A stretch of 50,128 nt of DNA from contig NZRL01000167.1 in NCBI GenBank assembly GCA_002696205.1, positions 1-50,128 on the forward strand, in the 5' to 3' direction. Source of the DNA: Rhodospirillaceae bacterium. Its GTDB lineage: Bacteria; Pseudomonadota; Alphaproteobacteria; Rhodospirillales; Casp-alpha2. Shown in pieces: positions 1 to 50,128 of this stretch (positions are counted from its first letter, which is position 1; the number at the start of each line of letters is the position of its first letter). A program made the position numbers and the translations under genes. The notes under the pieces were generated by a model. That model was not told where the DNA came from. It ran no database searches and saw nothing but the letters and a program-made list of their open reading frames with translations.

Positions 1-216
1 CGCCATGATGACCGCCGCCCCCAGCCCGCCGACCAGCAGCCCCGCCAAGGGGAAGGCCCATCCGGCGCGGGCCAACGCCCCCGGCCCGGCATCGTGGCGG
101 GCGGGAACGGGCAGGCGGGTAAGAAACGCGACCGCCAGGGGAACGTCCGCCCAGATCGGCTGGGCGGTTCCCGCGTTTTGCGCGTCGGTCTTCGGATCGT
201 CTGGGGCGTCGGACAC
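1..216 (-). CDS. cobS: Adenosylcobinamide-GDP ribazoletransferase CobS, N-terminal part (runs off the window)
   Basis: Only the first 72 codons are present. The translated start, after an acidic lead of about 25 residues, reads AVAFLTRLPVP and then AGWAFPLAGLLVGGLG, which is the typical first membrane segment of CobS. CobS is an inner-membrane enzyme that joins adenosylcobinamide-GDP to alpha-ribazole to make cobalamin. The start is taken as GTG at 216 because GGAGAG lies 7 nt upstream and no in-frame ATG precedes it. The gene is divergent from cobT, which makes the alpha-ribazole phosphate precursor, so the pair shares a 91-nt intergenic region. No B12 riboswitch-like leader is visible there. 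The family call is firm for a fragment; the C-terminal part cannot be judged. Confidence 0.85.
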   Translation of the reverse strand, partial: MSDAPDDPKTDAQNAGTAQPIWADVPLAVAFLTRLPVPARHDAGPGALARAGWAFPLAGLLVGGLGAAVIMA

Positions 217-307
217 GAAAAGGCTCTCCGGCGGTGGATGATTTAGCGGCGCGGCGCAAGAATGATTGGGATATATGTGACCTGCAATACAGGAGGAAAC
301 AAGAACC

Positions 308-1327
308 GTGACAGTCCCGACCGCCCCGACGCCCCCCGCAACCGATCTGCTGGCGGACCTTCCCGGCCCGGACCGCGCCGCCGCGGAGGCCGCCGCCGCG
401 CGCGAGGGCATGCTGACCAAACCGCCGGGATCGCTTGGCCGGTTGGAAGAGATCACCGCGTGGATGGCGGCCTGGCAGGGACGCGCCGCGCCCAAAGCGA
501 ACAAGGTGCAGGCCCTGGTCTTCGCCGGGAACCACGGTGTCACGGCGCAGGGTATTTCCGCCTATCCGCCGGACGTCACGGCCCAGATGGTCGGCAATTT
601 CCAGGCCGGCGGGGCGGCGGTCAATCAGCTCTGCCAAACCTTCGGAGTCGACTTGGCCGTGACGGCGCTGGACCTTGACAAGCCGACCGCCGATTTCACC
701 CAAGGCCCCGCCATGTCCGAGGCCGAGTTCAACGCCGCCTTCGCCGCCGGGGCGGCGGCCCTGCCGGGCGGCACCGACCTTCTATGCGTCGGTGAAATGG
801 GCATCGGCAATACCACGGCGGCGGCGGCGGTCTGCCTGGGCCTTTATGGCGGCACGGGGGCCGAATGGGCCGGGCCGGGCACGGGACTTGCGGCGGACGG
901 GGTCTCGCTCAAGGCACAGGTGATCGAACGGGCGGTGGCCGCGAACGGCGTCGATCCGGCGGACGGGCTCGGCGTGTTGCGCGCCCTTGGCGGGCGGGAA
1001 CTGGCGGCCATGGCGGGGGCGGTCGCGGCGGCCCGTCATAAAAAAGTGCCGGTGTTGCTGGACGGCTTCGTTTCCGGCGCCGCGGCGGCCTGTTTGGAGC
1101 GGGCGGTCTCGGGCGCATTGGATCATTGCCGGGCGGCCCACCGCTCGGCCGAACCGGGGCACGATCAGTTGCTCGGTAACCTGGGCCTGCGGCCCCTATT
1201 GGATTTGGGGATGCGCCTGGGCGAGGCGTCGGGCGCCGTGTTGGCGGTCGGCCTGGTGCGGGCGGCGCTGGCCTGCCATTCCGGGATGGCGACCTTCGAG
1301 CAGGCGGGAATTTCGGATAAGGATTGA
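308..1327 (+). CDS. cobT: Nicotinate-nucleotide--dimethylbenzimidazole phosphoribosyltransferase CobT
   Basis: This enzyme makes alpha-ribazole 5'-phosphate from dimethylbenzimidazole and nicotinate mononucleotide, for the lower ligand of cobalamin. At 339 residues it has normal family length. Recognisable motifs are KPPGSLGRLEE near residue 38, FAGNHGVTAQG near 72, GEMGIGNTTAAAA near 162, and LGEASGAVLAV near 305, whose Glu306 corresponds to the catalytic base of the Salmonella enzyme. The GTG start at 308 follows an AGGAGG at 291-296 with a rather long 11-nt spacing; no better start was found. It is divergent from cobS and convergent with the degenerate GGDEF-EAL gene that ends at 1356. Confidence 0.96.
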   Translation: MTVPTAPTPPATDLLADLPGPDRAAAEAAAAREGMLTKPPGSLGRLEEITAWMAAWQGRAAPKANKVQALVFAGNHGVTAQGISAYPPDVTAQMVGNFQAGGAAVNQLCQTFGVDLAVTALDLDKPTADFTQGPAMSEAEFNAAFAAGAAALPGGTDLLCVGEMGIGNTTAAAAVCLGLYGGTGAEWAGPGTGLAADGVSLKAQVIERAVAANGVDPADGLGVLRALGGRELAAMAGAVAAARHKKVPVLLDGFVSGAAAACLERAVSGALDHCRAAHRSAEPGHDQLLGNLGLRPLLDLGMRLGEASGAVLAVGLVRAALACHSGMATFEQAGISDKD

Positions 1328-1355
1328 CGCCAAGGATCGAGGCGCGGGCCGAAGG

Positions 1356-2666
1356 CTATTCGACCATTTCCTCGTCTTCGTCGTCGGCGGTGGTGCCGCG
1401 CTGAATACGGTGCTTCAACTTCAACAGATCGCGGCGGCGTCCGTCCTCGGCGATCAGGCCCTCGACGAAACGGCCCTGGAACCGGTCGATCCCGACGGAA
1501 CGGCCGAACTCCACGGACTCGCGCGTATCGCAGCGGCAGAGAATCATCTTGCCGCCGCCGCTTTGTGCGGCCAGTTCGCGGAGCCGTTCCTTGACCTCGT
1601 CGCCGGCGTCGGCGAGGGCCGGGGTCCAGATCAGCTTGGCATGGTCGCAACCCAGTTTTTCCCGGTCGACCAGGAACATGGTCTGCATGGTCAGGCCGTC
1701 GAGCAATACCCGGTAGCCGCGTTCCTGGACGAATTCGCGGGCGATCAGAAAGGCCGGCAGATCGGAGAAGATGTCTTCCTTCTGCAGCTCGATGACCATG
1801 GCGCCGCGCCGGGACGCCGAGACGTTGTCGTCGAAAACCTGGAAATCGTCGGAGAGCAGCGTTTTGACGTTGGCGTTGATGGAAATCTCACCGGTGATCG
1901 TGATGGCGTCCGTCTTCGACAGCATGGACAGCATGCGTTTGTCCAAGGTCTCGGTCAGGTGATGGAACAACCAGCGGTTGGACGTCAGGTTGACCCCCGG
2001 CATCAGGGTTTCCCGCAGGTCCGAGATCGAAATGAACAGTTCGGAAAATTCCTGTTCCGGGACCAATTTGGAGTCGACCCGGCAGACGAACTGGCGGCGG
2101 ACGTAGTTGGAAAGATCGGCGCGGCCCAACGCATCCTCGACCCGGGCCAGAACGTCGGGGGTCAGGGGTTCGCCCTGCTGCTGCTTGGCGCGCAGGGCCG
2201 AACGCGCATCCATGCGCGAGCGCACCTTGGTCAGGCGTTCCTCTTCCTCATCCGCCAGGTCGCGGGCCAGATGCAGGACCTCGTCGTAATTGTCTTCGGC
2301 GTCGTACCAGCTGGCGAAAGGCTTTTCGTGGGTATCGGCCTCGGCGATCAGGGGGTCGTCCGAGAACAGGAACCGCACCTTCTGCACCACGGTTTCGACC
2401 TGCGGCCGGGCTTCGGCCTTGAACACGAAGATCAGGTCGGCGTTGCGGAGCGCGAACAACTGGCCGGACATCGCGCTGACCAGCGGATCGAAGCTGGAGG
2501 TCGCCGCCCGGATGTGCTGTTCCCGCCGGTTGAAGGGGCGCAGCTGCGACAGGTGAACGTGCACGACCATGCGGCCGTCCCGGTGCTTTTCCAGGCGGCG
2601 CACGTAGTCCAGCAGCAGGTTTTCCTGGCTGGGGATCGATTTCTGTGCGTCGGGCGCGGTCGCCAT
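1356..2666 (-). CDS. Degenerate GGDEF-EAL-like protein, copy A
   Basis: The product is 436 residues, with no signal peptide or membrane segment. It is a clear paralogue of the gene just upstream (2707-3981). I do not recognise it as a named protein. The N-terminal part (about 30-85) has the strand-helix-strand pattern of a GGDEF domain, with LRNADLIFVF where the GGDEF signature would be. Residues about 190-405 follow the order of EAL blocks: ISINANVKTL, VIELQKEDIF, GYRVLLDGL, HAKLIW, and GIDRFQGRFVEGLI near the end. The EAL motif itself is missing, and the DDFG-like metal site is reduced to LLDGL. Catalysis therefore seems unlikely; a binding or scaffolding role is inference. The linker (about 135-165) is charged and probably helical. 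The gene lies 40 nt downstream of copy B and probably shares its transcript. Confidence 0.7.
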   Translation of the reverse strand: MATAPDAQKSIPSQENLLLDYVRRLEKHRDGRMVVHVHLSQLRPFNRREQHIRAATSSFDPLVSAMSGQLFALRNADLIFVFKAEARPQVETVVQKVRFLFSDDPLIAEADTHEKPFASWYDAEDNYDEVLHLARDLADEEEERLTKVRSRMDARSALRAKQQQGEPLTPDVLARVEDALGRADLSNYVRRQFVCRVDSKLVPEQEFSELFISISDLRETLMPGVNLTSNRWLFHHLTETLDKRMLSMLSKTDAITITGEISINANVKTLLSDDFQVFDDNVSASRRGAMVIELQKEDIFSDLPAFLIAREFVQERGYRVLLDGLTMQTMFLVDREKLGCDHAKLIWTPALADAGDEVKERLRELAAQSGGGKMILCRCDTRESVEFGRSVGIDRFQGRFVEGLIAEDGRRRDLLKLKHRIQRGTTADDEDEEMVE

Positions 2667-2706
2667 CTGTCTTGCCTATACCTGCTTTCTCTCGTCCCGC
2701 TGCGCG

Positions 2707-3981
2707 CTATTGCGCGGCACTGCGGGCGCGGTCCTTCTTGATCCGTGCGCGCCGCCCCTGCGAGCGCACGGTGTCGATCAGCCGGTCCATGAGGAAGCCC
2801 TGAAACCGGGTGATCCCCAGATTCAGGCCCCATTGAATGGCGAATTCCGAATCGACGCGCGACATGATGATCGATTCCGCCCCGGCATCGCGGATGATGC
2901 GGCGCAGGTCCTCGACCTTGCTGTCGTCTTCTTCTTCGTTCTCGAATTCCTTGCCCCAACCGATCTTGATGAAATCGGCCTCGAGGATGGCCGGGTCGAA
3001 GAACTGCATCGAGACAGGCGAGATGCCGTCGACCAGCACGCGATAGCCGTTCTGTTGCAACATGTTGCGGGCGATGGTGAAGGCATCGACGTCGGAGAAG
3101 ATGTCGATCACCTGCATTTCGATGATGACGTTTTCGGCATGGCCGCCGACGGCGCGGTGGAAATTCTGGAAGTCGCGCGACAGCACGGTGCCGATGTTGA
3201 GGTTGAGCGAGATCGGCTCGTTGATCTGCTCGAAATTTCGGCCGGCCATGTTGGCAAGGATCACCCGGTCCAGGGCCTCGGTCAGATACTGGAACAGCCA
3301 GATCGAGGAAAACAGGTTCACCCCCGGCGCCACCCGCTGCTTGAGGTCGCCGATCGAGATGAAATATTCACGGAAGATCACGCCCTCGGGGCCGTTGGCG
3401 CCGATGTGCAGGCAGAGCTGTTCACGGATCAGATCGTCAATGGGAATTCGCGGCAGAACCTGGCTGAGTGCGGTCAAATGCTGCGCCGTCAAGGGCTGGC
3501 CCACGGCCTTCTGCTGCGCCGCCGCTTCCTGGGCTTCGCGCTTGGCCGTTTCCTCGGCCTCCAACACCAAAGAGCCGACGACCCGCACGAAGGCGCGGAA
3601 ATCGTCCTGTTCCGACAGATCGTACCAGGTGGACAAGCGGTCTTCGCCCAGACCCGTCTCGTCGACATGGGTCAACGGATCCTCGGAAAACAGCGAGCGG
3701 ACTTTTTCGACTGGGGCCTCGGTTTCGTTCACCGGCACGTTGCGGCACAGAATGATCTGATCCGCGTTCTTCATCTGGAACAGCGTCGCGTCGTGCTGGT
3801 TGATGATGTTGTCGAAATTGCGGGCGGCCAGGCGGATGAAATGGGGCTTGCGGTTCGTGGCCTTAAGATCCGACAGGTGCATGTGCACGGCGTAATAGCC
3901 CGTGCCCCCCTGCTCCATCCGGTTCAGGCGGTCCAGCAACAGCTTCTCTTCGAGGGTATCCGGTGACGGAATCTCGGCCAT
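2707..3981 (-). CDS. Degenerate GGDEF-EAL-like protein, copy B
   Basis: This 424-residue soluble protein is the upstream member of the tandem pair. Both copies share the lead LLLDRLNRMEQ / LLLDYVRRLEK, a VHMHLSDL / VHVHLSQL strand, and the NADQI / NADLI motif in the GGDEF position. The second half matches the EAL block order: PISLNLNIGTVLSRDF, VIIEMQVIDIFSD, GYRVLVDGI, ADFIKIGW, and LGITRFQGFLMDRLID. The Lys of the family's LKID block is kept in FIKIGW, but the Glu-Ala-Leu motif and the paired Asp are absent. An acidic insert EFENEEEDD replaces a loop near residue 350, and the C-terminus is very basic. The ATG at 3981 is preceded by GGGAG. The gene is probably cotranscribed with copy A. Fold assignment is by eye and moderately sure; function is unknown. 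Confidence 0.7.
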   Translation of the reverse strand: MAEIPSPDTLEEKLLLDRLNRMEQGGTGYYAVHMHLSDLKATNRKPHFIRLAARNFDNIINQHDATLFQMKNADQIILCRNVPVNETEAPVEKVRSLFSEDPLTHVDETGLGEDRLSTWYDLSEQDDFRAFVRVVGSLVLEAEETAKREAQEAAAQQKAVGQPLTAQHLTALSQVLPRIPIDDLIREQLCLHIGANGPEGVIFREYFISIGDLKQRVAPGVNLFSSIWLFQYLTEALDRVILANMAGRNFEQINEPISLNLNIGTVLSRDFQNFHRAVGGHAENVIIEMQVIDIFSDVDAFTIARNMLQQNGYRVLVDGISPVSMQFFDPAILEADFIKIGWGKEFENEEEDDSKVEDLRRIIRDAGAESIIMSRVDSEFAIQWGLNLGITRFQGFLMDRLIDTVRSQGRRARIKKDRARSAAQ

Positions 3982-4504
3982 GATACTCCCAATTTACCCC
4001 CCGAAACGCCCCAGGCGCTCCGGCATGCGAACCGCCGGGCCGGCCGGACCGGGACAATTCCCCGTTCCATCCGCGCCGCCCATAACGGCCAGTTCACGCC
4101 ATGCTAAAATGAAATCGTTAAAAAAGTCAGTCCATTTCCGGGACTTATTCCAAAATCGGGGGGCAAATTCCGGGCCCCGCGGCGGGCCGGGACGGCGCAA
4201 GGAAGCACCATGACGATCCCGGCGCCACGGCCCTCTCCTTTCGCGGGTATGCGCCGGGGGCCACGCCTCATTACGGACTCGGAACGACTGGGCCGGATGC
4301 CGGGACGAAAGGACGCCCGCGTCGGGGCGGCGTCTTCTGGGCCGGACCGGTCGCCCCCGGGATGCCCCGCCGTCACGCGGCTTGACCTCAGGCCTCCGAG
4401 AAGGCCATAAGCGACGGTTTCTTAACCCTTGCCGCGCTATAAAAATCGCGGCGGCGGCGGTTTTTCGCCTCGATCGCGGCAATACCAGGACGGGTGACCC
4501 ATTC
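3982..4504. other. Divergent intergenic region between the GGDEF-EAL-like pair and the sugar operon
   Basis: These 523 bases hold no gene I can support; open frames here lack family motifs and credible ribosome binding sites. Positions 4100-4160 are AT-rich against a GC-rich background and probably carry the minus-strand promoter of the degenerate GGDEF-EAL genes, though no clear -35/-10 pair was found. The right end carries a candidate plus-strand promoter at 4382-4410 and a TATAAA at 4438-4443. Confidence 0.6.
4382..4410 (+). promoter_or_regulatory. Candidate sigma70 promoter of the uxs-gmhA-hldE operon
   Basis: TTGACC at 4382-4387 and CCATAA at 4405-4410 are separated by 17 nt, about 95 nt ahead of the first gene. 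The -10 is a weak match. A TATAAA at 4438-4443 is an alternative -10 but lacks a good -35. Confidence 0.4.
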
Positions 4505-5446
4505 ATGGCCCTACGCAAGACCATCCTCGTCACCGGCGGGGCGGGATTTATCGGCTCGCATCTTTGCGCGCGTCTGTTGGAATCGGGCGCCGGCGTAATC
4601 TGCGCCGACAATTTCTATACGGGCTCCAAGGACAACATCCTGGACCTGCTGGATCATCCCCATTTCGAGGTCATGCGCCACGACGTGACCTTCCCGCTGT
4701 ATGTCGAGGTCGATGAAATCTACAACCTGGCCTGCCCGGCCTCGCCCGTGCATTACCAGTACGACCCCGTGCAGACGACCAAGACCTCGGTCCATGGTGC
4801 GATCAACATGCTGGGCCTGGCCAAGCGGACGAACGCCAAAATTCTTCAGGCGTCGACGTCGGAAGTCTACGGCGACCCGGAAATTCATCCGCAGACCGAG
4901 GATTACCGGGGCAAGGTCAACCCCATCGGGCCGCGCGGCTGCTATGACGAAGGCAAGCGATGCGCCGAGACGCTGTTCTTCGATTATTACCGCCAGCACG
5001 AAACGAACATCCGCGTCGCCCGTATCTTCAACACCTACGGGCCGAACATGCACCCCAACGACGGCCGGGTGGTCTCCAATTTCATCGTTCAGGCCCTGCA
5101 GGGCCAGGACCTGACGGTTTACGGCGAGGGCACGCAGACGCGGTCGTTCTGTTACGTGGACGATCTGGTCGACGGATTGATGCGCTTGATGAACGCGCCG
5201 GACGAAGTGACCGGCCCGATCAATCTTGGCAATCCCGGCGAGTTTACGATCCTGGAACTGGCGGAAAAGGTCATCGCGATGACCGGCGCCCAATCCAAGA
5301 TCATCAAGAAACCCCTGCCTCAGGACGACCCCATGCAGCGCTGCCCGGACATCACGCTGGCGAAAGACAAGCTGGGATGGGCGCCGACGATCGACCTTGC
5401 GGACGGCCTCGAAAAAACCATCGCCTATTTCCGCAGCGTGCTCTAA
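4505..5446 (+). CDS. uxs: UDP-glucuronate decarboxylase (UDP-xylose synthase) type SDR enzyme
   Basis: This is an extended short-chain dehydrogenase, 313 residues. The NAD-binding motif GGAGFIGSH is at 11-19. The catalytic set is STSE near 118-120 and Tyr147/Lys151 in CYDEGKR. The string CYDEGKR together with DNFYTG is typical of UDP-glucuronate decarboxylases, which convert UDP-glucuronate to UDP-xylose for surface polysaccharide; dTDP-glucose dehydratases usually carry YSASKA instead. The frame is open upstream to 4382, but ATG 4505 begins the Rossmann strand at the usual place. It is followed after 39 nt by gmhA and then hldE, which suggests LPS or capsule assembly. A closely related nucleotide-sugar epimerase is the main alternative. 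Confidence 0.85.
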
Positions 5447-5485
5447 CGCGGCGGCCGGCCCAAGCCACAAAGACGGTGACGAATC

Positions 5486-6064
5486 ATGGATTTGAACGCT
5501 TTTTTTAACAGTGAGATGGAAGAACATGCGGCGGTGGCGGCGGCAACCCACGCGGGCCTGGCCGATGCCTTCCAACAACTTGTAACAATCTGCGCCAATT
5601 CATTGAAAAATGGTGGGAAAATCATGTTTTTCGGCAACGGCGGCAGCGCTGCCGATTGCCAACACCTGGCGACTGAATTGACGATCCGGTACAAGACCGA
5701 CCGTGCCCCCATCGCCGCCGTCGCCTTGACCACGGATACGTCGGCGCTGACCGCGTGCGGCAACGATTTGGGCTTCGATCAATTGTTCGCCCGCCAGATT
5801 GCGGCCATTGGCCGGTCCGGCGATGTCGCGCTTGGCATCTCGACGTCGGGCCAAAGCCCCAACATCTTGGAAGCCTTTCGGATCGCCCGTGAGATGGGCA
5901 TCGCCACGGTGGGCCTCGGCGGCAAAGGCGGCGGGCAGATGGTCGGCCTGGCCGATCCTCTTCTGATCGTCCCGTCCGACACCACGGCGCGCATTCAGGA
6001 AATGCACATCACCCTGGGCCAGATGCTTTGCGGTGCGCTCGAAATCGAGTTGGGCCTGGTATAA
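5486..6064 (+). CDS. gmhA: Sedoheptulose-7-phosphate isomerase GmhA
   Basis: GmhA converts sedoheptulose 7-phosphate to D-glycero-D-manno-heptose 7-phosphate, the first step of ADP-heptose synthesis for the LPS inner core. The 192-residue protein is a single SIS domain of family length. GNGGSAADCQHLATEL at 50-65 contains the phosphate-binding Ser and the metal ligands His60 and Glu64. STSGQSPN near 120 is the second sugar-phosphate loop. IQEMHI near 170 supplies the remaining active-site residues. It is followed directly by hldE, which performs the next two kinds of step, so the operon logic is clear. A D-alpha,beta-D-heptose 1,7-bisphosphate phosphatase (gmhB) is not in this window. Confidence 0.95.
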   Translation: MDLNAFFNSEMEEHAAVAAATHAGLADAFQQLVTICANSLKNGGKIMFFGNGGSAADCQHLATELTIRYKTDRAPIAAVALTTDTSALTACGNDLGFDQLFARQIAAIGRSGDVALGISTSGQSPNILEAFRIAREMGIATVGLGGKGGGQMVGLADPLLIVPSDTTARIQEMHITLGQMLCGALEIELGLV

Positions 6065-6101
6065 TGCCGCAACCCGGCGTGATCCTTACGGCGGCGGACG
6101 G

Positions 6102-7577
6102 ATGACGATGACGGAACGCACGGACCTCATTCCTCTGGTCGAGGCACTGACGAAGGCCAAGATTTATTGCCTGGGCGACGTCATGCTGGACACCTTCGTC
6201 TACGGCCGGGTCGAACGCATCTCGCCCGAAGCGCCGATTCCCGTGCTGCGCGTCACCGACGAGGTCAGCATGCTGGGCGGCGCCGGCAACGTCGTGCGTA
6301 ATCTATCGGCCCTTGGCGCCGAAACGCGTTTCCTTTCCCTGGTCGGTGACGACGATGCAGGGGATACGATCCGCGACCTGCTCGCCAAGGAACCCGGTGT
6401 CACCGGGGAGTTGAAAACCGCGCCCGGCCGCCGGACGACCATCAAGACCCGCTTCATCGCCGGCACGCAGCAGATGTTGCGTGCCGACCGGGAACCGGCC
6501 CAGGCGGCCGCCGACGACCTGCAGGACGAGATCGCCGCCGAAGCCGAAGCCGCCGTGCGCGAATGCCCTGTCGTGGTGCTGTCCGATTACGGCAAAGGTG
6601 TGCTGGCCGATGCGATGCTGGCGCGTGTGATCAAGGCAGCGACCGGCGCCGGGGCGACGGTGATCATCGACCCCAAAGGCACCAATTACGCGCGCTACCG
6701 GGGCGCCGGCATCCTCACCCCCAACCTTTCCGAACTGGCCGCGGCCACGGGCCTGTCGGTGACCACCGACGATGAAGTGATCGCCGCCGCACGGAGCCTG
6801 ATCGGCGATTTGGATTTGAACGCAGTGATCGTGACGCGGTCGCGTGACGGCATGACCATCGTGCCGAAGGAGGGCGCAGTCAGCCATTTGGCCGCCGAGG
6901 CGCAGGAGGTCTTCGACGTCTCCGGCGCGGGCGACACGGTCGTCGCGACCCTGGCCGCCGCCCTTGGCGCCGGGGCGCCGTTGGACCAAGCCGCCGCCCT
7001 TGCCAATCTTGCCGCGGGCATCGTCGTCGCCAAGGTCGGCACCGCAGTCGCCTATGCGGGCGACCTGATCGCCGAATTGCATCACCAGGACTTGAGTGAA
7101 GCGGAAGCCAAATTGCTGACCGGCGAACAAGCGGCCGACCGGGTCGCCGGGTGGCGGCGCCGGGGCCTCAAGGTCGGATTCACCAACGGCTGTTTCGATT
7201 TGCTTCACCCGGGCCATGTGTCCTTGCTGCGCCAGGCGCGGGGCCAATGCGACCGGCTTGTGGTCGGGTTGAATTCCGATGCCTCGGTGAAACGGCTGAA
7301 GGGTGAGGACCGCCCGGTTCAGAACGAGACCGCCCGGGCGACGGTGCTGGCGTCCCTCTCCGGGGTGGACGCGGTCGTGCTGTTTTCCGATGACACGCCG
7401 CTCGCCCTGATCGAGACGCTGACCCCTGACGTACTTATCAAGGGCGCCGACTACCGGGTTGATCAGGTCGTCGGCCGCGAGGCCGTCGAGGCCGCCGGCG
7501 GGCGTGTCTTCCTGGCCGATTTGGAAGCCGGCCACAGCACCACGGCCACCATCGCAAGGCTCGCCGGACAGGGCTGA
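6102..7577 (+). CDS. hldE: Bifunctional heptose 7-phosphate kinase / heptose 1-phosphate adenylyltransferase HldE
   Basis: The 491-residue protein has a PfkB/ribokinase-type kinase domain at about 1-330, with GGAGNVVRNL and the anion-hole motif DVSGAGDT. A cytidylyltransferase-like domain follows at about 350-491, with GFTNGCFDLLHPGHV (the HxGH motif) and LNSDASVKRLKG. The kinase makes heptose 1,7-bisphosphate and the transferase makes ADP-heptose. The frame is open to 6033 inside gmhA, but that extension is not kinase-like. ATG 6102 is chosen; ATG 6108, two codons on, is a close alternative. The gene ends 34 nt from the convergent penicillin-binding protein gene, and I see no terminator hairpin in that gap. 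Confidence 0.95.
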   Translation: MTMTERTDLIPLVEALTKAKIYCLGDVMLDTFVYGRVERISPEAPIPVLRVTDEVSMLGGAGNVVRNLSALGAETRFLSLVGDDDAGDTIRDLLAKEPGVTGELKTAPGRRTTIKTRFIAGTQQMLRADREPAQAAADDLQDEIAAEAEAAVRECPVVVLSDYGKGVLADAMLARVIKAATGAGATVIIDPKGTNYARYRGAGILTPNLSELAAATGLSVTTDDEVIAAARSLIGDLDLNAVIVTRSRDGMTIVPKEGAVSHLAAEAQEVFDVSGAGDTVVATLAAALGAGAPLDQAAALANLAAGIVVAKVGTAVAYAGDLIAELHHQDLSEAEAKLLTGEQAADRVAGWRRRGLKVGFTNGCFDLLHPGHVSLLRQARGQCDRLVVGLNSDASVKRLKGEDRPVQNETARATVLASLSGVDAVVLFSDDTPLALIETLTPDVLIKGADYRVDQVVGREAVEAAGGRVFLADLEAGHSTTATIARLAGQG

Positions 7578-7611
7578 GCCACACCACCGAACCTTACGAT
7601 CGATTGAGACC

Positions 7612-9636
7612 TCAATCGCCGGCCCGGTTTTCGCCGACCGGCGGCAAGCCTTCCGTGGCGCCCGACGGCGCCGTTGATTCGATCAGGTTCTTCAGGCGGT
7701 TCCAGAACGACCCCGAACCGGGCTTGCCGTCGGCATCGACATCGCCCAGGGCCAGGACCGGGCGGCCCTCCATGGCCGGGCCCATGAAACGGGCCCAGGT
7801 CCGGGCGGGCAGGCCGCCGCCGGTGACGTGTTTCATCGGCGCGCCGTCGTCGTTGCCGAACCAGACGCCGGTGATCAACTGCGCCGTGAACCCGACGAAC
7901 CAGGCGTCCCGGTAATTCTGGCTGGTTCCCGTCTTGCCCGCCGCCGGGCGCCCGATGGCGGCGTTGCGGCCCGTGCCGCCATCGATCACCTTGGTCATCA
8001 TGCCGACCAAGGTTTCGACGGCGTCCTCGGGCGCGGCCCGGCCGGGGCCGGAGCCTTGGCGGGTATAAAGAACCTTGTCTGCGCTGTCCCGGATTTCGGT
8101 GATGGCGTGCGGCCAAACGCCCATGCCGCCCCGCGCCAGGACGGCGTATCCGGCGGTGAGTTCCAACATATTGACCTCGCCGGTGCCGAGAGCCAGACCC
8201 GCATCGTTGGGCAGGTCCGACGTGATGCCGAAGGCGCGGGCGGTCTCCAAAATCTTTGCCGGGCCGACCTTTTGCGCCAATTGCACGGCGACTGAATTGA
8301 CGGAATTCGCCAGGGCCTGTTGCAGGGTCATGGGGCCTTCATACTTGCCGGAGAAGTTCGACGGCTGCCAATTCCCCAATTTGACCGGGCGGTCGACGAC
8401 CCGTGTATCCGGGGTCATGCCCGCCTCGATCGCCGCCAGATAAACAAAGGGCTTGAAGGCCGAGCCGGGCTGGCGCAACGCCTGGGTTGCCCGGTTAAAC
8501 TGGCTCTTGCCGTAATCCCGACCGCCGACCATGGCGCGCACGGCACCGTCGGGCGCCATCGCGATCAGGGCCCCCTCACCTGCCTTCAATCCGGCCTTAT
8601 CGGCGCGGGCGAAGGATGTCGCCATCGCCGCTTCCGCCATGCGCTGAAGAGCGGGGTCCAGGGTCGTCTTGACGACCAGATCGCGCCCGCCGGTGGTGAC
8701 GTAATCGGACAAGGCGTCCAACACCCAATCGACGAAATGGCGCGCCCGGCCTGTCGGCGCGGCGACCAGGGTGACCTGGATTCCGCGCGCCGCCTCGCCC
8801 GCTTTCTTCTCGGTCAGATACCCCGCGGCGACCATGTTGGCGAGGACGACCTTGGCCCGGGCATGGGCGCGTTCCGGGGACGACACCGGATTGTAGCGCG
8901 ACGGCGCCTTCAACAGACCCGCCAGGACGGCGGCTTCGTAGGTGTTGATGCGCGACGCCGGTTTGCGGAAGAAACGGCGTGCCGCGGCATCGACCCCATA
9001 GGTGCCGGCGCCCAGATAAACCCGATTGAGATAGAGGGTGAGGATCTGGTCCTTGGAGAATTCCATCTCCAGCCAGAAAGCGACGACCACTTCCTGCAAC
9101 TTTCGGACATAGGTGCGCTCGTGCGTGAGGAACAGGTTCTTTGCCAACTGTTGGGTGATGGTCGATCCGCCCTCGACGATGCGTCCGGCCCGGATATTGC
9201 GGACCATGGCGCGGCCGAGACCGATCGGGTCGATCCCGAAGTGGTCGTAGAACCGGCGGTCTTCGGTCGCCAGGACGGCCTGGACCAGAGCCGGCGGGAG
9301 TTGATCCAGGGTGACCGTCTCCCCGACCAGATCGCCGCCCTGATAGATTTCCGTGCCGTCGGCGCTTTGAATAGTGACCGTGGGGCGCCGTTCGGTTTTC
9401 AGTGCCTCATCCAGGTCGGGCAAGCCGACGGAGACCCAGACCCCCGCCGCCAGGACGGCGACGGTGAACCAAACGGCGGCGACGCCGATCCATTTTCCGA
9501 TCGTCGGCCAGATCCGGCGCGGTCCGTCGGGCGGCCGGCTGCCGCTCGGGGCGGTACGTCCGTTGGAGCGGGAGCCGGGCGGCGTGGACCGAGCCCGGGA
9601 TCGGGGAGCCGATTTGGTTTTCTTCTTATCAGCCAT
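7612..9636 (-). CDS. Class A penicillin-binding protein (PBP1A-type, transglycosylase/transpeptidase)
   Basis: This 674-residue bifunctional peptidoglycan synthase is anchored in the inner membrane. A basic, Pro/Ser-rich cytoplasmic tail (1-45) is followed by one membrane segment at about 48-70. The GT51 glycosyltransferase domain has ATEDRRFYDHFGID with catalytic Glu125, and GGSTITQQLAKN at 156-167. The transpeptidase domain has PGSAFKP (Ser392, Lys395), SVN (444-446) and KTGTS (567-571). All catalytic residues are present. An ODA-type insertion is not obvious, so the protein is shorter than E. coli PBP1A. It lies 38 nt downstream of the pentapeptide-repeat gene on the same strand and could share its transcript. 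Confidence 0.93.
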   Translation of the reverse strand: MADKKKTKSAPRSRARSTPPGSRSNGRTAPSGSRPPDGPRRIWPTIGKWIGVAAVWFTVAVLAAGVWVSVGLPDLDEALKTERRPTVTIQSADGTEIYQGGDLVGETVTLDQLPPALVQAVLATEDRRFYDHFGIDPIGLGRAMVRNIRAGRIVEGGSTITQQLAKNLFLTHERTYVRKLQEVVVAFWLEMEFSKDQILTLYLNRVYLGAGTYGVDAAARRFFRKPASRINTYEAAVLAGLLKAPSRYNPVSSPERAHARAKVVLANMVAAGYLTEKKAGEAARGIQVTLVAAPTGRARHFVDWVLDALSDYVTTGGRDLVVKTTLDPALQRMAEAAMATSFARADKAGLKAGEGALIAMAPDGAVRAMVGGRDYGKSQFNRATQALRQPGSAFKPFVYLAAIEAGMTPDTRVVDRPVKLGNWQPSNFSGKYEGPMTLQQALANSVNSVAVQLAQKVGPAKILETARAFGITSDLPNDAGLALGTGEVNMLELTAGYAVLARGGMGVWPHAITEIRDSADKVLYTRQGSGPGRAAPEDAVETLVGMMTKVIDGGTGRNAAIGRPAAGKTGTSQNYRDAWFVGFTAQLITGVWFGNDDGAPMKHVTGGGLPARTWARFMGPAMEGRPVLALGDVDADGKPGSGSFWNRLKNLIESTAPSGATEGLPPVGENRAGD

Positions 9637-9674
9637 GGGGCCTGTTGTCGGGACCGGCCGTTACCGGCGGGCCG

Positions 9675-10118
9675 TCAGTATTTTGTGAGGGCGAAATAAG
9701 CGGAGGTTTCGTCCGGCTCGCGGCAATCGAGCAGGGTATGCAGGACGATCGGATCGATCACCGCGCCTTTCAGGTTGGCCCGCCACATATCCGCGCCGTT
9801 GAGCGAGGCCCCCGTGAAGTTGGCGCCGCGCAAATCGGTGTCGGTCATATCCGCGAAATCGATCAGGGCGTTGGTGAAGTTGACTCCGACCATGACCGAA
9901 GACACCAGGGACGAGCCGCGCAGATCGGCACCGGAAAGGTCCGCGCCGGTCAGATCGCATTCGCGGATATTGGCGTTGGCGAGAGCGGCGCCGCGCAAAT
10001 CCATGTCACGCATGTTTAGACGCAACAATTCACCGCGCTGACCCGTATCGCCGCCGCCGCGCAGCCAGGTTTCATGCGCTTCGATCATATCGGCGACAGA
10101 ATTCACCGTATCCGCCAT
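9675..10118 (-). CDS. Pentapeptide-repeat protein
   Basis: The product has 147 residues. After an N-terminal helix of about 30 residues, positions about 35-125 form a near-continuous run of A(D/N)LXX pentapeptides, such as LTGADLSGADLRG and LRGANFTGASLNGADM. This predicts a right-handed quadrilateral beta helix. A short non-repeat tail with one Cys and an aromatic end (YFALTKY) follows. ATG 10118 is chosen because AGAGG lies just upstream; an upstream in-frame start at 10154 is less likely. The gene directly follows gyrB on the same strand (188-nt gap). Some pentapeptide-repeat proteins (Qnr, MfpA) bind DNA gyrase, so a gyrase link is possible, but most family members have no known function. 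Confidence 0.85.
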   Translation of the reverse strand: MADTVNSVADMIEAHETWLRGGGDTGQRGELLRLNMRDMDLRGAALANANIRECDLTGADLSGADLRGSSLVSSVMVGVNFTNALIDFADMTDTDLRGANFTGASLNGADMWRANLKGAVIDPIVLHTLLDCREPDETSAYFALTKY

Positions 10119-10273
10119 GGCGTATCCTCTTGTCTGCCCCGCCTTCCCCGGCACCCGTCAGGTGCCCCCGGTTGGCCCGGGTTTGCGGCGATCATAGGCG
10201 CAAGCCGGTGCGTGAGTAAACCACGGGCGGGCCTGCCCCTGGGCCGCCTATTGCGCCGAGCCGAAGGGAGATT

Positions 10274-10299
10274 GGGCCGCCAGGATGGACCGGCGGCCC
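10274..10299 (-). terminator. Possible gyrB terminator hairpin
   Basis: An 8-bp inverted repeat (GGGCCGCC / GGCGGCCC) with a 10-nt loop lies just after the gyrB stop. On the minus strand it is followed by AATCTCCCTT, a poor U-tract, so termination may be weak. Confidence 0.4.
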
Positions 10300-10306
10300 G
10301 GTGTCG

Positions 10307-12796
<2,490 letters not shown>

Positions 12797-12872
12797 TCAC
12801 ACTCTGTTCAGGTGGTCTTGTTTCAAAGAGGGCCGCCGGTCGCGGCCCGATCGGTCGATGATCGTCGGTCGT

Positions 12873-14018
12873 CTATGGGTCGCCCAGGGCAAGCCCCGCG
12901 TCGGCGACATGGAACATGGCCGCCCGGCCCGCCAGCGGCTGGAACAGATCGGCGTCCGTGCCGGTCATCCAGGCCTGCAGGCCGAGGCGTAAAATCTCGT
13001 CGAACAGGGCCGCGCGCCGGTCGGCGTCGAGGTGGGCCGCGACTTCGTCCAGCAACAGGATCGGCGCCCGCCCCCGTTCGGCCGCCTGCAGCCGCGCCTG
13101 AGCCAGGACCAGGGAAATCAACAGCGCCTTTTGCTCGCCGGTCGAACAATCGGCCGCCGGACGGCCCCGGCTTTTGTATTCGACATAAAGGTCCGACCGA
13201 TGCGGGCCATGGGCAGTGCGTCCGATCTCGCCATCACGTCCACGGGCATCCTTGAACGCCTGCTTCAATCGATCCTCGGCATCCAGCGCCGATCCTTCGG
13301 CAAGCCAGGCTTCGGCCTCGCCCTCGACCGCCAGATCTGCGGCCGGGAAGGGCCCGTCGCCCGCGGCTTCCAATTGACCGGCCAAGCGGCCCGCCATGTC
13401 CAGGCGCGCCGCCGCGATGGCGACACCCTTTTCCGCCATGGTCGCCTCCAGCGCGTCGAGCCAGCCGGCATCGGCGCCGCCGCGCGAGGTCAACAGACGC
13501 AGGCGTTCGCGCATGGCCTGCTCATAGCCGTTGATGCGCCCCGCATGGGCCGCGTCGCGGCCGTAGACCAGGCGGTCGAGAAACCGCCGCCTGGCCGAGG
13601 CGCCGTCCAAAAACAGACGATCCATCTGCGGCGTCAGCCATTGCAGGGACATGTGCTGCGACAGCACGGCCTGGGCGCGTTGCGCCTCGCCGTCGACGCG
13701 GACCACGCGCTTGTCCGCCTCCATGTCCAGGCCCGTGCCCAGATCCGTTTCGCCGTCGGGCCCGGCGACGGTCGCCGCCACCGCCCAGGGGCGATGGACG
13801 GTATCCGCCGCTTCGTCCGCTTCCCGCCGGGCGGCTTCGCCCAGGCGGGCGCGGCGCAGGCCGCGACCCGGAATAAGGAACGACAAGGCTTCCAGGATAT
13901 TCGTCTTCCCCGCCCCGTTGGGCCCGGCCAGAACAACCGGCCCCGGCGGCACATCGATACGCAGGCTGGCGTAACAGCGGAAATCGGTCAGGGTCAGGCG
14001 GCGAACGGCGAGGCACAA
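12873..14018 (-). CDS. recF: DNA replication and repair protein RecF
   Basis: RecF is an SMC-like ATPase that loads RecA at gaps together with RecO and RecR. The Walker A GPNGAGKTN lies at 32-40, the family signature STGEQKALL near 300, and the Walker B ILLLDEVAAHLD near 330. LTLTDFRCY at 9-17 is the normal N-terminal strand. At 381 residues it has family length. The start is uncertain. The only usual start codon in frame near the conserved N-terminus is TTG at 14018 with a weak ribosome binding site. The frame stays open upstream to near the dnaN stop, with no ATG or GTG seen. Translation may be coupled to dnaN. Confidence 0.93.
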   Translation of the reverse strand: MCLAVRRLTLTDFRCYASLRIDVPPGPVVLAGPNGAGKTNILEALSFLIPGRGLRRARLGEAARREADEAADTVHRPWAVAATVAGPDGETDLGTGLDMEADKRVVRVDGEAQRAQAVLSQHMSLQWLTPQMDRLFLDGASARRRFLDRLVYGRDAAHAGRINGYEQAMRERLRLLTSRGGADAGWLDALEATMAEKGVAIAAARLDMAGRLAGQLEAAGDGPFPAADLAVEGEAEAWLAEGSALDAEDRLKQAFKDARGRDGEIGRTAHGPHRSDLYVEYKSRGRPAADCSTGEQKALLISLVLAQARLQAAERGRAPILLLDEVAAHLDADRRAALFDEILRLGLQAWMTGTDADLFQPLAGRAAMFHVADAGLALGDP

Positions 14019-14161
14019 CCCCGGCTGCCCGGGGGCGGTCCCGAACGCAACATCGGAATCGGCCTCAGGCGCGGACGCCCCGCCGGCATCCGGCGGGGTG
14101 CTGTCGTCGGCATATGTGCGTTGGGCGTACAGGGCCGTTACCTAAATCCTCGGGACCAGGG

Positions 14162-15277
14162 TTAAACACGCATGGGCATGAGAACGAACAGCGCGCTGTC
14201 GTCGCCGGTTTCACGCAGGACCGTCGGCGACGCCGCATCGGCCATGGCGAGCGACGCGGTGTCGCCTTCGATCTGGCGGGTGATGTCCAACAGATAGGCC
14301 GAATTGAAGCCGATCTCCAAACCGTCGCCGTTGTAATCGACCTCGAGCTCTTCCTCGGCCAGCCCGTGTTCGGGGCTGGAAGCCGAAAGTTTGAGCACCC
14401 CGGCGCCGAGCGTCAGCTTAACCGCCCGCGATTTCTCGGAGGAGATCGCCGAGACGCGATCGACGGCGTCGGCCAGCAGCTTGCGGTCGACGTCGAGCAT
14501 CTTGTCGTTGTCGCGCGGGATGACCCGCTCGTAATCGGGGAAGGTGCCATCGATCAGCTTCGACGTGATGACGATTTCGTCGATGGCGAAGCGCGCCTTG
14601 GTTTCCGACAGGCCGACCAGGACCTCGCCGACGCTTTCGTCGATCACCTTGCCCAGCTCCGTCACCACCTTGCGCGGCAGGATCACGCCGGGAATGCCGT
14701 CGGCCCCTTCGGGCAACGGCACTTCGGCGGAGGCCAGGCGGTGGCCGTCGGTCGCCACGGCGCGCATGATCTTGGTGCCGTCCCGTTCGGCGACATGCAG
14801 ATAGATGCCGTTCAGGTAGTAGCGCGTTTCTTCCGTCGAGATGGCGAAGCGGGTGCGGTCCAGAAGGGTCTTCAGGTCATGCACCGGCAGCTTGAACTGG
14901 TTCGGCAGCTCGCCCGAGCCGAGAACGGGAAAATCTTCCGTCGGCAGGCAGGAAAGCGCGAATCGGGACCGCCCGGCCTTGATGACCAATTGGCCTTCGG
15001 GCTCCTTTTCCATGACCACCTGCGCCCCCTCGGGCAGCTTGCGGACGATGTCGTAGAGCGTATGAGCAGGGGCCGTCGTGGCACCGGGATCGGCGACCTC
15101 GGCCGCGACGCTTTCGACGATGTCCAGATCCATGTCCGTGGCGTTCAACGCCAGCTTGCCGTCGCCGGCTTCGATCTTCACGTTGGAAAGGATGGGGATG
15201 GTATTGCGGCGCTCCACAACGCTTTGCACGTGCCCGAGGCACTTCAGCAAGGCGGCCCGCTCGATTGTCAGTTTCAT
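14162..15277 (-). CDS. dnaN: DNA polymerase III beta subunit (sliding clamp)
   Basis: DnaN is the ring-shaped processivity clamp. The N-terminus MKLTIERAALLKCLGHVQ and the C-terminal LMPMRV are both canonical, and the length of 371 residues is normal for three clamp domains. The body shows VVERRNTIPILSNV, TDMDLDI, YYLNGIYL and ATDGHRLA. It is the second gene of the dnaA-dnaN-recF-gyrB block, separated from dnaA by 371 nt, and seems to have its own promoter at 15487-15495. Confidence 0.98.
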   Translation of the reverse strand: MKLTIERAALLKCLGHVQSVVERRNTIPILSNVKIEAGDGKLALNATDMDLDIVESVAAEVADPGATTAPAHTLYDIVRKLPEGAQVVMEKEPEGQLVIKAGRSRFALSCLPTEDFPVLGSGELPNQFKLPVHDLKTLLDRTRFAISTEETRYYLNGIYLHVAERDGTKIMRAVATDGHRLASAEVPLPEGADGIPGVILPRKVVTELGKVIDESVGEVLVGLSETKARFAIDEIVITSKLIDGTFPDYERVIPRDNDKMLDVDRKLLADAVDRVSAISSEKSRAVKLTLGAGVLKLSASSPEHGLAEEELEVDYNGDGLEIGFNSAYLLDITRQIEGDTASLAMADAASPTVLRETGDDSALFVLMPMRV

Positions 15278-15648
15278 ATGTGCCGTCTATCGCCGTTCAA
15301 AATTCATGTCGTTTGACGTTTCCTCAAGAACCCTTTCGGACGGCCCATCGGACCGTCCCGGGCCTCCCGGGCGGCGGTCGGACGGGGTGTAATCACACCC
15401 CGGTCCAGGCATCGAATAACCACTCGAACCACCCCACCGAGAGCAGCATGAAGGCGCCCGTGCGGGCGCCCCCAAACTTAACCGTTATTATAGCAGAGGC
15501 CCTTGGATTCCGAAGCCTTTTCCCCGAAATTCGGGGTCCGCGACGGGCCGCCCGACGGCATGTCGGCGGTGGCGGAAATCAGGCCGTGAAAAAGCGGCGG
15601 AAAAGGCGCCGGGCGGGGCGGGAATTGCCCCGGCAGCCCCCGCGGGCG
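15278..15648. other. dnaA-dnaN intergenic region
   Basis: No gene is seen in these 371 nt. The region holds an extended -10 promoter element for dnaN (15487-15495). A GC-rich hairpin lies in the dnaN leader at 15453-15470 (GGCGCCC, loop GTGC, GGGCGCC). A near-perfect palindrome CCCCGAA/TTCGGGG lies at about 15522-15536. Neither hairpin is followed by a U-tract on the minus strand, so neither looks like an intrinsic terminator. Confidence 0.6.
15487..15495 (-). promoter_or_regulatory. dnaN promoter, extended -10
   Basis: On the minus strand the sequence TGCTATAAT is a perfect -10 hexamer with an extended TGN element. No strong -35 is present (TTCGGA at 16 nt spacing is the best). Transcription would start about 200 nt ahead of dnaN. 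Confidence 0.6.
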
Positions 15649-17082
15649 TCAGCCCTCCAGCATACGGCGCAGAAGCTCGACGTCTTCGTTGAAGCTGGTG
15701 TCCTGCTCGCGCAGTTCCTCCACCTTCTTGACCGCGTGCATGACCGTGGTGTGGTCGCGGCCGCCGAACTTGCGGCCGATCTCGGGCAGCGAACGGGACG
15801 TCAGCTGCTTGGACAGGTACATGGCGACCTGACGCGGCCGGGCGACGGAGCGCGCGCGGCGGGCCGAATGCATGTCGGAAACCCGAATGTTGAAATGGGT
15901 CGAAACCCGCTTTTGGATTTCCTCTATGGTGACCCGGCGTTCGGACGCCTTCAACAGGTCGTGCAGCACGTCCTGGCTGGTTTCCAGCGTGATGTCGCGG
16001 CCGACCAATTGGTGGTGGGCGACAACGCGGTTGAGCGCACCTTCGAGCTCGCGCACGTTCGACGTGATCTTATGGGCGAGGAATTCCAGAACCTTGAGCG
16101 GCACGTCGACACCCATCTGTTCGCCCTTGGCCTGCAAAATGCCGAGGCGCAATTCGTAGGTCGTCGCATGAATATCCGCGACCAGGCCGCAGTTGAGCCG
16201 CGAGATCAGGCGTTCTTCCATGCCTTCCAGGTCGTTCGGCGACTTGTCGGCGGAGATCACGATCTGACGGCCCTGATCGACCAGGGAATTGAAGGTATGG
16301 AAGAATTCTTCCTGGGTCGATTCCTTGCCGGAGATGAACTGCACGTCGTCGACCATCAGCACGTCGACGGAACGGAACTGTTCCTTGAAATCGACCGTAT
16401 TGTGTTCGCGCAGCGCCCGGACGAAGCGGTACATGAATTTTTCCGCCGACAGATAGATGACGGAACGGTCGGGCCGCGTCTTGCGCAGGTGCCAGGCGAT
16501 GGCGTGCATCAAGTGCGTCTTGCCGAGCCCGACACCGCCGTAGAGAAACAGCGGGTTGAACGGCACGACATCGGCTTCGGCCACGCGGCGCGCGGCGGCA
16601 TAGGCGAATTCGTTGGGCTTGCCGACGACGAAGCGGTCGAAGGTATAGCGGGCATCCAAGGGGGCGCCGATTTCGTCGCTTCCGGCGCCGTTGATGAGAC
16701 CGCTGCCGTTGCCATTGCCGTTTCCGTTGTGCGACGGCCCGGCGGGCGTATCGTCCTTGCGCGCTTCCGCCGGCTTGCTGTCGGCGCGGGCGGTGGGGCC
16801 GTGATCCTGATGGATGATGACGTCGAGACCGCCGGTCAGCCCGCGGTCACCCAGCAATTCGGCCAGACGGTCCTGATAATGGGCCTGGATCCAGTCGCGC
16901 ATGAAACGGGTCGGCACACCGGCCTGCAACGCGTCGTCGCCATGGCCGATCAGGCGCATGGGTTTGATCCAACTTTGAAAAGAAGCTTCGCCGATTTCGG
17001 CGCGCAGGGATTCACAAATTTCGGTCCAGGTGTCCTGCAGGTCCTGGCCAGGCTCTACTTCGCGGCCGTTCTTTTCCGTCAT
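15649..17082 (-). CDS. dnaA: Chromosomal replication initiator DnaA
   Basis: DnaA binds the origin and opens it. The 477-residue protein has the four usual domains. Domain I (about 1-85) contains SFQSWIKPM. A low-complexity linker follows with a Gly/Asn run (NGNGNGNGSG). The AAA+ domain has LYGGVGLGKTHLMHA and DVLMVDDVQFISGKE. The C-terminal helix-turn-helix domain has GRKFGGRDHTTVMHAVKKVEEL, the DnaA-box recognition signature. The ATG at 17082 gives a normal N-terminus. A weak TTATAA-type -10 lies about 95 nt upstream within an inverted repeat (17168-17190). Confidence 0.98.
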   Translation of the reverse strand: MTEKNGREVEPGQDLQDTWTEICESLRAEIGEASFQSWIKPMRLIGHGDDALQAGVPTRFMRDWIQAHYQDRLAELLGDRGLTGGLDVIIHQDHGPTARADSKPAEARKDDTPAGPSHNGNGNGNGSGLINGAGSDEIGAPLDARYTFDRFVVGKPNEFAYAAARRVAEADVVPFNPLFLYGGVGLGKTHLMHAIAWHLRKTRPDRSVIYLSAEKFMYRFVRALREHNTVDFKEQFRSVDVLMVDDVQFISGKESTQEEFFHTFNSLVDQGRQIVISADKSPNDLEGMEERLISRLNCGLVADIHATTYELRLGILQAKGEQMGVDVPLKVLEFLAHKITSNVRELEGALNRVVAHHQLVGRDITLETSQDVLHDLLKASERRVTIEEIQKRVSTHFNIRVSDMHSARRARSVARPRQVAMYLSKQLTSRSLPEIGRKFGGRDHTTVMHAVKKVEELREQDTSFNEDVELLRRMLEG

Positions 17083-17886
17083 TTCGCCACCAACGTTCGT
17101 CCGCCGCTTAAGGCGGGAGGTCGTTTTAATTTTCAGGGGAACCGGCGGTCGAACGACCTGTGATCCCCCTCCCTGGGTTTATAAGGGAGGCGCTTGAGAG
17201 CCGTAGGCGTTGCGTCTTCGCGTGCCCGCCGGCCGGCGTTGTCACGGGGCTTTCTGTGCTGCCCGCCGCTTGATGGGACCTTCGGCCCCGGGTCGCCGCC
17301 ATCTCTCTAGAGCCGCAAGAGACAACGCCGCCGAAACGGCAAAAAACTCAGATACGAACCGCGACACACCCCCCTAAGCTTTGGCTTTTTAGCCATTTAT
17401 TAAATAACGAATACAGAAAGGCGAATTTTTATTTGAAAAGTACTGAATAGAAAATTGGGTGCGCGATTTTCATGAGAAAAAGGCTGATCCGTTCCGCGAT
17501 GATCCTTTCTCTTTTATTTGGCCCGAAGTCGGCCGGGGATGGCTTGGTAGGACCGGAGGGCCGTCGATGCCCCCAGCGGCGACGGGGATATTACGGAGGT
17601 GGTCCGCCGATGGCAATGAGACGAATCGCGAACGCAGCACAAAATTGCAAAATATTTCCCTTGACAAAAATCGGCCCGAGAGTCCCCTCGGCCCTTCTTT
17701 TCCAATAGGTGGCAATACCCCGCGGAGGGGCGCCGAAGCGGCCGATCGGAGTCCCATCAATGGGCCGGCGGCGGCACGCGAACGCCGTTCGCGGGGGCCG
17801 ATTAAGAGCGGCCGGACAAAAGAAAAGGCCGCGCTTTGAAGCGCGGCCTGATCAGGCAATTCGTGAGATCGGGAACCGGTCGCCGA
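17083..17886. other. Long intergenic region between dnaA and rpsT
   Basis: These 804 nt carry no credible gene. From the dnaA side they hold: an inverted repeat CCTCCCT/AGGGAGG at 17168-17190 around a TTATAA; a small hairpin TGGCT/AGCCA at 17382-17395; an AT-rich island (about 17380-17520) unlike the GC-rich surroundings; a TTGACA at 17661-17666 followed by a CCGAG/CTCGG stem and a T-rich run on the plus strand; a 17-nt palindrome at 17777-17793; and the rpsT terminator. I searched by eye for TTATCCACA-type DnaA boxes and found none, so an origin here is not supported by sequence alone. Confidence 0.6.
17817..17848 (-). terminator. Intrinsic terminator of rpsT
   Basis: On the minus strand a perfect 10-bp stem (GGCCGCGCTT / AAGCGCGGCC, 2-nt centre) is followed by TTTTCTTTTG, 38 nt after the rpsT stop. 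This is a textbook rho-independent terminator. Confidence 0.9.
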
Positions 17887-18153
17887 TTAGGCGGCCATGT
17901 CCTTGATCCGCTTCGCCAGGCGCGACAGCTTGCGCGAGGCCATGTTGCCGTGCAGGACACCCTTTTGGGCGCCGCGCGCGACCAGCGGCTGCGCCTGCTT
18001 GAAGGCTTCCTGCGCGACCGCCTGATCGCCGGCGGCGATGGCTTCTTCGACCTTGCGGAGCGAGGAGCGGACCGCGCTCAGGCGCGTGCGGTTGACCTGC
18101 GTGCGACGCTCGGTCTGGCGAATGCGTTTCTTTGCCGAGGCATGATGTGCCAT
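17887..18153 (-). CDS. rpsT: 30S ribosomal protein S20
   Basis: This 88-residue basic protein begins [17 protein letters not shown] and ends [12 protein letters not shown], both classic for S20, which binds 16S rRNA in the body of the small subunit. ATG 18153 is the only sensible start, although the frame is open much further upstream. The gene is monocistronic: a strong promoter lies at 18196-18224 and an intrinsic terminator at 17817-17848. Its position between dnaA and an enoyl-CoA hydratase gene fits alphaproteobacterial gene order. Confidence 0.97.
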
Positions 18154-18195
18154 CTGGACACCCTTTATCTTTAAGTCGGTAATTCGGAAGGCGCG

Positions 18196-18224
18196 GTTAT
18201 AGAGGGGTGCATGGGCCCCGTCAA
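18196..18224 (-). promoter_or_regulatory. rpsT promoter
   Basis: TTGACG (18219-18224) and TATAAC (18196-18201) on the minus strand are spaced by exactly 17 nt and lie about 43 nt from the rpsT start. It is one of the best sigma70-type matches in the window. Confidence 0.75.
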
Positions 18225-18228
18225 GCCC

Positions 18229-18251
18229 GGAGAAGAAAGGCTCCGGCCTTT
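18229..18251 (-). terminator. Terminator of the enoyl-CoA hydratase transcript
   Basis: On the minus strand AAAGGC, a 4-nt loop and GCCTTT are followed by CTTCT, 40 nt after the hydratase stop and just before the rpsT -35. The 6-bp stem makes this a moderate intrinsic terminator. Confidence 0.6.
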
Positions 18252-18290
18252 GATTTCCGGGCCTTTCGCGGCGGGCTTTCGGCGGGCGGC

Positions 18291-19067
18291 CTATTTGTTC
18301 TTGAACGCGGGCTTCCGCTTGTCGGCGAAGGCCGCCATGCCTTCCTTCTGATCCTCGGTGCCGAAGGAGGCGTGGAACATGCGCCGCTCGAATTTCACGC
18401 CTTCGGCCAGGGTCGTTTCGAACGCCCGATTGACGGCCTCCTTGGCCAGCATGGCGATGGGCCGCGACATCCCGGCGATGGTTTCCGCCGTCTTGATCGC
18501 GTCGTCCAAAAGGTCCGCCGCCGGCACAATGCGCGCGACCAGACCCGCGCGTTCGGCTTCTTCGGCGTCCATCATGCGACCGGTCAGGCACATCTCCATG
18601 GCCTTGGCCTTGCCCACGGCGCGGGTCAGGCGCTGCGTCCCGCCGGCGCCGGGCAGGGTGCCGATGGTGATTTCCGGCTGACCGAACTTGGCGTTGTCCG
18701 CGGCGATGATCAGGTCGCACATCATGGCGATCTCGCAGCCGCCGCCCAGCGCATAGCCCGCGACCGCCGCGATCACCGGCTTGCGGCAGCTGGCGATGCG
18801 TTCCCAGTCGACGGTGATGAAATCGGACGTATAGGCGTCCATCCAGCTTTGGCCCTGCATCTCCTTGATGTCGGCCCCGGCGGCGAACGCCTTTTCCGAT
18901 CCGGTGACGACGATGGCGCCGATGTCGGCGTCGGCCTCGAAGGCGTCCAGCGCCTGGCGCATCTCACCGACCAGCGCCTTGTTCAGGGCGTTCAGGGCCT
19001 TGGGCCGGTTCAGGGTGATCAAGCCCACGGCGCCGCGGGTTTCGACCAGGATGTTCTCAAATGCCAT
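18291..19067 (-). CDS. Enoyl-CoA hydratase
   Basis: The 258-residue crotonase-family protein hydrates trans-2-enoyl-CoA to 3-hydroxyacyl-CoA in fatty-acid and short-chain acyl-CoA breakdown. The CoA-binding and oxyanion-hole segments AAGADIKEM (near 62) and [16 protein letters not shown] (near 103) are intact. The catalytic acids lie in [20 protein letters not shown], with one Glu in PEIT and the second expected in the preceding helix region. The C-terminus [12 protein letters not shown] is typical of mitochondrial-type (ECHS1-like) hydratases. Start ATG 19067. It is downstream of a small secreted protein gene and mutM, all on the minus strand. Substrate preference cannot be read from sequence. 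Confidence 0.93.
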
Positions 19068-19129
19068 GACGTTCGGTCCGTTCTTTAAAGGAATGACTAA
19101 AAAGGGTCGCGGCGCCCGGGGAGCGACGG

Positions 19130-19498
19130 TCAGCCGCCGGGTGCCAGCCTGAAGCGCACCGTGGGCAGGGGCCCCGCCGGAAATTCCAGGTTCAGGGTTT
19201 CGCCCTCGCGCCCGTATTGGCCGCGCGCCGTCTTGCTCCAGCCGAGCTGCGGCAGGGTCGCGTCGTAGAAATCGAGCACCGCCTTGCGGTCGACCGCGCC
19301 CATCAGGGCCTGAGCCTCGACGATGCGCCCGGCGGGCGTTTCGAACACCACGCCCGCGTCGGGAATGTCGGTCAGGCCCGGCATCAGCGGCAGGGCGTCG
19401 ATCCCGCCGACGAATTGCGCCAGGGCGGCGGGCGCGCCCAGCGCCAGCCAGATCAAGCCGGCGGCGGCGAACAGACGAAGGCGGGCAAGCGATTTCAT
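19130..19498 (-). CDS. Small secreted protein of unknown function
   Basis: I do not recognise this 122-residue protein. It has a clear Sec signal peptide: [10 protein letters not shown], a hydrophobic core to about residue 24, and APAALAQF as the likely cleavage site. The mature part (about 97 residues) contains [26 protein letters not shown] and a [11 protein letters not shown] segment, and ends in beta-rich sequence. Cysteine and lipobox are absent, so it should be a soluble periplasmic protein. It starts 14 nt after mutM, so the two are probably cotranscribed. The tight spacing, signal peptide and codon use like its neighbours argue that it is a real gene. Confidence 0.75.
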
Positions 19499-19512
19499 GG
19501 CCCGGTGATACC

Positions 19513-20343
19513 CTACCTCTGGCAGCGGGAACAATAGAAAGTCGACCGCCCGGCCTGGACGATCTGGCGCACCGGCGCGGCGCAGCCCGCATGGCGGCAA
19601 GCCTCGCCCGTGCGGCCGTAGACGTCGAAATTATGCTGGAAATAGCCCAGCTCCCCGTCCGGGCGGATATGGTCGCGCAGACTGGACCCGCCGCTTTCGA
19701 TGGCCGCCTTGAGCACATCCTTGACCGATTGGGCGAGCTTGTCCGCCCGCGCGCCCTGCACCGTATGGGCCAACCGTTTGGGCGAGATCCCGGCGCGGAA
19801 CAGGGCCTCGCAGGCATAAATGTTGCCGACGCCGGACACCACGCCCTGATCCAGCAGCGCCGCCTTGATCGGCGTCTTACGGCCCTTGAGCCTAGCCGCC
19901 AGGACCTTGCCGTTGAAGGCATCGTCGTCCAAAGGCTCCGGCCCCAGCTTGGCCAGCATGGGATAACTGCCCAGGTCCTCGGCGGACCAGATGTCCATGA
20001 ACCCGAAGCGGCGCGGATCGTTGAAATGGATTTCACCGCCGCCGGACATGCGGAAGATGACATGGTCGTGCTTTTCTTCCGGGAACGGCCCCGCCCCGAT
20101 GCGGAAGCTGCCGGACATGCCCAGATGCGCGATCAGCACCTCCGGCCCATCCAGATCGAAAATCAGGAACTTGGCGCGGCGGCGGATGCCGGTGACCCTG
20201 CGCCCGGTCAGGCGCTGGCCGAACCCGTCGGGAAAAGGAAAGCGCAGGTTCGGGCGGCGCGCGACGGCGGCGTCCAGGCGACGGCCCAGCATGGCGGGCT
20301 CCAGACCCCGGCGGACGGTTTCGACTTCGGGCAGTTCGGGCAT
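19513..20343 (-). CDS. mutM: Formamidopyrimidine-DNA glycosylase MutM
   Basis: MutM removes 8-oxoguanine and formamidopyrimidines and nicks the abasic site. The 276-residue protein begins [14 protein letters not shown], with the catalytic Pro2 and Glu3. Lys58 lies in RRAKFL, and the DNA-intercalating loop region includes [18 protein letters not shown] is present. The C-terminal zinc finger has four cysteines (ACRHAGC ... FYCSRCQR). ATG 20343 must be the start, because Pro2 is the nucleophile after Met removal; an in-frame start five codons upstream would destroy this. It is divergent from ubiE across 81 nt. Confidence 0.97.
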
Positions 20344-20424
20344 GGGAAACTCGTGCAAACGGATCGGCGGAAGGGAACGCAGGACCGTAGCCTGTCCGGG
20401 CCCGTTAGGCTATGTTCCATCGCC

Positions 20425-21234
20425 ATGATCGACGAAAAGACGGAAACCCCTGAAAAAGCGGGGACATCGGGCGGCCCGAGCGGCACAGGCACGACTCACT
20501 TCGGCTTCCGCGAGGTTGCCGAGGATGAGAAGGCGGGCATGGTGCGCGGCGTGTTCGACAGCGTCGCCTCGAAATACGATCTGATGAACGATCTTATGTC
20601 GCTGGGCATCCACCGGCTGTGGAAATCCGCGATGATGGATTGGCTGCGCCCGCGCCCGGGCATGACGCTGCTGGACGTCGGCGGCGGTACGGGCGATATC
20701 GCCTTCCGGTTTCTGGAACGCGGCGGCGCGGGCGTCACCGTCTGCGACATCAACGAAGAAATGCTGCGCCATGGCCAGGCCCGCGCCATTGACCAGGGGA
20801 TGCTCAAGGGCTTCGCGGACGGCGGCATCGACTGGGTCACCGGCGATGCGGAAAACCTGCCCTTTCCCGACAATTCCTTCGATGCCTTCACCATCGCCTT
20901 CTGCATCCGCAACGTCACCCATCCGGAAAACGCGCTGAGCGAAGCCAGGCGGGTATTGAAACCCGGCGGGCGGTTCCTCTGCCTGGAGTTTTCAAAGGTC
21001 GTGCTGCCGCTATTGGACGAGATCTACGACAAATGGTCGTTCAAGGTCCTGCCGGTGCTGGGCGAGAAGGTCGCGGGCGACCGGGATTCCTACCAATACC
21101 TCGCCGAAAGCATCCGCCGCTTCCCGCCGCAGGACGAGTTCAAGGCGATGATCGCCGACGCCGGTCTGTCGCAGCCCGAATACCGCAACCTGTCCGGCGG
21201 CATCGCGGCGATGCATTCCGCCTGGCGCACCTGA
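20425..21234 (+). CDS. ubiE: Ubiquinone biosynthesis C-methyltransferase UbiE
   Basis: The 269-residue SAM-dependent methyltransferase methylates the demethoxyubiquinone (and demethylmenaquinone) ring. Signatures are [17 protein letters not shown], the SAM loop [33 protein letters not shown], and the closing [16 protein letters not shown]. An N-terminal extension of about 25 Thr/Gly-rich residues precedes the conserved HFGFREV. It is 20 nt ahead of ubiB, which works in the same pathway, so the two form an operon. Confidence 0.96.
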
Positions 21235-21254
21235 GCGGGCCCCCGAACGATACG

Positions 21255-22796
21255 ATGAGCGGCTCCCTCGGCAACCTGTCACGCCTGTTTTCCATCGCCC
21301 GGCTGCTGGCGCGGCACGACGCGCTGTTCCCCCTGGAAGACCTGGGCGTCGCGCCCGCGATCTGCCGCGTTGCCAAGATGCTGTCCAAACGGTCCGCCCC
21401 CGGCCGCCCCGGCGAACGCCTGGCGGCGGCCTTGTCGGAAGCGGGGCCGAGTTTCATCAAGCTGGGCCAGGCGCTATCCACCCGCCCCGACCTGCTGGGC
21501 GAGGAAATCACCGAGGACCTGGCCCTGTTGCAGGACGACCTGCCGCCGTTTTCCGCCGCCGAAGCCCGCCAGGCCATCGAACAGGAATTCCAGGTGCCCC
21601 TGGAGGAATTGTTCACCCGGTTCGATGAGACGCCGGTCGCCGCCGCCTCCATCGCCCAGGTCCATTTCGCCGAAACGACCGAGGGCGAACAGGTCGCCGT
21701 CAAGATCCTGCGCCCCGGCATCGAAACCCGGTTCCGCCGCGATCTGGACCTGTTCCGTTGGTGCGCCAAGATCGTCGAGCGCGCGCGCCCGGATCTGAAG
21801 CGCCTGAAGCCGCGCGAGATCGTGGAAACCATTGCCCAGTCCGTCGAATTGGAAATGGACCTGCGGTTCGAAGCCGCCGCCGCCGCCGAAATGGCCGACA
21901 ACTTCGAAGGCGATGCGACCTTCATCGTGCCCGCCGTCGATTGGGCGCGCACGGGGGCCCGCGTGCTGACCACCGGGCGCATCGACGGCCTGTCGATCAA
22001 CGACCGGGACGCCATCATCGCCGCCGGGATCGAGCCGCGCACCGTGGTCGAAAACGCCGCCCGCGCCTTCTTCAACCAAGTCTTCCGCGACGGCTTCTTC
22101 CACGCCGATCTGCACCCCGGCAATCTGTTCGTCATGGAAGACGGCGCCATCGGGGCCGTCGATTTCGGCATCATGGGCCGGGTCGATCAGCGCACCCGGC
22201 GAACGCTCGGCGAGATGTTGCTGGGCTTCCTGACCCGCGATTACCGCCGCGCCGCCGAAGTGCATTTCGAGGCCGGATGGGTACCGCGCGACAAATCCGT
22301 CGACGCCTTCACCCAGGCCTGCCGGTCCATCGCCGAGCCGATTTTGGACAAGCCGCAGCACGAGATTTCCGTCGGAAGGCTTCTGGGCCAGTTGTTCCAG
22401 GTCACGGAAACCTTCGCCATGGAGGCGCAGCCGCAGTTGCTGTTGCTGCAGAAAACCATGCTGACCGCCGAAGGCGTCAGCCGGCGGCTCTATCCCGACA
22501 CCAACATGTGGATTTTGGCCCGTCCTCTGATCGAGGACTGGATGCTTGCCAACCTGGGCCCCGAAGCCAAGATCGCCGAAACCATGCAGGGCCTGGCCCA
22601 GGCGGCGGAACGCCTGCCGCGCGTCATGGAAGACCTGGAAATCGGCGCCCGGCGCCTCGCCGAAGGCCGACTGACCCTGGACCCGGAGACCGTCCGCCTG
22701 CTGCGCGACGGCGATGGCAAATCCCGCACGCCGGTCGTCCTTTGGATCGGGGTGGCTTTGCTGGCCGCGATTTTCCTCTTTGCGCTTGTGGATTGA
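21255..22796 (+). CDS. ubiB: Ubiquinone biosynthesis protein UbiB (ABC1/ADCK family)
   Basis: UbiB is a membrane-tethered atypical kinase-like ATPase needed for ubiquinone synthesis. The 513-residue protein has the family's KxGQ helix (FIKLGQALSTRPDLL), the Ala-rich nucleotide loop VAAASIAQVH in place of a Gly-rich loop, VAVKILRPG, the catalytic-loop equivalent FHADLHPGNLF, and VDFGIMG. A C-terminal hydrophobic segment (about 493-512) should anchor it to the inner membrane. The ATG at 21255 is 20 nt after the ubiE stop. Confidence 0.95.
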   Translation: MSGSLGNLSRLFSIARLLARHDALFPLEDLGVAPAICRVAKMLSKRSAPGRPGERLAAALSEAGPSFIKLGQALSTRPDLLGEEITEDLALLQDDLPPFSAAEARQAIEQEFQVPLEELFTRFDETPVAAASIAQVHFAETTEGEQVAVKILRPGIETRFRRDLDLFRWCAKIVERARPDLKRLKPREIVETIAQSVELEMDLRFEAAAAAEMADNFEGDATFIVPAVDWARTGARVLTTGRIDGLSINDRDAIIAAGIEPRTVVENAARAFFNQVFRDGFFHADLHPGNLFVMEDGAIGAVDFGIMGRVDQRTRRTLGEMLLGFLTRDYRRAAEVHFEAGWVPRDKSVDAFTQACRSIAEPILDKPQHEISVGRLLGQLFQVTETFAMEAQPQLLLLQKTMLTAEGVSRRLYPDTNMWILARPLIEDWMLANLGPEAKIAETMQGLAQAAERLPRVMEDLEIGARRLAEGRLTLDPETVRLLRDGDGKSRTPVVLWIGVALLAAIFLFALVD

Positions 22797-22917
22797 CGCA
22801 AGAACCTTGAAAAGGGTCTGCGTAAAATTTACTTTAAGTACACTATTATTCGCGTAAATTCTGACGGGCCGGATTATTCCGTGTACAACCGGTCGGAAAC
22901 CGTGGGACATCCGCATC
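22797..22917 (+). promoter_or_regulatory. Regulatory region upstream of coaBC
   Basis: This 121-nt spacer is AT-rich in its first half. It holds a direct repeat GCGTAAA at 22820-22826 and 22852-22858, 32 nt apart. A palindrome GTAAAATTTAC lies at 22822-22832, and a TATTAT that could be a -10 lies between the repeats. No classical -35 was found. The region probably carries the coaBC-dut promoter and an operator. Confidence 0.45.
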
Positions 22918-24147
22918 ATGCTTTCCGGGAAACGCATTCTCCTGATCGTCACGGGCGGCATCGCCGCCTATAAGACGCCCGACCTCGTCCGCCGCCTGAA
23001 GGAACGGGGGGCGGCGGTGCGCTGCGTCCTGACCGCCGGCGGCGCGCAGTTCGTCACGCCCCTGGCCCTGGGCGCCGTCTCGGGCGACAAGGTCTATCAG
23101 GATCTGTTCGACCTGACCGACGAACAGGAAATGGGCCATATCCAGTTGTCCCGCGACGCCGACCTGTTGCTGGTCGCCCCGGCCTCCGCCGACGTGATGG
23201 CCAAGATGGCAGGGGGATTGGCGTCGGACCTGGCGACGACGGCGTTGCTGGCGACGGACAAGCCGGTTTTGATCGCGCCCGCCATGAACGTCCGCATGTG
23301 GGAACACGCGGCGACCCAGGCCAATCTCGAAACCCTGAAATCGCGCGGTGTCGGCGTGATCGGCCCGGACGACGGCGACATGGCCTGCGGCGAATTCGGG
23401 CCCGGGCGCATGACCGAGCCCTTGGACATCGTCCAGGCGGTGATCGATTTTTTTAGCCGGGGCCGCCCATTGGCGGGCAAGCACGCGCTGGTGACCAGCG
23501 GCCCGACGCACGAGCCCATTGACCCCGTGCGCTATATCGCCAACCGGTCGTCCGGCAAGCAGGGCCATGCCATCGCATCGGCGTTGGCCGCCCTGGGCGC
23601 ACGGGTGACCCTGGTGACCGGGCCGGTCGCCCTGACCGATCCGGCGGGCGTCGCCACGGTCCATGTCGAGACGGCGCGCGACATGCTGGCCGCCTGTACC
23701 GAAGCCCTGCCCGCCGATATCGCCGTCTGCGCCGCCGCCGTCGCCGATTGGCGAACCGCCGACGCGGCGCCGGAGAAGATGAAGAAAGACGGCAAGGCCC
23801 TTCCTTCACTGAGCCTTGCGGAAAACCCGGATATCCTGGCGGCCCTATCCACCGGCGGCGACAAGCGCCCGGCCCTGGTCGTCGGCTTCGCCGCCGAGAC
23901 GGAAAAGGTCATCGACCACGCCCGGGCGAAGCTGGCCAAGAAGGGCTGCGATTGGATCTGCGCCAACGACGTCTCGCCGGAAACCGGCACCTTCGGCGGC
24001 GACAGCAACCGGGTGCATCTGGTGACCGGCGACGGCGTCGAGGATTGGCCGCAGTCGTCCAAGGCCCGGGTCGCCGAGACCCTGGCCCAGCGCATCGCCG
24101 ATCATTTCGCGGCCGCTGCGCAATCCGTGGACCAGACGAGCGAATGA
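22918..24147 (+). CDS. coaBC: Bifunctional phosphopantothenoylcysteine decarboxylase / phosphopantothenate-cysteine ligase CoaBC (Dfp)
   Basis: CoaBC carries out two middle steps of coenzyme A synthesis. The N-terminal flavoprotein CoaC domain (about 1-190) has [19 protein letters not shown], the substrate clamp PAMNVRMW, and the active-site cysteine in [11 protein letters not shown]. The C-terminal CoaB ligase domain (about 190-400) has [27 protein letters not shown], and NPDIL. The 409-residue length is usual for the fused form. Its stop overlaps the dut start by 4 nt (ATGA), so the two are translationally coupled. The dfp-dut pairing is widespread in bacteria. Confidence 0.96.
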
Positions 24148-24614
24148 CCGCCGTCGGCGTTCCCATCATGCGGCTGCCGCACGGCGCCGATCTGCCCCTG
24201 CCGTCCTACGCGACGGAGGGGGCCGCCGGCATGGATTTGATGGCCGCGACCGACGCGCCGATGACCTTGGCGCCCCTGGCCCGCGCCATGGTGCCGACCG
24301 GCATCGCCATCGCCCTGCCCGCCGGGTTCGAGGCCCAGGTCCGCCCCCGGTCGGGTCTGGCGGCCAAGAACGGGGTCACGGTCCTGAACAGCCCCGGCAC
24401 GGTGGATGCCGACTACCGCGGCGAGGTCAAGGTCATCCTGGTGAACTTGAGTGACGAGCCCTTTGAAATTCAACCCGGCATGCGCATCGCCCAGATGGTG
24501 ATCGCGCCCGTGACACGGGCCGCCTGGGACGAGCGGGACAACCTGGACGATACGGCGCGTGGCGCCGGCGGGTTCGGGTCGACAGGAACACAGTCCGAGA
24601 TGGGGAGAGACTGA
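24144..24614 (+). CDS. dut: dUTP diphosphatase (dUTPase)
   Basis: This 156-residue trimeric dUTPase hydrolyses dUTP to dUMP and keeps uracil out of DNA. All five motifs are present: [52 protein letters not shown], and [11 protein letters not shown] at the C-terminal arm. ATG 24144 overlaps the coaBC stop. It is followed after 4 nt by an Rrf2-family regulator gene, so the transcript probably continues. Confidence 0.97.
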
Positions 24615-24618
24615 TCCG

Positions 24619-25074
24619 ATGTTACGCCTATCAAAGAAGACCCTTTACGCGATAGAGGCCGTCTTGGACGTCGCCTATCACATGGGTGCGCAACCGGTGC
24701 AAAGCCGCGACATCACCCGCCGACAAGGCATTCCGCGGCGCTATCTGGAACAGGCCCTGCAACAGCTGGTCAAGGCCGACATCCTGGTCGGCGTGCGCGG
24801 GCCCAAGGGCGGATATCGCCTGGCCCGGGAACGGCGGCGCATCACGGTCGGCGAGATCGTGCGCGTGATCGCCGGTGCCGACGGCACCGATGACGTCCTG
24901 GAGGACGCCGAGGGCTCGGATCTGGGCATCAAGGTCGTGCGGCCGCTATGGCTGGAATTGCGCGACGCCGCCATGGCGCGGCTGGACGCGACCTCGATCG
25001 ACGAATTGTGCCTGAAGGCCAATCAGGCCGGGGTCGAAAGCGAAGGCCGCCCCAACCTGGATTTCACGATCTAG
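24619..25074 (+). CDS. Rrf2-family transcriptional regulator (CymR-like, no Fe-S cysteines)
   Basis: The 151-residue protein has the Rrf2 winged helix-turn-helix: LSKKTLYAIEAVLDVA, then ITRRQGIPRRYLEQALQQLVKADIL, then VRGPKGGYRLAR. IscR, NsrR and RirA bind Fe-S clusters through three cysteines in the effector loop. Here that loop has none, and the only Cys is near residue 134. The protein thus resembles CymR, the cysteine-metabolism repressor of Firmicutes, and it sits 96 nt ahead of cysK. In Bacillus CymR works in complex with CysK; a similar role here is inference. The start at 24619 is chosen because the conserved domain begins there. Its 4-nt distance to dut suggests a shared transcript. 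Confidence 0.88.
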   Translation: MLRLSKKTLYAIEAVLDVAYHMGAQPVQSRDITRRQGIPRRYLEQALQQLVKADILVGVRGPKGGYRLARERRRITVGEIVRVIAGADGTDDVLEDAEGSDLGIKVVRPLWLELRDAAMARLDATSIDELCLKANQAGVESEGRPNLDFTI

Positions 25075-25170
25075 AATGCACATCTAGGAAACGGCACGAC
25101 GCCCCATACGAAAAACAAACAAGCACTGACATCATCGGGGAATGGGAACCCGGCGGAGGAGAGACGAGAA

Positions 25171-26151
25171 ATGACCAAGGGACCCGAAATCCAAGAAGGC
25201 AGTGAGTTTAGAGGCCGCATCTACGACAGCATCATCGACACCATCGGCGCGACGCCGCTGGTCCGCCTGAAACGCCTGGCCGAGGACGCCGGGGTTTCCG
25301 CCGACATCATCGGCAAATGCGAATTCTTCAACCCCATGTCGTCGGTCAAGGACCGCATCGGCCTGAACCTGATCGAGGCCGCCGAACGGGACGGTCGCAT
25401 CCAGCCGGGGGCCACCCTGGTCGAGCCGACCTCGGGCAACACGGGCATCGCGCTGGCCTTCGTCGCGGCGGCCAAGGGCTACAAACTGATCCTGACCATG
25501 CCGGAAAGCATGTCGATCGAGCGACGCAAAATGCTCTATCTGCTGGGCGCCGAGTTGGTTCTGACCCCGGCGACGCTGGGCATGCGCGGCGCCATCGAAA
25601 AGGCCCAGGAAATCGTCGACGCGACGCCGGGCGCCATCATGCCGCAGCAGTTCGAAAACCCCGCCAACCCGGAAATCCACCGCAAGACCACGGCCGAGGA
25701 AATCTGGCGCGACACGGGCGGCCAGGTGGACGTGCTGGTCTCCGGCGTCGGCACGGGCGGCACATTGACCGGCTGCGCCCAGGTACTGCGCAAGTACAAT
25801 CCGGACATCAAGATCGTCGCGGTGGAGCCCGAAGACAGCGCCATTCTGTCCGGCGGCCTGCCCGGCCCGCATAAGATTCAAGGCATCGGCGCCGGCTTCG
25901 TGCCCGCCATCCTGGACCGCGATCAGATCGACGAGGTTCTGCAGATCGGCAACGACCGGGCCATCGAAACGTCCCGCCGCGTCGCCCGCACCGAGGGCCT
26001 GCCCTGCGGCATTTCGTCGGGTGCCGCGCTGGCCGCCGCCCTGGAACTGGCGGCCCGCGACGACATGGCAGGCAAGCGCATCGTCGTGATCCTGCCGAGC
26101 TTCGCCGAACGCTATCTCTCGACGGACCTGTTCGCCGGGATCGGCGAATAG
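25171..26151 (+). CDS. cysK: Cysteine synthase (O-acetylserine sulfhydrylase)
   Basis: This PLP enzyme makes cysteine from O-acetylserine and sulfide. The 326-residue protein has [12 protein letters not shown], the PLP lysine Lys60 in [11 protein letters not shown], the substrate loop [12 protein letters not shown], the phosphate-binding loop [10 protein letters not shown], and [12 protein letters not shown] near the C-terminus. The GGAGGAGAG ribosome binding site upstream of ATG 25171 is strong. It is the first of three closely spaced genes (cysK, moeB, DsrE-like) that look like a sulfur assimilation and transfer set. Confidence 0.95.
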
Positions 26152-26169
26152 GATCGGATCGGACGGACG

Positions 26170-27015
26170 ATGGATTTCACCGACTTCACCGAAGACCAGG
26201 TCAACCGCTACGCGCGGCACATCCTGCTGAAGGAAGTCGGCGGCGTGGGGCAGGCCAAGCTGCTGGGCAGCAAGGTCCTGGTCATCGGCGCGGGCGGTCT
26301 CGGCTCGCCGGTGCTGCTTTACCTCGCCGCCGCCGGGGTCGGGACCATCGGCGTGGTCGACGACGACCGGGTGGATCTCTCGAACCTGCAACGCCAGATC
26401 ATTCATCAGACGGCGTCGGTCGGCCTGCCCAAGGTGGAAAGTGCGCGCCAGACCCTGGCCGCCATCAACCCGGACGTCACCCTGGTCGCGCACGAAACCC
26501 GCATCGGCCCGGACAACGCCATCGACCTGATTTCGCAATACGATCTGGTAACCGATGGCTCGGATAATTTCGAAACCCGGTTCCTGGTCAACGATGCCGC
26601 CTATTTCGCGAAGAAGCCCCTGGTCTCCGCCGCGATCCTGCGGTTCGACGGTCAGTTGGCGACGTTCAAGGCGCACGATTGCGACGACGATGGTCATCAC
26701 GGCCCCTGTTACCGCTGCATCTTCCGCGAACCGCCGCCGCCGGGGCAGATCCCGTCCTGTGCCGAAGCCGGGGTGCTGGGCGCGCTTTGCGGCACCATGG
26801 GATCGTTGCAGGCGACGGAAATCCTCAAGGAACTGATGGGCATCGGCGACAGCATGTCGGGTAGCCTGCTGGTTTACGAAGGTCTCGCCGCCAATTTCCG
26901 CAAGATCAAGGTGAAGGCCGATCCGGGCTGCCCGCTGTGCGGCGAGAACCCGACGATCAAGGACCTCTCCATCCACGAAGGGGCCGGGGACGGCCGCGTC
27001 TGCCATGTCGGATAG
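26170..27015 (+). CDS. moeB: MoeB/ThiF-type sulfur-carrier adenylyltransferase
   Basis: This 281-residue E1-like enzyme adenylates the C-terminal glycine of a small sulfur carrier (MoaD or ThiS type). It starts with YARHILLKEVGGVGQAKLLGS, then the nucleotide loop VIGAGGLGSPVLLYLAAAG, the VDDDRVDLSNLQRQIIH segment, and SDNFETRFLVNDA. The zinc cysteines are CYRC (about residues 178-181) and CPLC near the C-terminus; SCAEAGVLG contains the usual catalytic-loop cysteine. It lacks a rhodanese domain. No moaD or thiS gene is adjacent, so the carrier is unknown. It starts 18 nt after cysK and overlaps the next gene by 11 nt. Confidence 0.9.
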   Translation: MDFTDFTEDQVNRYARHILLKEVGGVGQAKLLGSKVLVIGAGGLGSPVLLYLAAAGVGTIGVVDDDRVDLSNLQRQIIHQTASVGLPKVESARQTLAAINPDVTLVAHETRIGPDNAIDLISQYDLVTDGSDNFETRFLVNDAAYFAKKPLVSAAILRFDGQLATFKAHDCDDDGHHGPCYRCIFREPPPPGQIPSCAEAGVLGALCGTMGSLQATEILKELMGIGDSMSGSLLVYEGLAANFRKIKVKADPGCPLCGENPTIKDLSIHEGAGDGRVCHVG

Positions 27016-27451
27016 CCCTCCGACCGCGACCACGCCGCCGGACAAGCTTTCGGTCATCGTCTATGCGGGCGAATTCGACAAGGTCCATTACGCGATGGCG
27101 ACCGCCGCCGCCGCCGCCGCCATCGGCCGGGCCGTGACCCTGTTCTTCACCATGGACGCCTGCGAAGCGCTGGGCCGCGACAAGGCCTGGCGCGCCATGC
27201 CCGTCGGCCAGGGCGGGCACAAGGACGCGGGCGCCATGGATGATGGGTTCCAGGACCTGGGCGTCGCCGATTTCGAAACCCTGATCACGTCCTGCGCCGA
27301 AATGGGCGTCGTCTTCATGGTCTGCGAAATGGGCCTGCGGGCGCGCGGCCTGGAAGATATGCCGTTGCGCGACGACATCGCCATCGCACCCGGCGGCCTG
27401 GTGACCTTCCTGAACGACGCCTCGAAAGACGGCGCCATGCTGTTCATCTAG
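27005..27451 (+). CDS. DsrE/DsrF-like sulfur-transfer family protein
   Basis: The 148-residue protein resembles the DsrE2-like family. VIVYAGEFDKVHYAMATAA forms the first strand and helix, VTLFFTMDACEAL follows, and two cysteines lie in ITSCAEMGVVFMVCEMGL (Cys97, Cys107), the usual place for the persulfide-carrying cysteine. There is no signal peptide, so it acts in the cytoplasm. Its start overlaps moeB by 11 nt, which implies coupled translation. With cysK and moeB upstream, a role in handing sulfur to an acceptor is likely, but the partner is not known. The gene ends convergent with pabC. Confidence 0.8.
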   Translation: MSDSPPTATTPPDKLSVIVYAGEFDKVHYAMATAAAAAAIGRAVTLFFTMDACEALGRDKAWRAMPVGQGGHKDAGAMDDGFQDLGVADFETLITSCAEMGVVFMVCEMGLRARGLEDMPLRDDIAIAPGGLVTFLNDASKDGAMLFI

Positions 27452-27477
27452 TCGTCTCGTTGGGCCAATCAGGCGGG

Positions 27478-28281
27478 TCAGCCCGCGATCGCGCGCGCCT
27501 TGGCCGCCATCGGGCCTTCGGGCAGGGGTCGGCCGTCCAATGCAATCACCGAACGAATGCCGAAGCTGTTGGTCAGGAAGATTTCCTCGGCCCCGGCCAG
27601 CGCATCCGGTGAAATGCCGTCCTCCACACCGTCCAACGCCGCCAGCACCCGTCCCCGCGTGACCCCCGGCAGCGGCCCGTCGGCCAGCGGTGGCGTGACC
27701 AGACGCCCGCCGATCACCGCGAACAGATTGGCGTAGCAGGCAGAGGCCACACGGCCCTGCGTGTTGAACAGAACGGCATCCTGCGCGTTTTTTCCTTTGG
27801 CTTCTTCCAAGGCGACGATGCTGTCCAGATAGGGGGCGGCCTTGACCCGGGAAAAGGGCGAGAATTCGTTGCGCCGGGTGACCGTCGCGATGACGGCGGC
27901 GACGGATGCGTTGCGGGTCGGCGGCAGGGGATGGACCGAGATCACGACGGTCGGGCGGCAGTCCTCCGGCGGCGGGGCGGCGACCCCACGCGCGGCGGCC
28001 CCCCGGCTGACCATCAGGCGCAGGGCGCCGTCGGCCATCCCGGCGGCGGCGATCAGCCGCGCCATGCGATCCAGAATTTCCGGCCGCGTGAAAGGCAGCG
28101 GCATGGCCGTGACCTCGGCGGCCCTGTCCAGGCGGTCCAGGTGCGCGTCCGCGAATTCCGGCGCGCCGCCGGAAACCCGCAGGCTTTCGAAGATGCCGTC
28201 GCCCAGGGTGAAGCCCCGATCGAAGGGATCGATGCGCACCGCTTCCGGCGGGACCAGATGGCCGTTGAAATCGATCACCAT
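27478..28281 (-). CDS. pabC: Aminotransferase class IV, probable aminodeoxychorismate lyase PabC
   Basis: This 267-residue fold-type IV PLP enzyme has FDRGFTLGDGIFESLRV near the N-terminus, the PLP lysine Lys147 in SRVKAAPYLDSI, and ASACYANLFAVIGGRLVTPP. ADC lyase releases pyruvate from aminodeoxychorismate to give p-aminobenzoate for folate. D-amino acid and branched-chain aminotransferases share this fold, but the position 16 nt after pabB on the same strand favours PabC. The two are separate genes here, whereas many alphaproteobacteria have a fused PabB-PabC. Confidence 0.85.
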   Translation of the reverse strand: MVIDFNGHLVPPEAVRIDPFDRGFTLGDGIFESLRVSGGAPEFADAHLDRLDRAAEVTAMPLPFTRPEILDRMARLIAAAGMADGALRLMVSRGAAARGVAAPPPEDCRPTVVISVHPLPPTRNASVAAVIATVTRRNEFSPFSRVKAAPYLDSIVALEEAKGKNAQDAVLFNTQGRVASACYANLFAVIGGRLVTPPLADGPLPGVTRGRVLAALDGVEDGISPDALAGAEEIFLTNSFGIRSVIALDGRPLPEGPMAAKARAIAG

Positions 28282-28297
28282 GGCGCGGCCCGCATCG

Positions 28298-29692
28298 TCA
28301 CGATAAAGCCATGCGCCCGTCGAGGGCGGCCAGAAGGGGGCGGATCTTGGTCATGGTCTCATCATACTCGTCCGCGGGGTCCGAGTCCGCGACGATGCCG
28401 CCCCCGGCCTGGGCCGCGACGACGCCGTTCGCATAGGTCATGGTGCGGATCGCAATCGCGGAATCCATGGCCCCGTCAAACCCCATCCAGGCGACGGCGC
28501 CGCAATAGGGCCCGCGGGCGACGGGCTCGATCTCGTGAATGATTTCCATGGCGCGGATTTTCGGCGCCCCGGTGATCGAGCCGCCGGGGAAGGTTGCGCG
28601 CAACAGGTCGATCGCATCCAGGCCCTCGCCGATATCGGCGCGAACTTCCGACACCAGGTGATGCACCCGCGCGAAGGTCTCCAGTTCGAACAGCTTGGAG
28701 ACCTGGACCGAGCCGATCTTGGCGACCCGCGACAGGTCGTTGCGCAAGAGATCGACGATCATCAGGTTTTCCGCCCGGTCCTTTTCGCTGGCGATCAGCT
28801 GGGCCGCCAGATTGCGGTCTTCCTCGGTCGTCACGCCGCGCGGCCGGGTGCCCTTGATGGGCCGGGTTTCGATCACCCCGCCCGGGCCCAACGACAGGAA
28901 CCGTTCCGGCGAGGCCGAAATGACGGCCTTGTCCGCGCCGCATTTCAGGAACGCCGCGAAGGGGGCCGAGGACAGACGGCGGAGCCGCCGGTAAACGTCG
29001 AAGGGCCGGGTGTCGGCCGGCAGATCGGCCAGGAATCGCTGCGCGATGTTGGCCTGAAAGATATCGCCCATGTGGATGTAGTCGATGGCGCGGGCGATGC
29101 GGGCCTCCATCTCGGGCCGCGTCTGATCGGCCCGCCAATCGAGCCCCAGGGCCGGCGGCTCGTCCGACGCCCGGGCCGAAACGACGCGCGCCGCCATGAC
29201 CCGCGCGCGGGCTTCCGGCCCCGGACGGCGAGGCGCCTTGACCGATCCGTCCCGGTTACCGGCGACGTCCGTGGCGATCACCCAGGCCTTCTTCAGCTTC
29301 ATGTCGAAGGCGCAGACGGTGTCGTACAGGCCCATCACCATGTCGGGAAAATCGAGGCCGCCCGGCTTGCGTTCCGGCAGGCGCTCCAGGGCCGAGCCCA
29401 ACTCGTACCCCAGGACACCGACCGCCCCCGTCTGGAACGGCGGCAGGCCGGGCACCGGCTCGATCCGCGCGCGGGCGAGTTCCCGCGCCAATTGGCCGAA
29501 GGGATCGTCGGCCGCGTCGGCGGAAATCACATGATAGGGATCGCCCGCCAGGAAGGCATACCGCCCGCGCCCGCCGACGGCGTCGGCACTGTCCAACAAG
29601 GCCGCCACCGGGTCGTCCGCATAGGCCTCGAAGGCGACCACGGGATCGACGAAGGGGATCGGCTGCACGTGAACGGGCTGGGTGATGTGCAT
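28298..29692 (-). CDS. pabB: Aminodeoxychorismate synthase component I PabB
   Basis: PabB aminates chorismate to aminodeoxychorismate, using ammonia from the glutaminase PabA. The 464-residue protein has an anthranilate synthase-type fold: GDIFQANIAQRF near 209, ASPERFL near 260, and ETRPIKGTRPRG near 275. The lysine in PIKGT (Lys280) forms the covalent intermediate that distinguishes PabB from TrpE, which has Ala there. Later motifs are ASEKDRAENLMIVDLLRND and FPGGSITGAPK. No pabA is adjacent in the window. It lies 55 nt downstream of the glyoxylate-reductase-type gene and ahead of pabC. Confidence 0.94.
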   Translation of the reverse strand: MHITQPVHVQPIPFVDPVVAFEAYADDPVAALLDSADAVGGRGRYAFLAGDPYHVISADAADDPFGQLARELARARIEPVPGLPPFQTGAVGVLGYELGSALERLPERKPGGLDFPDMVMGLYDTVCAFDMKLKKAWVIATDVAGNRDGSVKAPRRPGPEARARVMAARVVSARASDEPPALGLDWRADQTRPEMEARIARAIDYIHMGDIFQANIAQRFLADLPADTRPFDVYRRLRRLSSAPFAAFLKCGADKAVISASPERFLSLGPGGVIETRPIKGTRPRGVTTEEDRNLAAQLIASEKDRAENLMIVDLLRNDLSRVAKIGSVQVSKLFELETFARVHHLVSEVRADIGEGLDAIDLLRATFPGGSITGAPKIRAMEIIHEIEPVARGPYCGAVAWMGFDGAMDSAIAIRTMTYANGVVAAQAGGGIVADSDPADEYDETMTKIRPLLAALDGRMALS

Positions 29693-29747
29693 GGCGGAAC
29701 GTGACGATTATCGAGAAGGACGCGTCCAGGCGCGCCGAAAGACGAAA

Positions 29748-30734
29748 TCAGAAAACGTCGGCCAGGACGCGGTCGGGCGGCTTATGGCCGTCGACGAAGG
29801 TCTTGATGTTGATCAGAACCTTTTCGCCCATGTCGATGCGGCCTTCGACCGTGGCACTGCCCAGGTGGGGCAGGAGGACCGTGTTGTCGAGCGCCAGCAG
29901 CTTCGGATTGACCGCCGGTTCGTGTTCGAACACGTCCAGGCCGGCGCCCGCGATCTCGCCCGCTTCCAACATGCGGGTCAGGGCGTTTTCGTCGATGACC
30001 TCGCCGCGCGCCGTGTTGACGATGATCGAATGGGGCTGCAGCAGCTGCAGACGCCGCGCCGACAACAGGTGATAGGTCGCGGGCGTATGGGGGCAGTTGA
30101 CGGAAACCAGATCGACCCGGGCGAGCATCTGATCGAGGCTTTCCCAATAGGTCGCTTCCAATTCGTTTTCGACCGATTCATGCACGCGCTTGCGGTTATG
30201 ATAGTGGACCGCCATGCCGAAACCCCGGGCCCGGCGCGCCACGGCGCGGCCGATGCGGCCCATGCCGATGATACCCAGGCGTTTGCCGTTGATCCGGTGG
30301 CCCAGCATCCAGGTCGGAGACCAGCCGCTCCAATCGCCGGTGCGCATGACGCGTTCGCCTTCGGCGATGCGGCGCGACACGGCGAGGAACAGCGCCATGG
30401 TCATGTCCGCGGTATCCTCGGTCAGAACGTCGGGCGTGTTGGTGACCGTCATGCCCCGCTGGCGCGCACTGGCCAGGTCGATATGGTCGACGCCGGTGCC
30501 GTAGTTGGCGATCAGCCGCAATTGATCCCCCGCCTGCGCCAGGATCGCCGCGTCGATGCGGTCGGTGACCGTCGGCACCAGGACATCGGCCTTGGCCACG
30601 GCCTCGATCAGCTGCGCCTTGGTCATCGGCTTGTCGTCCAGGTTCAACTGCACGTCGAACAGTTCCATCATCCGGGTTTCGATGGCGTCCGGCAGTTTGC
30701 GCGTAACGACGACGCGGGGTTTGGTACTTGGCAT
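29748..30734 (-). CDS. gyaR: D-2-hydroxyacid dehydrogenase, glyoxylate reductase type
   Basis: The 328-residue NAD(P)-dependent enzyme reduces glyoxylate or hydroxypyruvate, or works in reverse. ANYGTGVDHIDL near 77 and the dinucleotide motif LGIIGMGRIGRAVARRA near 153 are intact. The catalytic triad is Arg243 (NTARGEVID), Glu272 (DVFEHEP) and His290 (LLPHLGSAT). The ATG at 30734 gives the standard N-terminus KPRVVVTRKLP. No close functional partner is adjacent; it precedes pabB by 55 nt on the same strand. Exact substrate is not determined. Confidence 0.88.
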   Translation of the reverse strand: MPSTKPRVVVTRKLPDAIETRMMELFDVQLNLDDKPMTKAQLIEAVAKADVLVPTVTDRIDAAILAQAGDQLRLIANYGTGVDHIDLASARQRGMTVTNTPDVLTEDTADMTMALFLAVSRRIAEGERVMRTGDWSGWSPTWMLGHRINGKRLGIIGMGRIGRAVARRARGFGMAVHYHNRKRVHESVENELEATYWESLDQMLARVDLVSVNCPHTPATYHLLSARRLQLLQPHSIIVNTARGEVIDENALTRMLEAGEIAGAGLDVFEHEPAVNPKLLALDNTVLLPHLGSATVEGRIDMGEKVLINIKTFVDGHKPPDRVLADVF

Positions 30735-30944
30735 GGTGGCAGGGTCTCCGTTCTACCCGGGGGCCATAGCAACTTATCATATCCCTTGTCTATAGCACGA
30801 TGAAGTGCCGCAAGGCCCCGGAGAATAGGCTCTTGGGGCTATCCCCTTGACGGGTTCGGGCGGGGCGGCGATAAGACCCTTCGAACGCCGCAAGGACAGG
30901 CAGGGCCGCCCCAACCCGGGGCCGCGCCCAGACCCGAGGACCAC

Positions 30945-31541
30945 ATGATCCGGCATTCCGCCACCCATCCCGAATTGACCGATGTCGGCCACGGCCGGAC
31001 GGCGCGGGGATGTGGGTTGCTGGCAGCCCTGGTGATGGTCGCCGCTCTGGTCCTGGCGCCGCTTCCGGTGGGTGCCCAGGCCCCCGCCGGCGCGGGTGCT
31101 CCGGCGACGACGACCGCACCTTCGGGCCTGCCGCTACCCAGGTTCGTGTCGTTGCGCGCGGGCGAGGTCAACATGCGGTCGGGCCCCGGCGTGCAGTATC
31201 CCGTCGACTGGGTCTACAAACGGCGCCATCTGCCCATGGAAGTGATCGCCGAGTTCCAAACCTGGCGCAAGGTCCGCGACCATCAGGGCACCCAGGGCTG
31301 GGTCCATCAAACCATGTTGGACGGGGACCGCACGGCCATCGTGCTGGGCCGCACCCGGACGCTGCGCGCCGAGCCGGACAGCACCGCGCGGGCGCTGGCG
31401 CGGCTGGAGCCGGATGTGATCGTCCGCATCGTCGTCTGCCCGGGCGAGGGCGGCTGGTGCCGGATCAAGGCATCGGGCTTCGAAGGCTGGATCCGCCGGG
31501 TCGAACTTTGGGGTATCCGCAAGGGCGAAGTGGTCGAATAA
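30945..31541 (+). CDS. Secreted protein with bacterial SH3 domains
   Basis: The 198-residue product has an N-terminal lead of about 20 residues, then a hydrophobic signal segment (GLLAALVMVAALVLAPLPVG) and an Ala/Pro/Thr-rich spacer. Two bacterial SH3-like units follow. The first starts at FVSLRAGEVNMRSGPGVQYP and continues through WRKVRDHQGTQGWVHQ; the second starts at RTRTLRAEPDSTARALARL and ends with GWIRRVELWG. Such domains usually bind cell-wall peptides, so a periplasmic envelope role is plausible. An internal start just ahead of the hydrophobic segment is possible. The gene is divergent from the dehydrogenase and convergent with DUF3501. Confidence 0.85.
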   Translation: MIRHSATHPELTDVGHGRTARGCGLLAALVMVAALVLAPLPVGAQAPAGAGAPATTTAPSGLPLPRFVSLRAGEVNMRSGPGVQYPVDWVYKRRHLPMEVIAEFQTWRKVRDHQGTQGWVHQTMLDGDRTAIVLGRTRTLRAEPDSTARALARLEPDVIVRIVVCPGEGGWCRIKASGFEGWIRRVELWGIRKGEVVE

Positions 31542-31563
31542 CCGCGCCGCCCATCCGCATATG

Positions 31564-31603
31564 AAAACGGCGCGTCCCGCATCGGGCCGCGCCGTCGTCG
31601 TTT
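31564..31603. terminator. Bidirectional terminator between the SH3 gene and DUF3501
   Basis: An 8-bp stem ACGGCGCG / CGCGCCGT encloses a smaller CCCG/CGGG stem. On the minus strand it is followed by TTTT; on the plus strand by CGTCGTTT. It lies between two convergent genes. Confidence 0.75.
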
Positions 31604-31620
31604 GGGGCCGGCCGGGCGGA

Positions 31621-32211
31621 TCAGTCGAAGTCGCTCGCCAAGGCTTCCTTCACGGCGTCGTTCAGGATAGCGATGTGGCCGTACTTTTCGTGCGCCACCT
31701 TCAACATGACCTCGGTGCCGGGTTCCTTGAACTTGGCGACCTGGTCGTCGGTGAAGGGGAAATGCAGGAACTGGATGCTCGACGCCTTGCCGTCCGCCGT
31801 GGTGCGGTCGACATCGTCTTCCGGAATGCCCTTGACCGTTTCGCCGGCGAATTCGAAGGATACCGTTTCCTCGACACCGCCGAGGCCCGCCAGGAATCGC
31901 GCCCGGCGGACCGGATCGTCGATTTCGAACATCAACGTGCAGACCAGTTCGCGGCCCTTGGGAATCAAGGGGTTATAGGCGGACAGCTCGTCTTCGATCT
32001 GATCCTCGCCGCCCTTTTCGATGAACAGCATCTCATGCACTTGATGGAACATGGTGTCGTAGCTTTCGAAATAGAACGTCGCGTCCGGGCCGATCGACAG
32101 GCGCCGGTTGCGTTTCAGTTCGGTCACGCGTTTGCGGCGTTCCGGGCGTTCACGGCCATAGTCCTCCATGGACATGATATCGGCGGGGGTGATCTCGTGC
32201 TTGTTGGGCAT
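31621..32211 (-). CDS. DUF3501 family protein
   Basis: The 196-residue protein has the family's N-terminal pattern: ITPADIMSMEDYGRERPERR, then RRLSIGPDATFYFES and QVHEMLFIEKGG, then ELSAYNPLIPKGREL. Its biochemical role is unknown. It is often found beside rubrerythrin and a CCG-domain Fe-S protein, exactly as here, so it probably acts in the same process. ATG 32211 is preferred because AAGAGG precedes it at good spacing; an in-frame start nine codons upstream (32238) has a weaker site. It begins 35 nt after the Fe-S protein gene and ends the operon at a bidirectional terminator. Confidence 0.88.
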   Translation of the reverse strand: MPNKHEITPADIMSMEDYGRERPERRKRVTELKRNRRLSIGPDATFYFESYDTMFHQVHEMLFIEKGGEDQIEDELSAYNPLIPKGRELVCTLMFEIDDPVRRARFLAGLGGVEETVSFEFAGETVKGIPEDDVDRTTADGKASSIQFLHFPFTDDQVAKFKEPGTEVMLKVAHEKYGHIAILNDAVKEALASDFD

Positions 32212-32246
32212 TGCGGCCTCTTGCAGGGTCGGGGTCATTAAAACTC

Positions 32247-33587
32247 TCAGTCGGCCAGGCCGTAGGCGGTGGCCATCAGTTCAATCGGGTGCTGCGCCTG
32301 TTTGACGCCGGAGGTATCGGCCTCCAGCTTCTCCATACCCTGAAGGATATGGTCACGGGCAAGCGGGCATTCGGAAACGATATAAGGCGTTTCGTTCTTC
32401 GCCGCCTGACGGGCGACCGGCTTGCCCACCTTGATGCCGACGTCGAAGAATTCCTTGGTCACGCCCCAGGAACCGCCGTGACCGGAGCATCGCTCGATCA
32501 CCTTGACGTCGGTTTCAGGCACCAGCTTGAGCATTTCGGCGCCCTTCTGACCCATGTTCTGGGCGCGGGCGTGGCAGGCGATATGCGCCGTGACGCCGCC
32601 GGAAAGCGGCGACATGCCGTCGGCCAGGCCTTCTTTCTTGGCGATGGAAACGATGTATTCGGTGATATCGGACGTATGGGTCGCCAGTTTCTTGACGTTT
32701 TCATCGTCCGGCAGGATCAGCGGCCATTCGAATTTCATCATCAGCGCGCAGGACGGCACCAGGGCGATGATTTCATGCCCTTTGTCGATCCATTCGCACA
32801 GTTCGTCGGCGACTTCCTTGGCGGCCTCGGCGACGGCGGCGATATCGCCCTGTTCCAACTGCGGCATGCCGCAGCAGCGCGGATAGACGGCCGTGGTCTC
32901 GACCCCGTTCTTGGCCAGCACGGCCTGCGCGGCGCTGCCGATATTGGGGTTGTTGTAGTTGGCGAAGCAGGTCGCGTAGAGCACCGCCTTGCGGCCATGG
33001 GCCGGGGCCTCGGTGTTCACAGCGGGCGGCGTCTTGGCGCGCTCCATGAAGGTATCGGCGTGAAATTCCGGCAACTTGGCATCGCGGTGGATATCGCCGA
33101 CGGATTCCATGATCGGGCGGGTCAGCTTGTTGTCGCAATTGCAGGCCCAGTTGACGACGCCCGGCATGGCCGAGGCCAGCTTGCCGTTGCGGTCGGTCTT
33201 GGTCATTTCCCGGGCGGCGAAGGGAACCTTGCCCTTCTTCTGTTCGATGGCGCGGGCGCGCAACATCAGATGCGGGAAATCCAGGTTGAATTCATGGGGC
33301 GGCACGTAGGGACATTTGGTCAGGAAGCACATGTCGCAGAGCGTGCAGGCGTCGATGACCGGCTTGAAATCCTTACTGTCGACCGTGTCGAGTTCGCCGG
33401 ATTCGGATTCGTCGATCAGATCGAAGAGGCGCGGAAAACTGTCGCAGAGATTGAAGCAACGGCGGCAGCCGTGGCAGATGTCGAAGACACGGCGCAGTTC
33501 CTCGTCGAGTTTCTGTTCGTCGTAGAATTCCGCGTCCTGCCAGGGCAGGGGGTGGCGGGTCGGGGCTTCCAGGCTGCCTTCACTCAT
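32247..33587 (-). CDS. Fe-S oxidoreductase with two 4Fe-4S motifs and CCG domains (GlpC/HdrD-like)
   Basis: The 446-residue soluble protein has two ferredoxin-like cysteine sets: Cys38, 41, 44, 48 and Cys81, 84, 87, 92. It then has two cysteine-rich (CCG) domains: the first with Cys207, PRCCGMP at 236-242 and Cys280, the second with Cys338 and CSGHGG at 367-372. In the second domain the CCG triplet is replaced by CSG. This layout is shared with GlpC and heterodisulfide reductase subunit D. Such proteins pass electrons to or from thiols or quinones. Here it lies between rubrerythrin and DUF3501, so it may feed electrons to rubrerythrin; this is inference. GC-rich hairpins lie in the 190-nt gap after rubrerythrin. 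The ATG has AGAGGA upstream. Confidence 0.9.
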   Translation of the reverse strand: MSEGSLEAPTRHPLPWQDAEFYDEQKLDEELRRVFDICHGCRRCFNLCDSFPRLFDLIDESESGELDTVDSKDFKPVIDACTLCDMCFLTKCPYVPPHEFNLDFPHLMLRARAIEQKKGKVPFAAREMTKTDRNGKLASAMPGVVNWACNCDNKLTRPIMESVGDIHRDAKLPEFHADTFMERAKTPPAVNTEAPAHGRKAVLYATCFANYNNPNIGSAAQAVLAKNGVETTAVYPRCCGMPQLEQGDIAAVAEAAKEVADELCEWIDKGHEIIALVPSCALMMKFEWPLILPDDENVKKLATHTSDITEYIVSIAKKEGLADGMSPLSGGVTAHIACHARAQNMGQKGAEMLKLVPETDVKVIERCSGHGGSWGVTKEFFDVGIKVGKPVARQAAKNETPYIVSECPLARDHILQGMEKLEADTSGVKQAQHPIELMATAYGLAD

Positions 33588-33777
33588 GACAAGTCCTCTT
33601 CACGGGCTGGGGGGCCGGACGGACCCGTCGGGTCGTGTCTTCCCGGAAGAACGTCCGGAACTCATGAATATCGGAAAGGGGCCGCACCGGAAGTGGGCGC
33701 GGCGGCCGGCATCGGAAACCGGCCGGCGCGGACGGAACCCGCCCGCGCCGAAACCGGTCCGAGATCGAATCCCGGCC

Positions 33778-34194
33778 TTAGTCCAGGGTGTCGAGCGCTT
33801 TCTGGAAGCGGCCGGCGTGGGACTTTTCGGCTTTCGCCAGGGTTTCGAACCAATCGGCGATTTCGTCGAAACCTTCGTCACGGGCCGTCTTGGCCATGCC
33901 GGGATACATGTCGGTGTATTCGTGGGTTTCACCGGCGATGGACGCTTTCAGGTTGGCGTCGGTGGCGCCGATCGGCTCGCCCGTGGCCGGGTCGCCGACT
34001 TCTTCCAGGAACTCCAGGTGGCCGTGGGCATGGCCGGTTTCGCCTTCGGCGGTGGACCGGAACACGGCGGCGACATCGTTATATCCTTCGACGTCGGCCT
34101 TCTGCGCGAAATAGAGATAGCGGCGGTTGGCCTGGGATTCCCCGGCGAACGCGGCTTTGAGGTTTTCTTCGGTCTGGCTGCCTTTAAGGCTCAT
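33778..34194 (-). CDS. rbr: Rubrerythrin (ferritin-like diiron peroxidase, no rubredoxin domain)
   Basis: The 138-residue protein is a four-helix diiron domain. Ligand motifs are GESQANRRY near 18, EGETGH near 50, [10 protein letters not shown] near 88, and AEKSH near 122, giving the paired E and ExxH sets of the family. The C-terminal rubredoxin domain of classical rubrerythrins is absent, so an external electron donor is needed; the Fe-S protein encoded next is a candidate. Rubrerythrins reduce hydrogen peroxide to water in the cytoplasm. A strong promoter at 34246-34274 with an adjacent Irr-box-like site suggests iron control. The ribosome binding site AAGGGAG is strong. Confidence 0.93.
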
Positions 34195-34245
34195 GGTTTG
34201 ACTCCCTTAGGTGGACTGGTGGACAGTTAATTTATGGAGGCAAAT

Positions 34246-34274
34246 GTTATGCTATGACAGGCAATTGGTGTCAA
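34246..34274 (-). promoter_or_regulatory. Rubrerythrin promoter
   Basis: On the minus strand TTGACA (34269-34274) and CATAAC (34246-34251) are 17 nt apart. The -35 is perfect. Transcription would begin about 45 nt ahead of rubrerythrin. Confidence 0.75.
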
Positions 34275-34275
34275 G

Positions 34276-34292
34276 TTTAGAATTATTTTAAT
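34276..34292 (-). promoter_or_regulatory. Candidate Irr (ICE-box-like) operator upstream of rubrerythrin
   Basis: The plus-strand 17-mer is TTTAGAA-TTA-TTTTAAT. One half matches TTTAGAA fully; the other matches TTCTAAA at 5 of 7 positions, with the 3-nt spacer of the ICE motif. It ends one base from the -35 hexamer. An irr gene is the next upstream gene. Confidence 0.55.
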
Positions 34293-34379
34293 CTGATGTA
34301 GACAAGCCGGACCGCGGCCCCGAGGGGGCCTGCGGCAGGCCGGGCGAATGAGGGCCCGGCAAAACGGCGGAGCAAGGCG

Positions 34380-34859
34380 TCAGGCGTCGGCGGGACGGAC
34401 GCGAACGACGACGTCGACGCGCGACACGGCCATGCCGTCGGGCACCGGCGGCAGGGCCGCGACTTCGACCTGGTCGCCCGGAATATCCGACAGCTCACCC
34501 GTTTCATCGAAATAGAAATGGTGATGGTCGGACATGTTGGTATCGAAATAGGTGCGCTGGGAATCGACGACGATTTCCCGCAGCAGACCCGCGCGGTGGA
34601 ATTGATGCAGAGTGTTATAGACCGTGGCGAGCGAGACCCGCACGTTCGCGGACTGGGCATCGGCATGGAGCATTTCCGCCGTCAGGTGGCGGTCGCCGCC
34701 GTCGAACAGAAGCTTGGCGAGCGCCATGCGCTGGCGCGTCGGGCGCAGGCCGGCGCCACGCAGGCGGTCGAGAATCTGGCTGAACGGGCGGCCTTCGGCG
34801 GCGGGGGCCGCGTCGTCCGACGGCGCGATGTCCGAAGGTGTATTGGAGGTGCGAGTCAT
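34380..34859 (-). CDS. irr: Irr-type Fur-family iron/heme-responsive regulator
   Basis: The 159-residue protein has the Fur winged helix (LRGAGLRPTRQRMALAKLLF, then VRVSLATVYNTLHQFHRAGLL). In the dimerisation domain it has the triple histidine of Irr: SDHHHFYFDETGEL with His112-114, then DIPGDQVEVAALPPVPDG. Fur and Zur lack this pattern and have C-terminal cysteines instead. The N-terminal heme motif GCPWHD of Bradyrhizobium Irr is absent, as in many Irr proteins. Irr controls iron and heme genes in alphaproteobacteria. A -10 with an overlapping Irr/Fur-like site at 34931-34947 suggests autoregulation. The gene lies between fabI and rubrerythrin on the same strand. Confidence 0.88.
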   Translation of the reverse strand: MTRTSNTPSDIAPSDDAAPAAEGRPFSQILDRLRGAGLRPTRQRMALAKLLFDGGDRHLTAEMLHADAQSANVRVSLATVYNTLHQFHRAGLLREIVVDSQRTYFDTNMSDHHHFYFDETGELSDIPGDQVEVAALPPVPDGMAVSRVDVVVRVRPADA

Positions 34860-34930
34860 ATCGTGGGTCTATTCGCGGGCCGAAGGGCCACACGCCTTCT
34901 TCTTACGGCATGGATAGGCACCGATTAAAA

Positions 34931-34947
34931 CTTAGAATGATTATATA
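34931..34947 (-). promoter_or_regulatory. irr promoter -10 with overlapping Irr/Fur-like site
   Basis: On the minus strand a perfect TATAAT (34940-34945) lies about 80 nt ahead of irr. It is embedded in the 17-mer TATATAA-TCA-TTCTAAG, a partial ICE-box with a 3-nt spacer. No good -35 is seen. The overlap would suit repression. Confidence 0.5.
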
Positions 34948-35016
34948 AAAATGGATAAGGGATTTTCCAGACTTAATTGTTCGCTGGAAACATCCGATTT
35001 TCGACCCGCTCCGGGA

Positions 35017-35877
35017 TCACTCGTCGACCATGTCCTCGGGGTTCGGCAGGCCGATGATGTTGTAGCCGGAATCGACGTGATGGACCTCGCCCGTGACCCC
35101 GGCCGACAGATCGGACAGCAGGTAAAGGGCCGAGCCGCCGACATCTTCCAGGCGCACCGTCCGCTTGAGCGGCGCGTGACGCTGATTCCATTTATAGACG
35201 TGACGGGCGCCGCCGATGGCGCTGCCCGCGAGGGTCCGCATGGGCCCGGCCGAGATCGCGTTGACGCGGATGCCATCGGGGCCCAGGTTGGCGGCAAGAT
35301 ACCGCACGCTGGCCTCGAGCGCCGCCTTGGCGACGCCCATGACGTTGTAGTTCGGCATCACGCGGGTCGAGCCCGTATAGGTCAAGGTGACCATGGAGCC
35401 GCCTTCGCCCATCAAGTCGGCGGCCGCGCGGGCCAGGGCCGTGAAGGAATAGCAGCTGACGTCCATGGTCCGCAGGAAGTTGTCACGGGTCGTGTTCAGG
35501 TACTTCCCCTTGAGCTCTTCCTTGTCCGAATAAGCCACGGCATGGACCAGGAAATCCAACCCGCCCCACCGGCTTTTCAATTCCCCGAACAGCGCGTCTA
35601 TGGAGGCCTGATCCTCGACCTCGCACGGCAGGACGAGGTCCGATCCGACCTCGGCGGCCAGCGGCGAAACCCGCTTGGCGATGGCGTCGTTCTGATAGGT
35701 GAAGGCCAATTCGGCGCCATGGCGGCGCAATTCGCGGGCGATGCCCCAGGCGATGGAATGATCGTTGGCGACCCCCATGATCAGGCCCCGGCGGCCGGCC
35801 ATGATGTTGGATTGCAACGCAGGCGTATCCTGGCTATCCGCCGGGGGCACGCCTGAACCGTCAACAGGGCCGTTCAT
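35017..35877 (-). CDS. fabI: Enoyl-ACP reductase (NADH) FabI
   Basis: FabI performs the last reduction of each type II fatty-acid elongation cycle. The 286-residue protein has GLIMGVANDHSIAWGIA near 31, the SDR active site YTGSTRVMPNYNVMGVAKAALEA with Tyr167, Tyr177 and Lys184 at the FabI spacing, and NAISAGPMRTLAGSAIG. An N-terminal extension of about 26 residues precedes the core; the ATG at 35877 has AGGAG 8 nt upstream, so the extension seems real. It follows fabB by 40 nt in a fabA-fabB-fabI operon. A TTTCCAG/CTGGAAA hairpin follows the gene at about 34970-34995 and may end the transcript. Confidence 0.96.
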   Translation of the reverse strand: MNGPVDGSGVPPADSQDTPALQSNIMAGRRGLIMGVANDHSIAWGIARELRRHGAELAFTYQNDAIAKRVSPLAAEVGSDLVLPCEVEDQASIDALFGELKSRWGGLDFLVHAVAYSDKEELKGKYLNTTRDNFLRTMDVSCYSFTALARAAADLMGEGGSMVTLTYTGSTRVMPNYNVMGVAKAALEASVRYLAANLGPDGIRVNAISAGPMRTLAGSAIGGARHVYKWNQRHAPLKRTVRLEDVGGSALYLLSDLSAGVTGEVHHVDSGYNIIGLPNPEDMVDE

Positions 35878-35917
35878 TCAATTTCTCCTGCAGGTCCGCC
35901 GTTGGACGCTGGACCGA

Positions 35918-37138
35918 TCACGCCTCGAAGCGTTTGAAGGCCAGGGAGGCATTGGTGCCGCCGAAGCCGAAGCTGTTGGACAGGACGCAGTTGAGCCCCG
36001 CATCGTCGATGCGCTGGGTCACGATTTCGGCGTCGCCGGCCGCCGGGTCGAGATTTTCGACATTGGCCGAGGCAGCGATGAAATCGTTGTTCAGCATGAT
36101 CAGGGAATAAATCGCCTCATGGGCGCCGGTCGCCCCCTGGGAATGACCGGTCAGGGATTTGGTCGACGAAATTTTCGGCCGGTCCGCGCCGAACACGTCG
36201 GCGATGGCCTTCAATTCCGTCATGTCGCCCGCAGGGGTCGAGGTCCCATGGGCGTTGATGTAATCGACCTTGGTATTGCCGAGCCCCTGGGTCGCCAGGC
36301 GCATGCAGCGCATGGCGCCCTCGCCCGACGGCGCCACCATGTCGACACCATCCGACGTGGCCCCATAGCCGACGATCTCACCATAGATTTTGGCACCCCG
36401 CGCGGTCGCGCGTTCCAGGTCTTCCAACACCACCACACCGGCCCCGCCGGCGATGACGAAGCCGTCGCGGTCGACGTCGAAGGGACGCGAGGCGCGCTCG
36501 GGCGTGTCATTGTATTTCGAGGACAGGGCCCCCATGGCGTCGAACAGGACGCTCAGCGTCCAATGCAGTTCTTCCCCGCCGCCGGCGATGACCACGTCCT
36601 GTTTGCCCATCTGGATCAGCTCCGCCCCGTTGCCGATGCAATGGGCCGAGGTCGAACAGGCGGACGAAATGGAATAGCTGAGGCCGCGCATGTGATAGGC
36701 CGTCGCCATGTTCGCCGACACGGTCGAGCACATGGCCTTGGGCACGGCATAGGGGCCGACGCGTTTGGCGCCACGATCGCGGGCCGTATCGACAGCATCG
36801 ACCTGAGCCGAGGTCGACGGCCCGCCGGAACCCATCACAAGGCCCGTGCGCTCGCTGGAAACCTCGGCTTCCGACAGGCCCGCGTCCTTGATGGCCTCGC
36901 CCATGGCGATATAGGAATAGGCCGCCCCGTCGCCCATGAAGCGGCGCAGTTTGCGGTCGATCTTATCGTCCATGTCGATCTTGGGCGCGCCATGAAGGTG
37001 GCTGCGGAACCCGCGCTCGGCATATTCATCGCAAAACACAATGCCCGAGCGCCCGGCGCGCAGGCTGTCCGTCACCTCGGCAATATTATTGCCGATGGGC
37101 GACACAATTCCCATTCCGGTAACGACGACGCGTTTCAT
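35918..37138 (-). CDS. fabB: Beta-ketoacyl-ACP synthase I FabB
   Basis: The 406-residue thiolase-fold condensing enzyme has the catalytic triad Cys161 ([12 protein letters not shown]), His297 ([11 protein letters not shown]) and His332 ([15 protein letters not shown]). Sequence between these blocks (for example [28 protein letters not shown]) is that of FabB rather than FabF. FabB is needed to elongate cis-unsaturated intermediates made by FabA, and fabA lies only 12 nt upstream, which supports the call. It acts in the cytoplasm with ACP-bound substrates. Confidence 0.96.
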
Positions 37139-37150
37139 GGGCCTCTCTTA

Positions 37151-37663
37151 CTACCCTTCGGGGTCCGAGAACAAGGTTACGCGCATATCTTCGGTTTCGT
37201 AAGCCGTTTTGCCGTCGATCAGCATCGTCCCGTTGGCGATTCCAAGCGTGATCTGGCGCGACATGATGCGCCGGATGTCGATGCGGAACTGCAGCAATTT
37301 GGCGTCCGGCTGCACCTGTTCGGTGAACTTGACGGAACCGACGCCCAACGCCCGGCCGCGGCCCGGCGCCCCGGTCCAACCCAGGTAGAACCCGGTCAAT
37401 TGCCAAAGCGCATCCAGGCCCAGGCAGCCCGGCATCACCGGGTCGCCTTCGAAATGGCATTTGAAGAACCAGAGGTCGGGATTGATATCCATCTCGGCCT
37501 CGGCATAGCCCTTGCCGAAGGCGCCGCCGTCTTCGTGGATGGCGGTGATGCGATCCATCATCAGCATCGGCGGCATGGGCAATTGCGCATTGCCGGACCC
37601 GAACAGGTCGCCCTTCGCGCAGGTGATCAATTCGTCATAGGAATAGGCGTTTTTCTTGGTCAC
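37151..37663 (-). CDS. fabA: 3-hydroxydecanoyl-ACP dehydratase/isomerase FabA
   Basis: FabA dehydrates 3-hydroxydecanoyl-ACP and isomerises the product to the cis-3 form, opening unsaturated fatty-acid synthesis. With the GTG start at 37663 the protein has 170 residues. The catalytic residues are His70 ([13 protein letters not shown]) and Asp84 ([13 protein letters not shown]), the same numbers as in E. coli FabA, which supports this start. The frame stays open upstream for about 58 codons, including an in-frame ATG, but that sequence is not FabA-like. The GTG overlaps the stop of a five-codon ORF with a strong ribosome binding site, so translation may be coupled. Confidence 0.94.
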
Positions 37664-37677
37664 GCTTTTGCGGCCAT
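37660..37677 (-). promoter_or_regulatory. Possible five-codon leader ORF coupled to fabA
   Basis: ATG-GCC-GCA-AAA-GCG-TGA (MAAKA) is preceded by AAGGGAGG (37687-37694) at 9 nt spacing. Its TGA overlaps the fabA GTG in the sequence GTGA. The fabA start itself has no nearby Shine-Dalgarno sequence. Confidence 0.4.
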
Positions 37678-37857
37678 TGCTGCCCGCCTCCCTTGGACTT
37701 GCCGGTGTCCCTGCGGGCATCCCCGGCGACACGGCTTTTCGTTTCTGATGATTGGTTTCTCTTTTTATTCCAGGCCGTTCAGGCCCAGTTTTTCCACCTA
37801 TCTCTGAGCCGCACAATACCCAGAGATGCCGCCCCAAGGCAACCGTAGCAAACGCCT

Positions 37858-37893
37858 GAATAACAAAGGGCGGCGCCTGATCCGGCGCCGCCC
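37858..37893 (-). terminator. Intrinsic terminator of pnp
   Basis: A 10-bp perfect stem GGGCGGCGCC / GGCGCCGCCC with a 6-nt loop is followed on the minus strand by TTTGTTATT, 45 nt after the pnp stop. It ends the rpsO-pnp transcript before fabA. Confidence 0.88.
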
Positions 37894-37938
37894 TCCGCTA
37901 TTGTCGTTTACCGTCCGGCATGGGCCTTGGGCCGGCTG

Positions 37939-40101
37939 CTATTCGCGGCCCTTGCCGCCCTTGCCGCCACGTTCGCCGACCTGTTCGGTGATGTCTTCAC
38001 CGGTTTCCTGGTCGACCACGCGCATGGACAGCTTGACCTTGCCGCGATCGTCGATGCCGATCAGCTTGACCTTGACCTGATCGCCTTCATTGACGACATC
38101 GGTGACCTGGCCGACCCGCTCGTTGGCGAGTTCGGAGATATGAACCAGGCCGTCCTTGGCGCCCATGAAGTTCACGAAAGCGCCGAAATCGACGACCTTC
38201 ACGACCTTGCCGTTGTAGATCACGCCGACTTCCGGTTCCTGGGTGATCGACTTGATCCAGTCGACCGCCGCTTCGCCGGCCGCCGCATCGACGGCGGCGA
38301 CACGCACGGTGCCGTCGTCTTCGATGTCGATCTTGGCACCGGTTTCTTCGCAGATTTCGCGGATCATCTTGCCACCCGGGCCGATGACTTCACGGATCTT
38401 GTCCTTGTTGATCTGGAACTGGGTGATCCGCGGCGCCATGTCCGAGACACCCTCGCGGGCCGAGGTCAGGCCCTTGGCCATTTCGCCCAGGATGTGCAGA
38501 CGGCCGTCCTTGGCCTGGGCCAGGGCGATCTTCATGATCTCCTCGGTGATCGAGGTGATCTTGATATCCATCTGCAGGGACGTGATGCCGTTTTCGGAAC
38601 CGGCGACCTTGAAGTCCATATCCCCTAAGTGATCTTCGTCACCCAGGATGTCGGACAGGACCGCGAACTCGTCGCCTTCCTTGATCAGGCCCATGGCGAT
38701 ACCGGCCACCGGACGCGGCAGCGGAACGCCCGCATCCATCAGCGACAGCGAGGTGCCGCAGACCGTGGCCATCGAGGACGAGCCGTTCGATTCGGTGATT
38801 TCGGAAACCACGCGGATCGTATAGGGGAATTCGTCCTTGGACGGCATCAGCGGGTTCAGCGCCCGCCAGGCCAGTTTGCCGTGACCGATTTCGCGGCGCC
38901 CGGTGAACCCGAAGCGGCCCGCTTCACCGACCGAGAACGGCGGGAAGTTGTAGTGCAGCATGAAGGTACGGCGATGGTCGTTGGCCAGATCGTCGATGAT
39001 CTGTTCGTCCTGACCGGTGCCCAGCGTGGCGACCACGATGGCCTGGGTTTCACCGCGCGTGAACAGCGACGAGCCGTGGGTGCGGGGCAGAATGCCCACT
39101 TCGGCCACGATCGGTCGCACGGTCTTGGTGTCGCGGCCGTCGATGCGGTTGCCCGTATCGAGAATGTCGCGGCGCACGATGTCGCTTTCCAGCTTCTTCA
39201 GAATGCCGCCCAGGGCCGCTCCGACCAGGTCCTGGTCGAGGCTTTCGTCGGCGGCGAGGTCTTCGGTGACCTTGGATTTGACGGCCGAGATCTTTTCCTG
39301 GCGGGTCTGCTTGACTGTTTCCTTGTAGGCGTCGCGCAGGCCGGCTTCGGCCAGGCCCTTGACCTTGTCGGCCAGGGCGTCGATGCCTTCCGGCTTGGCC
39401 GGAATGTCGAACGGCTCCTTGGCGCAGGCTTCGGCCAGTTCGATGATCGCGTTGATCACGTCCTGGTTCGCCTTGTGACCGAACATCACCGCACCCAGCA
39501 TGTCGTCTTCCGACAATTCGTGGGCTTCGGATTCGACCATCAGCACGCCTTCCTGGGTACCGGCGACAACCAGGTCCAGCTTGGTGTCTTCCATCTGGTC
39601 CAGGGTCGGGTTCAGGACATAGGCACCTTCGATCATGCCGACGCGGCAGCCCGAGATCGGGCCCAGGAACGGGGCGCCCGAAATGCAAAGGGCGGCCGAG
39701 GTGCCGATCATGGCAGGAATGTCGGGGTTGTTTTCCAGGTCGTGGGTCAAGACCGTGCAGATGACCTGGACTTCGTTCTTGAAGCCGTCGGCGAACAGCG
39801 GCCGGATCGGCCGGTCGATCAGACGCGAGGTCAGAACCTCGTTTTCGCCGGGACGGCCTTCACGTTTGAAAAAGCCGCCCGGAATCTTACCGGCGGCATA
39901 GGCTTTTTCGACGTAATGAACGGCCAGCGGGAAAAAATCGATGCCCGGGCGGGGCGTCTTTTCCGCGACGACGGTGCAAAGCACCTTGGTGTCGCCGTAC
40001 GTGGCGAGAACGGCGCCATCGGCTTGCCGCGCGATCTTGCCGGTTTCCAGGGTCAGCTTGCGCCCACCCCAGTCAATTTCCTTACGAAACTCTTGGAACA
40101 T
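37939..40101 (-). CDS. pnp: Polyribonucleotide nucleotidyltransferase (PNPase)
   Basis: PNPase degrades RNA 3' to 5' by phosphorolysis in the degradosome. The 720-residue protein has two RNase PH domains, the first with [21 protein letters not shown]. The second, catalytic, domain has [23 protein letters not shown] domain with [20 protein letters not shown] and an S1 domain with [23 protein letters not shown] follow. It ends [12 protein letters not shown]. It lies 245 nt after rpsO, in the widespread rpsO-pnp order. The leader carries several stable hairpins (40141-40248), the kind of structure through which RNase III and PNPase autoregulate pnp in enterics. Confidence 0.97.
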
Positions 40102-40140
40102 ATTTTTCTACTCTTCCTACAAACGTACGTGGGACCGGAT

Positions 40141-40248
40141 GCCCGCGCGGATCGCGGGCTTCCTGCCCGTTGGGCCGCCGGCACCCTGCCGGCCGGCCCG
40201 GCCCCGAGGCGTCTTCCACATCTGATTTAACGGGGATTGCAGAAGACG
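40141..40248 (-). promoter_or_regulatory. Structured pnp leader
   Basis: Three stems lie between rpsO and pnp: GCCCGCG/CGCGGGC at 40141-40159; a 12-bp stem with one bulge (GGGCCGCCGGCA and its partner) at 40172-40199; and CGTCTTC/GAAGACG enclosing a 25-nt loop at 40210-40248. None is followed by a U-tract on the minus strand. A processing or autoregulatory role is inferred by analogy with E. coli pnp. Confidence 0.55.
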
Positions 40249-40346
40249 GCGGGGCAAAGGCGGCATCCGTACTTTGGCCGCCCACGGAGAACATCCGAAT
40301 CATTTCCGGAATGCACGCCCATTCAGACAAATCGGGATCCGCTGCC

Positions 40347-40616
40347 TTAGCGGCGGATGCCCAGACGCTTGACCAGTTCTTCGTAACGTCCGTCGTTCTT
40401 CTTTTTCAGATAGTCCAACAGACGGCGGCGCTGGCCGACCATCATCAAAAGACCACGACGCGAGTGGAAGTCGCGCTTGTGGGTCTTCATGTGTTCGGTC
40501 AGGTTGGAAATCCGTTCGGTCAGAATGGCGACCTGAACTTCGGGCGACCCCGTGTCGCCGTTTCCGGCTTGGAACTCGCCAATGAGCTCCTGCTTCCGCT
40601 CAGCGGTAATCGACAT
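40347..40616 (-). CDS. rpsO: 30S ribosomal protein S15
   Basis: The 89-residue protein begins [15 protein letters not shown] and contains [17 protein letters not shown], the S15 signature. It continues with [25 protein letters not shown] and ends VKRLGIRR. S15 binds helix 22 of 16S rRNA. ATG 40616 is chosen because AGGAG lies 8 nt upstream; the ATG two codons earlier would be too close to it. It is between truB and pnp, the usual order. Confidence 0.98.
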
Positions 40617-40654
40617 CGTCATACTCCTGTTCTTCATTGTTGAGGGTCATCGGG

Positions 40655-41590
40655 TCATGCCCCATCAAGGTTCATCACCCGAACCGGGCGGATTTCTCCG
40701 CCCTTGATTTCCGCCAGAGCCACCAAACGATTGCCGAACATGGCCGAAACCATGTCGCCTTGGCTGATGTTCTTGAACGGCGATCGGCTGGCGACGGGAA
40801 GGGCCGGTATGGCCTGTCCCTGGGTCAGCCGCCGGGCCTCCGCTTCCGTCAGGGCCAGCGCCGGGATGTCGTCCAGCGCGGTCTCAACGGGCAGGAGGGG
40901 CCCGGAATCGCGCGCACTATGCCCCAGAGCCTCTAGATTTTCTAGCGAAATCGCATCCTTTTCCTGGAAGGGGCCGACGGCCGTCCGGCGCAGGTCCGCG
41001 ACATGCCCGACGGTGCCCAGCGCGACCGAGATATCGCGGGCCAGCGAACGCACATAGACCCCCTTGCCCGAACGGCAACGGACCACCGCATGGTCCCTGT
41101 CGGGCCGGTCTTCGAGAACCAGATCGCGGATGGTCACGCGGCGCGATTTCATTTCGAAATCCTCGCCGTCGCGGGCCCGGTCGTAGGCCCGCTCGCCATT
41201 GATCTTGATCGCCGAATAGCGCGGCGGGATCTGGTCGATGTCACCGATGAAGGTCGGCAGAACGTCGGAAATCTGGGCGTCCGACGGGCGAACGTCGCTT
41301 TCCGCCGTGACTTCGCCTTCGCGGTCGTCGGTCGCCGTGGCGGTCCCGAATTCGATGGTGAAGACGTATTCCTTTTCGCCGTCCATGGCCCAGGAAACAG
41401 TCTTGGTCGCCTCGCCGAGCGCGATCGGCAGGATGCCAGAGGCCAGCGGGTCCAGCGTGCCGCCATGGCCGACCTTGGCCGCGTTCAACAGCCGTTTGAC
41501 CCGGCCGACGGCCTGGGTCGAGGTCACGCCCTTGGGCTTGTCGAGATTGATCCAACCGTGAACGGGATCGCCCTTGCGCCGGCGGCCCAT
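40655..41590 (-). CDS. truB: tRNA pseudouridine-55 synthase TruB
   Basis: TruB makes pseudouridine 55 in the T-loop of tRNAs. The 311-residue protein has HGWINLDKPKGVTSTQAV, the catalytic Asp47 in GHGGTLDPLASGILPI, the RYSAIKINGERAYDRAR loop, and KGVYVRSLARDI. A C-terminal PUA-like part follows (GDMVSAMFGNRLVALAEI). It starts 3 nt after rbfA and precedes rpsO by 38 nt. Confidence 0.96.
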   Translation of the reverse strand: MGRRRKGDPVHGWINLDKPKGVTSTQAVGRVKRLLNAAKVGHGGTLDPLASGILPIALGEATKTVSWAMDGEKEYVFTIEFGTATATDDREGEVTAESDVRPSDAQISDVLPTFIGDIDQIPPRYSAIKINGERAYDRARDGEDFEMKSRRVTIRDLVLEDRPDRDHAVVRCRSGKGVYVRSLARDISVALGTVGHVADLRRTAVGPFQEKDAISLENLEALGHSARDSGPLLPVETALDDIPALALTEAEARRLTQGQAIPALPVASRSPFKNISQGDMVSAMFGNRLVALAEIKGGEIRPVRVMNLDGA

Positions 41591-41593
41591 GGA

Positions 41594-42079
41594 TCAGGCG
41601 TCGTCCCGGCCGTCGTCGTCCGCGTCGTCCCATTCGCCGTCCGCCCGGTCATCGTCTGAATGCAGGTCGCGAACGACGCGGGGGTCGTGCAGCAGGGCGT
41701 CGATCCGCCCGGCATGCTCGAAGCTGTGGTCCAGGCGGAAGGTAAAGGCCGGCAGAAACTTCATGCGAACCTCGCCCGCGACCTGGCGGCGGATATAGGG
41801 GGCCGCGTGATTGAGCGCCTTGAGAACGGCCTCGGTCTCACCGTCAACGCCGTCCGCGAGATTGCCGCCCAAAGGCACGATGAAGACCGTCGCCCGGCGC
41901 AGATCGGGGCTGGCGTCGACGCCGGTCACGGTCAGGTTGGCGCCTTCCAGGATCGGGTCGCGGAAATCGTGGCGTTCCAGGATCCGCGCCAGGATATGGC
42001 GCAGTTCCTCGCCGACGCGAAGCTGGCGCTGCGAGGGCGGTTTGGGCCCTTCGTGGCGTTTACGGGATTTGTCTGACAT
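41594..42079 (-). CDS. rbfA: 30S ribosome-binding factor RbfA
   Basis: RbfA is a KH-fold assembly factor for 16S rRNA maturation. The 161-residue protein begins RQLRVGEELRHILARILERHDFRDP, then ANLTVTGVDASPDLRRATVFIVPLG, then LNHAAPYIRRQVAGEVRMKFLPAFTFRLD and the usual DALLHDPRVVRDL. The C-terminus is an unusual run of Asp, Glu and Arg (DDDRADGEWDDADDDGRDDA). It lies between infB and truB, as in most bacteria. Confidence 0.95.
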   Translation of the reverse strand: MSDKSRKRHEGPKPPSQRQLRVGEELRHILARILERHDFRDPILEGANLTVTGVDASPDLRRATVFIVPLGGNLADGVDGETEAVLKALNHAAPYIRRQVAGEVRMKFLPAFTFRLDHSFEHAGRIDALLHDPRVVRDLHSDDDRADGEWDDADDDGRDDA

Positions 42080-42151
42080 GGCGATGCACTACCAACAGCC
42101 GGCGGACGGCGCCCCCTGGCGCCGCGGCCGCGGCCCTAAATGCCCGGAACC

Positions 42152-44722
42152 TTACAGTTCGCGGGCGATTTCCTCGGTTTCGAAGCATTCGATGACGTCG
42201 CCGACCTGGATATCCTGGTAATTGGCGAGCGCCATGCCGCATTCCGTGCCCGACTGGACTTCCTTGGCGTCGTCCTTGAACCGCTTGAGCTGGCTCAGGT
42301 CGCCTTCGTGGATGACCGTGTCGTCACGCAGCAAGCGCACCTTGGCGCCGCGCTTGACGGTGCCTTCGGTGATCATGCAGCCGGCGACCTTGCCGACCTT
42401 GGAAACGTTGAACACCTCGCGCACTTCGGCGTAGCCCAGGAAGGTCTCGCGAACCTCCGGTGCCAGCAGACCCGACAGGACGGCCTTGATGTCATCGGTC
42501 AGGTCGTAGATCACCGAGTAATAGCGGATTTCCAGACCGTCACGCTTGGCCAGGTCGCGGGCCTGCGGGTTGGCGCGCACGTTGAAGCCGACGATCAGCG
42601 CACCCGAGGCACGGGCCAGCGTCACGTCGCTTTCGTTGATGCCGCCGACACCGGTATGCAGGATCTGAACCTTGACCTCGTCGGTCGAGAGCTTCTCCAG
42701 CGTGCCGACGATCGCTTCGACCGACCCGTGAACGTCCGCCTTGATGACCAGGGGCACGGCCTGGGCCTCGCCTTCCTTGATCTGCTCGAACATCTGCTCC
42801 AGGGTGCCGCGGCCACCGGCGGCGGCGGCCTTGTTGCGTTCGGTGCGCTGGCGGAATTCGGTGATCTCGCGCGCCCGGCCTTCGCTGTCGACGACGACGA
42901 AATCGTCGCCGGCCTGCGGCGTGCCGTTGAGACCCAGGATTTCCACCGGCACCGACGGCCCGGCTTCTTCCAGGTTGTCGCCGTGAGCATCCATCATGGC
43001 GCGCACGCGGCCCCATTCGGAACCGGCGATGAAGATCTCGCCGACCTTCAGCGTACCGCGCTGGATCAGAACCGTGGCGACCGAGCCCTTGCCCTGTTCC
43101 ATGCGGGATTCGACGATGACGCCTTCCGCCGCATGATCCGGGTTGGCCTTGAGGTCGAGAAGTTCCGACTGCAGGACGATGGCTTCTTCCAGCTTGTCCA
43201 GGTTCGTCTTCTTCAAGGCCGAAACCTCGATCGACAGGACGTCGCCGCCCATTTCCTCGACCTGGACGTCGTGCTGCAGCAGTTCCGTGCGGACCCGGTT
43301 GGGGTCCGATCCCGGCACGTCGATCTTGTTGATCGCGACGATGATCGGCACTTCGGCGGCCTTGGCGTGGTGAATCGCCTCGATGGTCTGCGGCATGACG
43401 CCGTCATCGGCGGCAACGCAAAGCACGACGATGTCCGTTACCTGCGCGCCGCGGGCGCGCATCTCGGTGAAGGCGGCGTGGCCCGGCGTATCGATGAACG
43501 AAATCTTCGCCCCCGACGGGGTCGTCACCTGATAGGCGCCGATATGCTGGGTGATGCCGCCGGCTTCGCCGGCCGCCACATCGGTCGCGCGCAACGCATC
43601 GAGCAGCGATGTCTTGCCGTGGTCGACATGGCCCATGACGGTCACGACCGGCGCGCGGGGCTGCAGGTCCTTCGCGTCGTCGGTGTCGCGGCGCAGGCCC
43701 TGTTCGACGTCGGCTTCCGACACGCGGCGGATGCGGTGGCCGAATTCCTCGATCACCAGTTCCGCCGTGTCGGCGTCGATCGTCTGGGTGATGGTCGCCA
43801 TGACGCCCATCTTCATCAGTGATTTGACGACATCGGCGCCGCGTTCGGCCATACGGTTGGCCAGTTCCTGCACGGTGATGGCTTCGGGGACGATAACCTC
43901 GCGCACGACCTTGGCCCCTTCCTGCAGAAATTCACGCTGCTTCTGTTTTTCACGTTCGCGCGCGCGTTTGACCGACGCGATGGACCGCTGGCGCTCTTCT
44001 TCGCCTTCCAGGGCGTCGGTAATCGTCAGCTTGCCGCGACGGCGGCGTTCGTCGTAGTTGCGGGTCGGCGCCGGACGGCGGGCGTCGGCGCGGCCACCGC
44101 CGCCGCCACCGCCGCCACCGGGCTTGCGGCTTTTGGTGCGGGGGCCGTCGTCGTCATCGGCGGCTTCGCGGGCGGCCGGGCGCGGGCGCGCGGGACGCGC
44201 TTCCTCGGGCGCCGGGGCGGGGGCCTCGGCAACCGGGTCGGCGGCCTTGGGCGCCGCCTCGGGCTCGGGTGCCGCTTCGGCTGCGGGCTCTTCTTCGGGC
44301 TCCGGCTCTTCGACCTCGCGTTCGACGATGGTCGGGCCGAGCGGACGCTGCGGCAGTTCTTCGACCGGCTCGTCCTTGGCCTGCTGTGCGGTTTCGAGCG
44401 CCTTTTGACGGGCGACCCGCTCCTGCTCGGTCAGCTCGCGCAGCGGCGCGTCGCCGTTCTCCGTCGTGGGCGCGGCTTCGACCTCGGCTTCGGCCTCGGG
44501 CGCTGTCGGGCGGGCGTCGTCCTTGGCGGTCGAAATGGTCCGGCGCTTCTTGACCTCGACCGTGACCATCTTGGACCGCCCGTGGGAGAAGTTCTGCCGG
44601 GTCTGGCGCTTCTCGACCGTCTTGCCGCCCAGGGTCAGGGTGCTGCCGCCGGAACCAGAAAGTCCCAGCTTGCCGCCGCTGCCGCCCTTGTCCGCTTTGT
44701 CTTTTTCAGTCGTCTCAGCCAT
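42152..44722 (-). CDS. infB: Translation initiation factor IF-2
   Basis: IF-2 is the GTPase that positions initiator tRNA. The 856-residue protein has a long, Ala/Pro/Glu-rich N-terminal region with a nine-glycine run (44093-44119) and basic segments. The IF2 N-domain follows ([18 protein letters not shown]), then the G domain with [23 protein letters not shown] and AINKID, and domains II-IV with [17 protein letters not shown] 44722 begins [14 protein letters not shown] and continues to [21 protein letters not shown], typical for alphaproteobacteria. A TTG one codon earlier is not needed. Confidence 0.97.
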
Positions 44723-44782
44723 CAATACCTTCCGATCGGCGTGATCCGGAACCCCGGTTGTGCGGGTTCCCGAAGAACCCGC

Positions 44783-45439
44783 CTATTCTTGCGAGGGAGA
44801 AGTCGTACCGGCCGGGAGACCCTCGCGAAACCCCATAAGCCGGTTTTGTTCAAATACCAATCGATCCGCCAGGCCACCGGAGGCGACCCCTGCATGGACC
44901 ACATGGTCCCGGCCCAGGGCGCGGCCCAGTTCGCCAGCGTCCAAGACCGTGAATTGCGCCAATCCCGGCGCCAAGGCCCGCAACTTGGACTTGCCGTCCT
45001 CGCTGCCGTCCCGCGCCGCGACCAACAAACCGCGTTGGGCGGTTCTCAGCCAGGCGTCGGTTTTTTCAAACCCGGCGACCACCTGGCCCGCACGGCGCGC
45101 CAAACCCAGCGCATCCATGCAGCGGCGAACCATTTGCGCCTCGACCGCGTCCGCCAAACCGGGCGGAACGGAGACCTTGCGCTTGGCCGCCTTGGCGAAA
45201 AGGTTCTTTTCGCTGGCTGTATTTACCACATCGCGGCGGGCACTCAACCATAAACCCCGACCGGGCAGGTCGCCCGCCAGGTCCGGAACGACCGTATCGT
45301 CGGGACCGACGACGAACCGGATGAGCTCTTCGACGGGCCGTTTCTCGCCGCTGACGATACAGCGGCGGATCGGTCCGGCGTCCTCGTCGGGCGCCGAAAC
45401 CGCGTCTTTTTCCGCCAGGCTGTTCACGCCACCGGCCAT
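44783..45439 (-). CDS. YlxR-L7Ae fusion RNA-binding protein (DUF448)
   Basis: The 218-residue protein has a YlxR domain at about 22-100: IRRCIVSGEKRPVEELIRFV, then PGRGLWLSARRDVVNTA and NLFAKAAKRKV. An L7Ae-like domain follows at about 105-200: RRCMDALGLARRAGQVVAGFEKT and a GLLVAARDGSEDGKSKL segment. In many bacteria these are separate genes (ylxR and rplGA/ylxQ); the fused form is common in alphaproteobacteria. The position between nusA and infB fits. YlxR-type proteins have been linked to RNase P and gene regulation, but the role here is not established. Confidence 0.9.
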   Translation of the reverse strand: MAGGVNSLAEKDAVSAPDEDAGPIRRCIVSGEKRPVEELIRFVVGPDDTVVPDLAGDLPGRGLWLSARRDVVNTASEKNLFAKAAKRKVSVPPGLADAVEAQMVRRCMDALGLARRAGQVVAGFEKTDAWLRTAQRGLLVAARDGSEDGKSKLRALAPGLAQFTVLDAGELGRALGRDHVVHAGVASGGLADRLVFEQNRLMGFREGLPAGTTSPSQE

Positions 45440-45504
45440 CCGGGTCCCTCTCGTCAGCTCATTTCGGTCACGGGTCTGTCGGTCGTCGCCAACATGCCGT
45501 TCCC

Positions 45505-47106
45505 TTACTCGGTCTTCTCGGCGTCGCCGCCGGCGGCCTCGGCCGCCGTGTCGCCCTCGCCCTCACCTTCGACCCCTTCCTCATCGGCGAACCAATGGGC
45601 ACGGGCCTGCATGATGATGTCGTTGGCGGCGTCCAGGGTCATCGCGCCCTGCGGCACGATTTCCAGGAGCTCGTCACCGGCCAGATCGGCCAGATCGTCG
45701 CGGGTCTTCACCCCGGCTTCCCCCAGCAACACCATCATTTCGGTGGTGATGCCTTCGAATTCGCCGAGATCGTCGTCAACGCCCAGTTCCTTGCGCTTGG
45801 CTTCGAATTCGGCGTCGCGCGTTTCCAGATAGTTCTGGGCGCGGGCCTGCAGTTCCTGAGCCACCGCTTCGTCGAAGCCTTCGATGTCGGTCAGATCGTC
45901 GAGCGACACGAAAGCGACTTCCTCGACCTTGGAAAAGCCTTCGGTGACCAGCAGGTGGGCGATCACGTCATCGACGTCCAGGGCCTCGACAAACAGGGCC
46001 GAACGGGCGCGGAACTCTTCGTTGCGGCGTTCGGACTCTTCCGCCTCGGTGAAGATGTCGATGTCCCAACCGGACAGCTGCGACGCCAGACGCACGTTCT
46101 GGCCGCGCCGGCCGATGGCCAGGGACAGCTGATCGTCGGGCACCACGACCTCGATCCGGTTGGCGTCCTGGTCCATGACGACCTTGGAGACTTCCGCCGG
46201 GGCCAGGGCGTTGACGATGAACGACGCTTCGTCGGGCGACCATTGAATGATGTCGATCTTTTCGCCCTGCAGTTCGCCGACCACGGCCTGCACGCGGGAG
46301 CCGCGCATGCCGATGCAGGGGCCGACCGGGTCGATCGAGCTGTCATGCGACAGCACGGCGATCTTGGCGCGGGAGCCCGGATCGCGGGCGACCGACTTGA
46401 TTTCGATGATGCCGTCGTAGATTTCCGGCACTTCCTGTTTGAACAGCGAGGCCATGAACTGCGGGTGGGTGCGCGACAGGAAGATCTGCGGGCCGCGGGT
46501 TTCCTCGCGCACGTCCATGATGTAGGCGCGCACGCGGTCGCCGTTGGAGAAATGCTCGCGCGGGATCGATTCATCCCGGCGCAGCAGCGCCTCGGCACGG
46601 CCCAGGTCGACGATCACGTTGCCGTATTCGATCCGCTTGACCAGGCCGTTGACGACCTCGCCGATGCGGTCCTGGTATTCCTCGTACTGGCGCTTGCGTT
46701 CGGCTTCGCGGACCTTCTGGACGATGACCTGCTTGGCCGTCTGGGCGGCGATGCGCCCGAAATCGATCGGCGGCAGGGGGTCGACCAGGAATTCGCCGAC
46801 GGTGGCGTCGGCCTTGCGCTGCTTGGCCTGTTCCAGGGTCAGCTGCGTGATTTCGTTCTCGACCGCGTCGGCGTCTTCGACGACTTCCAGATAGCGGGCC
46901 AGGGTGATGGCGCCCGAGGTCCGGTCGATCACGGCGCGGATGTCGTGCTCGTGGCCGTACTTGGACCGGCCGGCCTTCTGGATCGCCTGTTCCATGGCCT
47001 CCAGGACCTCGTCCCGTTCGATGCCCTTGTCGCGCGCGGCCTGATCGGCGGCGGCCAGCAGTTCGGGGCGGGCGTGGACGGCTTCGCTTTGCATGGCTTC
47101 GCTCAT
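45505..47106 (-). CDS. nusA: Transcription termination/antitermination protein NusA
   Basis: NusA binds RNA polymerase and nascent RNA and influences pausing and termination. The 533-residue protein has the N-terminal polymerase-binding domain, then S1 (VVNGLVKRIEYGNVIVDLGRAEALL). Two KH domains follow, with IGPCIGMRGSRVQAVVGELQGEKIDII and PDDQLSLAIGRRGQNVRLASQLSGW. C-terminal helix-hairpin repeats have EGFSKVEEVAFVSLDDL and AGVKTRDDLADLAGDEL. An acidic Glu/Gly/Ala tail closes the protein. It is second in the rimP-nusA-ylxR-infB-rbfA-truB set, 77 nt after rimP. The leader of this set has a promoter and then a terminator hairpin. Confidence 0.97.
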   Translation of the reverse strand: MSEAMQSEAVHARPELLAAADQAARDKGIERDEVLEAMEQAIQKAGRSKYGHEHDIRAVIDRTSGAITLARYLEVVEDADAVENEITQLTLEQAKQRKADATVGEFLVDPLPPIDFGRIAAQTAKQVIVQKVREAERKRQYEEYQDRIGEVVNGLVKRIEYGNVIVDLGRAEALLRRDESIPREHFSNGDRVRAYIMDVREETRGPQIFLSRTHPQFMASLFKQEVPEIYDGIIEIKSVARDPGSRAKIAVLSHDSSIDPVGPCIGMRGSRVQAVVGELQGEKIDIIQWSPDEASFIVNALAPAEVSKVVMDQDANRIEVVVPDDQLSLAIGRRGQNVRLASQLSGWDIDIFTEAEESERRNEEFRARSALFVEALDVDDVIAHLLVTEGFSKVEEVAFVSLDDLTDIEGFDEAVAQELQARAQNYLETRDAEFEAKRKELGVDDDLGEFEGITTEMMVLLGEAGVKTRDDLADLAGDELLEIVPQGAMTLDAANDIIMQARAHWFADEEGVEGEGEGDTAAEAAGGDAEKTE

Positions 47107-47183
47107 GTCTGGTGTTCCTTCACACTCTCAAGCTCAAAGTCAAAAATCGTTTCCAAATCAGGCGTTACGCGAACGGATGGGGA

Positions 47184-47696
47184 TTATCCCTTAGCTTGGG
47201 CCTCGGCCTCGGCCTCCGCCTTCATATGCGCCTGGATCAATTCGTCGGTCATCAACAGCTTCGATTTCTGGATGTCGGCATAGGGCAGGCGAACCTCGCC
47301 TTCCTCTACATCCATCACAACATGGTCGTCGGCGATCCCCAGCAACCGGCCGGAGAACCGGCGGCGGCCGTCGATGCCGGTGTGCATTTCCACCCGCGCG
47401 TCGAAGCCTTTGAAGCGATCGAAGTCGACCAGCTTGACCAGCGGCCGGTCGATACCCGGCGACGAGACTTCCAGCACGTAGGCGTCATCGATCGGGTCTT
47501 CGACGTCCAGCAGGGCCGAGACGGCGCGCGAGATATCGGCGCAATGGTCGACGTTCATCGGGCTGCCGTCCAGCGGCTCGGCCATGATCTGCAGTTTCTT
47601 GCGGCGCTGTCCCGACAACAGGACGCGCACGAGCTCGAACCCCAAATCCTCGATGGCCGGGCCGATGATTTCGGCGATACGTTGTTCCAAAGTCAC
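47184..47696 (-). CDS. rimP: Ribosome maturation factor RimP
   Basis: RimP is needed for 30S subunit maturation. The 170-residue protein begins LEQRIAEIIGPAIEDLGFELV and has PMNVDHCADISRAVSALLDVEDPI and LEVSSPGIDRPL, the family hallmark. The C-terminal part has SGRLLGIADDHVVMDVEEGEVRLPY. An Ala/Glu-rich tail ends the protein. The start is GTG at 47696, with AGAGG about 10 nt upstream. It leads the nusA-infB operon; the 203-nt region upstream carries a promoter, a 5' hairpin and an intrinsic terminator. Confidence 0.95.
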   Translation of the reverse strand: MTLEQRIAEIIGPAIEDLGFELVRVLLSGQRRKKLQIMAEPLDGSPMNVDHCADISRAVSALLDVEDPIDDAYVLEVSSPGIDRPLVKLVDFDRFKGFDARVEMHTGIDGRRRFSGRLLGIADDHVVMDVEEGEVRLPYADIQKSKLLMTDELIQAHMKAEAEAEAQAKG

Positions 47697-47748
47697 CTAG
47701 GTGGAACCTCTGTCAATTCAACCCCGAACGCAAAAGGACGGGGCCCAG

Positions 47749-47778
47749 AAAACACAAAAGGCGGGCCACCGGCCCGCC
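47749..47778 (-). terminator. Intrinsic terminator between trmB and rimP, possibly an attenuator
   Basis: On the minus strand an 8-bp stem GGCGGGCC / GGCCCGCC with a 3-nt loop is followed by TTTTGTGTTTT. It may simply end metK-trmB, but it lies downstream of a good promoter (47836-47864) that faces rimP. Confidence 0.85.
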
Positions 47779-47807
47779 CCATCAAACCCATATCGGACTT
47801 AACGAAG

Positions 47808-47830
47808 CGCGTTTTCATATCGAAAACGCG
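47808..47830 (-). other. Hairpin at the predicted 5' end of the rimP-nusA transcript
   Basis: CGCGTTTTC and GAAAACGCG form a perfect 9-bp stem with a 5-nt loop. The predicted transcription start (about 47829) falls at its edge, so it may protect the 5' end or regulate translation. It has no U-tract on the minus strand. Confidence 0.55.
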
Positions 47831-47835
47831 AGGTC

Positions 47836-47864
47836 TATATAGTCCCAAATGCGTTGAAACACAA
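47836..47864 (-). promoter_or_regulatory. Promoter of the rimP-nusA-infB operon
   Basis: TTGTGT (47859-47864) and TATATA (47836-47841) on the minus strand are spaced by 17 nt, just after the trmB stop. TATATA stands out against the GC-rich background. Confidence 0.65.
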
Positions 47865-47899
47865 GCGTTGCAGTGGGGCCAAGACAGGGTGCGGGCCCG

Positions 47900-48592
47900 T
47901 CATCCGCCCTTGCGTCGGAACTCCAGATAGACCCGCTTGTCCCCGGCCAGGCCCTTTTCCTCGTATCGGGTGGGGAAACCGTCGGGCCATCGATCGCGCC
48001 AGTCCCGTGGCCCGCGCGCCGTCCATTCGAAATCGGGGTGGCGGGAAAGATGCCAGAGCGCCCAGCGGGCATGGCCCATATGGTCCGTCGCGAAGCGGAA
48101 CAGGCCGCCGGGGCGCAGCACCCGGGCCAGCATGTCGAGGGTTTCCGGCTGTACGACGCGGCGGTTCCAATGGCGTCTCTTGGGCCAGGGGTCGGAATAG
48201 AGCAGATAGACCCGGCCGAGCGACGCCGCCGCCAATCCCGGCAGCAACAACCGAATGTCGTCATCGAGAATACGGATGTTCTTAAGATCTTGCGCGACGA
48301 TCTGGGACAACAGGGTCGAGACCCCGTTGACGAAGGGCTCCGCCCCGATCATGCCGACCTCGGGATGGGCCGCCGCCTGGGCCGCCAGATGTTCGCCGGC
48401 GCCAAAGCCGATCTCCAGCCAGACAGCCTCCGGCTGGGGATCGAACAGGGTTTTGGGATCGAGCGGCGCGCCCGCGTCCCCCGGAAGGGGAACGCGGAGC
48501 GTCGGTAACAGATCGTCGATGAGCGCCTGACGGCCGGGACGGAGCTTTTTGCCCCGCCGGCGGCCGTAGAAGCGCGGGCCGCTTTCGCTCAC
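47900..48592 (-). CDS. trmB: tRNA (guanine-N7-)-methyltransferase TrmB
   Basis: TrmB methylates G46 in the tRNA variable loop. The 230-residue protein has FYGRRRGKKLRPGRQAL near the start, the SAM motif WLEIGFGAGEHLAAQA, GAEPFVNGVSTLL, YLLYSDPWPKRRHWNRR (the TrmB hallmark), and PTRYEEKGLAGDKRVY at the C-terminus. GTG 48592 is chosen because metK ends at 48609; the frame is open further into metK but lacks conservation. It follows metK by 16 nt, so the two form an operon. Confidence 0.94.
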   Translation of the reverse strand: MSESGPRFYGRRRGKKLRPGRQALIDDLLPTLRVPLPGDAGAPLDPKTLFDPQPEAVWLEIGFGAGEHLAAQAAAHPEVGMIGAEPFVNGVSTLLSQIVAQDLKNIRILDDDIRLLLPGLAAASLGRVYLLYSDPWPKRRHWNRRVVQPETLDMLARVLRPGGLFRFATDHMGHARWALWHLSRHPDFEWTARGPRDWRDRWPDGFPTRYEEKGLAGDKRVYLEFRRKGG

Positions 48593-48608
48593 GGCCCGCT
48601 CCGGGACC

Positions 48609-49817
48609 TTAGGCGCCGAAGGCGGCCTTGAGGCCGTCGGCCAGGTCGGTCTTTTCCCAGGAAAAGCCACCGTCTTCCGTCGGCTGGCGGCCGAAGTGGC
48701 CGTAGGCGGCGGTGCGGGCGTAAACGGGCTTGTTCAGCTCGAGATGCTCGCGGATGCCGCGCGGGCTGAGGTTGACCATTTCCTGGAGCTTCTTGGAAAT
48801 CTGCTCTTCGGAAACGCGGCCCGTGCCCTGGGTGTCGACATAGACCGACAGCGGCTTGGACACGCCGATGGCGTAGGCCAGCTGGATCACGCATTTGTCG
48901 GCGAGACCGGCGGCGACCACGTTTTTCGCGAGGTAGCGGGCACCGTAGGCGGCCGAACGGTCGACCTTGGTCGGATCCTTGCCGGAGAAGGCACCGCCGC
49001 CATGCGGGGCCGCACCGCCGTAGGTATCGACGATGATCTTACGGCCGGTCAGGCCGACATCGGAATCCGGCCCACCGATGACGAAACGGCCCGTCGGGTT
49101 GACGTAGAATTCGTCTTCCGGGGGCATCCAGCCGTCCGGCAGAACGTCCGTCACGAAGGGGCGAACGATTTCGCGCACTTCGTCGGTGGTCAGTTCCTCG
49201 ACATGCTGGGTCGAGACGACGACCGAGGTCGCGCGCACGGGCTTGCCGTTTTCGTATTGCAGGGTCACCTGGCTTTTGGAATCGGGCAGCAGGCCGGGCG
49301 TCTTGCCCGAATGACGGGCGGCGGCCATGTTTTTCAGAATCTCGTGCGAGAACTGGATCGGCGCCGGCATCAGTTGTTCCGTTTCGTTGCAGGCGAAACC
49401 GAACATGATGCCCTGGTCACCGGCACCTTCGTCCTTGTTGCCGGCGGAATCGACGCCGACCGCGATGTCGGCGGACTGGCCATGCAGATAAACCTGCACC
49501 TTGGCCGTGTTCCAGTGGAAGTTGTCCTGTTCGTAGCCGATGTCCTTCACGCATTCGCGGGCGATGTGTTCGATCAATTCGGCGTCGGCGTTGCCGTCGG
49601 CGTCGAAGATCGGGCCCTGACCGTCGTCGCCGCAGCGGCCTTCGCCGCCGACGATGATGCGGTTGGTGGTGGTGAAGGTTTCGCAGCCGAGCCGGCAATT
49701 GCCCGGATCGCGGCGCAGGAATTCATCGAGGACCGCGTCGGAAATGCGGTCGGAAACTTTGTCCGGATGTCCTTCGGAAACGGATTCGGAAGTGAAGAGA
49801 TAGTTGGATAGGGTCAC
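48609..49817 (-). CDS. metK: S-adenosylmethionine synthetase MetK
   Basis: MetK makes SAM from methionine and ATP. The protein has [20 protein letters not shown] at the start, [10 protein letters not shown], the P-loop-like [19 protein letters not shown], and [16 protein letters not shown] 49817 is preferred because GGAGG lies 8 nt upstream and gives 402 residues; an in-frame ATG at 49841 lacks a ribosome binding site and would give 410. It is cotranscribed with trmB. The leader carries a 10-bp hairpin at 49861-49890 and a candidate -35 TTGACG at 49989-49994. I do not see a match to SAM-I, SAM-II or SAH riboswitch consensus. Confidence 0.96.
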
Positions 49818-49860
49818 AGGTGTAGCCTCCGGTAACGTCATTACAGATGTAGGACTATGA

Positions 49861-49890
49861 GGACGAAACGTTCGGGGGCGACGTTCGTCC
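49861..49890 (-). promoter_or_regulatory. Hairpin in the metK leader
   Basis: GGACGAACGT pairs with ACGTTTCGTCC, giving a 10-bp stem with one bulged base and a C/G-rich loop of about 9 nt. It lies 44 nt ahead of the GTG start of metK. No U-tract follows. Confidence 0.5.
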
Positions 49891-50010
49891 GCTTAGCGCG
49901 ATATTTTTCGTGGCGGCAAACGGTCCAAATACGCCACGCCGGAACCGATCGATCCCGGGCCGCCGTTTGTGGCAAGGATCGCGCCCGGCGTCAAGTCAGA
50001 TGTGATCTAT

Positions 50011-50022
50011 AACCCTAGGGTT
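50011..50022. repeat. Perfect 12-bp palindrome AACCCTAGGGTT
   Basis: The palindrome lies just after the lnt stop, about 17 nt upstream of the candidate metK -35 (49989-49994). It has no loop, so it suits a protein-binding operator better than an RNA hairpin. Confidence 0.5.
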
Positions 50023-50023
50023 T

Positions 50024-50128
50024 CTATGGCCGTTCCGGACGTCCGCCGCGCCCGGCAAGGAGTCCGCCGAGCCCAAGGAACAGGATCGCGAGGGCCAACG
50101 GCCCGGCATTCCCCCACAGCGAATAGAG
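50024..50128 (-). CDS. lnt: Apolipoprotein N-acyltransferase Lnt, C-terminal end (partial)
   Basis: Only the last 34 codons and a TAG stop are present. The fragment LYSLWGNAGPLALAILFLGL plus a short Gly/Arg tail matches the usual C-terminal end of Lnt: a TLYxRxGD-like turn followed by the last membrane helix. Lnt adds the third acyl chain to lipoproteins in the inner membrane. Gene order lnt-metK is common in alphaproteobacteria, often with a small XRE regulator between; none is present here. The call rests on a short fragment plus context. Confidence 0.65.
   Translation of the reverse strand, partial: LYSLWGNAGPLALAILFLGLGGLLAGRGGRPERP

Follow-up and report, generated by a model that had tools for sequence, protein, structure and literature searches.

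The window, that is, the whole stretch of 50,128 nucleotides of DNA analysed here, carries on its minus strand an irr gene followed by the genes of a rubrerythrin (RBR), an Fe-S/CCG protein (RFO) and DUF3501 (Table 1). The initial annotation had described three genes running in one direction, a rubrerythrin that lacks its rubredoxin domain and an adjoining irr gene, and all of these points were confirmed. RBR consists of a single diiron ferritin-like domain, with matches to PF02915 and Ferritin only and none to rubredoxin. The solved chains nearest to it are the rubrerythrins 9onm and 4di0, followed by sulerythrin 1j30, and it falls in the sulerythrin/B. pseudomallei 4DI0 group, whose members are without a rubredoxin domain. 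The DUF3501 start at 32211, an ATG, agrees with the alignment of relatives; a further in-frame ATG lies upstream at 32238. The product of the next gene upstream of the trio, which exceeds the NCBIfam IrrA cut-off, has 159 amino acids and includes the HXH-type heme motif HHH, within SDHHHFYFDE. Since this protein contains no cysteine, it lacks the cysteine-based heme regulatory motif of the Bradyrhizobium type. A search of positions 30500-36000 against Rfam returned no matches.

Table 1. Genes and predicted control elements at the RBR-RFO-DUF3501 locus
Feature	Position	Strand	Remarks
SH3-domain protein gene	30945-31541	+	PF06347, E 6e-32; convergent with DUF3501, outside the module
DUF3501	31621-32211	-	PF12007, E 6e-57; 196 aa
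RFO, Fe-S/CCG protein	32247-33587	-	PF02754 at residues 202-285, E 2e-10
RBR, aerobic-type rubrerythrin	33778-34194	-	PF02915, E 5e-31; 138 aa
Probable -10 element CATAAC	34246-34251	-	17-nt spacer
-35 element TTGACA	34269-34274	-	One base downstream of the Irr box
Putative Irr box (iron control element)	34276-34292		ATTAAAATAATTCTAAA on the minus strand; 2 mismatches in 14; conserved position in relatives
irr, Fur-family iron/heme response regulator	34380-34859	-	NCBIfam IrrA NF045678, 221.8 bits (cut-off 150)
Weak Irr-box-like site upstream of irr	34931-34947		3 mismatches
fabI-like enoyl-ACP reductase	35017-35877	-	PF13561, E 9e-92; conserved neighbour, outside the module

The locus is almost certainly the alphaproteobacterial form of the "aerobic-type" rubrerythrin system RBR-DUF3501-RFO, described in 2016, from which the name RFO is taken (Cardenas et al., PMC5114695). 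A PF12007 gene and a gene for an Fe-S oxidoreductase with a CCG domain (PF02754; the class named in that paper is COG0247-type) are both clustered with RBR, and the three families, their clustering, the missing rubredoxin domain and the existence of RFO-DUF3501 fusions are common to the published system and the present one. However, the term "irr" is absent from the text of that paper, and the Irr box and the promoter geometry are added here. The initial annotation had considered the trio, to its knowledge, to be without biochemical description, but the association is a described one: the system has had a name since 2016 (PMC5114695), and a relative, the ferriperoxin Fpx of Hydrogenobacter thermophilus, has been purified (PMC3317640). 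As reported in that work, Fpx, from an aerobe and a one-domain rubrerythrin like the RBR of the window, was assayed as an FNR- and NADPH-dependent peroxidase of H2O2 and organic hydroperoxides, and aerobic growth is blocked when it is lost. In contrast to what is proposed below for RBR, the reported assay used FNR and NADPH without RFO (PMC3317640), and the RFO gene of H. thermophilus is described as separate from the other two, unlike that of the window (PMC5114695). The same three proteins have also been reported in eukaryotes, where the genes are unlinked and mitochondrial targeting is predicted; the authors derive RFO and DUF3501, and probably RBR, from Alphaproteobacteria (PMC7050145). 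MbfA (the "rubrerythrin-like" blr7895) is a ferritin-like diiron protein under Irr control in Alphaproteobacteria, but it is described as a membrane iron exporter (PMC3413700); when MbfA was considered as an identity for RBR, the score was 18.9 against an NCBIfam cut-off of 450. No report of Irr control of the trio was recognised in a literature search, and an earlier prediction in regulon studies is quite possible. What looks new is the strongly conserved Irr box set against the promoter, the operon itself being an ordinary-looking alphaproteobacterial copy.

The initial annotation had proposed that the three genes form a module, to be checked by tabulating DUF3501 neighbourhoods and co-occurrence with both partners, and the tabulation supported the proposal. 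Among 199 genomes of the order, DUF3501 was found in 115, RFO in 112 and RBR (counted as present at 78% identity or more) in 112, with all three in 109. Their co-occurrence is close to complete (Fisher p < 1e-46 for each pair, the genomes being related and not independent draws). All 100 fetched DUF3501 loci, which were hand-picked (90 from the class, 10 from other classes within the phylum), have RBR-RFO-DUF3501 in this order on one strand, as do 23 of the 26 named loci. Within the 90 loci of the class, irr lies directly upstream in 70 and the SH3-domain gene is a neighbour in 50. Two natural RFO-DUF3501 fusions were found (L241 and L242), and another is reported for Nitrosomonas (PMC5114695). 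Such near-strict co-occurrence suggests that the need for RFO and DUF3501 would be continuing rather than occasional. Of the sampled genomes, 186 of 385 in the class and 143 of 300 in one further order carry PF12007, whose distribution over the phylum is patchier (25 of 398).

The initial annotation had also pointed to an Irr-box-like site in the promoter, which proved to be real and to be kept in relatives. The Irr box consensus is TTTAGAA-N3-TTCTAAA, and the motif was recovered de novo: among the inverted repeats of 84 non-redundant irr-linked promoters, TTAGAA-N3-TTCTAA led by a wide margin with 26 occurrences, while no word exceeded 2 in 20 shuffles. Allowing up to 2 mismatches, 54 of the 90 irr-linked RBR promoters have the box, compared with 0.2% of 1800 shuffles and none of 121 control regions before RFO. 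The box is retained in irr-linked promoters where its flanks are not. It is also tied to the promoter: TTGA[CT] stands directly behind the box at 55 of 65 sites (50 of the 54 irr-linked ones), against 5.5% expected by chance, the -35 hexamer reads TTGACN at 53 of the 55 sites so matched, and 36 of 55 relatives share the 17-nt spacer. CATAAC was not listed by a consensus promoter scan that demands T at the last -10 position. The significance of the box comes from its conservation in relatives; in the genome to which the window belongs, the pattern with up to 2 mismatches occurs at 5 places versus 4 for a reversed control pattern, and on that count alone the box would not stand out. Taken with the distribution among genomes given below, the conservation and geometry make it very probable that the operon is under Irr control. 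Two other sites in the same genome, TTGAGAATCATTCTCAA, precede sigma-factor genes judged FecI-like by eye, which suggests Fur-type sites.

In the mechanism that we propose, a single sigma-70 promoter would serve the operon, and apo-Irr bound to a box that touches the -35 element would shut it off at low heme or iron. An iron-rich peroxidase, with a diiron site and at least two clusters, would then be made only when iron is spare. That Irr represses rather than activates is likely, and the near-consensus -35 element fits a promoter that would need repression rather than help. Activation at low heme or iron is unlikely, although it has arguments of its own. Measured from the -35 element, the centre of the box is some 9 to 15 nt further upstream, a position from which an activator could contact RNA polymerase, and Irr can, and often does, activate, depending on the position of its site (reviewed in PMC7762939). 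Furthermore, rbr of Ca. Pelagibacter ubique, which may be of another type, rises 1.57-fold on iron limitation, the opposite of simple apo-Irr repression (PMC2864753). Nonetheless, the prevalence of TTGACN among the -35 hexamers is unlike an activator-dependent promoter, and spending iron on this system during iron shortage would be odd. For the sole geometric parallel, R. sphaeroides ccpA, whose start is placed some 40 nt below the box, slight effects only are described (PMC3413700).

The two 4Fe-4S motifs of RFO noticed initially are well conserved, C38/41/44/48 in 181 of 183 aligned sequences and C81/84/87/92 in all 183, and the protein has in total 15 invariant or nearly invariant cysteines. 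The two CCG domains that had been assigned to it stand as folds, which structure comparison supports, but not as two complete ligand sets: the first site retains C207, C238, C239 and C280, while the second retains only three cysteines, C338, C367 and C407. HdrB-type domains follow the five-cysteine rule C-CC-CxxC, and RFO does not have this arrangement in both CCG domains; the residues aligned with HdrB cysteines are V277 in the first site and S368 and A410 in the second. The RFO model matches EtfD with Z 20.2 over 351 residues, nearly its whole length, a LutA model with 21.8 and HdrB with 17.6, the last two sharing the CCG folds. RFO scored below both cut-offs as a GlpC, with 189.8 of 278 bits (NF008369) and 116.1 of 279.9 bits (TIGR03379). 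By the model and the alignment, the fold and cysteines of RFO are those of electron-transfer proteins.

EtfD and GlpC function as electron wires. By analogy with their soluble parts, the two [4Fe-4S] clusters of RFO and its first CCG site would form a wire through which RBR, its rubredoxin domain lost, would get electrons. RBR, a diiron peroxidase by homology, would use them to reduce H2O2 and organic hydroperoxides, and DUF3501 would be an adaptor joining RFO and RBR. The initial annotation had called the Fe-S protein the obvious donor. We regard RFO as a reasonably probable candidate and keep that word because Fpx takes up electrons in vitro with no RFO present and because one genome, G008, has RBR alone. 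The adaptor role of DUF3501 is offered with some doubt. The DUF3501 model (pLDDT 90.1) matches the solved structure 3fjv with Z 24.9, itself of unknown function; beyond 3fjv, fold comparison with VIA-align gave Z values of at most 7.5, possibly reflecting a common arrangement, and no function was read from them. The whole scheme, with RBR as peroxidase, RFO as wire, DUF3501 as adaptor and apo-Irr as repressor, is the best explanation that we have, and on balance we favour it. Clustering of neighbouring ORFs from 126 loci disclosed no recurrent FNR, ferredoxin or ETF gene, a weak test in which 20 representatives were judged by eye and looked like genes of metabolism or housekeeping, or else like reading-frame shadows. 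No locus of the non-alphaproteobacterial set fell within the 45 largest neighbour groups, and no donor was recognised beside the 12 loci of non-alphaproteobacterial type. L193, L196 and L200, three loci belonging to one family, share an upstream FAD-dependent oxidoreductase and a further downstream gene; L193 is over the PRK08132 cut-off.

It is rather unlikely, in our estimate, that RFO and DUF3501 instead serve the assembly, loading or repair of RBR's diiron site, and that FNR, ferredoxin or other general carriers supply the electrons. That Fpx needs only FNR and NADPH for peroxidase activity (PMC3317640) would agree with such a role, as would the reported presence of RBR and DUF3501 without RFO in Thermoproteales (PMC5114695), the joint absence of RFO and DUF3501 from G008, which keeps RBR, and the unusual ligand set of the second CCG site. 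It accords poorly with the fold and cysteines of RFO, which match electron-transfer proteins, and with the continuing need suggested by near-strict co-occurrence. A complex that is mainly a ferrous-iron oxidase, or an enzyme of another substrate for which peroxide is incidental, appears improbable: the link to an iron regulator suits iron handling and the Pelagibacter authors label their rubrerythrin a putative ferroxidase (PMC2864753), but the substrates reported for Fpx and the growth defect on its loss (PMC3317640) speak for peroxide. So do the peroxide-defence genes beside the operon in 2 of the 12 loci of non-alphaproteobacterial type, namely AhpF, over its cut-off, at L195 and a member of the catalase family at L201.

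The preferred reading, in which the operon answers to Irr, was compared with the presence of Irr itself in 31 genomes. Of the 17 genomes that have an Irr-family gene (best match above 110 bits), 11 carry a box with up to 2 mismatches before RBR, versus none of the 14 without such a gene. The 6 Irr-positive genomes without such a box are G003, G050, G087, G036, G932 and G861, and at 3 mismatches a site appears in 4 of the 14 Irr-negative genomes (G820, G934, G892 and G905). It is highly improbable that the adjoining irr and the box are leftovers of gene order without a part in regulating the operon, for despite the widespread synteny of the block and the lack of enrichment of 2-mismatch sites in the window's own genome, the box outlasts its flanks, is found at RBR also where irr is located elsewhere in the genome, and is absent, at that stringency, where Irr is absent. 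The suggestion of the initial annotation that the module is tied to iron or heme status thus gains support from box conservation, -35 geometry and association with Irr.

We tentatively put forward a wider, two-part reading, to which we give not quite an even chance. The RBR-RFO-DUF3501 operon may be an ancestral Irr target in Alphaproteobacteria, in which a heme/iron sensor rather than a peroxide sensor would control a main diiron peroxidase of the lineage via a box locked to the -35 element; and, jointly, RFO may form a class of its own among CCG electron carriers, dedicated to a diiron enzyme and with its second cluster site remodelled to three cysteines and invariant histidines. If this is true, the pre-mitochondrial version of the trio was probably heme-controlled, because eukaryotes appear to have inherited the trio through the mitochondrion. 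Through the Irr link, the known Irr targets would gain a peroxidase controlled by iron or heme, and the link gives a handle on the conditions under which the operon is expected to be active. In this lineage the trio is common, and it is also reported from mitochondria; the question at stake is how a rubredoxin-less rubrerythrin is reduced, and the natural RFO-DUF3501 fusions, together with the altered CCG site of RFO, open the route of the electrons to direct testing. As for irr itself, Irr-box-like sites with up to 3 mismatches occur in 26 of 90 irr upstream regions, a conservation too low for a claim, and autoregulation through the weak site in Table 1 is possible. The fabI-like gene opens a fabI-fabB-fabA block that adjoins irr in the table of neighbours.

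The trio of genes encoding a rubredoxin-less rubrerythrin (RBR), an Fe-S/CCG protein (RFO) and a DUF3501 protein is an already named system, and the window locus is a new member of it. Cardenas et al. (2016, PMC5114695) described an "aerobic-type" rubrerythrin lineage in which the rubredoxin domain is absent. DUF3501 and a COG0247 protein named RFO co-occur with this lineage and are encoded alongside it; the triple was counted in 185 of 4461 genomes, and RFO was proposed to compensate for the missing domain. Andalucia and other eukaryotes encode all three proteins, for which mitochondrial targeting was predicted (PMC7050145), and in Sideroxydans the genes adjoin OxyR and were tied to oxidative stress (PMC7852563). 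The initial annotation considered the module to be without biochemical description. In the article sections covered, this holds for RFO and DUF3501, for which none was found, and fails for the rubrerythrin class: ferriperoxin, the one-domain rubrerythrin of Hydrogenobacter thermophilus, was assayed as an FNR/NADPH peroxidase, and its loss prevented aerobic growth (PMC3317640).

The window carries, 5′ to 3′ on its minus strand, fabA, fabB, fabI, irr (a Fur-family iron/heme regulator), RBR, RFO and DUF3501. A Pfam search covered fabI, irr, RBR, RFO, DUF3501 and the SH3-domain gene, and an NCBIfam search with the window DUF3501 gave zero matches. The nearest named relative, with a 97% identical DUF3501, is titled uncultured Rhodospirillaceae bacterium. 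Sampled genomes (G) were grouped into class and order by kinship relative to the window; 26 named loci came from Rhodospirillales, other Alphaproteobacteria or unplaced Proteobacteria. From this relative and these loci the window was assigned to Alphaproteobacteria. The non-alphaproteobacterial, or other, type of module is a label assigned in this analysis. Flanking irr and the trio, the SH3-domain gene was seen in 50 of 90 class loci and at least two fab genes in 36 of 90, in variable orientation. Predicted RNA folding of the RBR-RFO gap (33588-33777) is unusually stable (z -2.8). It includes a stem of 12 pairs, some 27 nt past the RBR stop, that perhaps serves mRNA processing or attenuation, letting RBR outnumber RFO.

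Features of the irr-trio locus in the window
Feature	Position	Strand	Basis or remark
SH3-domain gene	30945-31541		Pfam; convergent with DUF3501, past the trio
DUF3501	31621-32211	-	Pfam
RFO	32247-33587	-	Pfam; under all NCBIfam cut-offs listed
RBR	33778-34194	-	Pfam; one ferritin-like domain
Probable -10 element CATAAC	34246-34251	-	
-35 element TTGACA	34269-34274	-	
Candidate Irr box	34276-34292		Upstream of RBR
irr	34380-34859	-	Pfam; above NCBIfam cut-off
fab block (fabI, fabB, fabA)	35017-37837	-	fabI by Pfam; fabA, fabB named from sequence reading

That the three genes recur together, as initially noted, was borne out when DUF3501 neighbourhoods were tabulated and co-occurrence with both partners was tested. 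Of 199 genomes belonging to the order of the window, 115 carried DUF3501, 112 RFO (E up to 1e-60) and 112 an RBR of at least 78% identity; 109 carried all three. The pairwise tables (both, first only, second only, neither) were 111/4/1/83 for DUF3501 and RFO, 110/5/2/82 for DUF3501 and RBR, and 110/2/2/85 for RFO and RBR. Another 25 genomes of the order had only a distant rubrerythrin (at most 62% identity, E up to 1e-30), and RFO and DUF3501 were found in 0 of these 25; in genomes of genus g36, family f29, a separate rubrerythrin of 52-62% identity is present without RFO and DUF3501. The one-strand order RBR-RFO-DUF3501 was kept in 100 of 100 loci hand-picked among DUF3501 matches, and 23 of the 26 named loci also had it; these counts are evidence of linkage and not of frequency because the loci were picked via DUF3501. 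Two natural RFO-DUF3501 fusions, which belong to a single genus (g454), came out of a scan of all 247 loci then gathered; no fusion rate can be derived, since the two fused loci had been fetched for their long open frames.

Exceptions to co-occurrence were G012, G023, G034, G145 and G169, in which coordinates place a contig end at or near the genes, together with G024, G094 and G008. In G094 (locus L253) the RFO and RBR frames are broken or shortened and DUF3501 is whole. G008 (L254, 1769-2628) lacks both RFO and DUF3501, its SH3 gene comes immediately after RBR, and neither an irr match nor an Irr box was found in the 5 kb fetched. Of the three named loci without the conserved gene order, L005 and L018 begin within RFO at a contig end. 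Locus L008 is not cut by a contig end in this way, and its trio copy looks broken: RFO is reduced to residues 200-444, DUF3501 is interrupted by a stop and has left another remnant, and neither RBR nor irr is present in the 8 kb upstream. The G094 and L008 copies are either pseudogenes or assembly errors.

RBR is conserved far above its partners. Median identities to the window proteins in the alphaproteobacterial and other types, respectively, were 90% (n=107) and 83% (n=19) for RBR, 65% (n=139) and 45% (n=43) for RFO, and 57% (n=139) and 36% (n=46) for DUF3501. In loci L192-L203, of the non-alphaproteobacterial type, RBR is 80-88% identical to that of the window, RFO about 45% and DUF3501 about 36%.

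An alignment of 183 RFO sequences revealed 15 invariant or nearly invariant cysteines, eight of them in two [4Fe-4S] motifs. The CCG domains read C207-X30-CC-X40-C280 and C338-X28-C367-X39-C407, and additional cysteines of HdrB align with V277, S368 and A410 (weak match, E 4e-4). Given this cysteine pattern and these substitutions, the first CCG site could accommodate an ordinary cluster with four cysteine ligands, and the second would have to differ from that of HdrB. Histidines H339 and H370 occur in 183/183 sequences and H413 in 179/183. The AlphaFold model of RFO (pLDDT 87.4) matched a LutA model (Z 21.8), M. smegmatis EtfD (Z 20.2, 351 residues), HdrB (Z 17.6) and the Helicobacter hypothetical protein 3kwl (Z 16.4). 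The sole good structural match of the DUF3501 model (pLDDT 90.1) was its own solved relative 3fjv (Z 24.9).

The near-strict trio, the RFO-DUF3501 fusions and the one genome lacking RFO and DUF3501 together make it the simplest reading that RFO would act as the wire carrying electrons, DUF3501 as an adaptor and RBR as the peroxidase. Thermoproteales keep DUF3501 and RBR with RFO absent (PMC5114695), a pattern that fits an adaptor contacting RBR. At the level of sequence it also fits DUF3501 being a maturation factor. The ahpF or catalase-family gene adjoining the operon in 2 of 12 other-type loci is in keeping with peroxide defence. These neighbours, both upstream of the rubrerythrin operon in genomes outside the class, are an ahpF over its cut-off (L195, 2133-3686) and a catalase-family gene (L201, 2411-4057).

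The adjacency of irr to the module, also part of the initial annotation, is shared by relatives: a tblastn search with the window Irr (within 900 nt) found irr immediately ahead of RBR at 70 of 90 class loci and at 0 of 10 loci outside the class. These 70 loci and 20 named loci supplied 90 irr-linked promoters, in which the 300 nt upstream of RBR were scanned with the Irr-box consensus TTTAGAA-N3-TTCTAAA. Sites with at most two mismatches occurred in 54/90 and with at most three in 76/90, as compared with 0.2% and 1.4% of 1800 first-order shuffles and 0 and 1 of 121 control regions (300 nt before RFO); 11 of 32 promoters without adjacent irr had a site with at most two mismatches. Independently of this consensus, any inverted repeat was also sought in 84 non-redundant irr-linked promoters. 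The commonest, TTAGAA-N3-TTCTAA, was recovered in 26 of them (no word exceeded 2 in 20 shuffles), which supports the Irr-box-like site noticed in the window. Information content was high in most of the 17 box columns and low in the flanks except the -35 region. The promoters whose box has at most two mismatches number 65, a few near-identical ones included. In 55 of them (50 of the 54 that are irr-linked) TTGA[CT] followed 0-6 nt behind the box (chance 5.5%), most commonly after 3 nt (28 promoters), and when the best of four spacers was taken, a -10 stood at a 17-nt spacer in 36/55. A literature search for Irr control of the trio operon found none; a first report is not claimed because Rodionov 2006, the likeliest place of an earlier prediction, was outside its coverage.

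Apo-Irr binds the box and can either repress or activate, according to box position (review PMC7762939). In R. sphaeroides, mbfA, with its start within the box, was higher in an irr deletion, and ccpA, whose start lies about 40 nt downstream of its box, a geometry shared by the promoters analysed here, changed only slightly (PMC3413700). Pelagibacter rbr, whose type may differ from the window RBR, rose 1.57-fold under iron limitation (PMC2864753). We favour Irr acting as a repressor of the trio operon, since the operon's -35 element departs little from consensus and repression would spare iron.

An Irr-family search covered 31 genomes, mainly with RBR apart from irr. The best match exceeded 110 bits in 17 (including G000, which is irr-linked), 11 of which had a box of at most two mismatches, against 0 of the 14 with a weak Fur-like or no match (Fisher p 1.5e-4); at three mismatches the counts were 12/17 and 4/14. 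Six Irr-positive genomes lacking a box of at most two mismatches (G003, G050, G087, G036, G861, G932) count against a universal rule. The identical box TTTAGATTGATTCTAAA occurs in G772 (L192), outside the class, with an Irr-like gene of 124.5 bits, below the NCBIfam cut-off, and in G745 (L199), inside the class with the other module type and an Irr-like gene of about 150 bits, at the cut-off; joint transfer of module and control is possible. G934 (L166) and G892 (L167), which belong to one family and lack Irr, carry TTGAGAA...TCAA-type sites before RBR. These resemble a Fur-type box more closely, and the regulator may have been swapped. Elsewhere in the genome that the window comes from, TTGAGAATCATTCTCAA stands at position 1501 of loci L250 and L251, ahead of two sigma-factor genes that look FecI-like by eye, and likely reflects Fur-type iron control.
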